Source: Calonectria ilicicola (lineage: Eukaryota > Ascomycota > Sordariomycetes > Hypocreales > Nectriaceae). Taken from it: a DNA stretch of 64,000 nt. Of the stretch, positions 1 through 64,000 are shown piece after piece (positions within the stretch are counted from its first letter, which is position 1; every line of letters starts with the position of its first letter). The stretch covers positions 2,294,001-2,358,000 of the forward strand of contig CP085834.1 in NCBI GenBank assembly GCA_020809705.1. The letters are read 5' to 3'. Both the position numbers and the translations under genes were made by a program. Below the pieces are notes generated by a model. The model had not been told where the DNA came from. It did no database searches and was given only the letters and a program-made list of their open reading frames with translations.

Positions 1-1016
1 ATGACTGGATCAAATCTCTGGATAAGATGATTCCCTTTGTGTGCTTGATGGGTGTTGCTCCACCGGTGCTACGTCCTCTGATCGGCGTGGGCTGTATGCT
101 TACATCTGCTGGCAAGGAAATCGCCAAGGGAGTGTAAGTTGATTCACGGGTGAACTAGGAGGGTTAGCTGACATGTTGCCACACAGCAAAAACATTGGCG
201 AGTCATCCGCGCGCCTCATGCAAGATGCCTACGAGTCTCGTCTAGAGGCTCCCCGAACAGACATGGCCCAGCAAGTCTTCACGGTCTATGAGAAGAATGG
301 CGAAAAGTTTGACTACCGCTGGGGCGATGTCGAGCAGGAATCGTACGGAGCCTTGTTTGCCGGCAGTGACACCACAGCCATTGCCTTCCGTTCTCTATTT
401 TACCATCTGATGCACAACCCCGAATCCTACCGCCGACTGGAGGCCGAAATTGACCAGGCTGTCAAGGATGGCCGTCTTAGCATGCCCTGCACTTACAAGG
501 AGGCCAGTCAGCTGCCATACTTGGGTGCATGTGTCAAGGAAGCCCTTCGAATTCACCCCGGTGCACAACTCTGTAGGTTCCTCCACGTCACTAAGCAGTC
601 ACAAGTTAATTAACCTTTTTCAACCCATAGCTCTCCCCCGTACTGTCCCTCCAGAGGGCATGACCATCAGCGGCCAATTCATCCCTGGGGGCTTCGTCGT
701 CGGCATCAACGCAGCCGTGCTGCACTTTGACAAGAAGGTCTTTGGCCAGGATGCGGAAAGTTTCAACCCCGACAGATGGATGGACCAGGCGCGAGCCAAT
801 TACATGGACAAGTACATGATGGCCTTTGGCGGCGGCACCCGAACCTGCCTCGGCAAGAACATCGCCCTGATTGAGCTTCACAAGCTCACGCCGCAGCTGG
901 TGTGGAACTTTAGGTTCGATTTCTTCGACAAAGCCAAGACCAAGTGGCACACCAGGAACACCTTCTTTGCGAGACAGGAGGGTGTAGTTGTTTCTGTCAA
1001 GCGAAGAAACACCTAA
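1..1016 (+). CDS. Cytochrome P450, C-terminal part (5' end outside window)
   Basis: This is the 3' part of a microsomal cytochrome P450 monooxygenase, which uses heme and NADPH-P450 reductase to oxidise a small lipophilic substrate. Three exons are visible: 1-133, 187-572 and 631-1016, with GT-AG introns 134-186 and 573-630. The joined frame contains the I-helix oxygen-binding motif AGSDTTA, the K-helix ExxR motif in KEALRIHP, the PERF-region equivalent FNPDRW, and the heme-thiolate loop FGGGTRTCLGKN with its Cys ligand. The order and spacing are normal. The N-terminal membrane anchor and roughly the first half are missing because the gene runs off the left edge. The heme loop style is like the pisatin-demethylase-type fungal P450s, but I cannot assign a CYP family or substrate. 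No break is seen in the visible part. Confidence 0.93.
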
Positions 1017-1723
1017 TGAGATTTATATTAAACTGTAGAATACAAAGGATGGATATAAAATAGAATGCCAGATGGAAAGGATTTCATTGAAAATGACAAA
1101 GGCCAATGTGACATCATTATAATGAGATAGTTTCTGAGGTATGCAGTGAGGAACTCACACAACATAAACCGAAAGAATGCGGGTACATTTGCACAATCAC
1201 TCTTGTCATCCGTCAAAGTAAGACAAATTCCGCGCATTCACAAAGCCAATCAAAACTTGTCACTTATGCAACAAAAAACGAGCAAAAAGCTCGCGCACGA
1301 AACACACCAAGACATTCGGACCAAACAGGGCAAGATACATGGGCATCTTTCGACTCCACTGCATCGGTCCCTGCCCGCAACACACTCCATTCTTCCAGAT
1401 GGAATGTAGAATCACCACCACGCCTCATTCCCCTTACTATAAAAGTTACTACGTAAATATGGTAGACTAATTACAGGGGCTCTCATCTCCTTTCATGAGA
1501 CTATGAGCTAGCTGAATGGTTAGCGCAGCCACGCCACAATAGCAGAGAGTTTAACTGCCCTTAAAGCCCCCCCTGTCGATCAATGCTAGCTTCGTGGAAA
1601 CCTAATTCTCTTCCAGTCAGTTCTTAATTCAGGAGCTCAATGTGACGGGACCTGTCCCCCCTCATTCTTACATTTCTCCTTCTTCTTCCTTTTCAAATCT
1701 AGCTATCAATCAATTTTGCCACA
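1017..1723. other. Intergenic, no gene seen
   Basis: The stretch lies between the P450 stop and the secreted-protein start and serves as 3' and 5' flanks. A CT-rich pyrimidine tract just before 1724 (about 1660-1695) is typical of fungal core promoters. No RNA gene or repeat is recognised. Confidence 0.5.
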
Positions 1724-2455
1724 ATGCGCGTTCTTTCAGTTTGCCTCGGCCTTGTGACATTGGGATCGCTTGCAGATGCTGCACACGTCTGCCGGCCAGC
1801 GAGCCTCAGTAAATCATCCGGTGTCGACACTACACCATCAAATACTCCGTCCACTCCATCGTCAACCACCTTATCCTCTACGCCAGTGGCTTCACCAACT
1901 ACATCATCAGCTACTTCATTCTCTACTTCGTCGGATACTCCATCAACCACCCCCTCGTCGATCACAGACTCGACCACCTCGTCCACTCCATCATCAACCG
2001 CATCAACAACATCTACAGCGCCAACTTCAACACCATCACCCTTCCAAATCACAGTCTCCTCTTCAGCAAACAACCTTGACGGCCAGTTGGTGCAATGGTA
2101 TAGCGATTACGTCTCCCTAAACCCCGATTTTGCAGGATGGCACTCATCGCCATTCTACCTTGAGGCCGGGACCAACTATTTAATGGCAGACGATCTATAT
2201 ATTGTCTGGTACTCGGAAAACTCTGAGCTCTTTACATTGAACGAGAAACTTGTCAACCCCCCCGGACAGGAGAAGATTGCTTGCACTGTCAATGCAGACA
2301 ACAGCTTGTCGTGCGCCGTGGCCGTGCAACCGACAATCAACTATTTCTACGCCTCTTCATCTGAGCAGAGCACCATTTACTTGTACATGGGCCCTACGCG
2401 ACAGAACCCAATGGATGGAACTGCGGCTGTAGAATTATTCCTTACGCCAATGTAG
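1724..2455 (+). CDS. Ser/Thr-rich secreted protein, unknown function
   Basis: A single-exon gene for 243 residues. Residues 1-19 form a classical signal peptide (MRVLSVCLGLVTLGSLADA), so the product enters the secretory pathway. Residues about 28-105 are almost only Ser, Thr and Pro, a segment expected to be heavily O-mannosylated and extended, as in cell-wall or surface proteins. The remaining 130 or so residues form a compact, aromatic-rich domain (several Trp and Tyr, two Cys in ACTVNADNSLSCAV) that I do not recognise. There is no GPI signal at the C terminus, so release or wall trapping by the Ser/Thr segment is more likely than membrane anchoring. The upstream pyrimidine tract and the good context of the ATG support this start. 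Function unknown. Confidence 0.75.
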   Translation: MRVLSVCLGLVTLGSLADAAHVCRPASLSKSSGVDTTPSNTPSTPSSTTLSSTPVASPTTSSATSFSTSSDTPSTTPSSITDSTTSSTPSSTASTTSTAPTSTPSPFQITVSSSANNLDGQLVQWYSDYVSLNPDFAGWHSSPFYLEAGTNYLMADDLYIVWYSENSELFTLNEKLVNPPGQEKIACTVNADNSLSCAVAVQPTINYFYASSSEQSTIYLYMGPTRQNPMDGTAAVELFLTPM

Positions 2456-3138
2456 GGCTGGATATTTTTAATTCATCATTACCTAAGAGATTTTTATGAT
2501 CTAGATTTCACCCACTAAAAGACGTTTACATAGCGTTGTCAAGATGAACCCTCGGCATACAACAGACTAATCAAAATCTTTGCACTTGTGCACGAGGGAG
2601 GGATGGCCAAGGCATTGCATAAATCTCAATCCTCAACACGTCGGATGCCAAGGTTAATAGGGTATATACAAATATATTATTTCGTGATCACATTCATTCG
2701 TTAATTTGCTTTAAGCAAATGGGCGTCTGGCGCCTATATCTATATGTACAATATTCCCCTGACCGCTAATAAAGGTTTGATTCGATATTTTGAGCGCTCA
2801 GGGTACTTTGGAGGGCGGCAATAAATCTGCAGACAATTGGCTCCTCTTGAATACCTAGGGCCACTTGGATTTTGGTCCCGAAGCCGATGTACAACCTTGT
2901 GGTCGCCGTATATGCACTGTAAAATTACCCCCTATACAACGGAAGAAGAGCCCTCTCGATACACGTCTCAGCTCGGCGGCAGCAATATGGCAGCAGACGA
3001 GCTGCTTGATTACCGAGGCGATGGGGAGACGATGTGGTCTCGATCGGTAAGGAGTTGGGTAAACTGCGCTCCATGGGGAATCCATCCCTTGTTGGTTGCA
3101 GTAGTAAATGTGTTGATTCTTCAGATTGCATCACCTCT
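2456..3138. other. Intergenic between convergent genes
   Basis: This is the 3' flank of the secreted protein (plus) and of the nuclease-like gene (minus). AT-rich just after 2460, then GC-balanced. Short frames on both strands show no recognisable domain. No gene is called. Confidence 0.5.
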
Positions 3139-4523
3139 TCAGCCAACCTCAGCAGTCTGTGAGTCAGGTAACAGCATCTTCCTAAGGCATGGCCAATATG
3201 TAGTCTCGGCCCAATGACCAAGAAGACGAAGCGCATAGATAATCTTGTAGATACCTAACACGTCACTCGTCGAGCCAATTGTCAACTTTGTCCAAAGAAT
3301 TGTCTGGGTGCCTTCTTGCGTGGTGAAGACCAAGTTCCAATCATGGCCTTGGACGATGATTCCAGGCAAAAAGGGCGGCAGCGTATCGGCTGTCGGCTCT
3401 TTGTGTCTCATTGCAGCCAACTCTCGCAAAAAGGTCCAATGGGCAGAGTGCCAGACTCCCATCTGTACCGTAGCACCGTCCCATCCCTCGCCTGTCTTCT
3501 TAGTCTCGATGCTTAAGGCGATGGGTCGTTGTCGAAGCGGGTAAAAGTTTGTGTGGTTTATGGCGTTTCCGTAGAGTCTCTGGCGAATCTCGGTGATTCT
3601 TGATTGGATCGTCTCTGATTGGCCATCAATAGACGGCTCGATGTAGATGGAGAAGTCGACCTTTTTCGAGGGCGAATATGGTGGGAGGTACTCGGGAATA
3701 AGAGCGGCCGTGGATCTGTGATTGGAGATTTAGCAACTATGCCAGAAGGGGGAAAAGAATGCAATCCGACTTACGATGGCATATAATCGACGAGTTTCTT
3801 GACAGTGGGCCACTGAGGTGATCTCAATGCAAGACGAAGCAATTCTTGGTGCACCATTGAGTTCCAGTTGGCCTCCGGATGGAGGTTGTCCTGGCACTCA
3901 GCAGCAATAGCCAAGATACCAAGTACCGGTTCAATTCCAGGCATTTGTCCAATACTAGGCTTCTCTTCAGAGAATAAAAAATCCAGCTCGCCAAGCTCTG
4001 CCACTTGTTCATCGGGATGTGACATCATTTGCTCTTGCATGTCGCTGTTGAGGATCCCGGCGCCGTGCGTCATCTGTCTCATGGCGGAAATCATGTGTCG
4101 GAGCTCCTTATAGTGCTTTGGGAGAAGTGCCAGCGAACGCATAGAAACGCCCCGGTCGCTCAACTCGAGTGCAGCAAGGTGTTTTTGCGGCGATGCACGG
4201 CTTGACGATTGTGATTGCGACCAAGCCGATGTCGACCCAGACAGAGACTGTGGAGAGACGGCTCGTCTTCTGCGCTGCTTTGGCCGCGGTGTCTCGTCAT
4301 CGAGATGTATTCGCTTGCTTGCGCGACCGGCTCGATCTTCGGCATCGTCACCATCGTAGTTTTCGGCACTGGACATGCTGGGCGATGGCACTTGTTGCAC
4401 ACGGCGTCGCTTCAACGTCGTGGTGGTCTTGGGCTCTGGGAATGGTGCAGAGTGGGATGGCACGTTTTCGGAATCAGCGTAGATGCCCTGAATCCAAGCG
4501 AGGATCCTGTCGGTGTCGGGCAT
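3139..4523 (-). CDS. PD-(D/E)XK nuclease-like domain protein
   Basis: A two-exon gene (4523-3775 and 3715-3139, intron 3774-3716) for 441 residues. The N-terminal 120 residues are low-complexity and very basic (RRRR and KRRRVQQ-type patches), suggesting nuclear entry. A helical middle part follows (LPKHYKELRHMISAMRQMTHG). The C-terminal half carries the signature of a restriction-endonuclease-like fold: VDFSIYIEP followed, about 45 residues on, by ALSIETKKTG, that is D...ExK, and then a QMGVWHSAHW motif. This combination is known from a large fungal family of PD-(D/E)XK nuclease-like proteins of unknown biological role that is expanded in ascomycetes. The catalytic D and ExK are present, so the protein may be active. 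It is divergent from the F-box gene at 5498. The family assignment is good, the substrate is unknown. Confidence 0.82.
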
Positions 4524-5497
4524 CGCTGAATCATGAATAGTCGCTGCGAATCGTGGTCCGTCGTGTCGCGATAGTTGCCATCACCATTACGCCCGCTATT
4601 CATTGCAGCTTCCTGCTTAGCGACTTCTCTTGTTGATTAAGTGGCGTTGCGCGGGGTGACCGGAATATTGTTCCCCCGTGTGGCCGCCCTGTTGGACGTG
4701 CGGGGATTGGGGGTTGGAGGGCTGCGGGGAGTCGGGACGTGGATTTCAGGGGCACGTAAAGCTACGCGCCAAGGCGGAAAATGCCAGTCACGTGTGGCTT
4801 CCCCTGGTGAAATTCGCAATTTGTCTAATTCTAGTCGCTCATTCCATCCCAGTGGACACCTGCCAATGGCATGTCAACGGCTCATGACTGCCGGGTGGTT
4901 CCTGGGGCTAGGGCGGATCCACACCAGTACCAGAGGTCTCCAAACGGCGCAGCGCAGGGAATGCAAACGCCATCAGGCCAACGTTGCGCCCACCAAATTA
5001 TCAAAATCGCGCCATGATAGAGATAGATAAGCTTTGTTTTGGGTTATTCTTGGAGATCACGGCCATGCCATGCTAGAGCCAGGAAATAATTGCTGCTGCT
5101 GCTGTTCCCTTGCGATTCGCAGCACGCTTCACCGCTCTGTAGGGTAGCACAATCAATAAAGATTCAATAACCCCATGTAGCAAAAGCAATAAAGGCCACG
5201 TACATTTCAGCTGCAGAATTTTCCCATAACTAGACCAAATACAACCACAAGGCTTGCAGCCCAATGGAGACAAGCTATTTGGTTTCCCTGGTTGGGCGAA
5301 TGGTGGCGCATCTAGCGCTGAGAGCATGGCGTCAATCCCCGCTGCGCTACTACAACAACTATCGACGGTTATGTGCAGTAGTACGGATGGCTGTGGCCTC
5401 AATCCCGTGAGTCAGGCATTCCGACTTAACCGACCATATTATATATAACTGCTGGGATAGTCATGTCATCTAATCAGCCTTACAAGCACAACTTCCA
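4524..5497. other. Divergent intergenic promoter region
   Basis: Nearly 1 kb between two divergently transcribed genes. It is GC-rich near 4640-4760 and contains a short CTG-type trinucleotide run at about 5092-5106. No RNA gene or conserved frame is recognised. Confidence 0.5.
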
Positions 5498-6874
5498 ATG
5501 CCGTTCTCCCCCCAACTCCTCCCGTCACAACAGCCAATTCACATCATCACCGACGGCGCCAACAGCCAGCAGGCTTCCACAAAAATGCCTTGCCTCACGA
5601 CCCTTCCCACGGAAATAACAGCTTCCATCCTGGAGCTGCTTCCCCATGGAGATTTATTTTCGTTCAATCTGGTTAGCCAGAGCATGCACGCTCATGCTGC
5701 GAGGCTGCTCTACTCCAACATTCACCTCCAGCTACCATCAGGTGACAAGACATATCTCAGGGCCATTATAAAAACGCTCATGAACCGACCCGACCTGGCT
5801 CACCGCGTCCGAAGCATCAGCATCCAAGAGGGGTATTTTCGACCACGTAAACAGTATAGCTTGCACGATGTTCAGCTGGATCCAGAAAAAGTTGCTGAAG
5901 CGACCAAGTGGACCTCGAGGTTCCAGCCCGCCGGTTGGGTGGAGAAGCTGAAGCGTGCTGAGTGGAGCCTTGACCAGGTAGCCCTGCTGCTACTATTGGT
6001 TCCTAATTTACGAAGCTTGAACTTGAAGATGGTGCGAACTACCGGAGCGGAAACGCTAAAGATGGTGCTTCGGGCGGCTATTGCCTCGTTGGATCATGCA
6101 GAGTCCCAGTTCCATCAATTCCGACAACTTGAGCACATCGACATAAACTCTGAACTCTGCAACAGCATGTTCCAGTTTTTCAAGATGCCAGCGGTTAAAC
6201 ACATTACAATGGCCTGCCCAGACAAGGTCAAGACCAAGTGGCCCATCGGCACAAGCCATCCATCATCGGCCACATCACTAGAGCTGGACAACCTGTCGGA
6301 AACGCGCCTCAAGTCTGTGCTGTCAGCGTGCACAGAGCTCAAAAAATTCGTCTGGACACGTAGATGCTTCCTGAGAGCAGGCATCTCTCAGAGCGAAAAC
6401 ATCTACCTCGATGAGTTGGTCGAATCATTCTCATGCCCAGACAGCAAAATTGAACATCTCACCCTCAACACAATGTACACCGGAATGTTTACAACAAAGT
6501 CGCCCTGCTTGACATTACATGGTTCCCTGCAGGGTCTTCGAGAGATGAAAAACCTAAAAACACTGAATGTTTCATGGGTCATGGTTATGGGAACCGACTC
6601 GACTTCGTCCAAGCGAATTGCAGACGTGTTGCCCAGGGACATCGAAGCTGTTAAATTTACGAGTTTAATGGCCCAACGCCACCTCACATGGAATTCAAGC
6701 TCGATATTTGCAGCTATAAAAAACTTATTAGAACAAGATTTGAGCATGTTCCCTGCTCTCCATACTGTTTCGCTCGAGTACAACTGGGGCCAGGCAGAGC
6801 GTGAGCAGGTCCCATTATTACAACCACTAGCACCCGTTTCTTTACTACTGGAGAGGCCAAAGCCTGATAACTAG
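5498..6874 (+). CDS. F-box domain protein
   Basis: A single-exon gene of 458 codons. The N-terminal segment after Met30 reads LTTLPTEITASILELLPHGDLFSFNLVSQSMHAHA in composition: the LP-x-EI...LL....L..L..VS pattern of an F-box, which would bind Skp1 and recruit targets to an SCF ubiquitin ligase. The rest is rich in Leu at regular spacing (LRSLNLKMVR, LKTLNVSWV), which suggests degenerate leucine-rich repeats as substrate-binding surface, though no canonical consensus is clear. The second ATG at 5585 (MPCLTTLPTE) places the F-box right at the N terminus, as is common, and may be the real start; the first in-frame ATG is at 5498. The gene is intact. The target is unknown. Confidence 0.8.
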   Translation: MPFSPQLLPSQQPIHIITDGANSQQASTKMPCLTTLPTEITASILELLPHGDLFSFNLVSQSMHAHAARLLYSNIHLQLPSGDKTYLRAIIKTLMNRPDLAHRVRSISIQEGYFRPRKQYSLHDVQLDPEKVAEATKWTSRFQPAGWVEKLKRAEWSLDQVALLLLLVPNLRSLNLKMVRTTGAETLKMVLRAAIASLDHAESQFHQFRQLEHIDINSELCNSMFQFFKMPAVKHITMACPDKVKTKWPIGTSHPSSATSLELDNLSETRLKSVLSACTELKKFVWTRRCFLRAGISQSENIYLDELVESFSCPDSKIEHLTLNTMYTGMFTTKSPCLTLHGSLQGLREMKNLKTLNVSWVMVMGTDSTSSKRIADVLPRDIEAVKFTSLMAQRHLTWNSSSIFAAIKNLLEQDLSMFPALHTVSLEYNWGQAEREQVPLLQPLAPVSLLLERPKPDN

Positions 6875-7654
6875 CCGAATTCGAAAGGCTCATGATTGAT
6901 TGAAGATTCAAGACTGTGGTGTACTATACGACGACAACTCCTCAGTTTATTTGAGAAAGCTTGCAAGAAAGTGAGCATTTTATTGAAGTAATGACAGAAA
7001 GAGTCGGCACGGCTTATAATTGGGCTATTGAATAACGATACATTAATATCCGGAGTTTGGGCAATCTATAATTATATATCTAAATACAGTTAAAGCAAAA
7101 GTGGACGCATCCATATCATGTGATATTTCTGTTTGTCTGTGTCTCGTCTATTTTCGTAGAAAGTGTCCTTGGTATCGGAGAGAATCTGATGCGCAAGTCC
7201 AGTGGTTGCTGGTTTTGATCTTCAACGACCCGATGTGCATGACGCCAGCGTGGCTGCATCCTAAACTAGTAAATTGTGTAAGTCTCTATATTTTTCATAA
7301 TTTTTCGGCTGTTGAGCATTGCAGAGAATGCAAGCTCTGGCAAACCGACAGATGACGCGAACAAGGCTGCAAGGCGGATTAGATAGATTACTGATCACCA
7401 ATCACGTGGACGAGGCTTCATAAGCCTCCCCGCATGGTCCGTCAGACCCTCAGCGAGATTTATCATCCAAGCTTAGGCCTTGGAGGAAAAAAAGAATTTG
7501 CGACATGACGCATGTGCCTTAGAATCCGTGATTCTATAAATATATTCTCTTATTTCGCTGGGTTAGTGTGATTTCTTTCTGGGATCCGAGCTGCCGACAC
7601 AAGCTAATCACGACCAAATAGTTGAACTGGATAGCGGGGACCAATTCCTCGACT
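6875..7654. other. Intergenic, no gene seen
   Basis: AT-rich 3' flank of the F-box gene followed by balanced sequence. No frame with a recognisable domain, no tRNA-like fold and no repeat were found. Confidence 0.45.
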
Positions 7655-8212
7655 ATGGACCGCGCAGCCTTTCTGAAGTCGCTAAGTCCGCCGCTGCCCG
7701 ACAGAAGAAATTATTTTGTGTTCCCTACTTCTTTTCAGCGCTGGGCTAGCCTTGCCACTATGGAGAATATGTCTGAGCAAGTTGACGTTGAGAGGAATGC
7801 CGAAAGCTCCGTGGTAAGCAGAGATGTTCACAGCCGAACCTCCCTCCGAGATCACGACAGTGCCTTCATTCGCCTACCGGCGAGAGCCTCTTTCAGCGTC
7901 CTATCGTGCCTGAGAATTTCGCAACAAGATGCATGCAGACTACTTGCAGTCGTTATAATTCCGACTATAGATATCGTCACGCTAGGATTAATGTTTTACG
8001 GTTTAGCTTGGGCCTTTCTGCTTGGCACGTCGGCTTCTTTTATAGTGCTTCCGATCCTTGGTAGATCATACAGTCCACTCCTGCTGATGTGGATTGGGAT
8101 TATCTTGATATTCCAATCGGTCCACACCGGAGAATTGCGCTTGGGGTACTTTCTTGCAGCAAGCTGTATGATCCAAACTTCCATGATTATGGCTAAATTA
8201 AATAGACTATAG
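7655..8212 (+). CDS. Small hypothetical membrane protein
   Basis: An open frame of 185 codons starting at MDRAAFLKS. The first 90 residues are polar with no recognised domain. From about residue 92 there are two or three hydrophobic stretches (LLAVVIIPTIDIVTLGLMFYGLAWAFLLG, then a segment around SPLLLMWIGIILIFQS, then LGYFLAASCMI), consistent with a small multi-spanning membrane protein. I do not recognise a family. Support is limited to length, the membrane-helix pattern and a plausible ATG, so it may be a lineage-specific gene or a chance frame. Confidence 0.4.
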   Translation: MDRAAFLKSLSPPLPDRRNYFVFPTSFQRWASLATMENMSEQVDVERNAESSVVSRDVHSRTSLRDHDSAFIRLPARASFSVLSCLRISQQDACRLLAVVIIPTIDIVTLGLMFYGLAWAFLLGTSASFIVLPILGRSYSPLLLMWIGIILIFQSVHTGELRLGYFLAASCMIQTSMIMAKLNRL

Positions 8213-10106
8213 TATACTCCTATCGAATCGTGTTGTTCTGTCTCCCATTCTCCATAGACCATTTTTGATGCAATTTTAAATTGAGCGTAGCAACGTATTG
8301 TTTAATGCCAAGGTTGGGTATAGAGCAACACTTCCCAGATAACTTGGAAGCTAGGTATTGATTAATATCGTGAGATGATTGTGTCTGAGGATGCAGTCGT
8401 AGCAGTCACATATTTGACGATTGAGGCTTGGCTATCCGGTGTGTTGACCGATAGTGTCGGCAGCCTGTCGTAGCTTATGCATGAATGGTTTGCGAATATA
8501 CAATGAAAGAATGACTACGGTTTCGTGTATCTATGAGATAGCAGTGGGGGTTTGCGATTTGAAAGCCAAGTCCAGCCCCACCATTGTTCAAATATCAGCC
8601 AAGCTCTAAAAGAATCAGGACATTGTAATGATAAGATTGGGTCAACACGGGTTCCTCTAGAATGAGGGCACTGGCTTGTACCCAAACAGCCCATGGGCGA
8701 GATTTGCTTTGCCACAAGGGCTGTGGCTGAACTAGTGTTGATTGAGATAAAATTGGAGGTCTCTCCTTAGCGCTTTTTGGATTGCGCCTCGAGAGTAGAT
8801 ATTGGAAAACATGTAAGGGGCCATGGGTTTCAAAAAAAAAATTATTAGTGCATCCCATCTTTATTTAATACAACGAGGTCCTGATCTGCAAGATCCTCTC
8901 TAAGTAGCAAAAACCTAAATCTCCGCATCTTAGATCTAGATCCACCCAATGTTTTAAGGTTATGATTACGCTTGTCGATCAGGGTGGGGTGCAACACCAC
9001 CACTTGTGCAAAAGACGATGAAAAAAAGGCGACAACCGTCGTAAAAACACGGCTTCTTATGTCTATTGCGTTTCAATAAATTCAATAAACAAGGGGACTT
9101 GAAATTATGAGAATTTATCTGATTCAATAAGCGATCTGCCAGACATGCTTGCGATGACTCTCTGGGTGTCACTCATGTCGCACTGTGGCGCAATGCCCTG
9201 GGACATGGCAGCAGACGTGGTTGTCTCCGACGGTCCGGCCTCTGACCTTTGTTTCACACACTTGAGGATCATTTATTTATTTGTTATTTTCTCAGAGTTT
9301 CGGTTCGCTCTGCTTGCCCCGCCTCTTGATTTTGCGTGATTAATATTTGCCGGCAACTTATGCACCTCGTCACACGCGAATGCAAGGGTTAACTAGCGCC
9401 GACTTGTATTGGCCTGTGGCTTGAGGCTTGCAGAGCCCAGCCATCCGTGCCCTGATGAGCATCTTGCCCGACTGGAATGATTTCTCTGTCATTCTCGCTC
9501 TCTTGGATATTATCCTCTCATCTTGTCTTATCTCTAGAGTCCGTTAAGTTGGTTGCGCAGAGTCAAGTGGTGCTGAACCTGATAGTTAACAGAAAGAACA
9601 CCATCATAAGTTGGTTTTGAGGGGTGGGGCTGAAAGGCACGGCAGGTTTGAGCAAGAAAGTGGGCCCACGGGCTGAAAATCGAAAAGATCGGGCCGTAAC
9701 ATTGGCCCTTGAGTGGCTGGAGGGTGGACAACATGCTCGATAGTTGCTCTGGGGCTGACCTAGGCTTTCGTAGTACGTGAAGCGGTCTGGCTAGTCTTCT
9801 TCCCGATGCAACCTATCATGCCGTGTCTATTGACGGTCATGTAACAAATAATGTTGCAACGCTGTCTTGGAATGGGGTTATCAGCTCCAGCTGATCTACG
9901 TGTACTAGTGATGCTAGCGGGGACTTCGGTTCAAGAAACGGGAAGTGTGGGACACAAACACGGCCAAGCGTAGTCGTTCTTGGAGGTAATGATGTTTGGA
10001 TTCGTATATTTAAGTCGATTATTCTCTCATCTTATATTCATGATGTGACTTCTCTCCATCCCTCTCCTCTCTCATCCTCTGGGTAATTGTACCCCTCTCT
10101 TTTAGA
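8213..10106. other. Long intergenic stretch, nothing recognised
   Basis: About 1.9 kb without a supported gene. Short frames occur on both strands but none shows a domain, signal peptide or splice pattern. A pyrimidine-rich tract at about 10050-10100 fits the core promoter of the amine oxidase gene that follows. Confidence 0.45.
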
Positions 10107-11725
10107 ATGATCTATTCATCTATACCTCTCTTGGTCGCCTTAGCTGGCCTCTTGGCCGACGGCTCACAGGCTGCAGTTATTCGTAAGGATAACCCAACCT
10201 GTCGCAAGACAAAGGTGGCCATTCTCGGTGCTGGAGTGTCTGGCATCACTGCAGCCCAGTCACTATCCAATGCCTCAATTAGCGATTTTCTCATTGTCGA
10301 CCGCAACGACTATATTGGCGGTCGCATGAGAAAGACGAAGTTTGGCAAATCTCCTGATGGCACACCATATACCGTGGAACTCGGTGCCAACTGGGTTGAG
10401 GGTCTCCAGTCTGAGGAGGGGAACGTAAACCCCATCTGGAGACTCGCCCAAAAGCACAACATCAAGAGCACACCATCGGATGGTGACTCTCTCCTGACGT
10501 TTGACGAAAACGGACCACAAGACTTTAGCGCTGAGTTGGCGGACTGGGACGAGAAGTGGGAGATTGCCATGAATGATTCCCAGAGTATCCGTGACAAGAA
10601 CCTTCAAGATACATCTGTCCGTGCTGGACTCAGTCTTGCAGGATGGAAACCCAAGACCCCAATTGAAGAGGCTGTTGAGATTTGGGGCTGGGACTTTGAG
10701 ATGGCTGTAACGCCTGAGGACTCTGGTTTCTTCTTCGACATGTCTGTCAACAAAGCTGTCTTTGAGTACTACAGTGACGAGACCAGACTTGTGACTGACC
10801 AGCGCGGCTTCAGTGCCCTCATCATTGGGGAGGCCAATGAGTTCTTGAAGAAGGATGACCCTAGACTTCTCCTTAGCACCACCGTCACTTCGATCGAGTA
10901 TGGTCCCAAGGGTGTTACTGTTCACCTGAAGAATGGGGACTGCATCCAGGCTGAATATGCGCTCTGCACCTTTTCTGTAGGTGTCTTGCAGAATGAGGTT
11001 GTCGAGTTCAGCCCCGAGCTGCCTCGATGGAAGCGAGATGCTATCCAGCAGTTTGAGATGGGAACCTACACCAAGATTTTCATGCAGTTCAACGAGACTT
11101 GGTGGCCAAGAGATGCTCAGTACATGCTCTATGCTGATCCCAAGGACCGTGGCTACTACCCTGTCTTCCAGTCTCTCAGTGCCACTGGCTTTGTCCCTGA
11201 GTCTAACATCCTCTTTGGAACCGTGACTGGAACACAAGCCTACCGGGTCGAGAAGCAAACTGAAGAGGAGACGCAGGCCGAGATTCTGGAGGTGCTGCAG
11301 AAGATGTTCCCCAACATTACTGTCCCTGAACCCACCTCAATCATGTATCCCAGGTGGACACTTGAAGAGTAAGTATCCTTGTCCTGGCCCGAAATTCGCA
11401 GACATAGCTAACTGAATAATCTAGTTGGGCTTTTGGCTCCTTCAGCAACTGGCCCCCAGGAATGACGCTTGAGAGACACCAGAACCTCCGCGCCAACGTG
11501 GAAAGACTGTGGTTTGCCGGAGAGGCCAACTCGGCGCAGTTCTTCGGCTACCTGCAGGGAGCCTGGTTTGAGGGTAAGGAGATGGGAGATAGGATCGGAA
11601 ACCTGATCAACGCCAACGGTGCTGTGGCCGATGGCCAAGGGGAGCTCGCGAGATATGACGTGCTTCATGGCGACACATTTGAAGATGAGTACGATGAGGC
11701 CAATGGCTGGAAATTTGATGTTTAG
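10107..11725 (+). CDS. Secreted FAD-dependent amine oxidase (polyamine-oxidase-like)
   Basis: Two exons, 10107-11368 and 11425-11725, with intron 11369-11424, encode 520 residues. Residues 1-22 are a signal peptide, so the enzyme is probably secreted or vacuolar. The FAD-binding Rossmann motif is complete: KVAILGAGVSGITAAQSL at about residues 36-53, the ribose-binding Asp/Arg region, and an Arg-Met pair in YIGGRMRKT. ELGANWVEG is the second conserved flavin contact. The C-terminal flavin-embracing motif FAGEANSAQFFGYLQGAW lies in exon 2. This order is that of flavin monoamine/polyamine oxidases, which oxidise amines to imines with release of hydrogen peroxide. Substrate (polyamine, primary amine or a pathway intermediate) cannot be read from the sequence. 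The gene appears intact. Confidence 0.9.
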
Positions 11726-12282
11726 ATATAAATTAGACATATAATAACTTAAATAATTGATAAATAAAGAAATGCACAATATGCATGTTCAATAACCACA
11801 AAATAATGATATTTGTCCTCATCATTTCATGCAGGCACCGTTGGTAGCTATTCATAGCGACCGGAGCACTGAAACGGAATGAGTTTACTCCCTCAGTAGC
11901 GGAACGCTTCAAAATCAAATTAGCGTGTAGAGTCGGTACTTGGGGTATCTGTATTGAGTTTATCCGAACGAGCAAAGCTTTGAGTAAAGAGGACCGAGCC
12001 AGCGGAGAGACCAAGGAGAGGGGTTTCTCCATGTATTGAGCTCAACAGTAATCTTGGCCTTTCACTGTTCGATGTCGACCAAATAACATTACCATAGGTG
12101 GAAGGGAAAATGTTGGTGGGCACTAACAAAAGTCCCATCATGTGGCTGCGACGTTCGGGTATTTCCTCTTGCGTAGTAAGCGCGTGACATTGGAGCTGAC
12201 TGGCCAAATCGGATTTGTTTTTTCCCCAACCGTATTCCTCTACATCAAATATTTTCCAAGTAAACCGCTCCAAGAGGCGGAA
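11726..12282. other. Intergenic, promoter of MFS gene
   Basis: Spacer between tandem plus-strand genes. Very AT-rich at 11726-11790, as in fungal 3' ends. An antisense open frame at 11920-12402 has no domain and is not called. Confidence 0.45.
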
Positions 12283-14016
12283 ATGCCTCCAGTATCCACA
12301 GAGTCGAATGGACCTACCGAACGATCCCCTTCTCCTTTGGTTTTCGACGATACTCATAGCCGCATCGCCGACATCGTGAACGAGGCGCTGAGATGGCGAC
12401 AATATCCCCGAAACTTCTGGCTCTACACCATCATCTTTTTTCTTGTGGAGCTTGGCTGCGCGATGCTTTACGCACCAAAGCTGGAGCTGCTGAAGATGGT
12501 CCTGTGCCGAGAGCGTTTCCGGGGTGAAAGAGAGAGATGTTTGAAGTACACAGGGATATATGGATATTGGGTACTAATTAATGATTTGTCGCTTTTGTCG
12601 ACATTCGTCGGTAGGAGATGTGGATTATTGAATACTATCTGGCCATGCGCTGACTGTTCTTAGCATCCGGTATGCACATCGTAGTCGGAATTCTCGCAGA
12701 CAGGCGTGGCAGGCATCTTGCTCTCAAGCTCAACATTCTCGGAATAATCCTATACTGGGGCTTTGTGGCATTTATCGGTAACATTATTCCCCCTTCTAGC
12801 TACGAGGTTCGCTGAAAGATATTGCAGGCCTTGTTGAGGGCATACCTGTATGGTGTTTTTACCTTACACCTTTATTTATTCTCATTGGCGGTGGACCTTG
12901 GGCAACTGAAGCGCTGATCTTTGCTGCCATTAGTAATGATGTGACTGCTCGGCAAAGGTATGCCTTCGCGCTGTCTACTTACGTATCTGAGAATGGCGAT
13001 TAATATATACAGGACTACGGCATTTTCTATTCTGGAAGCCACTCGGGGCATTGCCAACCTCATAGGGCCGGTGCTTGCTACATTGACCATGTCTATTCAT
13101 CTTTCTGTCCCGTTTCTTGCGGCATTTGCTATTTTTGGATCGATCTATATTCCTCTTCGTTTGGTCGCGAATTCTAGTGCCCATGAGGAGCGAGAAAATG
13201 TGTGGGAAGAGGAACAAGGTGCTTATCGCCTGCTTGAGTTTGAGCCGCTGATGCGTAGCTCGGCGTTGAATCACGCTGGCTCGAATGAGAGGCAGCCTTC
13301 GAGAATATTTCAGGGTTCAAAAAGCAGAATATATGCAATTTGTTTCGCCTCTTTCTTCTTGTTTTCTTTTGCAACAACTTCCATTTCGCTTCTCATACCC
13401 TGGGTGGCACTACGATTTGACGTAACCATGGGCATTGTATGTTTCGAATTTCTGTGTCATAATTCCTCTGTTGCCTAACCCCATTATAGGCCGGACTTTT
13501 GCATTCGCTGCGGGCCATTTTCTCCCTTGTTCTTTATTTTATTGCCTTACCCTTGAGTAGCTCTTGGTTAGCGCAAGTATTCGAGTCGGACGCTTCTACG
13601 AAAGATCTTGTTCTATCTACTGGTAGCTCGCTCTTATCCTTGGTAGGTTTTCTGATAATCGGCATTGGACCCAATATTCCAGTTGTTGCGCTTGGATTTG
13701 TCGTAGGTACCTTGGGGTCAAGCATGGCAATCACTTTACGAGCATTTCTTGCGTCAAATGTGGACCCTGGGTTCCTAGGGCGCCTGTTTACTGCCACCTC
13801 AGCAACTGGGACTATTGGCAGTCTTGTCGGGATATTAATATGGAAGGCGATGCTTTCAAGTTCATTTGCCGAATCAACAATGGTCAGATGCTCATTCATA
13901 ATATCAGCTGTATTACTGGCCCCCGAGTTATCTTTTTCGCACCTTATCTAACAAAAATACAGGCTTCATGTGTAGTTATATTTGGCCTCTTATTTCACCT
14001 TCAATCCAAGCGGTAG
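12283..14016 (+). CDS. Major facilitator superfamily transporter
   Basis: A six-exon gene: 12283-12610, 12664-12777, 12828-12957, 13013-13436, 13490-13909 and 13963-14016, giving 489 residues with all phases consistent. After a polar N terminus comes TM1 (NFWLYTIIFFLVELGCAML). The MFS A-type loop GILADRRGRHLAL follows TM2, then VWCFYLTPLFILIGGGPWATEALIF and the TM5-type TTAFSILEATRGIANLIGPVLA. A long charged central loop precedes the second half. It resembles the fungal MFS group that carries a CR-x-x-x motif after TM1, mostly uncharacterised efflux-type carriers. The last exon is my choice: donor 13910 is weak (gtatta), but the acceptor with its CTAAC branch point is strong and completes TM12; without it the protein ends at 13951. 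Lies between the amine oxidase and a transcription factor. Confidence 0.82.
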
Positions 14017-14451
14017 GGTTTGTCTTGGTATCACTTATGTGGGGGTTCCTTGGCTTTGGAAACGCGGAAACGCGCTGGCTTGCAAACCCGCTGTGGGCTC
14101 AGTAAGGCAAGTGGGGGGCGGTATAATGAAAATACTTTGTTTGCCAAGCCTTGATTTTCGTATTCGAATCGTCTGTATGTGGTTGTAACTGGAAGATGCC
14201 TTGGCAGACCCACAGCGTATTCAATCCCTACAGAGCGTATTTAACCCTTGCACTGGCGTTCTAATACTACTGGATTGGGAATCGCGCGATAAAGCAAGCC
14301 CATCATACTCTAGAAACCTCAACACTGCCTCAATCATCACGTGCGGTGCGAGAAGCCTAGTTACGACTCAAAATTCCCATCGCCTAGCCGGCCACGAATT
14401 TGCTAGCTAGGTGTTCCCAATCGCCGCTAAAACTTTCGTCTATTGATTAAG
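14017..14451. other. Short intergenic spacer
   Basis: Spacer between the MFS gene and the Zn2Cys6 gene on the same strand. Nothing else is seen in it. Confidence 0.45.
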
Positions 14452-15694
14452 ATGCAAGCGGCCGGTGATCGCGTTTCGTCTTTAGAGAGAGACGCCAAAA
14501 TGGGGCAAAAGGGTCAACGAAGGTCCCACCGCAAGTCGCGTCTCGGATGCACATTTTGTAAGCGCCGGAAGATCAAGGTAGGACACATGACTCCCCTGGC
14601 ATTCGTGAATTGAAATGCTCACCCTTTCCTAGTGCGATGAGACAAAGCCCACGTGCTCCAATTGTATCCGTAGGGGCCTGGTGTGCAGTCTCGACGAAAC
14701 CTTGTCTGTCACGCCCTCATCGGTTGTCTCTGACCCTAGCGCGGCTTGCGAGACGCCCAATATCCGCCTAGACATGGAAGAACTACAGCTATTTCACCAT
14801 TTCTGTACCTCGACCGCATTAAGCTTCAGCAACCATGATCCCCAGCAGAAGTTCTGGAATATCACTGTCCCCCAACTGGCCTTCAAACATCCCTGTCTCC
14901 TCTACGCAATCCTCTCCATAGCCGCCCTGGACCTTGTGCGTTCCAGTCAAAGCCCAGTAGAGATCGACTTCTATAGATCCAAGGCAGCTAGTCTTTGGGA
15001 GTCGGCTTTGCAGATTGCCACACGCCTTTTGTCAGATATCAATAAAGACACGCGCCCGGCACTCTACCTTTTCGCCACCCTTGCGTGTGTCCATGCTCTC
15101 ATACTTGGACCGAGAACAGGAGACTACCTGATCTTCTCATTCTATGGCCCCCCAGAGTGGCTCGTTTCCTTCCGAGGTGTTCAATCAATAGAGTTGGCCT
15201 CTGATAATGTCATGTATGATGACGAAGCCTTGGATCTAATATTTTGTATGGCCCAAACAAATCTTTCTCAGGCTGCTGTGGAAAATCTTAACCCCAGTAT
15301 TCGCGAAGAATTGGAGTTTTTCAGAAATATTCTCATAGAGAACTGTCAAGTCAACTCCTTTACCTTCCACATTTACATGGGCGCCTTTAGACTTTTAGAG
15401 GCATGTTATGCCGCTGTATACGCCTCAAGCGACGGCGCCGCTCGCTTGTCGGCTTACATCGTATTTGCTTGGCTGTATCGCGTATCCGATGAATATTTGT
15501 CGCTTGCTCAAGAGAGGCAGCCATTGGCTTTGGCACTATTTGCGTATTTTGTAGTGTTAATTGGGGAAATGAAGGGCGCATGGATGTTAGAAGGTTGGGC
15601 AGCTCATTTGATGGCAGGGATTCACGGCTGTATGGCCGAAGAAATGAGAGTTTGGATCCGATGGCCCATGGGGTGTTTAGGATGGACCCCTTGA
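14452..15694 (+). CDS. Zn2Cys6 transcription factor (UPC2-like architecture)
   Basis: Two exons, 14452-14577 and 14633-15694 (intron 14578-14632), encode 395 residues. The Gal4-type zinc cluster is split by the intron: GCTFCKRRKIK before it and CDETKPTCSNCIRRGLVC after it, giving C-x2-C-x6-C-x6-C-x2-C-x6-C with all six cysteines. The intron inside the zinc cluster is a common fungal arrangement. The rest is helical (LFHHFCTSTALSFS, WNITVPQLAFKHPCLLYAILSIAALDL), the pattern of the regulatory domain in sterol-uptake-control (Upc2-like) proteins. It would bind CGG-type sites in the nucleus. Being next to the MFS and amine oxidase genes it could regulate them, but that is inference from position only. 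Confidence 0.88.
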
Positions 15695-16194
15695 CGGAAA
15701 ACTGCCACGAGTCGGAAATAATTTGGGATCCGAAGGTGGCACTTTGTCACCAATCTGGGAGCTCGAAACCGGCGTTAGGTAACATCACCCCCACAGCGTA
15801 TTTCGTCTCCACTTGAGCGTATTCGACCTGGCAAGGTGATCGCTTTTGGGCGCAGTTCATGGTTAGTTTAGAAACTAAGATGGTGGGTTTCCCAATGGAT
15901 TAGCGATGGAATTTCTGAAAAATTTAGTCCAGTATTTGCTTAGAGGAAGGCTTAGCGTATTCATAATACGTCCTGTCATACAATCCGCTCCAGGCGTGAT
16001 GACTAGGCTGTGCCCTATGGGTCGGAGAATTCGGTGGGTAGGTACACCCCTTTCACTGCTTAAATGGCTGCAGATATACATGTACGTACTGTGATGTGGC
16101 CATTATATATAGTCTTACTGCTCCAAGCAAAACAATCGCTCCCATCACGCCTTAACCATCCCGCTCATTGAACTAGAAATCAACACTCGTCATC
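15695..16194. other. Intergenic, promoter of RTA1-like gene
   Basis: No gene is seen. A TATATATA element at 16104-16111 lies about 90 bp before the next start codon. Confidence 0.45.
16104..16111 (+). promoter_or_regulatory. TATA-like element before RTA1-like gene
   Basis: The octamer is TATATATA, about 90 bp upstream of the ATG at 16195, a usual fungal distance. Confidence 0.4.
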
Positions 16195-17291
16195 ATGGTT
16201 TCATCTAATTGCACACAAATTCCTCCGGATGAGAATGGACAGGCTCCATATGGCGCTTGTGATGCCATCTGGCCATTTTACCCAAGCTTTGAGTGGAATT
16301 TAGCCATCGCCGCCACCTTTGGTGCGCTTACAATAGTCCACGTTGTGCAAGCCATTTTGTATCGAAAGGTCCAACCACTCCCTTTTTGACATAAGACTCT
16401 TTTTGGAACTGTGCTAAAAGGCTTGCAGAAGTATTGTTGGGTCATTATTATGGCTGGGTGTTGGGAGACGGGCGCCTTTGTTCTGCGAACATTAGGTGCA
16501 AAGGATGGGCAGCGGATCCCATATTATGTCGTCTCGACAATGCTTTTTGTTCTGGCCCCGCTCTGTAGGTTTTTCAGGTTTATCCAAGTTGCTTGACCAT
16601 GGTGCTGACTGCCAAAGGGATCAACGCCTTTCTCTTCATGATAACCACTCGCCTTGTGTACTACGCTCTCCGAAAACCCCGAGTATGGAACATTCACGCT
16701 GCACGACTCACTAAAATATTTGTCGCCGCGGATATCCTTTGTTTTCTGGTTCAGATGGTCGGCAGCGGGTTCATGTCCAGCACTGGAGATGAATCTGTCG
16801 TGAACAAGCGAAAAATGGGAAAGACTGTGTATCTTATCGGATGTGGCCTTCAGGTAGCCTTTCTGATCCTCTTTTCTATGCTTATCACGAAATTTTATTT
16901 GGACATAAGAAAGGCTGAGAGAAATGGGCCATCGTTGAAAGCGGCCAGGATTATGGTCTGGGTGATAGTAACCGCCCTCGCATTGATCTTTGTAAGTCAA
17001 GCCAAAGTAATCTAAAAGATAGGACTACAGCTAACTAAAGTTTCCAAGGTGCGGCTGGTATTTCGTCTGGTGGAATTTGGACCTAGCATTTCGCACAACA
17101 ATCCGCTCATCACGAACGAGGCCTATGCACTAGGCTTGGACGCAGCTCCGATGATTGTTGCGTTAGATCTACTTAACTTGTTCCATCCGGATCGTGTTCT
17201 TGATGGGAAGAGTGCTGAGTTAGATAATCCATACAAGGACCCAAATGGGTGGCACAGTGGTGTTCAGTTGATGTCGGTTACTAGCAACTGA
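16195..17291 (+). CDS. RTA1-like lipid-translocating/7TM membrane protein
   Basis: Four exons, 16195-16368, 16429-16564, 16618-16991 and 17049-17291, give 308 residues with phases 0, 1 and 0 at the junctions. The protein shows about seven hydrophobic helices (TM1 FEWNLAIAATFGALTIVHVV, TM3 VVSTMLFVLAPLWINAFLF, TM5-6 around GCGLQVAFLILFSML and IMVWVIVTALALIF). The extracellular loop VRLVFRLVEFGPS... with an NE-A-Y motif just before the last helix is diagnostic for the RTA1 family, which includes yeast Rta1 and Rsb1, involved in resistance to lipid-perturbing compounds and sphingoid-base export. The first intron donor reads GTCCAA, which is unusual, but its acceptor and the frame agree. Substrate unknown. 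Confidence 0.88.
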
Positions 17292-17587
17292 CTGAATGCA
17301 CGGATGATGGAACGATGAGTAGCAACGTGGCTGGGAAATAGGGCAATATGGAATGAATTTGTATTCTCGAAGAACCAATGGTTAGTATATTAAACTGAAA
17401 GATTGGGGGTAGTAGCCACACTTTGATATCACCGCCGCAGTCTCGCGCACCGCTGTTTGATCATCGCTCCGATGTCGGCATGTCATCATGTGATCTTGAA
17501 TGGCTTCATCAGCACCCCAACATCGCCCGCAGGGAAGCAGTACGTTCTCTGTCCCTTCATTTCATCTTGGCAATATAGACAGCAAAA

Positions 17588-18412
17588 ATGGCTACAAAAA
17601 CAGAGGCTGCAACCTACACCCACGGACACCACACAGCTGTCCTCCGGTCGCACAGTTGGAGAACTGCTCTGAACTCGGCAGCCTATCTCCTCCCGCATCT
17701 CAAACCTCATATGAAAGTGCTCGATATCGGATGCGGCCCCGGAACAATCACTGTAGATCTCGCTACCTATGTGCCAGAGGGGCACATTACTGGCCTGGAC
17801 TTTGCTGGTGCAGCCCTGACACGGGCCAGCTCGCTCACGTCGGAAAGAGGATTGACCAACATTGACTTTGTTGAAGGAGATGCAAACCAGCTCACCTATG
17901 AAGATGGCACTTTTGATGTCGTCGTGTGCCACCAGGTTCTTCAGCATGTCCAAGACCCGATCGGCATCTTGAAGGAAATGAGACGCGTCGCCAAGCCGGG
18001 AGGCATCGTCGCGGCTCGCGAATCCGACTACGGTGCTTTCGTCTGGTACCCCGAAATTGAAGGGCTGGAAGATTGGAGATCGCTTTACTCAAAAGTCGCA
18101 AGGCACAATGGCGGAGAGCCAAATGCGGGACGCATGCTTCACTCATGGGCAAAACGGGCCGGCTTGACCAACATCAAGTCTAGCATGACTTCGTGGTGCT
18201 ACAGTGAAAAAGCAGATGTGGAGTGGTGGAGTGAGACATGGGCTGAGAGGACTACTGCCAAGTCATCTAACCTCGCAAAAGTCGCGGTTGAATCGGAATT
18301 CGCCCAGACCGAAGATCTTGAGAGGCTTGCCCAGGCTTGGAGGAGCTGGAGCCAGCATGAAGATGCCTGGATTGCCGTGCCAAGTGCAGAAGTCTTGTGT
18401 ATAAAGGAATAG
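17588..18412 (+). CDS. SAM-dependent methyltransferase (UbiE/class I type)
   Basis: A single-exon gene for 274 residues. Motif I of class I methyltransferases is clear in VLDIGCGPGTITVDLA (residues about 44-59), binding S-adenosylmethionine; the acidic residue ending motif II follows in HITGLDFAG; motif post-II is in FVEGDAN and motif IV in FDVVVCHQVLQHVQDP; MRRVAKPGG is the typical motif VI region of the UbiE/COQ5-like group. The C-terminal third, with many Trp and charged residues, resembles small-molecule methyltransferases rather than RNA enzymes. No signal peptide, so cytosolic. The substrate cannot be deduced. It follows the RTA1-like gene by about 300 bp on the same strand. The ATG at 17588 gives the normal short leader before motif I. 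Confidence 0.88.
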   Translation: MATKTEAATYTHGHHTAVLRSHSWRTALNSAAYLLPHLKPHMKVLDIGCGPGTITVDLATYVPEGHITGLDFAGAALTRASSLTSERGLTNIDFVEGDANQLTYEDGTFDVVVCHQVLQHVQDPIGILKEMRRVAKPGGIVAARESDYGAFVWYPEIEGLEDWRSLYSKVARHNGGEPNAGRMLHSWAKRAGLTNIKSSMTSWCYSEKADVEWWSETWAERTTAKSSNLAKVAVESEFAQTEDLERLAQAWRSWSQHEDAWIAVPSAEVLCIKE

Positions 18413-18926
18413 TTATTACACATATTTTCTCTAAAGTTTACTAGAGTCATTATTCAGGTAATACATGCTCAAGCTATGATATAAGACGCCTAACGTAAGT
18501 AAGCACTTATTTCAGCTTTCATTTATACGAAACGGAGCCTAGTCCTGCCCAAGCAAATAATCAGATCACCATGAGGCTTAGCCTTTTTGAAACTGGGTCT
18601 AAATTCTCATTTGATTTCATTTGATCTAGAAAATGCTCATGCTGTTGCAAGAGGTTCAAACAACTGGTCATGACAAGCAACTGGGGTCGTGCTGAAACAG
18701 TACACGTATTCGTACTATGGTTGTAATTACGTTCTTCTTTCTAGTTATGGTGTACACCACTGGTCTAGTTTTCTTGATCTATGCCTTTTAGATATATGAA
18801 TCTGTCAACCTTGATAGTGGCGCCATTTCCCAACTCAGCCAATTTCACAGGCTCCTGTTATACATGATGAACCAATACGCCGAAGAATGAAATGTTCTAA
18901 ATATGCTTTGCAGCTAATTTAACTCT
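18413..18926. other. Intergenic between convergent genes
   Basis: AT-rich 3' flanks of the methyltransferase and the WSC gene. No gene, RNA or repeat is recognised. Confidence 0.5.
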
Positions 18927-19586
18927 CTAGATGGCCAATGCAAGACCAACCCAAGCCAGAGCGTGCTTCAAGGTAAACATGTGACCAGCATCGCTGGACT
19001 GAGAAGCGGTTGCAGCGGATTCGGTGGTGGTAGAAGTGCCAGTAGCAGCACCGGGTGTCGATGCCGAGGAAGCTGAGGAGTCTGAAGAAGAGGCAGTCTT
19101 GCTGGATCCTGATGAGCTAGCGGTGCCGGTAGCGGACGTAGTGGCGGTTCCAGTGGCGGTGGATGCCTCGTCATAGGATACCTTGACCTTCTCGCCCGTG
19201 TTGAAGACGCTGTAGGCATCTGAGCCACCGCAGGCTTCCTTGTCGTATCCTGCGCACGATTCGTTGCATTCCGAGTCGCTGACCAGAGAGTCTTTGGCGG
19301 GATAAGTCGTGGCGCAGAAGCACTGGCTGCCGTGCAGTATCATGACGGTGTACTTGTCGTCTGAGCATGCTTGCCAGCAGTTTCCAGACGACAAAAATGT
19401 CAGCTTCTTGGTTTCGGTGGCCGTGTTGGAAAGCGAGCTAAAGCAGCCCTGTGGAGTGAGCTGGCCCTGAGCCGCGGGCGAAGACGGCGACTGCAGTGCT
19501 GCGTCGGCAGTCGAGGTGGCCGTCGTGGCGGCCATGGCGGATCCCCAGAGGAGGACAGCCGCAGAGACGAGCGAGAGACGGGCCAT
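18927..19586 (-). CDS. WSC-domain cell-surface protein, probably GPI-anchored
   Basis: A single-exon gene for 219 residues. Residues 1-19 are a signal peptide. A WSC domain spans about residues 45-128, opening with GCFSS and carrying the eight-cysteine pattern (GCFSS, NCWQAC, GSQCFC, SECNESC, EACGG); the domain is thought to bind glycans and occurs in yeast wall-stress sensors. Residues about 140-200 are Ser/Thr/Ala-rich and likely O-glycosylated. The C terminus is hydrophobic (HALAWVGLALAI) with no cytoplasmic tail, so it fits a GPI-attachment signal rather than the transmembrane-plus-tail design of Wsc1-type sensors. It is therefore more likely a structural or carbohydrate-binding wall protein than a signalling receptor. 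Intact. Confidence 0.87.
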   Translation of the reverse strand: MARLSLVSAAVLLWGSAMAATTATSTADAALQSPSSPAAQGQLTPQGCFSSLSNTATETKKLTFLSSGNCWQACSDDKYTVMILHGSQCFCATTYPAKDSLVSDSECNESCAGYDKEACGGSDAYSVFNTGEKVKVSYDEASTATGTATTSATGTASSSGSSKTASSSDSSASSASTPGAATGTSTTTESAATASQSSDAGHMFTLKHALAWVGLALAI

Positions 19587-20979
19587 TGTGCTTGAATTGT
19601 TAACGAGTGGAATAGCTGGAGCGACTTAGTGACTTTGCTAGCGCTGGTAGCACGATACTTATACGTGCTGGTTGATCGCCCAATATTAATTTCGGCCGTT
19701 GCCGGTTAGAGCTGGCCCACCTCGTGTGTAGGCCACTAAGGATCAAGGAGGATTCTCAAATTGTCACAGCTTGGACCCGTCGCATCGTAAGTCGCCCACT
19801 CACAGGCTACAGATGGCGGAAGGATTCGAAAACCCACCAGGGGTAGCCCACTAGATGGCTTGACACGATGCCTTTTGCCGTATTTTTAGATGATCGTGAA
19901 ACATGGTTTCCAAGTCGTTGTTTTGCTGCAAGGCACAAGGGGGAATTGCCGTCTGGGGAGCATGTTTTCCCCCTGGCGTGAAGCATGGGGAAAGGGTTGG
20001 GTCAGCTGAGTCATGTCTTTATTGATGTGGGTGACGACGGTGCATCGGGACGGGCCATCGGCGTGGTTTTCTGGGAGCAAAGGTCTCCACATTCGCGACT
20101 AGAATTGGTGTGTGTGTGGTTCATGCATGTTGGCAGACTTTTCGATGTTGTAGTGTTGTAGGACAGGATGGCTGACTATGAAGCGAGTGCAAGAACTATT
20201 CAGTGTTGCTCTAAGAAACTCAATCGAACCAAGACAAGTAGCCGCCCTTTTTTCGCTCGTTGCACACGTCAAACTCAGCAGGACGTCTCTAGTTTGCCTG
20301 TTTATTGGTGTCGCGCGTGTGGGTCTGGCTCTAGCCCGAAATTCCTGACATCATAGATTCCTCTCTCCCAATCTCATGGCCCTGGCTCTAGCTACACGTT
20401 ACCTAATCTTCTCCCGTTGTGTGTCCAACATTACATTCGAGAAGCAGCTTAATTGAAAATGGCCTCGCCGACTTGGGGGCTGTGCGTAGCAAGCGAACCA
20501 CCTACCGCCCAAACACACAGATGCTCGTCGGCATGTTATATCCGAACGGCGCCCTTCAGCCAATTGCCCACCACCACAGCGCCACACATCCCCACCCAAG
20601 GCGATGGTGCTAGGCCCAATGCGGTCGGATTCCGCGAGACGAACCATCATGAGGCTGAAGTCATGGCAGCCAGAATGATGCCGTTTCCGAGGCTTAGGCT
20701 CTCGCCAAAGATTAGGCTACGGTCAAGGCACGCAGTGCTAGTCTTCTTTAGTCCTTATTGTGCGAGTGCCAACTAATAAGAATTGGAGGCTACGCAGATC
20801 TTGGGGGTTAGGCTTTTTGGCATGTTGGCAGAGAAATCGACATATAAACCTCCAAAGTTTCCTTGATTCCCCATCCCATCTCATCTCAATCAATCATTTC
20901 ATCCTCATCAACAAATTCATAAGTACTAGTCTTTAATCCCATATCCATTTCGCCCTTGTTCTGAATTCTCAATCCCACG
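19587..20979. other. Intergenic between divergent genes
   Basis: About 1.4 kb serving as promoter for the WSC gene (minus) and the DUF7702-type gene (plus). Only short frames without domains are present. No RNA gene was found. Confidence 0.5.
20842..20848 (+). promoter_or_regulatory. TATA-like element
   Basis: ATATAAA lies about 130 bp before the ATG at 20980, followed by a CT/CA-rich leader. Confidence 0.35.
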
Positions 20980-21927
20980 ATGCTCGACCCCCACACTAGC
21001 GTCGGTATTGCTTTGGTTGTCTTTTACCTGCCAATTCTCCCCACTGCCATCTTTGTCCTGGTCAGAAATTGGAACAACAGGCCGCGTCTCGCTTGGTATC
21101 CTCTGGTTACATTTTCTCTCTGTACGTTCTTTCATTCAAGCGCTGCTGAATCCAGCTGACCGGAAGCAAGTGCGACTTGCGGGCGGAATTATTAGTCTTG
21201 TCCGGCATTCTAAGCCTTACGATATTGGGTTGATCATTGCTACCACCGTTCTTCTAAATGTCGGCATCATTCCTCTACTGCTCTCCCTCATTGGTGTTAC
21301 TCGCATCATGTAAGTCCATGTCATATTTACGACCATCATTAAGCCAGCGCTGATAGTCTGGATAGATTAAAGTCCAGCCTGGACGAGAATTCGCGCGCCA
21401 AAAAGGCCCTCAAGCTCATCAGAATCGCATTTATCGCTGCAATCGTGCTTCTTGTTGCCAGTGGTGCTCTCGATAGCTCTGATTCTACTATCAAAACCTC
21501 CAGGGCTCTGGCTCAAGCCGGTTACGTTGTTCTCGCTGTTGTACTTGCTCTGATAACTGTAGAGTTGCTTCATCTTCAAACTCAAAAACATCGAATCGCT
21601 CCTGAAGGGTTTTTTGTAAGTGTCCACATTGCAAGTTAGACACTGCTTCTTTCTGTGGCTAATTTCTTGTTCTAGTATGTGAAGTTTGCGCTCTTGAGCA
21701 TCCCGATGTTGGCTCTCCGAGCTGCTTACGGTCTTCTTTACGAATTCACAATCCAAAACATAAATTCGATTTGGAACCCCCTTTTTGGATCGGCAGTTGC
21801 ATTCTCGTTGATGTGTTTATTGGCAGAGTATATTGCTGTCCTCATCTTTATTTACCTTGGGTTTCATTACATGCACCACGGCCTTCAACCAGCGCAATTG
21901 AATGTGACTGATGGGGACAAGCCTTAA
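20980..21927 (+). CDS. DUF7702-type seven-helix membrane protein
   Basis: Four exons, 20980-21121, 21171-21309, 21366-21615 and 21676-21927, give 260 residues; the phases (1, 2, 0) agree at every junction. The start MLDPHTSVGIALVVFYLPILPTAIFVL, the segment LRLAGGIISLV after the second helix, and the C-terminal PMLALRAAYGLLYEF...LLAEYIAVLIFIYLGF are the pattern of a fungal integral membrane family (DUF7702) with seven predicted helices. Function is unknown; a receptor or transport role has been guessed from topology only. For the first intron the acceptor 21169-21170 was chosen over an earlier AG because only it keeps the frame and the conserved RLAGG motif. Confidence 0.83.
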
Positions 21928-22123
21928 AGATGTTTCAAGCAATACCGAGCTAATTTGGGGGTTACGCACAGAGTATTTAATTTTGGAGGGATTTTAATCT
22001 ATGTATGATAGTAGTCAAATTGAACGAACCCCGTTTTAAAACATGCTACTGAAAAGAATCTCAAACTATTTAACCACTTGGAAATACTCACATTTATGCT
22101 TCATATTCACGTAATACTTATGG

Positions 22124-23232
22124 CTAAGCAGTCTCTGCGTTCTTCTTTTCAATTACCTCCAGTACCTCCATTGTGTGATCCCAGATCTTCTGGCTTGTAT
22201 CAGACTTGCGAACCCTTTCGTATCTGACACCCTCTGCTGCATCTGCTCTCTGTCCAACACCGTAGCAGCCGCCACCGGGTTCTGCCTTTGTGCTCAGCGT
22301 CGCCTTGGCGCTTTCATCCGTTCCTTTGGCAGGAAAATTGGACGTTGCTAGGTAAACCATGACTTGGCCGCAGTCCTCCGGCGAAGTCATGTACCAACCT
22401 ACCAGTGGCTTCACGCAGCGCCACACAAATCTAAACCAGGCAGGCATTTCGGGGCTCATGAAGACAGGTCCATCGACTAGGCCAGGGAAAATGTGTGTTA
22501 GGCTTAGCTTTCCAGCGTGTTTTTCTGCGAGCTCTTCGAAAAGGAACGTTTTCATGAAGCATGTGTGTTTGCGCACGCTGCCCACTCCGTAGATTGAATC
22601 TGGTGGACAACCCACGGGCCACTCCCCCGGCGAAGTTCCGTCCTCCATCCCTCCTGCATAGACAGAAATGACGTGACCAGACAGCGGTGAGGCAGTCAAA
22701 AGCGGTATAAGTTGCATGATGAACCTGATGCGAGAGTAATATGTACAAGAAATGAAGGAGTCAAGGCCTTCTGAAGTAGCTGCAGTTCAGAGCGGTCAGC
22801 ATTTTCAACTAGATGAGGAAATGAGGGTGGGTACTCACTAACACGCTCCCTAAAGATAGGAACGCAATGTGACATGTAAAGAAGGTCTAGCCTCGCTGGC
22901 CCTTGGTGGAAAGGGGCCTCGGTCTCCTGGCGAATAATGTCTTCACAGCAACGGTCGACTTCACTAATCAGCGCCAGGTCTGTTGCCTTCACAAAACGCC
23001 AATCAGATCCTGGGCTGATGGCCGTTGCTTCAGAAATGACAGACTCAGCACGTGCGACATTGCGACCGATGATGTAGACACGCAACTTCGAGCCGTATTG
23101 CGCAAAAGTGGTTGCTAGCGCATGAGCAACGTAGGAGCCAATTCCAGTTGTGCCGCCCGAAATGGCGACGACTAGAGGCGATCCTTTGGGCAACTCAGAC
23201 ACAGCAGCGCGAATCTCCTTGATACTGCGCAT
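22124..23232 (-). CDS. Short-chain dehydrogenase/reductase
   Basis: Two exons, 23232-22839 and 22779-22124 (intron 22838-22780), give 349 residues. The NAD(P)-binding motif TGxxxGxG appears as GGTTGIGSYVA near the N terminus, and the following strand-helix has YIIGRN, where Arg suggests NADPH. The active-site Tyr region reads YYSRIRF, with Arg in place of the usual Lys of YxxxK, as in several uncharacterised fungal SDRs that act on ketones or quinones. PGLVDGPVF is the usual motif after the active site. The in-frame sequence continues upstream of 23232 without an ATG, and starting at MRSIKEIRAA puts the Rossmann motif at the family's usual distance, so I prefer it. A short upstream exon cannot be ruled out. 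Substrate unknown. Confidence 0.83.
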
Positions 23233-23348
23233 TTCTGCTGGGGATACCTTGATAGCTGGAAGGAAAGAGGTAATGGTAGGTTGGGATGTGTTGAGAGTCA
23301 AGCAAAATAGTGTACACGGAGGGAGACTGACACAGGCGCGCAGAGCAT

Positions 23349-23356
23349 GTTATATA
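23349..23356 (-). promoter_or_regulatory. TATA-like element before SDR gene
   Basis: On the minus strand this reads TATATAAC, about 115 bp upstream of the chosen ATG at 23232, which supports that start. Confidence 0.35.
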
Positions 23357-24375
23357 TGTTAGATCTTAGATTAATTCATTCCATGAGTACCACGGAGGCC
23401 TTTATGATTCGGATTTAGGCTCGATGATCCCTACGATACCGGATTTAGTGTATTCACCAACAAGCCTAAAAGGCTGCGCCAATAAGCAATTCCTGGAAAT
23501 ACGAGAAAAGGTTAGCGCATTCTCGACCCATGGCGAAGCGGCCGAAAGATGGGCCGACCCCTGACAGCTACGATGGACACAGTCCTATGCCTCGGTTTGA
23601 TCTCCCTGCAAATGAACTGATCATTTATCGACTCTGACCCCCCATGCACTCAATGACAAGATTTTTCCATGCATTATTTCAACCATGGTTGATTGCAAAA
23701 CTATGCGTCGCATCGGTTAGCCCAATTTCGAGCATGATTGTAGTTGCTGAAAACGGATAAAAAGCAGCTTGCGTTCCGATTATACCAGTTAATGTGTTCT
23801 TCTATAGCCTTTTTAAATTCATACTCCGAGTTGAATGTCCGGGTGGGATCGGAAGCCACGTTATCCTCATTTTCAGACCGTGACCGAGACCCCGCAAGCT
23901 GAACCCCTCAAAGATGTGAAGGGAGCTCCGTGCATTTATAGTCCTGAAGGTTGAATTGAACAGCCATTTTGGAGAATGAGTTCGGAGTTGATATTCGTAT
24001 TGCGCCGTCAAACAGGATTCAAATGAAAGAGGAATCATTCGGGATTTACACTTGGGTTGGAGTAGATATTAGAATCTCACCTTTGGAAGAGGGGTTAGTG
24101 ACGGATCGGCTCACGTCATGCCGACGCCATTTTTGCTGAATAGAACTAAGGGTATATAGAGGACACATTCGATTCTAGTGTACAGATACATACCTTAAAT
24201 CTACAGTCATACAAACCAGGGATATGCCCATTGAATCAGTATCGCGTGGATTTAAGATTGAGATAAGACAACAAGTTTGCGAATGGTACAAGAATAGAAA
24301 TGAGCAACGGGTTTGATATGTTCAAAGGGACAGTAAGAAGATCCATGTCGAACCATAAGCAAGGGTAGAGGGCGG

Positions 24376-24393
24376 TTAACCCTAACCCTAACT
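24376..24393. repeat. Interstitial telomere-like repeat (CCCTAA)n
   Basis: TTAACCCTAACCCTAACT contains two full and two partial copies of the CCCTAA/TTAGGG telomere unit of filamentous fungi. It may be a telobox-type protein-binding site or a scar of telomerase-assisted break repair. Confidence 0.7.
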
Positions 24394-24585
24394 CCGGGCT
24401 CATACTATTTAAAAGGGAGAAATGACTAAATCCAACAATCTAAAACGTGGATTTGGGTTGGAAAGAACGTAAATATCGGATTGAATAATGCAAGAGATTA
24501 AAATTTCTATAAAGATAATTTTTTCTTCAATTTTTACAAGGCAAAAAACATCAGCCCCGCATCCATCAGAGATGATTGGGCATGC

Positions 24586-24590
24586 AAAAA
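24586..24590 (-). terminator. Pol III terminator of tRNA-Arg
   Basis: Five consecutive T on the minus strand, about 22 nt after the tRNA 3' end. Confidence 0.6.
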
Positions 24591-24612
24591 GAAATCACCA
24601 GATAAACCGGAG

Positions 24613-24684
24613 CGATACACCAGGGACTCGAACCCTGAGCCTTAGTCTTAGGAGGACTACGCGCTACCATTGCGCCAGCGCACC
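24613..24684 (-). tRNA. tRNA-Arg (anticodon CCU)
   Basis: The 72-nt minus-strand sequence folds into a full cloverleaf. The acceptor stem GGTGCGC pairs with GTATC-side GTGTATC through G-U and Watson-Crick pairs; the D arm is GCGC-AATGGTA-GCGC; the anticodon arm is TAGTC-CTCCTAA-GACTA, so positions 34-36 are CCT; the T arm is CAGGG-TTCGAGT-CCCTG; the discriminator is G. It reads AGG codons and has no intron. The acceptor stem holds three G-U pairs, rather many, but the internal promoter boxes are standard. A T5 run on the minus strand at 24590-24586, about 22 nt downstream, fits a Pol III terminator. Confidence 0.93.
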
Positions 24685-25108
24685 ACTTGTGATGATTTGG
24701 GCAAATTCTAACAGGTTATTAGCATAGCAGGAACTGCGTCGCTATGTGAATGGACGCCAAATGAACGCCACAATCATTTCACAACTCCCAGTTCGATGGT
24801 GCGGAGTTTCATTTTATTAGACAAGTACGGCCAATGAATATTCAATAGCATTATTCTTGCTAAACATGCTTCTCCTTTCCCACTAAATTGCCCAATCGAA
24901 GCTGGACTTTTCAAGGCCTTGACTTTCCAAATGACTTTTTTTTTTTTTTTTTCTTGTTGTCAGTTATATTAATCTGTCATCATTTGGTTCAAACGTTGGC
25001 GAGCCATGGTCCGATGTTGAACTAATTAACAAAGTCGAGCATTATAGACAAATAATGAAATGGACTATTAGACACGAATTATCCTGGGCCAGACAATATC
25101 CTGTGAGC
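24685..25108. other. Intergenic, poly-T tract
   Basis: Spacer between the tRNA and the ammonium transporter 3' end. It contains a plus-strand T run at about 24936-24952. Nothing else is seen. Confidence 0.45.
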
Positions 25109-26630
25109 CTAGGACCGACTGGACTCCCCGTTTTTCACCGGCTGCTTTTCAGATAAATCATGAGTTGCATTAACCCGTCCGCCATTTGATTCGTCAGTTG
25201 GAATCATTTCGCCTTGGATGTATCCTTGCTCGGCGTCGTGGGCCTCACAGGGTCCGAAAACGTAGGCTCCCTCGCCGTGGACCAAATCGTCGCCCAACAT
25301 CATCTGCTCCTCGCTCATACGCAATGGGATTCGCAGCACGTGCTTGATGAATAGTAGAATAAGCGAGGTCCAGACAACATTCCAGCCAAAAATGAAGCAT
25401 GCACCGGCCATTTGGTAACCGAGCTGCATGCCGTTGCCTGCAACCGCCCCGCCAGGATTGGTCAGGCCAAAAGCAGCACATCCTTCCTTGGTAGCCCAGA
25501 GTCCAGTGCCGAAGCCGCCCACGAAGCCAGCCACCAGATGTGTATGGGTAATGCCAAGGGTGTCGTCAAAGGCTCGCTCAAAGGATTTGAAGCGTTTGGC
25601 AACAACATTCATGGTAAACCACGGGATAGCACCAGAGCCTAGACCGAGCAGGATGGCGCCCCAACCAGCAACAACACCAGCTGCTGGGGTGATGGCAACA
25701 AGACCAGTGATCATGCCTTGCACGGCGCCAGTTACAGATGGTTTCTTGAAGTAGAGCATGTCGCAGACAGTCCAGGTCAAAAGAGAGATGGCGGTGCATA
25801 GATTTGTATTCAGGACGGCAACACCAGCGTCGGCACTAGCAGCATATGGATCGCCACCATTGAAGCCATTCCAGCCAACCCAGAGGATGCCAGCACCAAC
25901 GAGCATTGTTAGCACGTTATTTGGGCGGTTAGCGCTGCGGTCTCTCTCAAGCCGTGGGCCAATCCAGTAACTGCCCACAAACCCAGCCGTCCCGCTCGAG
26001 AGGTGAATCACATAGCCACCGGAGTAGTCAATGACACCAAGCTTGAAGAGGAAGCCTCCGCCCCAAAGTGAAAATGCACCGACCGTGTAAGAGAGAGTCA
26101 ACCACAGCGGAACGTAGATCATCCAGGCGTAAAAGTTCATGCGACCGAGAAACGCCCCAGCTGTGATGACCAGCGTGATTGCGGCGAAGACAAACTGGAA
26201 GTATATCATGGTGGCCAGAGGGAATTGTTGACCAACGCCGATGGCGGGAAGGTAGGACTGCTGAAGCATGGTGTGGATACCGAGGACATTGTTGGGCTTG
26301 CCAACAAAAGGGAGCATCTTCTCGCCAAATGAGGCCTTGTATGCCCACAGAACCCAGCAAACCAGCACGGCAGCGAAGGCGTAGAGCGCCATAAAGGCAC
26401 TGTTAATGGCCCATTTCTTCTTCATGATGCCGGCGTAGAGTACCATGAGTCCAGGGATAGATTGCAGGGCGACAAGGGACGCTGCGGTGAGCTGCCACGC
26501 ATTGTCACCTGTAGATGAGTTGGTCAGCTCGCGAGATTCTCAATGTATAACGATGATAGACATTTAACTGACCACTTCCGACGCCAGATGACGGATCTGG
26601 CGTCCACCATGTGGTTGTGTTGTCAGACAT
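25109..26630 (-). CDS. Ammonium transporter (Amt/Mep family)
   Basis: Two exons, 26630-26573 and 26508-25109 (intron 26572-26509), give 485 residues. The start MSDNTTTWW leads straight into TM1 ([19 protein letters not shown]). The two pore histidines of Amt/Mep channels are in [10 protein letters not shown] and [12 protein letters not shown], and the conserved [10 protein letters not shown] is present. About eleven helices are seen, followed by a cytosolic tail with [21 protein letters not shown], the conserved C-terminal regulatory segment. The protein would import ammonium across the plasma membrane. Members of this family are usually under nitrogen control by GATA factors, but I did not find a convincing cluster of GATA sites near the start, so that remains inference. 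A TATATA-type element lies about 120 bp upstream. Confidence 0.95.
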
Positions 26631-26749
26631 GGCCAAGAGGATTCGGTACTGGGCAGACGTCCAAAGCAAATATCGGGGGAGAGAATTGGGGGCAGGGGTG
26701 AAGAGGGAGCAGAGCTACTACCTCGAAGAAAAGCGGAACATCGGCATGA

Positions 26750-26757
26750 TTATATAG
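26750..26757 (-). promoter_or_regulatory. TATA-like element before ammonium transporter
   Basis: CTATATAA on the minus strand, about 120 bp upstream of the ATG at 26630. Confidence 0.4.
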
Positions 26758-28302
26758 CGAGACATACGAAAACCTGCTAAAGTGCTTACGGAGCAATGCA
26801 TGGGCTGGCAGGAGGATACGTGGAATCGACGCTATCATTCACTTCTGGGGGGAGCTCCAGCCAACGCCAACCGAATCATAAACGTTCCCAAGTTAGTATA
26901 GCTTCGCTATTTATGGTTGCGCCCTAGACTAGATGAACCATACGAAAACTCACCGCTGTACATACGGTCCAGTCCTTTAGACCGAGGTGTTGCATCGTGT
27001 AGCGGTTCGTTATGTATCCTTGCATCCATGACAACACGGCGCATCCCTGACCATCTCCAACGTGTGTAAAAATGGAAAAATAGAAACTCTTTTTCGATGT
27101 GAGATTATCAGAACCTCATGATCAACATATTGCTTCTTGAGGACGGAGGTTGTCTCAAAAAAGACGTTCCAGCCAATCCCGTCGCTGCGATTAGCTCAAC
27201 GAATCTAAGTGGCCAACAACGGAAAACTCGGAACAAGGCTCGCTGCCACACACCTCATGGATATCGGGCGGCACGATAATGTCAAAATTGCTAAAACTGT
27301 ACAGCACTCAACGGCCCGTACATGCCGAAGACCTGAAGATGCAAAATCGGGGCTGATGTGTGTACTGTCGTGGCTGAGCGTGGTGGATCAAATATTGGTG
27401 CGGCCTAAGAGAATTTGGCGCGTGGGCATACGCATATCAATAGGGCCTCTTTAAGGACGCCTTACTTGATATATTGAGTCTCCCTTTATCATTATTATTT
27501 TCCCGCAAAATATAATGCTTGCATTTGAGCCTCAATGCCAAGATCTGGGGAAATTCTTGGCATCCAAGTAGCGCCATGTCTAGTATTGTGAGCGGTTTGC
27601 GAGATGAGCAGCTAACGCCTTGCTCCTCCCGCTTATCCCGGGATCCCCCCGCTATCAACGTTATCATGGATGTCTAAGAAATATTGAGCTATGACCAATG
27701 CCATCTCTGGTTTTTATCTATGAATGTGACCACGTTCGTCCATAGCCCCACGTCCCCCATGTTCGCGAGCAGGCGTACGTTCTGCATGGCATGACGAGGG
27801 AGAGAACGTGCCGGGAATGAAATGCGGGGATCGGAAGATGGAATTGATGTACCAGGCTCTGGGGACGCGCACACTTACACGTGAGTCTCCACGAGGTTGG
27901 GCCATGACTAGGAGTCTAGTGTCGCCCACTGATGACTTTGTGCTCGGGCCGCCCAACTGGTGACTGGCACGAAGAAAGCCAACGCATCATATATATACAC
28001 TAGTTGCATGAGCATTGGTGGTAACCTGGTGCGAGGTCTTCTATCAGGTCCAAACAAACTACAGTAGAGCAAGGCCAAAATTAATCAAGCTTCATTTGAT
28101 AGACTGCCCCACATTCCTAGAAATAAAAGCTGACAGCACTCTAATCTTGAGTTCGTTTCAACTCCCCACAATGAACAAAATCACGCAGGTATAAAACCCG
28201 TTACAAATTTGATACGACGGACTGCTTTTGTGGTGCTTTAGGAGAAGTCACCATGATGCAATGTATTGTTACACTATACAAATACAAAAATTTTGCCGTA
28301 GC
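26758..28302. other. Intergenic, nothing recognised
   Basis: Upstream region of the ammonium transporter and 3' flank of the PEP-mutase-like gene. Short frames only; no domain, tRNA or repeat was recognised. Confidence 0.45.
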
Positions 28303-29073
28303 CTAAAAGTTCAAAGGGTTGAAGATGGTTTCAGCCTCCTTCTTGTATGCTGCCAGGCCTGCAGACATCAACCTCGGCCCAACACTGATACGTGCAACGC
28401 CAATCTCCGTCAGCTCCTGAACTGTGAGGCCACCCTGCTTTAGCAACACGTTGAGTCGCCCATCAAACGCCTGTACCAGCTCCTTGACCTCGGCGGTAGA
28501 TATTCCTCTTCCACCGCCCTAGATAAACACGGTGGTCGCGCCGGCCTCGAGGTATTTCTTGCCTCGGGCGATCACCTCGCTTAGTTCACCACCACGCACG
28601 AGCACATCGCATCGGGCGTTGACCACAAAATCGGGGACCCCTCGCTGCCTCGCAACCTCAAGAACGCGGCGGACGCGTCGTGCCGCGGTGTCAATATCGT
28701 AGAGCTTTCCAGACTTGTCGCAGTCTTCGAGGTTGATTCCGGAGACGCCGATGTCCAACAGGGCACCGATTGCAGAATCAAGCTGGTCGCCATAGGCATC
28801 CTGAATGTCCACCGAAAGGGGCTTCTTGAATTCCCTGGCGACGGCGGCGATGCCCTTCACTGCGGCCAGGTTGGTGTCCAAATCCAGGTCGTCGTCAGTG
28901 GTGTCCGCAGCCTTTGCAACACCGAAGCTGGCAGTCGCCAGGGCCTCGGCGCCTGGGATAGCAGCCACGGTACGGGCTGATAGGACGTCAAAGACGTTGG
29001 CCAAAACAAGCGGCTGTCGTGCGCGCTGGTGGAGCGCCTTGAGGGTCAGTGCTACTGTGTTGGCTGCTGACAT
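28303..29073 (-). pseudogene. PEP mutase/isocitrate-lyase-family gene with in-frame amber codon
   Basis: One continuous frame of 257 codons contains a single internal stop. It encodes a TIM-barrel protein of the phosphoenolpyruvate mutase/isocitrate lyase superfamily: LVLANVFDVLSAR, the metal-binding region SVDIQDAYGDQL, and INLEDCDKSGKL (where the family has GVNLED), then DFVVNARCDVL. After TTVFI comes a TAG at 28521-28519, and the frame resumes in phase with GGGRGIS...VARISVGPRLM to its own stop at 28303. Homologues have a Trp or similar residue at this point, so TGG to TAG (a C-to-T change on the other strand) is the simplest origin. Without readthrough the product would be 184 residues and lose the last two barrel strands. 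A polymorphism or base-calling error is possible, since nothing else is broken. A TATA box stands 119 bp upstream of the ATG. Confidence 0.85.
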
Positions 29074-29191
29074 TGTGGGATTCGTTGGAGGGAGTCTGTT
29101 TTTTTGTGTGTTGGTTGTCGTTTTCCGTTAGAGGGTTCAAGAGTGTCCGTTGATTGAATTAATGCATCACACTTTTGCGCTCAGAACGCGA

Positions 29192-29200
29192 CTTTATATA
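29192..29200 (-). promoter_or_regulatory. TATA box before PEP-mutase-like gene
   Basis: TATATAAAG on the minus strand, about 119 bp before the ATG at 29073. The core promoter looks intact. Confidence 0.5.
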
Positions 29201-30033
29201 TCCTCGACCCGGGCGCTTGACGCTGGTCAGGATAAACAACAGCCTAGCTTGCCATTTGGCGAGCGCAGATCGTGACTAACACCGCAACCCGTCTGACAGA
29301 TGACAAAGCTAATCTGCGCATCGATCGAGCCATGATTATTAACTCGAAGACATGCCATGCAGGATCTCGTCAACAAGCATATTTGTTGGGTTTGAAGTTT
29401 GGGCGTGAGCTACGCAGACGCAGAATCCCATTCGCCTTGTTGTGGCTTCAAGGCGCTATCCTCTTGTGGTTTAGACTGCGGACCAGGGTACACCCCTGTC
29501 CGCACCGCATCAGAGCGAATCCTGGTCCGCATCTCTTCCGCACCTCTGATTACATATTCGTGCTATTTGCTCCACCACATGGTTTTGCCCAGCCCAAGTC
29601 AACCTTCATTTACCCAGTTCAATCCTTTTCCAAAGCTTTTTCAATTAGTAACCCGCAATCGACCCAGCTTCTAGTCACCATGGCTTGCGTTCCATCTGTA
29701 TTTCAAAGCGTCCAGTGGACCCAAAGTTCCTGGAATCGGAATTGGCCCCTTGTAGGGTTCAAGGCCAAGATGGGTTTGCATGCGGGGCCACGCGCTCATT
29801 GCGACATTCTCTCTGACAGCTTGACAAATACACCACTATACCATTCTTTATAACTCAACTTGACATGAAATTTAAGAAACACCTTGGTGTTATAAGTACC
29901 ATCATGTCGTCGATTCTTCACAAAGGAAAAAGCCAATCCATGAACGACCAATTCAACATTCCAATTCAATCCTTCAGCTACATCTAGCTTACAACGACAA
30001 CATACAACAAATTCATTCGCAAGAGCTCCCCAA
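29201..30033. other. Intergenic between divergent genes
   Basis: Shared upstream region of the PEP-mutase-like gene and the MFS transporter. A plus-strand open frame at 29272-29853 has no domain or codon structure suggesting a gene. Confidence 0.45.
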
Positions 30034-31569
30034 ATGACAAACAAATCTGGCATATCATCTAAAGAAGCCCCCGGCTACGCCATGGGCAATTCGGATTCAT
30101 CGTCTACACTAGAGGCTGCTTTGCCAAATACTATCCCGTCTCGACTCCAGCCTGTGCAGAGCAGATCTAGTGCACAGGAAAACCCAGAAGAGGAGAAAAT
30201 CGCCGAGAACACTGAGCGCAGCATCAAAGGCTTTCGTTGGGTTCTTGTTTGCGTCTCTATTTACATCAGCGCTTTCTTATACGGTCTTGATACCACCATC
30301 GCCGCCGATGTCCAGGGTTCAGTCATTAGCACCTTTGGACACAATGACCAGCTTGCTTGGCTGGGCGCAGGATTCCCGCTTGGGTCTGTCGCCGTCATTC
30401 TGCCAATCATAGACATGTACACCAGCTTCAACATGAAATGGGTCTTTGTGGGCAGCATTGTCCTGTTTGAGATTGGCTCGGCCATTTGCGGCGCCGCCCC
30501 AAACATGAGCGCCTTGATTGTCGGCAGAGTCATTGCAGGCGCTGGAGGGACTGGCATCTACTTGGGAGACCTCAACTACTTCTCGTCCATGACCGCACCC
30601 ATAGAGCGCGGCTTTTATATCACCCTTATCGGTTTCTGCTGGGGCATTGGCGCCATTCTGGGACCTGTCGTTGGCGGTGTTTTCTCCGTCTCTGCAGCAA
30701 CTTGGCGCTGGGCCTTCTACATCAACCTTGTGATCGGTGCCATCACGGCTCCCATCTACCTCTTTTACCTGCCGGCATTGCATCCTATCACTGGCGTCTC
30801 AATCAAGTCTCGCCTCGCCAATCTTGACTTTGTCGGCTATGTCCTTGGTGCAGGTGTGTGGACGACCTTCACCATGGGCCTGATTATGCCTGGTGGGCAG
30901 TGGCCATGGAATGATGGGCGAACAATCGCCACGCTTGTCTTTTTCGGCATCTTGCTAGCTCTACATGCGCTGCAACAGTATTTTTGTGTTTCCACCACAC
31001 CAGAGACGCGCTCATTCCCAATCTACCTCATCGCCGACCGGACGCAGCTGCTCTTGTACATTGCCACATCCGCTAACAACGGATCCCTGTTCCTCATCCT
31101 TTATTACATTCCTATTTACTTTCAGTTTGTGCATGGCGATGGAGCGCTCATGGCCGCCGTGCGCCTCCCACCCTTTGTCATCCCCTTCGTTACAGTCAAC
31201 GTCCTCGCTAGTCACATGCTATCGCGAGTTAGGATGTACATGCCCATCTACGCTATTTCCGGGGTTCTATTGGCTATCGGCGGTTCCCTTCTGGCAGCCT
31301 ATCTGGACCCTTCTACATCACAGGGAGTCATTTACGGCCTCAGTGTCATCGTTGCGGCAGGCATTGGCCTAACGACGCAGCTCGGATATGCCATCGCCAC
31401 GCTGACAGTGCCGAAAAAAGATATGGGTGACGCTATCAGTCTGCAAAATACCTCACAGGTCGGAAGTTATGTCTTCGCACTTGTTATTGCTGGCCAGATT
31501 TTCCAGTCTTTATTCGTTGCTAATCTGAAGACGGCGCTAGCAGGCCAAGGCTTCACTCACGAGTCTTGA
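30034..31569 (+). CDS. MFS multidrug-type transporter (DHA2/14-TM type), C-terminally short
   Basis: A single-exon gene for 511 residues. After a polar 70-residue N terminus comes TM1 WVLVCVSIYISAFLYGLDTTIAADVQ, whose LDTTI motif is typical of 14-helix drug:H+ antiporters. GRVIAGAGGTGIYLGDLNY and the antiporter motif region GPVVGGVFSVSAATWRWAFYIN follow. The DAISLQNTSQVGSYVFALVIAGQIFQSLF segment matches the helix before the large last loop. The family normally has one more extracellular loop and a final helix; here the protein stops shortly after (QGFTHES) and nothing homologous follows in any frame, so the last helix is lacking. It may be a shortened but functional carrier or a decaying one. 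The substrate is unknown. Confidence 0.85.
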   Translation: MTNKSGISSKEAPGYAMGNSDSSSTLEAALPNTIPSRLQPVQSRSSAQENPEEEKIAENTERSIKGFRWVLVCVSIYISAFLYGLDTTIAADVQGSVISTFGHNDQLAWLGAGFPLGSVAVILPIIDMYTSFNMKWVFVGSIVLFEIGSAICGAAPNMSALIVGRVIAGAGGTGIYLGDLNYFSSMTAPIERGFYITLIGFCWGIGAILGPVVGGVFSVSAATWRWAFYINLVIGAITAPIYLFYLPALHPITGVSIKSRLANLDFVGYVLGAGVWTTFTMGLIMPGGQWPWNDGRTIATLVFFGILLALHALQQYFCVSTTPETRSFPIYLIADRTQLLLYIATSANNGSLFLILYYIPIYFQFVHGDGALMAAVRLPPFVIPFVTVNVLASHMLSRVRMYMPIYAISGVLLAIGGSLLAAYLDPSTSQGVIYGLSVIVAAGIGLTTQLGYAIATLTVPKKDMGDAISLQNTSQVGSYVFALVIAGQIFQSLFVANLKTALAGQGFTHES

Positions 31570-32380
31570 TCAAGAGGGAAACTAACCGAGCGAGCCAAGC
31601 AATTTAACTCACAGTAGCAAAACCTGACAAGGTGAATCAAGAAGGAAGAATGTCATTATAATTCCCACACAAACTGGATTATATCGCTATTATTACTAAT
31701 CGTGTCTACCGTCGCAAAACCAACTACCAAGATGTTCCTTTCAGACCGAACCTAAGTGCATCAACTCTGGTCTCCGCATTGCCACAGCTCCAACACCAAG
31801 CCAAAAATCTTTTTAATCAATGGCCAATATCACGTTCATCATATCCACTCTCTAACAAATACAGTCTTGGGTTGCCCGACCCGTACCCTACACCACTGTT
31901 GTAAATTCTACATTTTTGTAAACTTTTGTATTAGGAGGAACTGATTACGGTAAAAGTACTTGTTTTGAAAAAAGAAAACTATTTGGTCAACAGGGACCTA
32001 TCAATTCATATTTCTTTATTCTACTTTGCAGAATGGTTGGCTTTGTTAACGTTGGAGATTTTGCAAGTTGAGATGGCTTTTGGGTGCGATGACGTCAAGT
32101 GCAACCCTATCTGGCCTTATCTCATACCTTATCTTATCGATAGAGACCGCACTATACCTGTTTAGTTATAGACCCAGCTTACAAATTTCCTGCTGCGATT
32201 TGCATCAGTCTCCGCCCAGCGCAGCTTGAGCTAAACCAGGTTACCCGTACTGTTGTACTGTGCTCGGCCAAGGCTGCTCTTAGACGAAGTGGGATAATCA
32301 TAAGCTATCCTGCCCTCAATCATAAGTATTTGTGCTGTTCTTCCACGCATCATCAGCCTCAACTACACACAAAAATAACA
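31570..32380. other. Intergenic, nothing recognised
   Basis: Spacer between the MFS gene and the Zn2Cys6 gene. No supported frame, RNA or repeat. Confidence 0.45.
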
Positions 32381-34089
32381 ATGAATGCTTGTGCTTTCTG
32401 TAAAAAGGGAAAACGGAAATGCAATAAGACCAAGCCATCATGCTCAAACTGTCTTCGGTAAGTGTCTATATGGAATCGAATACTAGTGATCATCACGATG
32501 AACTGGCGTTAGATTGCGCAAGGATTGCGTGTATGCCGAAGATACCATCGACACCCATTTTATCGTCAAGCTCAAAAGTCATGAGCTTGCCCAAGCTCCC
32601 CTTGAACTGCCCACCGTTCACCCGGCTGGGTCGTTGGCCGGTGGCATAAATCCTCTAAGTTATGAGACCTTTCAACAATCAACGGTAGATGTTGTAATGA
32701 AAATACTCGGGTCCATCGATAACATTCTTGCAATATCCACCGAATTCTTCACTGGAACCCATCAACGGATCCCGGCACTTTCTAAATTCAGGTTTTACAG
32801 AAATCTTGAATCCCTCACTATCCAACCCCGTGCCAGTTTTGCCGCACTTTGCCTGAGCATTCTGCTCATTCAGCAAGTACCATCTCGGAAAATGGCGAGC
32901 GTGCAGTCGCCGTTATACGTCATTGTCAAAAACCTCATCAGTTCGCTCGAAGTGTCAAGCGATCTTTCTATCGACCTTGCGCATTGCAGAATTCTTGTTA
33001 CCTTTTATGAAATGGGTCACGGGCTTCATACAGCAGCGTATATATCAGCTGCAGCCTGTGCTAGGACAGCACGCGCGCTCGGGCTTCATCGCAAATCATG
33101 GCGTAACACTAATAGCGACATCGATAAACTAATTCTGGAGGAAGAAAAGAGAACGTGGTGGGCAATAGTCAACATGGACAGGTTCATTGGTCTATGTAAC
33201 GGAGATGCCTTGTTTGTGACGAACGATCCTGAAAGAGCAGATCCGCTCCCAATCGACGACATGCTGTGGTCAGAGGCATCTTATCCTGAAGATCTCCGCG
33301 ACTTCATTACCACGCCCCCTCTACTCGACGTGTCATTCAGTATAACCGTAGGGTAAATGGCACGAGAATGCCAAATCTCGCATCTCGCGGGACGAGTCGT
33401 ACGACACGTGTTTGACCCCACGCCCAACCCAGAATTTAATGCGGAAGAAGCTGTCCAGTTGGAGCGAACCTTGAGAGCCTACATACCGCTACTCGCTAAC
33501 GAGGAGCTGAGAATTGGAAAATACTGTAGTGCCTATGGAGTCTGCAATAGGTTAGCGAGACTGTGGAACTTTTCAGGAGATGCGTCACCCCTCATGGCGA
33601 AATTCTAACAAGTACAGTGCTCTCCTTACGCTCTACGAATTCATGCTGAGCCGCAACCCCGAGGCAAGCCAAGAAAGGGAACGAATCGTCAAATCTATCG
33701 AAGAGACCTCACTACGTGTCATAACATTTGCAGAGGCATCGTACGGCGACCCGGTGAATTACCCCTTTGAGATATTCTCACCGTACCTCCCGTATTCCCT
33801 GTGCCAAGCGGCAATCATACAACACCAACTGTGGAAGCATAGCGGCGACCCGAACTGCAAACGGAATCTTGAAGTTCTGAAGAGAATTCTTAGGGAATTC
33901 ACCAAGAGATGGATGGTTGCATGTGAGTCAATCGCTGAACGGGATTGTCGCGCACCTAAATGGTCCCTGACTAACACTGCAATAGTTCAATATCTGGAAA
34001 TATTGGAAAAGCTGGATACAAACTCAACATCTATAGTGATACCTTTTCAAGGGTACTTCATTAACACGGGGAAACCGAAAATAATCTAG
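32381..34089 (+). pseudogene. Zn2Cys6 transcription factor with in-frame ochre codon
   Basis: Four exons, 32381-32457, 32513-33550, 33618-33922 and 33986-34089, join in phase to 507 codons, one of them a stop. The protein begins directly with the zinc cluster: CAFCKKGKRKCNKTKPSCSNC, then LRLRKDC after the first intron, all six Cys present. The fungal-specific regulatory domain is recognisable in YISAAACARTARALGLHRKSW and EEKRTWWAIVNMDRFIGLCNGD. At 33354-33356 a TAA interrupts the frame between SFSITVG and MARECQISHLAGRVVRHVFDP; both sides are clearly one domain and no intron can remove the stop. CAA to TAA (C-to-T) would explain it. The last two exons still splice cleanly, so the loss is recent, or the stop is polymorphic. 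The truncated product would keep DNA binding and half of the regulatory domain. Confidence 0.82.
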
Positions 34090-34549
34090 GATGCGGAATT
34101 TTATGGAACTGATCAGTCTGGTGAGAAATTTGTTGGCTAAAATCTGATCGGTTTCGTAAAGTTTCATCCAAAACCGTGAAACGCGGGTGGCTGTGATTGC
34201 CACTAAGGATCAACATAAATTCGATTACTCAAGTCTACAAGTTGCAATCGTGTCTGAAAACACAGCCAATTGAACCAACAAACAACAGTGTGGACCCAAT
34301 AGTGAAGCCATCCTCTCCCACTGCTGCCTTCAGGTTTCAGATTTATGGAAAATGGTTCTAACTGAGTCACACTGCCTTGAAATCATTCATGCCACCTGCG
34401 TTGTATTGTACATTGGTGGGAACCTGCTCATGCATGGACCCGCGGAAAACGTGTATAGCCAACGCTGGTAGAGCATAGGGAGAAGAGGTCGGCATGCGGG
34501 GATCGCTGTGGATGAATTAACATAACTTTTCTCCTATAAAATTCATGAT
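34090..34549. other. Intergenic between convergent genes
   Basis: 3' flanks of the transcription factor and the HET gene. Nothing recognised. Confidence 0.45.
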
Positions 34550-36646
34550 CTAAACCAAGGTGAGGGTCTTCAATAGAGAGCTGTCAAATGGCGCTGGCCA
34601 CTCGGTTGCAGATTGGTACCAGATTTCCAGTACTCCCAATCTTTCAAAACAACCTTGATGCCTTGAGGACTGCCCTAGAACCAAGAACTGTCGATAACCG
34701 CGGCCGTTCTGATTTGGCATAATAGACCGCTGGAGACTGAGGAGGGAAACAGGTGCATTTATTTGCGCGAGGTACATTGTGCTCAGCCATGGGCATGCTC
34801 GATGCACCGACTTGATGGAACTTCCATCGATCGCAGATTTGTATGAGAACTCTTCTAGAAATACATCTGGTTTGAATGGTATTTCTTGACCAAAGATGTC
34901 GATGACATAGACTGGCTCCATTTCGTTTTCACGGTTGGGAGTTTGGCTGATGGTTCGGAGATTACCTGGGATGAGATGTCCTTGCAGTTGAAGCGACGCA
35001 AACTCGACAGCGCCATACGGATTCTTCCCGGCAAGCTGGCAATTCCATTTTATCACTTCGATTTCTGGCTCTGTGTTTGTGCTTGTGAAGTAAACCCCGC
35101 GATGATTATCGCTCCCCGAGAGGTGGATTCTGTCAAGGATGGAAACCCAAGAGAAGGTGGGTGCTTGGGAGGCGGGAGCAAAAGCTGTGCATGGCATTCC
35201 AAAGCGAGTGCCTCCAATGAACCACCCAAGCTCGTAGTGGCAATTTTCAATCCAGATACCTGCAGCGTAATCCGACTTTGTGATTCTTTGAACGATGCTG
35301 GCTACGCCTGCTAGAGCGGGGAGTCGATCCCGTTCGTACCTCAACATCCTTGTGCTGTAATTTGTCACAATAGATTCCCATGCTCCAAACGCCTGCTGTG
35401 GGTCTTGAGTCGCGGAAATAGGAAGCATCCCTGATATATTGTTCATTTTGTCCATGTATTGGCATTCACAAGTCTTCAGTTCCATACACTTCCACTCTAG
35501 CTCATTCATGCAGAATGATATCAGGCGGGTGGGCATTATTTCTTCCTGGAGAGCCCAACCGCGCTGTCTAAGTGGGCAGCTTGACTCGCTACTGTGATGC
35601 TCCTTTTGATCACAAGATCTTGTTTTAACGATTGTTTCAAGCCCATTTTCATTTATCCAGTCGAATGCCACAGACTCACTTGTTGCACTGCTGTGGGGCT
35701 GTTCGAGAAATCCGGTGGAAACGGAAGGAGATGAGGAGGCGGCGATTGTTAGAAATGCATTTTTGTACACCGAAGCCATGCGAGATGATTCGATATCCCA
35801 GTCTGAGATGCTATCTTGGATGATGCACAATGCATCGATCCAAAGATATCTAATGCCTAGACATCGAGCAACATGCACCGCGTCCTGCATGGTTTTTGGT
35901 AGCTCTGAGAGAGCAATGCCTGCTTTTAAAGCATCGATGTTTGCCCTTATTGTTCGGAAATTGCCTTCCTTTCCCCAACAGTAACTCAAAGCAGCATATT
36001 TGCCGGTGGAACCTGCAGCTGGCTCATAAAGAACACCACGATCAGCGTTGTCAAGGCCAATGTCCAGTAGGCGAGTTGGAAGAGTATTCAGAGATTGGCT
36101 GCAGTGTGTGTGACGGTTTTCACAATTTGAAAGGCAACGGCGTATAAAACTCCAGGCTTCGGGTGCTGCTGCCGAACCGCTGACCTCTGCACTAATAGAG
36201 ATACCTTTCCATGCAGGAGGCATTCCTTGATGGATTTAATGCCTAAAGTACTACTATAGATGTTGGCGGTACATACCTATAGGAGAATAAAACTGCACTG
36301 CGCTATCTCTGGAAACATCAAACATATTTATGATGCCATCCTTCCATAGACGAATGGCCAAAGGTTTATTTGCTTCATCCATGTGGGTGGATATAGCTTC
36401 ATGGAGGAGAGAACAGAACGAGCAGGCGGAGATAGCTGAGGCTTCTATCTCTTGAGATTCCCGATCCAAAATGAGAATGTTGTCTGCTAGTCCGCTAATA
36501 TCATCCTTGGGACCATACGGCAAGGGGCAGACCCAAGAGAAGTTGCGACAGCACCTGCACCATTTGGAAGACTTCTGAAACCGATCGTTAGCAGTCCTTG
36601 AGATGGCGGGCTGGAGGGTAAGCGGGCCATGTCTTGACAACACCAT
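34550..36646 (-). CDS. HET-domain protein (heterokaryon incompatibility type)
   Basis: Two exons, 36646-36277 and 36225-34550 (intron 36276-36226), give 681 residues. The HET domain starts at about residue 199 with KYAALSYCWG, continues through LPKTMQDAVHVARCLGIRYLWIDALCIIQDSISDWDIESSRMASVYKNA-type sequence, all highly conserved blocks, and includes the later block RGWALQEEIMPTRLISF. The N-terminal cysteine-rich part (KWCRCCRNF, ACSFCSLLHEAI) is the usual leader of this subgroup. HET domains trigger regulated cell death when activated in non-self recognition between fungal strains, but most such genes have no known partner. The sequence upstream of 36646 is open in frame but has no ATG, so MVLSRHG is the first possible start. 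Intact. Confidence 0.92.
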
Positions 36647-37723
36647 GATGCAGTACCTTCCTGTAGAAGCGGAGATGAGAACTGGATGAACTAGTCTAAC
36701 TGTTTTGGCAGCACTGGAAACACGCAATGTAGATGTGATAATTGGATTATTTAATGCGAAGAATTGAGCGGCATTCGACTATGATTGCTTTTCAATAGGT
36801 GTTCGCTGTCCGTGCCGCAATATGGAAGCTATTGCCTAAGCGAGGGGTTTTGGGGCTGAGTATTTGAGTGGATAAAACAGGGCGGGCCGACCTTGGGCCG
36901 CGAATGAGGCCTCGCTGTAAATATCCACCCACCGTTGTTGGTGTTGGCTGTTGCAACACCAGTAATGCCTGATCACCACCGCCGGAGTAACACCGTGCAA
37001 GATGATTTCTATTTGACAAATTAAAAAGGCTGCCCAAACTTTTAGAACACTGTGAAACCCAAGGCAATTTTGAGATGTGAGATGCGCTGGCTCTCAACAG
37101 CTACTTCATTGAGTCTGGGTGTTGCCAGTGACCAATCTGTCTGCCTGCTGTGCAGTTTTCAACCAACCTGTATTGAGTTTGCTACCTCGCCATGAACCGT
37201 TCTTAGAATCGTCCCTATTGACAGTAAGGGAAGAATCATCTATAGAATCGTGAAATAAGGATTTCATCCCAGTGGGGTTCTACTCGGTTTGGCGAGGATT
37301 AATTGTCATTCTATCATGCATGGATGCTTTTCCCTTTTCTTTTTGGACATCCTCAAAGTCCTCTAATCAACAATGGTACTCACGCGTGTGCTGTGTTTGA
37401 TGAAGGACATATTGGGCTTTTTCCTATAATGCAAATATTATTGAGTCGTAGATCAACCCTGACAGTTAACAAGTAGCTTAAATGTTACTTCGGATAACAC
37501 GAGAAAAGGGTCACATTTGTTGCATCCCAGGCAGAAGCTGACATGGACTTTAGGCAGCTGTTTATGCTTAATTGGGAGACTCCCCCGCATTAATCTTACA
37601 AGCCATGCTTACGCCAAGAATCGGCGTGGCTTATATAAACTAAGTGAGATCATCAATGTTTAAACAGATCACCCAAGTAAGGTATCAAGATAAAAGATTT
37701 TGACTTGCAATACTCTCATCATC
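36647..37723. other. Intergenic between divergent genes
   Basis: Upstream region of the HET gene and of the broken DUF4419 gene. A TATA box for the latter lies at 37632-37639. No other gene is supported. Confidence 0.45.
37632..37639 (+). promoter_or_regulatory. TATA box before DUF4419 pseudogene
   Basis: TATATAAA, about 85 bp before the ATG at 37724. Confidence 0.4.
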
Positions 37724-38919
37724 ATGCCTGTTACTGTTGCGATCGCTAATCACCAAGCTACGATGTGGCAGAACGAAAACGTGACAGCACCCAAAGATCT
37801 GTTCCAACGCTCGTCTTATACTGGATCCCCAATTATCCAAAGCTCAGTCAGTCAAGGAACTCTGCGAAAACACTATGTATCGCCTTCGAAGAACGGATTC
37901 GTGCAGGCCACATATCATGCTTACAGCAGCCATCACCACCTGTCAATTCGTCCCGACGATGTCTGGTTTGCGATCGTCACGCAGTTCAGCTTTTTCGTCA
38001 ATGCAAATGCCGAGGAACTTCGGTCCTATTTTGTCGCCCATGAAGGTCAAATGGAACTCATAGTTCAAAGAGAGGGAACTATAAACACTGTTGACTTTGG
38101 AGATATAGCCAAAGAGATGACCTAGTTGATAGCCCAAAATGTGAAAGACCCGGAGCTGGGCACTTGGATCATGCCATCATTTTCGACAACCACCAATACA
38201 GATATCATCATCGCCTCGGTATTATTCATGGGTACAATGCAAAAATATTTTTCATATACAGCTGAATTGACTTGTGGCATTCCCTCTGTCACACTCCTTG
38301 GAGAGGTGGCCGACTGGGAAAATATACTTGCTAGGTTGGACAGGCTGGAGCAGTTTGGTAAGGAGACAACAGAGTTTGCAGAAATGTTGAAGCCGATCCT
38401 GAAATACTTCATTCGCACTTTTCGACAACCAAGCGATGCAGAAGTTGCTGATTTTTGGAACAAGATTGTCACCCAAGATTTGCAAGACAGTGGCATGCAT
38501 TATATCTCAGGATGGCTTTCGGCCTTTTGTTTTTGGGATGAAAAGGGTGTTGCCCAAGCAAGACCGAAGGGTCAAGAGGTTTTGGAGGGTGTGGTGTATC
38601 CCACTATCGATTTTCAGCAGTCCCAGCAGGGTATGCTTCAGTGCCAATCAAGGTTGATGACAATGGCACGATATATAACTGCACTATGGTTGCAGGGTTT
38701 TTCGGAATTGAAGCTTTTGCTCACGAGGAAGGAGGCTTGATAAGCTAGATCATCTCGATGGGACTGCTACCGAGGGCAGCGAGTCTAGGTCTTGACAGCA
38801 TCAGACCATTCTCGGGGTGGTCAATGTACGAGAATATTGAGGAACAAGACGTGGTGTACGAGAATGAGGAGAGAGATTATTGGTGCAATTTGCTGTGGGG
38901 GTTTTTTTTGTTCGACTAA
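37724..38919 (+). pseudogene. DUF4419-domain gene, broken by two stops and a frameshift
   Basis: The remains of a single-exon gene of about 400 codons for a DUF4419 protein, a fungal family of unknown function. The N-terminal half holds HHHLSIRPDDVWFAIVTQFSFFVNANAEELRSYFVAHEG, the family core. The first break is TAG at 38123-38125, in phase between KEMT and LIAQNVKDPELG. Coding continues with STTTNTDIIIASVLFMGTMQKYFSY and SGWLSAFCFWDEKG. A one-base loss near 38630 shifts the frame; the shifted frame carries the expected VPIKVDDNGTIYNCTMVAGFFG. A second TAG at 38746-38748 interrupts it before MGLLPRAASLGLDSIRPFSGWSMYE and the end at 38919. Both stops could come from CAG by C-to-T. No complete product can be made from this copy. 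Confidence 0.85.
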
Positions 38920-39498
38920 CACGGTCTTCACCGAATGGTGGTGGTATTGTTTGAAAGAATGTCCTGGTTAATCAGTTTCGTCATTCTGCGCATAAGCGAT
39001 GCAGAACTAGAGTTGGTCATCTGTCGTGCCGAATAATGAAGTCTTCTTGGAAACACCGTCTCCTTCAGGTCTATACTTGGGTATTTTTAATTTTGTAAAT
39101 AGATGGTGGCTCGATTGCTGGTTTGAACGTCGGATCCGTTGATGCTTGGCCAGCCAGGGCGGTGAAGGTGGCGCATGGCGTGGCGAAGGAGTGTGTTGGT
39201 TGCACAGCCCAACCACAATGCTACCATGAACCTGGCAAATGATCCCACAACACGAAGATGATGCATTTGCAAGCCAACCATTTGTATGCGTTGTCAAGCA
39301 ATAACTAAAGGATTTAGCCCAGCCACATATCCCAGTCACTCGGAAGAAAATAGTTAAAGGTGGCCTGGCCCCAGCTGGGTCTGCCTACGTTGGGACAAGA
39401 ATCTCATCGCTTTGGCGTCTTACGTCTTACGTCTTACGTCTTTTAAATTGGGCGATTTTTTTTGGATTTTAAAATTTCTAAACCTCCATAAAAACAGC
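38920..39498. other. Intergenic with a 7-bp tandem repeat
   Basis: No gene is recognised. A heptamer array (CGTCTTA units) lies at 39416-39443, just before the small frame at 39499. Confidence 0.45.
39416..39443. repeat. Tandem 7-bp repeat, about four copies
   Basis: The unit CGTCTTA is repeated back to back about four times, ending in CGTCTTTT. A plain short tandem repeat. Confidence 0.85.
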
Positions 39499-39822
39499 AT
39501 GAACCTCAAGCAATGGGCTATCATCATTTTTGCCCTTGTGCTGGGTGCGCAGGCAATGGCCGCTGAGGCGTCGTCACCACCTAACCAGAAGAGTGTCGCA
39601 TACAATGTATTCCAATGTGTTGCAGGCGCCATTTTGGGCGGATTTGTCGGAGAATCAATGATGCGGAATTATCAGAAGTTCCAATTGTACGGCTGGAAGT
39701 GGAGATTTTATTTCGCAACGGTTGTGGAACTCGAACAATGCGGCAAGCGAGACGGTTTGGCAAACGAGCTGCTTGTTGTGGGATTGGGCGAGGGCGTGAC
39801 CTATACATGCACTCGAAATTAG
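39499..39822 (+). CDS. Small hypothetical protein with signal-peptide-like N terminus
   Basis: A frame of 107 codons. The start MNLKQWAIIIFALVLGAQAMA looks like a signal peptide with cleavage after QAMA. A second hydrophobic, Gly-rich stretch follows (VFQCVAGAILGGFVGESMM), which might be a membrane helix. No family is recognised. It lies directly left of the transposon-like block that starts at 39933, so it could be an orphan gene at an insertion site or a chance frame. Confidence 0.35.
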   Translation: MNLKQWAIIIFALVLGAQAMAAEASSPPNQKSVAYNVFQCVAGAILGGFVGESMMRNYQKFQLYGWKWRFYFATVVELEQCGKRDGLANELLVVGLGEGVTYTCTRN

Positions 39823-39932
39823 GAGGCTGCATAAGTCTATGGCCGTGGTGAAACTCGATTCCGAGGCTAGAAGCTTGCCGCTTGCTTGGCTCTGGTGGCG
39901 TATTCAGTATAGACAATTCATTTAGGAATTCC

Positions 39933-39979
39933 GTAATTGGCATCCCACTTTGTGTAATGAGCATCCTCACTGTGGCTGA
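39933..39979 (+). repeat. Left terminal inverted repeat
   Basis: Begins GTAATTGGCATCCCACTTTG and ends in GTGGCTGA. Its reverse complement is at 42481-42527. Confidence 0.85.
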
Positions 39980-42480
39980 GGGTCATTAGTGGGCCTGTGA
40001 TAGCCGGCGTTGGCTCTTATATACAATTTACTAGGGAAACTAAGATAGTGACTGTTTAAGCGTGATACTCCTGCTGCCCTTTTGATGTGTTTTATGCTTA
40101 TATATAGTAATAATAATTATTAAGGTTTTTGGTAATAATAAAGGTTTTTTTTAAGTTATATTTTTTTTTATATAAAGAGGTTTTTTAAATAGTTAAGATT
40201 ATTGTTAAGAAAGAAAAAGTTTATTTTATAATATATTAAAAATAATCTTTTATTATTAATTTATTATATATTATATTTTATTATATTTAAGGTTATTTTT
40301 TTATTAATATATAATATTAAATATATTTTTAAAAAAGTAGAAGGGCTATATATAAATATTAGGATACTTATATTGCTTAGTATTGTAATAGTGGTTAGAT
40401 TAATATTAGGTTATTAAGTTATTTATTAGAAAGAAGTTTCTTAATTATAATTATAATTTTATTAATTATATTATTATATTAAAAAGAGTTTTTATAAGAT
40501 TTAAAAATAATATAATATTTTTATAAAATTTAAGATTATAATTTATAATTATTTTTTTTAAAATATAATATTAAGTTAGTAAGGAAGTTTATTATATTAT
40601 TTAATTTAATATATATAATCTTATATATTATTATTATTATAAAAAGCTTATTAATTAATTTTTTATTAAATAAATAATTAATTAATTAAAAAATAAAAAT
40701 AATTACTTCTTTATTAATCTTTATAATAATAATAATTATATTTCTTATCTTTTTATTATCCCTAAGAGTAGGATTAAGCTATATACCTAATATTATAATA
40801 TCTTTATTTATAATAATATATATAAAATAAACTAATTTAATATATTATTTTTTAATATATATAAAATAATCTTATTAAAATAGATTTTTTATATTATAAT
40901 TACTTTCTTTAATAGTAAGATTAAGGCTTAATATTTATAAGCTTTATATTAATTTATTAAATTAATAAGAAGATTTAATATTCTAGCCCTATAAGCTATT
41001 ATAATTAATTAAAAGCTTACCTTTATAAGGGCTATAATAAAATATCCTTTTATTAATATTATATCTTACTTTTTATACTATTAATATATTAATAAGAATA
41101 TTCTAGCTAGATATAAATAATATTTTCTTAAGATAATTAAAGATTTAGAGACTAGAGTTATATAGTAGGCCTTAATTTTTTAAAAATTTCTTTAAATTTA
41201 AAATAAGATTATAAATAATAATATAATTATTAAATTTATTTTAAATTTAATATTTTTTAAAGATAATAATTATTTACCTTAAATTATTATATATACTTTT
41301 AATATATAAATTAATTTATAAAAGGAAAAGATAATTTATTATTATATTAATTAATATTATTATTTTAATTATTTTATAATCTTAATTATTAAATTACTTT
41401 ATATTATTATTAAAAGAATTATTTTATATAATATAAATAATCTTACTATTATCTTTATAAAGCTAGAAATATTCTAGATTAATTAAATAATAAATATTTA
41501 AAATCTTTAAGTTTAAAAATAATATAAAATATTAATTTTTTTAATATAATCTTTATATATTTTTATATAAAATTATATTTTCTTTATTATAATAAATCTT
41601 ATTAATATTAAAAAGAAGATTATTAAGTAAAAAATATATAAATTAAGATAATTATACCTTAATTATTTTATTTTTATTATATATAATATTTTATATTATT
41701 ATATAATTTAAAGAAAATTAAAAGATAATAAGCTAATTTAATTTTATAAGGTTAATCCTTTTTAATATTAAAATAAGATATTAATATAAGTAAATATATT
41801 TACTTTAAAAGGTCCTTTTAATTCTTTAATTATTAATAAAAAAAGCTAATTAAAAGGGAATCTTAAGCTTAAAAAAGTATTAATATTAATAATTTAAAGT
41901 ATAATCTTATTTTATTTAAGAAAGTTAAGGTTTTTAAGTAAGTTAAGGTAATTGTATTTAATAAAAATACTAAACTTTTACTTTTATTAATATTATAATT
42001 ATTATTATTATTAATTTTAATAATAATAAGAATAATTAAAATATTATTTATAATATTAAGACTTTAATATTTTAAATTAAATAATTTATATAAATTTAAA
42101 ATTATAATATTAAGATTATATTAATAAATTTAAATTTAATTTAAAGATATTTATAATAATAATAATAATAATAATATAAATATATTAAATAATAATAAAA
42201 ATAAATAAAATAATAATAAAATTAATTTTAATAAAATAAAATAATTAATATAAAAGTTAAAAATATTATAATATTAATTAAAAAATAATAATAAAAAAAT
42301 TTATAATTATATTAAAATTATTAACTTATAAATAAATTACAAATAACTTTATATAATATTATTAATTTTAATATTAAAAAAAATAACATTTAATAATATA
42401 AGAATATTAGATTACTGGAAAAGTGGTTAGTTTAGCTATAAAACGCCGGTCTCGGAGGTGGTAGCTAGTCGTGGCAAAGT

Positions 42481-42527
42481 CAGCCACAATTGAGGATGCT
42501 CATTACACAAAGTGGGATGCTAATTAC
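42481..42527 (-). repeat. Right terminal inverted repeat
   Basis: On the minus strand it begins GTAATTAGCATCCCACTTTG and ends in GTGGCTG, mirroring the left end. Confidence 0.85.
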
Positions 42528-43053
42528 ACAGTTCCTTCATTTAAGGATGCACTGAGCGGTGGTGGGTTAAAATAAGTGCGAATGAGAGGAAAACGTGCGG
42601 CGAATCTCCAATAGTGAGAGTGTGCATCGTGATGAAAGGGGGGATGGGACGACTAGCCTACCGGAACTGGGATGGGATCTTGGTGTGATGAGGCAGCATC
42701 TCGGGAAGGACTGCTACTCTTTGAGCGGTGTAGGTGGAGTGTATTTCATGACTGCGATTCCGATGAGTGGATGGGCATTTTTCGTATCAGCTGTAATGGC
42801 ATTTTCTTTCCTCCGAAAGGTCTCTTTCGTATTTCGGGTCCTCATTTGAGAAGGGCATTCCGGTTCAACTGGGGAAGTAGCGACAGCTGGCTCGACTGGG
42901 ATTTTTAATGGGAAGCGGGTAAAATTAAGATTCAAAGTCTGTCCAATGATAATTATTCATTCAACATATTCTAATGTGCAAATGAATTACCGCGTAGAGA
43001 TGGCTCCAGTCTAATCACCAGGTAATGGCAACTGCTCTAGGTCATTTCACCAA
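42528..43053. other. Intergenic, nothing recognised
   Basis: Spacer between the transposon-like block and the P450 3' end. Overlapping short frames around 42595-42910 have no recognisable domain. Confidence 0.45.
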
Positions 43054-44770
43054 TCACACGACAAATTTCCAAGTTACATCTTCCCACCCCAGCCTCCTCT
43101 CAATTCTTGCGCTACATTTCTGGGATCCAAATATCGGCTGCCTCACGCCTGCACCCAAGATTGGATCCTCGGATTTGGGGACATGCACGTTGGCGATCTC
43201 GAACCCTGCCGCGAGAACACCAATAAACCCGAGGTTTTCTGCAAGAGCAAAGTTTCTTCCAGGACACAGATGTTTACCGCCGCCGAATGGAAGATGTGCA
43301 CCGCGACGCCGCTTTTCATCCTGCGGCGTGACGTTGAGAAAGCGCTCTGGTATAAAGGATGAAGCATCGTCTCCCCAAATGGCGTCGACCGTATGGGTTA
43401 CACTGGTGGACCATTGGACGTTAATGCCCTGTTTGAGAAGATAGCTGCGGCCCTGCTTGTCTTTGATAGTCGTGTCCTTCATGACCCGTCGGTTTCCAAC
43501 ATGGTGAACATAGACGCGCAAGACCTCCCAATAGCATGCGTGAAGAAATTTGCACTTATCGACCACCCCTTTGGTAGATAGCGTAGCGATGCGCCCTTCT
43601 ATGCCAGGTGATATGGTGATGATGTCCTCTACCTCGGAACGGACTCTTTGCAGTAGGTTCGTATCGGAAAATATGTGGACAAAGAGCCAGAATAGGGTCG
43701 GAATCGAATTGGTCGTTCCTACCCATGGTACCGATATCTCCTGCGCACCCAAGTCATGATCATCATACCCTTGCTCTCTGAGGAATGCAGCTCTTTTCTT
43801 CATTATCGATGATGCATCCGGTGACTGGTCATGGCCTGCAGTGTAATAGGGCTGTAAGACTTCGCTTAGCTTATTTCGGGCACGAAGGGGCCCCGGAGCA
43901 AGTAGCTGAGGCAAAACACCGAATGACAATTGCGCGACGCCACTATCAAATTCCCTATGCGCTGTAAGAAAATGGGCGGTGAAATCGCATGTCGCTTATC
44001 GCAACGCTTTCTTTACCTCAACAGATCGACATGCTCTGAGGTCAGAGTGCCCTTGCTGCCGAACAGACCTGACAGGGTCGCACCGGCGACCAGATTCCAG
44101 AGCCAATCATTGACGTTGGGGATCGCAATTTTGGAGTCGGATTCGATAGAATTAAGTGTTTGCATCAGCTTTGAAAGAGAAGCGACATTTAATTCGTGCA
44201 GTGGCTCTCCTGTCAAGGTGGCGTGGATGACTTGGATGAGACCCTCGAGTACATGTTTGCGTGCAAGAGTATTTTTTATTTCTTTTCTCAATCCAAACAT
44301 GCCGCCCGAGAATTCCACAAAAAATGGGTCGAATGAGAGATCAGGGCTTTTCAAGGCTGATGCAATCAAATCGAGGGAATTGACGACATACACTTTGCTA
44401 TTGAGCATGGGCAATGTGCAGATTGGCAGCGGGGACTCGTCACTACCAAAAGAAATGTCATCAGAATGGCTAAATCGCCGCTCGGGTCATTCATTGCTGC
44501 CTACTAGAGTCTTTTGTACCAGCTGGTACGCTCCCTGACCATGTTGAAGACATGTCCAACTATTGGTATTCTAGGTTTCAGCAGTGGGGGCTCGCGGACG
44601 TCTAAAGTGAGGGAAATAAGCATTCTCACGAGTACAAAGAACAGAGGTAGGGCCGTAATGGTGGCGAGAAGAAGTGGGGATGATGCTTTCCTGTAGTGGA
44701 GAATCGATCCAGGCACCGAAACGACGTCGTTTTGCCCGAAAGCGACATCTGGTAGCTTGAGAGTTGCCAT
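43054..44770 (-). CDS. Cytochrome P450 (CYP7/CYP8-like fungal type)
   Basis: Three exons, 44770-44505, 44442-44017 and 43954-43054, give 530 residues. A membrane anchor lies near the N terminus (LLLATITALPLFFVLVRML), followed by the proline-rich hinge PPLLKPRIPIVGHVF. The I-helix region reads VPWVGTTNSIPTLFW, without the usual acidic-Thr pair, as in the prostacyclin-synthase/CYP7-like group. The ExxR motif is EVLRV and the heme loop PFGGGKHLCPGRNFA is complete. These traits fit the fungal P450s distantly related to sterol 7/12-hydroxylases. For intron 2 the AG at 43961-43960 would put a stop into the frame, whereas the AG six bases further (43956-43955) restores REFDSGVAQLSFG, so I use the latter. 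Start at MATLKLPDV; no ATG lies upstream in frame. Substrate unknown. Confidence 0.87.
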
Positions 44771-45474
44771 TATGGCCTTCTGAGCAAAGAGGTTCACTGA
44801 TGACTTCTAGAGAGGTAGCGCCACACTCTTGTGGAGGAGTAAAATACTCACAATCAGGGTGTTGAATCCTTACTCATAAAACAGGAAGGTCGATTCTGAG
44901 CCAATCGGATGAGGGCGAATATCAGACCAAGCGAAAATGAGTGGAGCCTAAAGTCAAGTGTTATAAATGTGATTTGAAAGGTCAGAAGTCGTTACTGGAT
45001 TAGGAAGCCCTAGGAGAATAAGAGCATGGAATTTTGAAGAAAAGCAACGCACTTGTAGGTTGCATGGGCTTCCCCCTAGCACTATAAGGAGCAAGGTGGG
45101 AGCCCACTGCTAGCCAATGGGTGTATTAGTTGAGCTATGTAAGCAAGGTGCAAGGTCATATGAGTCTTTTGAGGCCAAGCTCTTCCGAAATTCGGTTCTG
45201 CCAATGTCAGCCTTTCCCACGCCCAGAAATCAGACCTTTGTGGTCTCTGCACTGCACCTGGAAAACCTTGACTGTTCGGGGTTTGCTGAATTCAAACTCT
45301 AATGATAGCCATTGGAAGGATTTAATATTTAACAAGCCCAGAGCCCGCAGTGCCAAATTCCCCCAACTTCTCTTTCTATACTACCAAGGTACAGCGTCAT
45401 TCGAATCATTATCTCCACATACACCCTCCTTGGGTTACCACCATACTCGATAATCAAGCTCTACAGCACTTTGG
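44771..45474. other. Intergenic between divergent genes
   Basis: Upstream region shared by the P450 (minus) and the 2EXR-like gene (plus). No gene or RNA is supported. Confidence 0.45.
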
Positions 45475-47293
45475 ATGAAGACGATGTCGAATCAGGCCCT
45501 TGACGTGCTGAACATGGCATCGGGCCACCCTACTGCAAACGAACCCACCACATCTATGGACCTCGCGCAATGTGGTCCTCTCGAGGCTTCTAAGTTATCC
45601 TTTCTCGACCTCCCTCCGGAGATTCGCAATGCTATCTATCTGGAATATGCCACTACAGAAGGTGGCTATGTCTTCAATGCAGAAACACGAAAGCTACGGG
45701 GAGTCGGGAACGGTGGGCGCACAGAGCCGATCAACAAAGAAATTGGTTTAACCTGTAAACAAGTCTATCAAGAAACACGAGGACTAGGCTTTCGGGCCAA
45801 TGACATCAACTTTTTTACCGCGACTTCCGACAAAATACGAGTTGATGCAGGCATGCTCCAGTCGATTCGGGACGCTCTTACTGGTGTCGCGGTCAACATA
45901 TTGACACTCGGCCAGAGGAGTCGTGATGAAAACCGTCCAGAACACCCCATAGACGCTATTCTTGAAGAGATGGCTCGCGAATATCCTAAAATGAAGCCGC
46001 TCGTAGCAGCGGTCCGCAATGGTGGCGAAGGCTGTGCTTTCGGCCACTCTTTTGGGACTGTGGGTTCATATCAACGAAAAGCACTTTTTCGGGCCATCGA
46101 AATCGCATCTGAGCATGATTACTTCGCGAAATGGAGTAAACTTGCAACTGAAAAGTGTAAAAATATTCTCAAATTGAATGAACTGCTTCCATATTGGCTT
46201 ACCGATATACCGGAATTTGATTGGAGAGGAATGGATGAATTATCTCGGATGATGCCATTAAGCGTTAGGGAGAATTGGAATTATCCCTGGATTAATAGCA
46301 ATGGAAATCGGCATTATACTAGGGGAAAGTACTACCTCTCTGCAGCCTCCCTAGCGCGACAATTTATCTCAAAACTTCCAAAGCCTCTTCGTTTATGCTT
46401 ACGACAGATTCGCCTGCATGAAGATAGCCTAGCCGTGGCTTGTCCCGAAACACATGTCGAGGGGCTGGTTGAATTCTGCCTGGAAAATCCAAATCTCCGC
46501 ATTGAACGACGGGTGGATCTCTGGAGAACTGTCTTCCAAGCATACCCGGTGCACCCGTTGTATGAGACACTATCACCTGAGGTCAAATGGCTAGCTGGTA
46601 GAAATAATCCATTTGGCCCAGGATTGTCATCTGTATTTGCCTCCAACGTCTTTGCAACGTGGGTCATGGAAGCCTTGGAACTGACCCAGGCTGGTATGCC
46701 TGAAGAATCCTTTACCTTGACTTTTTATGGAGGAGAAGCTGATTCGAGGTCGTCTGAAATTTTCCAAAACATTATTCAGCGCGATGCTATAATGCAGTGC
46801 GCCTGGGAGAGGTTTGTGGACGAAGAGCTCGTTGGCGAGGAAGCGAAGCTTTTGAATTACCTGAAGCAAGTTTGCGGTTTATGTAAGTCCAAGGAATCGA
46901 AGAGCTTTCTGGTCTAGTACTAACATTTGCATAGATATAATCGATGGATTTCCTCAGGCTGTCAAGGACATCATTGATGGCTCTAGTTTTATTCGTTGCG
47001 ATTTTGATCTAGGAAATGAGATTTGGGATGTTGAAAAGGAATTTGAGAGATTCATTGATATGGATTTGGAGGATATCATGAAGCTTAGGCTAACCGATCA
47101 ACAAATGGTACAAACAACACCACCACTGCCAACCTGGAACGAACTTCTAGCCGAAAATATCCTACCATCATTTTTCAATGAGTATAATTCGATGCTCACC
47201 TCATTATTTATGGCTGGTATGACAGTCATAGGGACTGTGGGGGATTTACTACAGCAACTACTTCAGAGGATAAACTTACGGGATAACAGTTAG
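45475..47293 (+). CDS. 2EXR/F-box-like domain protein
   Basis: Two exons, 45475-46882 and 46935-47293 (intron 46883-46934), give 588 residues. Residues about 40-60 read SKLSFLDLPPEIRNAIYLEYA, the LPPEIRN-Y/W motif of the fungal 2EXR/F-box-like family, followed by LTCKQVYQETRGLGFRANDINFF, its usual continuation. The rest, with aromatic-rich segments such as LLPYWLTDIPEFDW, is not recognised. Proteins of this kind are very numerous in Pezizomycotina and mostly uncharacterised; an adaptor role in ubiquitination is only inferred. The second exon is in phase (GLY-IIDGF) and ends in a short amphipathic or membrane-like helix (MLTSLFMAGMTVIGTVGDLL). Intact. Confidence 0.8.
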
Positions 47294-49298
47294 GGTTTCA
47301 TTAATCCATAATGTCAAATAATATTTCTAGGATTGTCAAAACAAGACCTATAATATTTTGAGAGAACATTTTAAACAAGAATTAAGAAATTATTGATTGA
47401 TACGTAAAAAGAAGAGAATTTGTAGTTGAGAAATTACCTATGGTATTTATAAGCTGTACTGATCCATTTGGTTGATACTTGGTGGAGATCAATGTGCTAG
47501 GAATAAGTTTCCTTTTTCCCTAAGAATAAAAATAATGCTTGATCTCTACTATCTAAAGTAAGAAAGAAAGTCATATGTATCATTTTATGAAGCTAATTAG
47601 ATGAAGCACTACCAGAAGAGAGTTATTAGGTCAATTACTTAAGGACCCCGCACTTCCAATTCCATCCGTTAGCTGGTTAGACTAGAAGATAAGGCGATAA
47701 TTGTGATGCTCGCATTTGTTACAGCCTAATCCAACGTATCAGGCTCTGCCCGAACTGATCACTTGCACAGGGGCTCTTAGACACTGTTACGTGCTGTAGT
47801 AATTGCTGCAATGGCAATCAGACTTGCTATAAGCTTTTATCCGTTCGAACAATGTCTATGTGATATTGAGGGCGGTGCTAATTCCCTACTTGATAGAGAT
47901 CGCGGAGTAGGTGAAAACGGTCTAGCATAGCCATTGTAGTCCTTGCATCACGAAAACTCTTGATTCCAAAGACTACGTGCCTGCTGATGTTTATTTAATC
48001 GAGGTTCTATGTCAAATGCATATAGAACCGTTGAACCATGCTCTCATCAAGCCTTCTGTATCATGGCAATTTTCCACCTCGCGCTTATATAAGCCCGACA
48101 TTCCTTTGAATGCTGAGTATATCATTAAAAGCTTGGTCTAGTTTATATAGTATTATTTATCGTAGTATTACATTTGCATGGCCTCTCCTACTCTGGCTAC
48201 CCCTATTAACCGTGGCAGCATCTTAATGACAGTCACTAGATTTGAGCGGGCCATCCAAAACCTCAACGGCATCTGAAGTATTCCTGGCCGCATTTCCACT
48301 TAAATTAAAGACCACCGCAGGATCTGGAGCAGCTACTGACTTCAAGTATGTCATTACCAGCAGTTTGATAGCAAAACTTCCCCCCCACCTAAAAAAAAGA
48401 AAGAAAAAATGCTGGCCCTGTTTCCTATGACTGGAATATGATCATACCCAACTGGAGCGGCTACTGAAGCATATGCAACTCCTGCTCAACAAAATTCGCT
48501 GATTCCAAGAAAAGGAAGTAGATGTTGGCTGACCCGCCTACGCCGTCAAGAAACCTTTGGGACGACAATACTGTCTAGACTGGATAAAGCTCTGTCCCTA
48601 TTCCTTAAGTTACCAAATTTTATAAGTGTTAAAGAGGCCAAATTGTGGTTTGGGATAACATGAGTTGAGCACAGACGTGGCAGTGAGAGATAATATTAAC
48701 GACAGGTATTTAGTGCATCTATTGTGAAGAGAAACCTGTCAACATAGCAAAAGAAGCGGAAACATCAGAAAGATAATAGTAAGGGAAAAAAAGTAAATAT
48801 GTCCCATCAGGTTCTTACTATACTTCTGATGGGAACCATGATGATAGCTAAAAAATCAATAAGAAGGCATTTCAGAAAAGAGAAGCTATTGGAATTTAAA
48901 ATCTAAACAATAACAAAATTCAGAACATCGATCAATTTATTTTTGGCCATGCTATTTTCTAGTGTCAAAAGGTGGTGTAGAACACATCACACGAGTCACA
49001 GATCGGAGGTGGAACAGTAATTGGACGGGGTACCCGCCACTTTATCGAGTTTTTTTTTATTAATGCAGGTGCACTACAAGGCCGAAGTACCCTAGCCTTA
49101 GGAAATAACTAGACAATTGAAGAGTTTTTACCTGACTGACTTGTTAGCCTTAAATATCGGAAAGGGGAGGAGGTCGATAAATATTTACACACGCGTAATG
49201 GTGTGAGGCTTGGAACCAATGAACCAAAATACCCAAAAGTAAATGCATAGGCTGCTATTACCAGTCAATTATATTGGTATATGTGCCTTCAGCGAGCC
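47294..49298. other. Long intergenic, AT-biased
   Basis: About 2 kb without a supported gene. A short frame at 48242-48430 lacks any recognisable feature. The intron train described next begins at its right side and may extend a little into it. Confidence 0.45.
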
Positions 49299-51718
49299 CT
49301 GTTTATTAATGAATAGGCTCCCAAAGCATGCGCATGAGGCTCAAGCACTTACTCACCACTTGTGACCTTACCACAACCTCTGATCGACCCTCCTGAATAG
49401 TAAACTTCTAGAATCCTTTTTAACCTAAGAAAGCATACACAGCTGCACTCAGAAGCACAACGTACATGGAACATCCAGATCCAATAAAAACACAACTAAT
49501 TGTTAGTTACTTAGGTTTCCGATTATGAATAAAAAAAGTGAAATGTGAACTAACCTTACTCGGTTGGATGAGTCATGTAACGATGAAGGTTTTGACACAA
49601 CCAACGTTAGAGCTATTTGTACGTTAGAGCTTAAAGATAACTTATTGATTGTGCAGCAAACTTAACAATACAGTTGTGTTCAGCCGGTTGGGTGAAAAGC
49701 TTCTTCAACCTTTGCTTCAACAATTAGCAAACGACGAATGCTTGAGCAGCAAAAGTTGCTTACGAACGGGCCCACACAACAGCAGTCATAACAGCGGTTC
49801 CAAGGGAACGCAGAAGTCTGAATGCCTTCAAGTCAAACAGATGTTTGAAAACCTAGAAATGCGGCCAAAGAGGTATCTTTTAATGGCATCTATTGATATA
49901 TCATTAAGGTTCCTTTTAAAATGCAATAACCCGTTTATGTTTAGGATAAGTCAAAGTTAAATTCTCCTCTCCAGAGATAAACAAATTAACGATGTTATGT
50001 ATTAAGAAGGTTAATTTACCTGAATCTGCAGATAAAAGAAGCGGATTTTTCTATAATGAGTTAGCCTTCGAGGGTTCTTCGAAAACGTCTAAAATCAAAG
50101 ACTCCTCACCACTGAAGATGTCATCTCAATTCACACCTTCAAGAAGACTGCTTGATTCATGCTCTGTATTAGTATGGCTCTAAAACAATGTGGGGAGATG
50201 TAGTCACTCAACCCCTCAAACCATCAACTTGGCCAATATCAGTGTGAATAAAGCTATCCTTTATATTAGGAACATATTCAGCAACTAACCTTGTGCGAAC
50301 GTCTTCAAGAGAGCCAAGGAAAATTAATATTAACAATGGAGGTGTTCATCCGTTTGATTGACTTACTCAACGCACTTCTTCTGCCTCTGCCTCTGCCTCC
50401 AGAATGAATGAGCATATTATAGTTCTTTGCATATGAATAGTATGTACTGACCTGACTGATATCAACGTCGCTAGTAACAAAAGTTAGCATTAATACAAAT
50501 CGTAATCAATATGTCACAATATAGCGATACGCACTCGATCCATCTACATGATTAATAAGCACATGCGTTCTCAAAGACAATAATACACTCACTTACTCGC
50601 ACGCTACTGGTGGATATAAGGCTAATCAGTGCTAAGAATTCCAAGAATGATTTTTCTGACCTACTCATTGCAAGTACTTCCACCACGTTTACTGCAAATC
50701 AACACAAGCTCGCCAGAAGACAAGGGTTTCCTTACTCAATCACAAACAACACTGCTGGCAAATATATCAAACGTGAGCATGAACAATAGTGTGTGTGAAT
50801 CCATAGCACTTACTCACCGGCCTCCGCTGTAAGGCTTGCGCAAAACCAACTAAAGATTAGTTAAGATCCTTAATGTATTTTTGGAAGATCACTTACAGCT
50901 CCACACACCACAGCACACAACATCGCTCCTCTGCAAACATCAGTACCTTTAAGCGCTTGGAGGTACAGGTTGTGTGATTTATTACCTTCACAAAGAGCTA
51001 CTTGACTGATGCGTTAGGAACAGGTGAAGGCCCCGCAAAGACGTTTTCAAACTTACACATACCTCGAGCAACAGCTGCTAATGAAAGATCAGAAACGGTT
51101 CGGTATCAGTGTGTATGGAGTGACTTACGTACCACGCCTGCCAGAGAATAGTATGAGAAGAGAGATCTTGGGAAGATTAAATTTTCGAGAACTTACGCAC
51201 GAACAAACAAACCAACTGGCAAAGATTAAAATCTCACTCGGTAGCGTAGACGTTCAGCGGCTCACATACCCACCGCCCGCGATGCCTCCAATCAACTGGA
51301 CAGCCTGCTTGCATTAAAGTACCAAGTTAGCTTATACTTCTGAATCACGAGAAAAATCGCACAGCGTAAGTTCATTTGATGCATGTTTAATAAAATAAAT
51401 AACCAACATACCCAAAAGGAGGAGGATGAAGCCACATTCAGCAACATCATGAAAAGTGTTGCTATTGAAATTGTCAAGGAGGCCCTTATCCGCTATGGGG
51501 GTAAGGCTATTGATTGGTTCTTCAGCCTGGTTGGGAAAGGCTGTGTTGCAGCTTGGGGTAAAAGGAAGGAAATGATGCCTTCCATCAATAACTTGGCTAT
51601 TGCAGGCACAACAACGGCTATGGATTATATTAATCCAACACGAAGACGTGCTAGGGAGGAATATACTGTTAAAACGCTTTAGTACGATGTTTATAATGTA
51701 AGAAACGATCAAACTTAC
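49299..51718 (-). other. Intron-dense micro-exon locus (gene or decaying gene), unknown product
   Basis: On the minus strand, GT-AG introns follow one another every 65-100 nt. Best cases: 51718-51666, 51411-51308, 51269-51216, 51196-51138, 51128-51078, 50985-50931, 50896-50850, 50817-50755 and 49356-49299. Donors are mostly GTAAGT, GTATGT or GTGAGT, and acceptors are often preceded by CTAAC, CTGAC or CTCAC. Pieces between them are exon candidates of 9-35 nt. Joining 51304-51270, 51215-51197, 51137-51129, 51077-51063, 50997-50986, 50930-50897, 50849-50818 and the next piece gives one open frame with AVQLIGGIAGGGWFVCSC at one end and QALQRRPQCCL then a stop at the other. Further left (49980-50200) exon-like frames contain in-frame stops. 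The family is not recognised; a multi-exon noncoding RNA is the alternative. Confidence 0.6.
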
Positions 51719-51765
51719 GCCCAGTCTAAGCCATAGTTTGAATAAAAACGCTCTTCAGGCCCCAA

Positions 51766-51975
51766 TCAGCTCGTTCGCAGTGGGTGTTTTATCTCTCCAA
51801 ACCCAGGAGGGTAAAACAAGAACAAAATTCTATTATTAGTATTATACTCTAACAAGAAGTAAGCCAAATAAGATGTATCCAGTCTCACGAAATATGTACA
51901 TGCTGACTCTACTGTACAATGAGCCACAATGAGCAGAAACGCAAAAGTTAGAAAAACCGGCAAAACTGCATGCAT
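51766..51975 (-). CDS. Short frame with signal peptide, possible first exon of the intron-dense locus
   Basis: A 69-codon frame starts with MHAVLPVFLTFAFLLIVAHC, a near-ideal signal peptide with a likely cleavage after VESA. It lies immediately upstream of the intron train on the same strand and about 40 nt after the stop codon of the LINE. I could not find a donor that joins it in phase to the next exon candidate, so it is either a separate short frame, a first exon with an unclear donor, or chance. No family recognised. Confidence 0.3.
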   Translation of the reverse strand: MHAVLPVFLTFAFLLIVAHCTVESACTYFVRLDTSYLAYFLLEYNTNNRILFLFYPPGFGEIKHPLRTS

Positions 51976-52013
51976 CAATCCACTCGCATTCTCTTACACT
52001 GAGGATAATCATC

Positions 52014-54824
52014 TCATTGACTCGGACGCACAATCAAAGACTCCCAGCTCTTTGGCGAAAACTGCTCAATCCCAAAATTGTCAATGGCGAACTGAGCAAC
52101 CAGCTTGGGGTATTTCTGAAACATTTCTTCGTAATCCGTGGTCCGCGTCTTTTGAAAGAGCCTTGCTCGAGCCTCAACCAGTTCCTTCGACTTGCAGTAG
52201 AGAAACAGATGCTTGACGGTATGCCCCTCGCTGACGCAATGGGGGCAACTAAATCTGCTTTCCCTGCCAATCGAATACAGAAACGATCGGAGTCGAATGC
52301 GGCCAGATCGGCAGTGAAGCAGCATTGTGCACTGCTTTCGAGTCAGCTTCTTGTAATACTTGAGACTCCGGCGTCCCCAGCTCTCTTTTAGCGCAAGCGC
52401 TCCCATTTGAGAGGACCCACTACTCATGTCTGTCCGATAATCTTCCCAATCATCGGCCATGCGCGAATTCAAACTCGTAATGGACGCCTTGTCGATGGCT
52501 TTACAACGGCGAGCGCGATCCTTCCACAGGATTGCGGCCTGCTCCTTGCCGTGTATCTCAACTAAGCGGGCCATGGCCTTTTCTCTCAGGACTTTGGCGT
52601 CTTCGTCGAGCTTTGTATACGGGTGGCGGCGAAGCCTCCACGCGTCCAAACACTTCTCTCGGTGCATCCTGAGAGCCAGGGCGTGAGCTTCGTTTTTGGC
52701 GTGGTGAGCGACGGTCTTTTCTTGGAGCAAGTCTTTAATGGGATACAGATGGAGCTCTTTTCGAAGAAGGACCCGAGGAGCCTGCCAAAGAGCCCCAGAA
52801 ATCTTGACTAGGCAGTCGTTTTGTAACCGAGAGAGCACATCAACCTCCGGTTGGTGTATCTTTCCCTGTAGCAACGTCCCCGTCGAGTGATAAAACCAAG
52901 CAGCACTGGCATAAGACATGATGGATTGAATGTAAGCTAGATACATCTGCCTCATCTGGGGCAGGTTAGGGCCCCAGGTCGGCCCCGACATGGCCAATAG
53001 CAGTCTTATCTTTTTATTGACCTTGGCTTTGATCATTTCGACATGATACTTCCATGACAGCTTGTTGTCAACAAGGACACCCAGAACCTTCACATAAGGG
53101 TGTTCAAACAACTTTTCATCAGGAGGAAGGCCTTCGATATTGGGGCGCGCTTTGATGATTTTACCGCGGTCGCTCTGGCTTAAGAAGTGCAGCAAGCTGT
53201 ATTTGTGTGGTGCAAAGCTCACGCCATTGGCATTGGCCCACTCAATCAAACTGTCATGGACCACCCTGAGCTGCCTGCAATTCTTCTCCCAGCTATCAGA
53301 ACGCACCATGATGTAGGTATCGTCGACAAAGGCTAGTAGAAGCGTCGCTGGGCCGGAGAAGAACAGCTCTTCGGTCAGGGGGGCAGCAAAGAAGAGGAAA
53401 AGAAGAGGAGAAAGGCAGCTTCCTTGAGGGATTCCACCGTTCTCGTAGAAGATTTCAGCGTCATGGCCGGGGATCTCGACGGCTGTGAGACGGTCACAGA
53501 GGAAAGACCAGATGTACTTTATAATGTAGCCCGGAACTCCTCGTTTAACCAAGGATTGTAGCAACACTTGGCGATCGACACGCGAGAAGGCACCGGAAAT
53601 ATCCAAGCCCATCATGCTAACCTTGTTGTTGGAGCCGTGAGACCATCCGGTGTAAACAAAATTGCTAATGGTCTGGAGAGCCATGGCGGTGGATCTACCA
53701 GACAAGCCTCCAAACTGGGTCGCTGGAAGAATGTGCCTGTTGAAGAGAGACGACATTCTTTTGATATATCTTTTAATCCGCTCGCACCATATCTTCTCGT
53801 AGAGTTTTCCAATGGTGGAAATCAGCGCAATAGGTCGGTAGGCCTTGGGGTCATCAGGCTTTTTGCCTTCCTTGGGAAACAAGATGGTGCGGGATAATTT
53901 GAAGTAGGAGGGATGATGTGAGAGACGCATACAGGCCATGAACAAGTCTTCAAGGTAAGGGGCGATCTCCTCAACAGCCATTTTGAGAGCTTCGTTTCCA
54001 ATGCAGTCAATGCCAGATGATTTGCGATTGGGAAGCTCCTGGATTAATTTGTAGATCTCCCCCTTGCTTTCAGGGTCATTTGGATCCCCTCGAGCTATTA
54101 AATCGTCGGGGCGAATGACCAGATTGAGATTGTCAGGGAGTTGTGGACGAACCGATTCCGTCTGACTCGTCATCCCTGGTCCATAATTAGCGTCCATAAA
54201 CATGGAGGCCTTTTCTTGACCGGTTGTGCCGCGTCTTCCCATGTAGTTGAAGTCAGGGCTGTAAGGTATGTTCATGGGCTTGACGCGACGCTTCATGCAG
54301 GCTGCAAAGCTCCACATTCTGTTAGGATCTTCCATGGTGGTGGAGCTAACGGCTTCTCTAAACGAGGTCGGGCCCTCGGACGACTCGGGCGGGGGAGCTG
54401 GCCTGAAGGGGTTTGCGGTGGGAACGCACTCCTTTACCGCATGGATGAGTACTTGGACGATAGCTGCCAGGTGCTTGTCGGTACCGGCATGAGTGGTGAG
54501 ATCAGGGACAGGGAGGGCTTCCAGACCGGCCTTGACCATCTGGCGAAACTTTGGTTGGTCTGCTTTGTGCCACAGGAAACGGATGCCGAGGATTCGATTG
54601 GGACAAAGGTTAAGTCTTGTTTGGCAAAGTCGATGGTCACCTTCGAATCCCTCGACGGGAATAGCTGACCAGTCGATAAGGCGAGGGGACAGCAACTTGC
54701 TTAGGAAGATGAGGTCAAGCGTAGACCTTACTTCACAGTCGGGATTTGCTGCTACCTTCGGCCAGAATCCTAGCGGCTCTCTCGGCGGCGGTGATGTAGC
54801 TTCTGACTGCGATGGGTGCTGAGA
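52014..54824 (-). mobile_element. Non-LTR retrotransposon (LINE, Tad1-like) ORF2, 5'-truncated
   Basis: An open frame of over 900 codons, read from just after a TAA at 54827-54825 to the stop at 52014. It begins inside the C terminus of an apurinic-type endonuclease domain (VRSTLDLIFLSKLL). The reverse transcriptase follows: KSSGIDCIGNEALKM, KAYRPIALISTIGKLYEKI, QFGGLSGRSTAMAL, GIPQGSCLSPLLFLFF, and the catalytic FVDDTYIMV box. A long connecting region and a C-terminal CCHC finger (CPHCVSEGHTVKHLFLYC) match fungal LINEs of the Tad1/CgT1 kind. No ORF1 and no full endonuclease are present and no ATG opens the frame, so this is a typical 5'-truncated insertion. Unusually, it has no stop codons over 2.8 kb although the genome shows RIP-like decay elsewhere, so the insertion is recent or lies outside RIP. 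Confidence 0.88.
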
Positions 54825-55053
54825 TTACGTCTCGCCGTCTTGTATTCCAGATATGGGCCATGGAGAGCATCCAGTTCAATCGACGTGTGAGTGAACTGAT
54901 GGTATTTGGCAGCCGTTGTCATGTCGGAGCTAAGGTTAAAATGTGGGGCCGTCAGGCACACCCGCACAAACACGCCCAATTCACCCACTCACAGACTCGC
55001 CCACATGCAAGCCACAGCCAAGGTGTTTGTGTTGGAGTGCGGGAGTGAGAGCT

Positions 55054-55083
55054 GCATGCACAATGCACAATGCACAATGCACC
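55054..55083. repeat. Tandem heptamer repeat
   Basis: About four copies of TGCACAA in succession. Confidence 0.8.
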
Positions 55084-55174
55084 ATCCACCCTCCGCGGCG
55101 GATGAGGGACGGGGAGGAGGGGGGATCCCAACTTTGATGGATGCACCCCGTCCTAGTGTAAGTGGTGCATACAC

Positions 55175-55192
55175 GCACACACACACACACAC
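55175..55192. repeat. (AC)n microsatellite
   Basis: A run of nine AC dinucleotides. Confidence 0.85.
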
Positions 55193-55414
55193 TGCAGTCC
55201 TCGTCCATCTTTTCTTTTCTCTTGTTTGCCACAAACCCATCTGCCCTTGTCGCACTGACTGACACTGGTACAACAGCTGTGATGCACAAACATACATTTC
55301 TTTCGTCTTCCAAAAGGTGCAGAAAAAAAATAAACATGCTTCCTCTCTCTCACTCCCACTCAACACAACAACCACAACAATCACCCGCATCCACTTTGAG
55401 CCTCACTCGACACA

Positions 55415-56139
55415 ATGGCCTCACCACAGGAAGAAAGGTAGTCATCTCTGTCCCTCTCTCTCCCTACAACTAACACACACTCACCTCCTCCAGTCCACCA
55501 CCCCAACCCGCTCCGTCTCCTCACCCCGACCCTGAGCTCCAAAACTCAACCACCCAAGCCGACCAACTGCAACACTTCTTGTCACGCTTCCAACTCCAAT
55601 CCGACACAGCTCCATACGTTCACCCAAAAGTCATTTCCTACAACGATGCCGCCCAAAAACGACTGTGGACTCGCCCCGACAACCACCTCAGAGACACCGC
55701 CACCAAGTTCTACAAGGCCAAGAATGCCAATCCCGCATCCATCGCTCTCTTCCATGTCCCCAAGGGAAGCACCGTTGGCGTCAAGAACCACCACGACATT
55801 CCATGGCGCTGTTTCGCCGCTGCCCTAATCAGGGACCCTGTCAAAGGCTCCCATCTCGTCATTTACGATCCAAACCCGTCCGCAAACGCCGCCAAGCCCA
55901 ACCCCAGGGCCGCCCAAGTCTTGTCCGGAGTCCAGCGCGCCTTTTTCAACTGGATTCGGAGAGGGCGCGATAAAAACATTCGCCTGTGGTACTCGCTGCC
56001 CAACTCGACTGCGCCTCAAGGTGAATCCTTTCAATGGTCCGCCGACAAGATCAAGGAATGGGCTTCTTTGCCTAGTGTCCCTTACCAGGGCAAGCATGAT
56101 CTCCGCATGGCGGGATGCATCCACATTTCCAAATGTTAG
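55415..56139 (+). CDS. Conserved-looking hypothetical protein
   Basis: Two exons, 55415-55437 and 55494-56139, with intron 55438-55493 (branch CTAAC), give 222 residues. The N-terminal 30 residues are Pro-rich. The core is well-ordered and basic: KVISYNDAAQKRLWTRPDNHL, then ALFHVPKGSTVGVKNHHDIPWRCFAAALIRD, HLVIYDPNP, and GVQRAFFNWIRRGRDKNIRLWY. No signal peptide or membrane helix. I do not recognise the family. The order of a Trp-Arg-Cys, a His in SHLVIYD and an Asp would be compatible with a papain-like protease fold as in element-encoded or Ulp1-like enzymes, but this is only a guess from residue order. The codon use is GC-rich and orderly, and the splice sites are good, so I regard the gene as real. 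Its place between a LINE and an NLR gene suggests an accessory role. Confidence 0.7.
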
Positions 56140-57281
56140 TCGGAGATTGGGTGCGGGACAAGTGGTTTACGCAGAGTCGCTTGGAACTGTACCTCACATA
56201 ATAAGCACCTAGTCAGAAATGAATTGCACTGTATGATTGGCCACTCAATGTTTCCGTATTGTCCATTCCCCCACTCGTTGTTCACATGATCATGACACCA
56301 TGCGACAGGCATTGAGAATGAATGCGATTTTACCCTTGACATGACCCTAACCCTGACCCTGATCTCCACCTACCAGCCACCTGTCTGAAAGAAATTTTAT
56401 TCAATCCCTCACCACTCCCAAAAGAAAAACAAGAAAGAAAAAAAGTATTTGCGAGTAAATAAAGAAATGACTGTTGGTTTGAATATGTCCTTTCATGACC
56501 ACTATCATACCAAATTTATTGCACATTGCTTTACACATGTAATGATGGAAATGGTTTTGTAGGTATAGGGTATGTCTATCTCCTGCGCTTGGTAGAACCA
56601 AGTACTCCACAGAACCCTCTGCTCGCGAACCAACTCCAAAAGCAGCAATACAGTTCTGTGAATAGCAGGTGATGTGTCTTGAACTGAGGATACTTCATTC
56701 ATGTAACCCTTGCCTCCTTCTTTGTCCCCAAGTAAGTAAACGTGACCCCTGCTATGGCATGATAAGAGGATAGTCCCTGGTGGAAAAAGGGTGTGGAAAG
56801 CATTTGTAACTTATGTTCGGCTGACTTGAATTAAAGTTGCGAGAATATTTGTGGTTTTGATAGTTAACCTGTAGTTAAAGACTGCCCTGTCTCCACTCGA
56901 ACAGGCGTTGCATTCCGTGTCCACAGCCAATTGGGGGGCCAACATGCATTGGTGCTTTTGCACGATTGGCTCTAAATATGCCACCAAATGGGGCCCGACT
57001 GGACAGAATACGTGGTTCGACCGTATTTAGCAGTGAGATTCGTTTATCCTTTCAGGTAAAAATGGTCATGCCCAACAGTTTCACCAAGGTAAGGTATATT
57101 TTCAGGGCAAGGGCTATCTCGGTGTGCACACCTTTGAATCCTCCTGATGTCAAACAAAGACCAATAATCTGCCGCCTCATCCTATTCGCATTGTTTCTGC
57201 ACCGTTTGATCTAATAGCGGCGACTAGCTGGTTGGAAATTCCACCCATCTGCTCCGTACCACCTGCGACGTTTGCCACACA
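56140..57281. other. Intergenic, with imperfect telomere-like repeat
   Basis: No supported gene. ACCCTA/ACCCTG units in a row at 56344-56361 resemble a degenerate telomere repeat. Confidence 0.45.
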
Positions 57282-60200
57282 ATGTCCCCGGGGTTATGGC
57301 ACAGCATATGGCACCCAGGACAGAAGAAGAAGCCTGGTGTTCAAGCAGGTGCCACAAAAAACAAAAATGGGGGCGCGGGACCTACCAATACGAACCATCG
57401 CCGAGTGCCCTCGATTTTCCGTCGCGCAATAGTGACACCAATAGCAGATGGCCAAGACTCGCCTGGGTCAACATTAACACTCGAGGCACATCCGGCGGCA
57501 CCTTCTAGCCAAGACACCGCCCACGATGCATGCCGCCCCCAAGCCCCTTCGGAGCAACAGCAAAGCGAAGCAACTAGCAACAAGCCAGAGATGCCCACTG
57601 CGCAGGCGCCGTATGCCAACAATAATGAACTCTGGATTGATGCCCTGGGATCCCTTGGAGAGCGTGATAGAAGCTATCTGAGGACGTTGGATGGTAAAAT
57701 TGACAGCGACTTTGTCGACAGAAAAATTCTGGCCACTCAAATCCAAAAGAAAATAGAGGCAGAATCCAGGAACCAAAAGCTTAGCAGCGCAGAACAGCGC
57801 ATTGTCGCAAATTCCACCTCAATTTTGAACGCCTTTGCCTCCAATCATGGCTTTGATCCGGCCCTGGCTATTCTGCCATGGGCCACTGTTCAATCCGTTA
57901 TTCTTGTAAGTGGTTGAAATGCCCTATTCATAGACAATTACGCATGTCGCAAAGGATATTTTGAGGACTAAACAACGCCAATCAATTTAGGAGTTGGATG
58001 CGAAAAAGGATTTGCAGAGTCGAATCATTGCTGGATTCGCCCTGGCCACATGGTTCCTCGTGCAGTGCGACACTTACCAGCATCTATATATGGCGCCAGA
58101 CCCCGCCCTGCGCCCACCCAAAGCTACGCTACAAGTGTTAAAATCAACCATGGTTCACTCTTATGCGAAATTGCAGAGGTTTCTTAGTCTTGTTATACAA
58201 TGCAACAATCAAGAAGAAATACAGAGAACACATTTGAGACATCGCGTAAAGGAGCTTCAAGAGAGCAAACAACAGCTGCTGGAAGCTGCAGAGAGCTGCG
58301 GAAAACATTGCGACCTTTCGACGGAAACAGATTTCCGTGGAATCCTGAATATTGCGGCGGAGTCGGCAGTTGAATTAGAGACACTCAAGAACGCTGAGGC
58401 GGAGAGGAGGCACAAGGACCTCCTAGATTGGCTGTCCGAAATTGACCCGTCCGTTTTGTACCGCACAGCTAGGGACAAGCATGAGGACGGTACAGGTGAT
58501 TGGCTGAGAGACAGCGAGCAGTTCAAGACTTGGGAAGAGTCCCCGGGATCGCTTCTGTGGCTCCATGGAAAAGGTAAGCGAAGCATTCGTCCGATGCCAT
58601 GTTCATAAGGCTATCAATTTGCTAATGCCTGACTGGTAGCTGGCGCCGGGAAATCGATGCTAACTTCATCCGTGATCAAGCATCTAAAGGATAGGTGTGC
58701 ACTTGAACCAGACTTTGGGCTTACATACTTCTTTCTTAGCTTTTCTAATATCAATAACATGAGTACAAATGCAATACTCGAATCACTTATAAAGCAGCTA
58801 TATGCCAATCAGCCTGATATGCCAGCACTAGCTGAAGAGCTTAATACCTCTAAGCTAAATGGAGAGCATCTAGATATTAAGAAGCTTGAGGAGGTGTTGG
58901 CTCTTATTATAGGAGAGTATTCGAATGTGTTTATTATTGTTGATGGCATGGATGAATGTCCAAAGCTAAAAGGAGAGCGAAAAAGATTACTGGATAGTCT
59001 TAATCGCATAATTGCTAGCATGGAAGATAACTTACATATCTTCTTAACAAGCCGCAAAGAGCCAGATATCCAAATAGCGATGGAAAGCAGCTTATTATTA
59101 CCAGCGCGATCTTCTCTCGACCTTTCAGATAACTGGGTTACTCTTCGTCAGGATATGGATATCTATATGGATTCCATGTTTGAATCTTCGACCTATAACT
59201 ATTGGACTCCTGACTTGAAGATGGAAGCTAAAAGAGTCTTGGCCGAAAAAGCCGACGGCATGTAAGTCATGACCATAAGACTACCCAGCTAGCATAATGG
59301 CGCCTCTAACAACATACCTAGGTTCCAATACCTCGCCTGTCAGTTTGATGTGTTAAAAGATCTCTCTTCCATCTCAGCTATCCGTGCGGCGCTCGAGGGC
59401 CTTCCGGATGGACTTGATGAAACCTATAATAGGGCGCTCTTAAATATTAAGCCGGATTCTCAGGCCCAGGTTTTGGGAGTTCTCAAGTGGCTAGCGTTCT
59501 CGAAAGAACCCCTTCGGCTCAGCGAACTGGCAGAAATCTTCATCCTCCACCCTGAACGCTCGATCCCATTTGATGACGCCGAGCGGCTGTTCAACCCTGG
59601 GGCCCTTCTCAAACACATATCTAGTTTGGTTGTCACCGAGAAAAGGGACCATCAGATATATGCTCGATTCGCTCACTTCTCGGTCCAAGAGTATCTGCTG
59701 TCAGATCGTATCGTTAACGGGCCAGCGGCAGGATTCTCGTTCACGGAAAGAACGGCTCATTTGCACATTGCACACTCGTGTTTGGCTTACCATCTGTATT
59801 GGAGCAGCGGAGAAGCCAGGTCAGCATGTGACAAAGAGCTGGCCGAGTACATGACCAAAAACTGGATAGCGCATATTGAGATGGTTAGGTGGGAGGAATG
59901 GCCACGCAACGTCACGAGCATGGCTGCGCAGGCTTTGACTGCCGGGAGCAACAGCTTGAGTCCCATTTTCACTTTTTTTGAAGGTTCCCTTCGGACTTTG
60001 ACTGAAGACGAGGGTCCAACTACTGAAGGGTGGACGCGGCGACCGCTGTCCTTCACTGCGAATCAGGGCCTGACCCAGCTCACTGAGATGTTGCTCCGCA
60101 CGAACAAGTATTTGATACAAGCGGATCTTGACGAAGCGCTCTCCGAGGCAGCGTGGGGAAGACGCAAGGATATCGTCCTGATTCTGCTACGCAAAGGTGC

Positions 60201-62067
60201 TGATATCAACGCGAGGAATGCGAATGGCCGGACTCCGTTATACGATGCAGTCGACAGGGGACACAGAGACATGGTGGAGTTCCTTGTTGACCATGGAGCG
60301 AATATAAACTCACAGCAGGGCGGGCTGGGATCAGCTCTGCAGTCAGCGGCCTGGCATGGACGCCTTGATTTAGTGCAGTTTTTCGTTGGGCGCGGAGCCG
60401 ATGTAAACTTGTCTTCCCCTACCACAGGGTGCCCTGCCATGTCAGCAGCGGCTGCTAGTCGGACGGAATGTTTGGAATTCTTGCTCGCCAACGGTGCCAA
60501 CGCGGAAAGCCAGAGGGCAGCGTTGCACGGAGCGGTCGGCAATGTGAAGCAGGCTAGAGGCTGCCTCGACGTATTGCTAGATGCTGGGGGTAATGTTAAT
60601 GCCCGCGACGAGAATGGCGGGAGTGCATTACATAATGCATGCAAAATCCATGATTCTGCGTTGATGCAGCACCTGGTGGAGCGTGGTGCCGACGTCAATG
60701 GCCAGGGGGGCGATTATGGAACTGCCCTGCAGGCGCTGTGCCAAGGTGGTTTCGACGACCGCAAGACTGACGATGTGCGATTCTTGTTGGACTGCGGTGC
60801 TAACGTGAATATGCAAGGAGGCTACTACGGAAATGCTCTGCAGGCCGCGTGCTTCTCTGGGTATCCCGCGGTACCTAGGCTGCTGCTAGACTCGGGAGCT
60901 AACGTGAATGCTGAAGGGGGCTACTACGGGAACGCTCTGCAGGCTGCGTGCTGCGGAGGGAGAGATGCGATAGCCCGGCTACTCCTGGACTCTGGAGCTG
61001 ATGTGAATGCTGAAGGGGGCAAATTCGGAAACGCTCTACAGGCCGCGTGCTACGGAGGGCATCCTATGGTTGCCACGTTGCTCCTGGACTCTGGGGCTAA
61101 TGTCAATGCTGAAGGGGGCTACTACGGAACTGCTCTGCAGGCGGCTTGCGAGTTGGGAAGTTTGGACGTGGTCAAGCTGCTCCTCGAGCGAGGTGCCAAC
61201 GTCAACGCCAAAGCCAAAGCCAAAGACGGGTCGTCGGCTCTGCATGTCGCTTGCCGCAGGGGAAAGATGGACCTGGTACGTCTGCTGGTAGAAAAGGGCG
61301 CCAACATCCACGCCCGGGCCGGCGAGCATCACGACACGGCTCTGCAGGCAGCATGTGCTGGAGGACACACAGAAGTGGCCCGTCTGCTCATCGCCCGCCA
61401 CGCCAACGTCCTGACGCGAGGCGGCGAGTTTGGTAGTGCCTGGCACGCCGCTGCTGCCACCGACCCCAGCCCCGACCACAACATCCTTCTGCGGCTGCTG
61501 CTCGACCATGGCGCCAATATCAACGATACACAGGGCCTACAGTTCCCCACCGCCCTGCACGCTGCCCTTCACGCGTGGTTGCCGGGGAAGTTCAACGACG
61601 CATTGAGCCGAACCCAGCTGCTGCTCGGCCGCGGTGCCGACATCAATCTGGCCCCCGGCACCCATGCCGCGCCGCTGCAGTACATATGTACCATCGAGAA
61701 TCGCTCCCCGTGCGTCAAGTGGCTGCTCCATAACTGCCCCAGCATTGACGTTGAAGCCCCCGGCGGCGTCTTCGCCTCGGCGCTGCAGGCCGCCGCTCAC
61801 TCGGGCCAGACGGACTCCGTCAGGCTCTTGCTGCGCCGGGGTGCTGACCCAAACGTCCGTGGCGGCAAGTACGGCAGCGCCCTCCACGCCGCCGCTGTCC
61901 ACGGCAACTGGACCATTGTTGAGATGCTGCTCGACGCCGGCGCAGATCCAGCCAAATATGAGCTGCCTGCTCCCGAGCAAGAGTGGCTTGCTGGAATCCA
62001 AGAAGAGTATGGCCGTGCCAGCGTGGACAGATACATCAAGTTCCGCCAAGTCCACGGATATTACTGA
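57282..62067 (+). CDS. NACHT-ankyrin STAND protein (fungal NLR-like)
   Basis: Four exons, 57282-57905, 57991-58573, 58640-59261 and 59322-62067, give 1,524 residues. The N-terminal 390 residues contain a helical effector-type region (FDPALAILPWATVQSVIL, RIIAGFALATWFLVQ) of the kind found before NACHT in fungal STAND proteins, though I cannot name it firmly. The P-loop is LHGKAGAGKSML at about residue 400, split by an intron, and Walker B is VFIIVDGMDEC at about 500. A winged-helix-like part follows (LKWLAFSKEPLRLSELAEI, FAHFSVQEYLLS). From about residue 880 to 1,500 come some sixteen ankyrin repeats, several nearly identical. Such proteins are thought to sense non-self ligands through the repeats and trigger cell death or defence. 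The start at 57282 is the first ATG; 57591 (MPTAQAPYANNNELW) is an alternative. Confidence 0.9.
60800..61160 (+). repeat. Tandem 99-bp ankyrin-coding repeats
   Basis: Within the NACHT-ankyrin gene, at least four 33-residue units share GGYYGNALQAAC and LLLDSGANVNAEGG-type blocks. The 15-mer AATGCTGAAGGGGGC recurs at 60907, 61006 and 61105, exactly 99 bp apart. Confidence 0.9.
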
Positions 62068-63826
62068 GTTACCTACAAGAACCAAGTTGTTGATTTCCAC
62101 AGAACCATGTAAATTCTAGTTATCATAGCCAACTGCAATCCTATGCCTAAGGATATGGAAGGCTTCTTGACGAAACAAAGCTGGTGGCTTAGGGTTGGAT
62201 GGACTAGTTTGGTTATAGTTCTAGGGGGAACCTTTGTTATCTTAAGATCTTATGCTATACTCTACTACTTTTAGCAAAGATCTAATATATTTAAGAGTGA
62301 TTAATTATTATATATTTAGTATAATATTATTATATGAGATTAGATGCTATAATTTATTATTATTTACTTGGTTGTTATTTATATTGTAATTAGATTGTAG
62401 GTTATGTTTATGGCTGCTATGGCTACTGTAATGCTCAAAATAACTGGAGCTAGGATTTATAATATAGCTATTCTTTTTATATCTAGGGTATTAGGCTCAA
62501 GCCTGTTAAATATCTTGCCTGTCGCGCTCAAACAGTGCACACGCAGCTTGACAGGTTCGGTTTACCTGGTAATCAACGTAGACATCAACACAGTCAATTT
62601 CATAAATACCTGTCCCACCCTCATGTCTGCCCCGGACTCCTCCGTCTCAACTAATTGAAAGCAAACATCAAAGATGGTATCGCTTCCCTAACCATGCTCC
62701 AAGTGCCCCAGTGCTATGCAATTCGGGGTGTCTTTGAAAATATTCACACAATCATCAAGAGACCTGCTATCCACTGTCCTAAGATCATTACTATCATTTA
62801 TTATATCTACTACATCACAGTACTAACCTATTAATAGACCAAACAGCATACTATACCCAGAGCAAGTCAGCATGACCCATAACATTATTTTTGAAGTTAC
62901 ATTTGACTCGATTATGTCCGACGCAATCGTAAATTTAATTTATCCCCAAGGAAGGAATTTTAGATTTCGTGATGGCCAATGTAGCGACACAATGTATTGT
63001 CTATAGAGGCAAGTATCCTCCCCTTTGGGAGGTAGCACTGACTTGGTCACCCAGGTAGCACTATGATTATTGTTAAATAACTAGCCGATAGGCTGTACCC
63101 TTTACGCTTGAGGTGAAACTTTTCAATGATCATGACAAAGCTCTCTTGCTAACCTTCTTGTGACCCGAGTATAGGAATGGTTTCCCTCACGAGAAAGGCA
63201 TAATCCACAATATCACCCAGACAACCTCTCACAGAAGATGTTGTTACTCCGGTAGTCGTCGCCAAAATGGTAGTTGTTGTGGTCAAGGTCGCTGACGAGT
63301 TTGTGAGAAAAATCGAATATTAAAAATTAAATATCGAATAAGCCCCCTGTAGCAATAATTATTGTGGTGGTGGGGTAGGTTTAGTATCTTACTTTTGGTA
63401 CCCTAAGCGCTATTGCTCTACCGCTTCTTTCCTTCTTCCGTTTGGAATGACAAAAATGGAGGCCAATATTTGGTAGACAAGTTCTTGACGGGATCCCGTA
63501 TTTTCTAAGAGCTATGGCCGTATGTGCTAGACCGAGCGTGGTAACGCACTTATCACATGAGGCAGAGAGCACCCGTTTTGGGGCGGTCAGATTTATAATA
63601 TCCCTTGCACTTTATAATACCATCGATGATCAAACAATAGTGTTGCGGAACTTGTAAATATCTAGCTAATTCATTTCCTCCAATTAACACAATCATCAGC
63701 ATTTCACGCGTCTAGAGTAATTGCAAGCCAAGCCCCACACCAAGATGGGGAATTGTCCCCGCCAAGGGCTAGGGCACCGTTCAGACTAATAATGTCAATT
63801 TAGCTCGCTGCAAAACAATGCAACAA
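62068..63826. other. Intergenic, partly AT-rich
   Basis: No supported gene over about 1.75 kb. The part at 62260-62470 is strongly AT-biased, possibly a small mutated repeat remnant. Short frames elsewhere have no domain. Confidence 0.45.
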
Positions 63827-63953
63827 AGCAATTTGGCGCAGTGGAAGCGCGGTAAGTTTACACGTCACTGAGCACTCATCAATGACTCAATTCTAACTTG
63901 CCTTAGCCGGGCTCATAACCCGGAGGTCGCACGATCGAAACGTGCAATTGCTA
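63827..63953 (+). tRNA. Initiator tRNA-Met (CAU) with 55-nt GT-AG insertion between D arm and anticodon stem
   Basis: Two blocks, 63827-63851 and 63907-63953, form an initiator tRNA. Acceptor AGCAATT pairs perfectly with AATTGCT; D arm GCGC-AGTGGAA-GCGC; anticodon arm CCGGG-CTCATAA-CCCGG with the initiator's three G-C pairs and anticodon CAT; variable AGGTC; T arm GCACG-ATCGAAA-CGTGC with the eukaryotic initiator's A54/A60 pattern (ATCGAAA rather than TTCGA); discriminator A. Between position 26 and 27 lies a 55-nt insertion, 63852-63906, that begins GTAAGT and ends TTAG with TTCTAAC before it. That is a spliceosomal-type intron, and it is not at the canonical 37/38 position cut by the tRNA endonuclease. 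A and B boxes are both intact. A T15 run follows. It may be functional and spliced unusually, or a dead copy. Confidence 0.9.
63852..63906 (+). other. Spliceosomal-type intron inside tRNA-iMet gene
   Basis: 55 nt: donor GTAAGT, branch-like TTCTAAC at 63891-63897, acceptor CCTTAG. Length and signals equal those of the protein-gene introns in this window. Removing it restores an exact tRNA. Confidence 0.75.
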
Positions 63954-63979
63954 GCACTACACTTCAACGAGTGACAATC

Positions 63980-63994
63980 TTTTTTTTTTTTTTT
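63980..63994 (+). terminator. Pol III terminator after tRNA-iMet
   Basis: Fifteen consecutive T, starting 26 nt after the tRNA 3' end. Confidence 0.75.
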
Positions 63995-64000
63995 CATTTG

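Follow-up and report, generated by a model that had tools for sequence, protein, structure and literature searches.

mRNA-type introns in the initiator tRNA genes of the fungus Calonectria ilicicola

Near the end of the 64,000-nucleotide stretch of Calonectria ilicicola DNA analysed here (the window) lies an initiator tRNA-Met (iMet) gene that is interrupted by a GT-AG intron between tRNA positions 26 and 27. It is one of nine iMet genes found in the genome, all of which carry an intron at this site, and the sequences make it very probable that the intron is removed by the spliceosome from a predicted RNA polymerase III (Pol III) transcript. By current teaching, an mRNA-type intron in a tRNA should not occur. 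It is also probable, with somewhat less confidence, that this fungus derives all its cytosolic iMet from Pol III transcripts with one or two mRNA-type introns, in which case the spliceosome, itself dependent on a spliced U6 RNA, would gate the whole of translation initiation.

Structure of the window gene

When nucleotides 63852-63906 are removed, the plus-strand blocks 63827-63851 and 63907-63953 form a complete initiator tRNA-Met, as read directly from re-extracted coordinates. Exon 1 (63827-63851, plus strand; AGCAATTTGGCGCAGTGGAAGCGCG) holds tRNA positions 1-26, comprising the 5′ strand of the acceptor stem, the D arm and G26, and its letters are the same in all nine genomic copies. An intact A box, read directly 5′ of the intron at about tRNA positions 8-19, occupies 63834-63845 on the plus strand, a placement which we take from general knowledge of tRNA genes. 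Exon 2 (63907-63953, plus strand; CCGGGCTCATAACCCGGAGGTCGCACGATCGAAACGTGCAATTGCTA) holds positions 27-73, with the anticodon arm and its CAT, the variable loop, the T arm with ATCGAAA, the 3′ strand of the acceptor stem and the discriminator A. Within it, CGATCGAAAC (63932-63941, plus strand) is intact on direct reading and is presumably the B box, a role that we assign from general knowledge.

All stems of the joined tRNA are paired throughout (acceptor 7 bp, D 4 bp, anticodon 5 bp and T 5 bp), and the exons show A1:U72, A54 and A60 in the T loop, and three G:C pairs at 29-31:39-41, again by direct reading. These bases are marks of the eukaryotic cytosolic initiator tRNA-Met, and by anticodon, cloverleaf and marker bases the predicted product of the gene is such a tRNA. 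The preliminary description of this DNA had held that the iMet is complete only without 63852-63906, and its coordinates, stems, CAT anticodon, ATCGAAA and discriminator A proved correct to the base.

The intron (63852-63906, plus strand, 55 nt) separates the D arm from the anticodon arm, its 26/27 placement resting on tRNA numbering by direct reading. The insert reads GTAAGT...TTCTAAC...TTAG. Its 5′ splice site is GTAAGT at 63852-63857 (plus strand; from a comparison of signals in ten iMet introns), the branch-site motif CTAAC lies at 63893-63897 (plus strand) with the predicted branch A at 63896, 10 nt from the intron end, and the 3′ splice site TAG is read directly at 63904-63906 (plus strand). 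The signals previously noted in the insert (GTAAGT, CTAAC and TTAG) are therefore present, and their kind is kept in all ten iMet introns described below.

A scan for GTAWGY...CTAAC...AG gave five start positions in the window, one of them the iMet intron, whereas 60 simulated windows averaged 0.4 and never exceeded 4. Of the stretches of 50-58 nt that run from GT to AG, of which the window has 3686 with overlaps counted apart, seven (0.19%) have GTAWGY and a placed CTAAC. Two coding introns have the same layout, one of 53 nt at 13437-13489 (GTATGT, CTAAC, TAG) and one of 52 nt at 46883-46934 (GTAAGT, TACTAAC, TAG), and in both cases removal joins otherwise broken open frames; having been chosen by their signature, they prove that such introns exist here, not how frequent they are. 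The one mRNA intron located through homology, independently of the signature, the 64-nt intron of an ammonium transporter gene (26509-26572), has GTCAGT and CTGAC, weaker signals than those of the iMet introns, so mRNA introns here need not carry signals as strong. In this sample of three, the layout of the iMet intron is shared by the two signature-picked introns, the third being similar but weaker. The earlier remark that the insert resembles the mRNA introns of this DNA accordingly holds for the first two and only in part for the ammonium transporter intron.

The ammonium transporter protein is closest to that of Ilyonectria robusta (88% over 98% of the query), Ilyonectria being a genus of Nectriaceae, and matches Neonectria ditissima at 90% over 73% of the query, as would suit a Nectriaceae-like ascomycete. 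Elsewhere in the window, 40001-44000 is AT-rich (GC 0.257, compared to 0.46 and 0.45 in the adjoining 4-kb bins), and a 936-codon open frame on the minus strand (52014-54824) has a reverse transcriptase domain (PF00078) and is likely a retroelement.

Nine interrupted copies in the genome

The genome searched comprises 69.9 Mb in 12 contigs. Queried with the joined tRNA, it gave eight matches to exon 2 (seven at 100% and one at 98%) and three to exon 1, and no full-length match. Nine loci were assembled from an exact search with the 5′ half and a pattern search with the 3′ half: C1:2070403, C2:4975728, C2:6271709, C4:4364279, C7:104771, C7:172052, C7:4359097, C10:2357840 (the window gene) and C11:498984. 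At all nine, a GT-AG insert of 52-55 nt breaks the tRNA at 26/27, which answers the call in the preliminary description for a count of the iMet genes that carry the insertion. One copy, C2:4975728 (L029), has a second GT-AG insert of 54 nt (GTAAGC...CTAAC...GAG) at 46/47 in the variable loop, and the removal of both inserts yields the same tRNA as in the other copies.

Intact intronless iMet genes elsewhere, together with a lack of spliced reads from this locus, had been named as the finding that would mark the window copy as a pseudogene. A 30-base pattern across the junction found no contiguous junction in the genome at up to three mismatches. The 3′ half pattern, also at up to three mismatches, matched eight contiguous copies, all exact and all belonging to genes with the interruption; the split copy C2:4975728 makes the ninth. 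The 5′ half at up to two mismatches matched ten times, at the nine iMet genes and at one further gene, called by ARAGORN as tRNA-Arg(CCG) with an intron of 10 nt in the anticodon loop. Within the mismatch limits searched, each initiator gene found has the interruption. The earlier argument, that the cell depends on this splicing if this is its only type of initiator gene, would hence apply to the assembly as searched.

Such genes are poorly served by tRNA finders. Neither ARAGORN in its default mode nor Rfam searched at gathering scores saw the iMet gene in the window; both called a tRNA-Arg alone. Once the inserts are taken out, ARAGORN returns tRNA-Met(cat) for nine of nine copies; with the inserts kept, it calls none of them in default mode, and in intron mode it miscalls seven of the nine as Val, His, Arg or Pyl with false anticodon-loop introns, which suggests that similar miscalls stand in public tRNA lists.

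We also scanned for interrupted tRNAs blindly, by dropping each GTRNG...CTRAC...AG segment of 45-80 nt and asking ARAGORN for a tRNA across the join. Of 58 candidates tested in the whole window, this split scan returned a single one, the iMet gene. As the iMet site is moreover interrupted in all nine copies, the window gene is not a chance match. The scan recovers eight of the nine iMet loci, C2:4975728 needing two removals. At 65 other loci it tested 65 candidates and gave two matches, both overlapping stretches of iMet genes, so that no tRNA other than iMet was returned in the remaining sequence given to it. A genome-wide pattern of CTAAC..AG..GGTTCRANNCC had 38 matches, compared to 39 for its backward control; this search covers short introns with CTAAC branch sites in tRNAs with GGTTCRANNCC B boxes. 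Split scanning of 20 stretches taken from it (17 spanning the 18 non-repeat matches, and three repeat copies) tested ten candidates and gave no tRNA. About 20 of the 38 matches, together with L119, L120 and L121, belong to one repeat that is dispersed and contains a B box like that of a tRNA (CTAACTAATC...GGTTCGAACCC); it may be a tRNA-derived SINE. Neither the iMet 5′ half followed by a 5′ splice site nor the 3′ half pattern had a match in collections of viral, bacterial and archaeal contigs.

The ten iMet introns (nine at 26/27 and one at 46/47) all keep GTAWGY, CTAAC and AG. Their 5′ splice site is GTAAGT, GTATGT or GTAAGC, and the branch A of CTAAC lies 9-11 nt before the intron end in every one of them. 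GT...AG ends, a fungal 5′ splice site, a branch motif and its proper spacing, the features of U2-type introns, are thus found in ten of ten.

Predicted transcription and splicing, and alternative explanations

The A and B boxes are whole and lie in the iMet exons (direct reading), and a run of at least six T begins 8-30 nt 3′ of the tRNA in all nine copies, compared to 1.2% of window positions that have such a run within 30 nt. In the window gene this is a run of 15 T on the plus strand (63980-63994), a likely Pol III terminator that begins 27 nt past the tRNA end. The genes have the features of type 2 Pol III genes (A box, B box and T-run terminator). Given the intact boxes and the T-runs 3′ of all nine copies, the iMet precursor is likely made by Pol III.

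An alternative, which we hold to be unlikely and which fares best of those considered, is that another polymerase makes the precursor and that the spliceosome still splices it. The mRNA-type signals would be in keeping with this, and so would an upstream element, CCAAGGGCTAGGGCA (63762-63776, plus strand), that is common to five of the nine copies (exact in three, with up to three mismatches in two more) and starts 53-65 nt upstream of these genes; in 40 control tRNA loci, the lone match at up to three mismatches (L066) is more than 300 nt from its tRNA. Against it stand the intact boxes and the T-runs just described. Such a change would alter the polymerase and not the main claim, since the spliceosome would still be needed.

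It is less probable still that the nine copies are a dead, duplicated pseudogene family whose real counterpart is intronless and either outside the assembly or diverged. An assembly could miss a locus, our searches reach two to three mismatches, and the acceptor pair is broken in one copy, but the 69.9-Mb, 12-contig assembly yields no intronless junction and the splice signals are kept in all ten introns. The exons, moreover, have hardly changed while the introns and flanks have diverged. Once spliced, eight of the nine copies are the same, and the ninth, C7:4359097, differs by one acceptor-stem base, which breaks a pair and may make this copy weak. Intron cores, taken from the 5′ splice site to the branch motif, have a mean pairwise identity of 0.42 compared to 0.35 when shuffled, with 31 of the 36 pairs inside the 95% limit of the shuffles, and the 60-nt flanks have a mean identity of 0.47 upstream and 0.36 downstream. 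Near-constant exons amid diverged introns and flanks point to purifying selection or exon-only homogenisation and not to decay. Within the mismatch limits, we found neither the decayed tRNA body nor the intact copies elsewhere by which tRNA pseudogenes are recognised, and we reject this explanation. Where the preliminary description had left a choice between the spliceosome and a dead copy, the interruption of nine out of nine copies with near-constant exons favours the spliceosome. The spliceosomal reading has its own limits, in that an iMet gene could lie outside the assembly or beyond the mismatch limits, and the list of tRNAs from the RF00005 search covers the 63 of 2542 candidates that were scored, 44 of which we examined.

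The same divergence bears on the age of the introns. They share one site, yet most of their interiors are no longer similar, so the intron probably predates the dispersal of the nine iMet copies. Five of the 36 core pairs are above the shuffle limit, three of them among C4, C7:172052 and C11; some copies would therefore be young.

Very unlikely, too, is ectopic cutting of the introns by Sen, the tRNA splicing endonuclease, as it occurs in the red alga Cyanidioschyzon merolae or in archaea. In passages of PMC3978253, tRNA introns of C. merolae are described as lying outside 37/38, sometimes several per gene, and these ectopic introns are discussed as bulge-helix-bulge mediated, so that ectopic introns tied to such processing exist elsewhere. 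Sen is also to be expected here, given the anticodon-loop introns in other tRNAs of this genome. Of the 44 tRNA genes examined, ARAGORN's default mode called 40, including L086 without anticodon identity; in intron mode, short anticodon-loop introns appear in L086, L099 and L100. Calls for the remaining four, two Arg(TCT), one Lys(TTT) and an elongator Met(CAT), came from intron mode alone; the Met insert is by eye a 37/38 intron. A second 100-nt tRNA match with the same score lies at C9:1908132. By sequence, then, an elongator Met gene has a classical intron and the initiator gene the mRNA type.

None of the iMet introns is at 37/38, the sites being 26/27 in nine of nine copies and 46/47 in one, and a simple strict test found the four-pair central helix of a bulge-helix-bulge at none of the ten junctions, where one to three of the four pairs form. 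An alignment of the nine 26/27 introns has fully conserved splice signals and little besides, and it yields no consensus RNA structure. To our knowledge, Sen does not read GT, CTAAC and AG. We therefore reject a Sen-type ectopic intron. We reject self-splicing introns of group I or II as extremely unlikely: 52-55 nt is far too short for them, no structure is conserved, and the window has no Rfam match beyond the tRNA-Arg at gathering scores. The literature does have a group I intron within an initiator tRNA of a cyanobacterium.

For spliceosomal removal, we propose the following route. The A box of exon 1 and the B box of exon 2 would serve TFIIIC and Pol III; GTAWGY, CTAAC and AG would be recognised by the spliceosome, which would join the exons by the lariat route; and the tRNA ends and modifications would be completed afterwards, as in other tRNAs. 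Neither intron site, 26/27 or the 46/47 of the one copy with two introns, interrupts a helix, which leaves the anticodon and T arms free to pair before splicing. In predicted minimum-energy folds of the unspliced RNAs, these two arms are present in nine of nine cases and the D arm in six of nine; such folds give limited guidance, since the program used does not return the full cloverleaf even of the spliced tRNA. In some copies, the 5′ splice site can be seen by eye to pair with sequence past the branch motif. It speaks against the proposed route that Pol III transcripts are without the m7G cap, which normally aids recognition of the first intron. The introns may persist through drift or through a regulatory use.

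Place among known introns of small RNA genes

If this reading is true, the tRNA that starts all proteins belongs to the spliceosome, and the health of the spliceosome is coupled to translation initiation. Short, likely uncapped Pol III transcripts would then be obligate spliceosome substrates beyond U6. With ten introns, this one tRNA family also offers material on how structured RNAs gain introns, for which reverse splicing may be a route.

The genes further expose a blind spot of annotation. Because tRNA finders do not search for mRNA-type introns, the trait may be lineage-wide and have been overlooked. In the parts of PMC8450103 that concern introns, tRNAscan-SE 2.0 is said to check archaeal candidates for non-canonical introns by bulge-helix-bulge models, and eukaryotic tRNA genes are described as limited to one intron. 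PMC5832005 states, in the passages concerned, that by 2017 introns were known to be common in just two small structured RNAs, U3 and U6, and those passages name no tRNA with such an intron. The letters 'spliceosom' do not occur in the main text of the tRNA intron review PMC4090602, and the relevant portion of a 2026 review (PMC13149111) treats tRNA splicing as spliceosome-independent. Among the titles and abstract openings returned by full-text searches of an open-licence library, we found no report of a spliceosome-spliced nuclear tRNA.

U6 had been put forward as a precedent for mRNA-type introns in a Pol III gene, and this genome bears the comparison out. Scoring 47 of 4404 candidates gave two U6 genes, at G000:C1:6580493-6580547 (L059) and G000:C3:884235-884292 (L060), and by direct reading both carry an mRNA-type intron. 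Both introns read GTAAGT...CTAAC...CAG, one immediately 5′ of ACAGAGA and the other a little 3′ of it, and within each lies a B box like that of tRNAs (GGTTCGAATCC or GGTTCGATTCC). A search for an uninterrupted U6, at up to three mismatches, matched one intron-bearing copy and nothing else. The 5S genes, by comparison, are unbroken 120-nt matches in all 47 cases scored (of 3097 candidates).

Several known systems resemble the iMet genes in part. Classical nuclear pre-tRNA introns likewise lie inside a nuclear tRNA gene, but they have the 37/38 site and a bulge-helix-bulge and are cut by Sen, whereas the iMet introns have another site and mRNA splice signals. The ectopic tRNA introns of C. merolae and of the Guillardia theta nucleomorph lie outside 37/38, as in iMet here; unlike in C. 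merolae, no bulge-helix-bulge was found at the iMet junctions, and mRNA splice signals are conserved instead. Introns of fungal U3 snoRNA are also spliceosomal introns in a structured small RNA, with a different host RNA.

The closest likeness is to the U6 introns of Schizosaccharomyces pombe and other fungi, which are short mRNA-type introns in a small, structured RNA made by Pol III. For S. pombe U6, passages of PMC10484740 describe an mRNA-type intron and cite work on splicing mutants and on a B box inside the intron. The iMet genes differ in that the host is a tRNA, that the promoter boxes are exonic, and that all nine copies found have one common intron site, with two introns in one copy. 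On this reading, mRNA-type introns, already familiar from small genes transcribed by Pol III, here have a tRNA as their host RNA.
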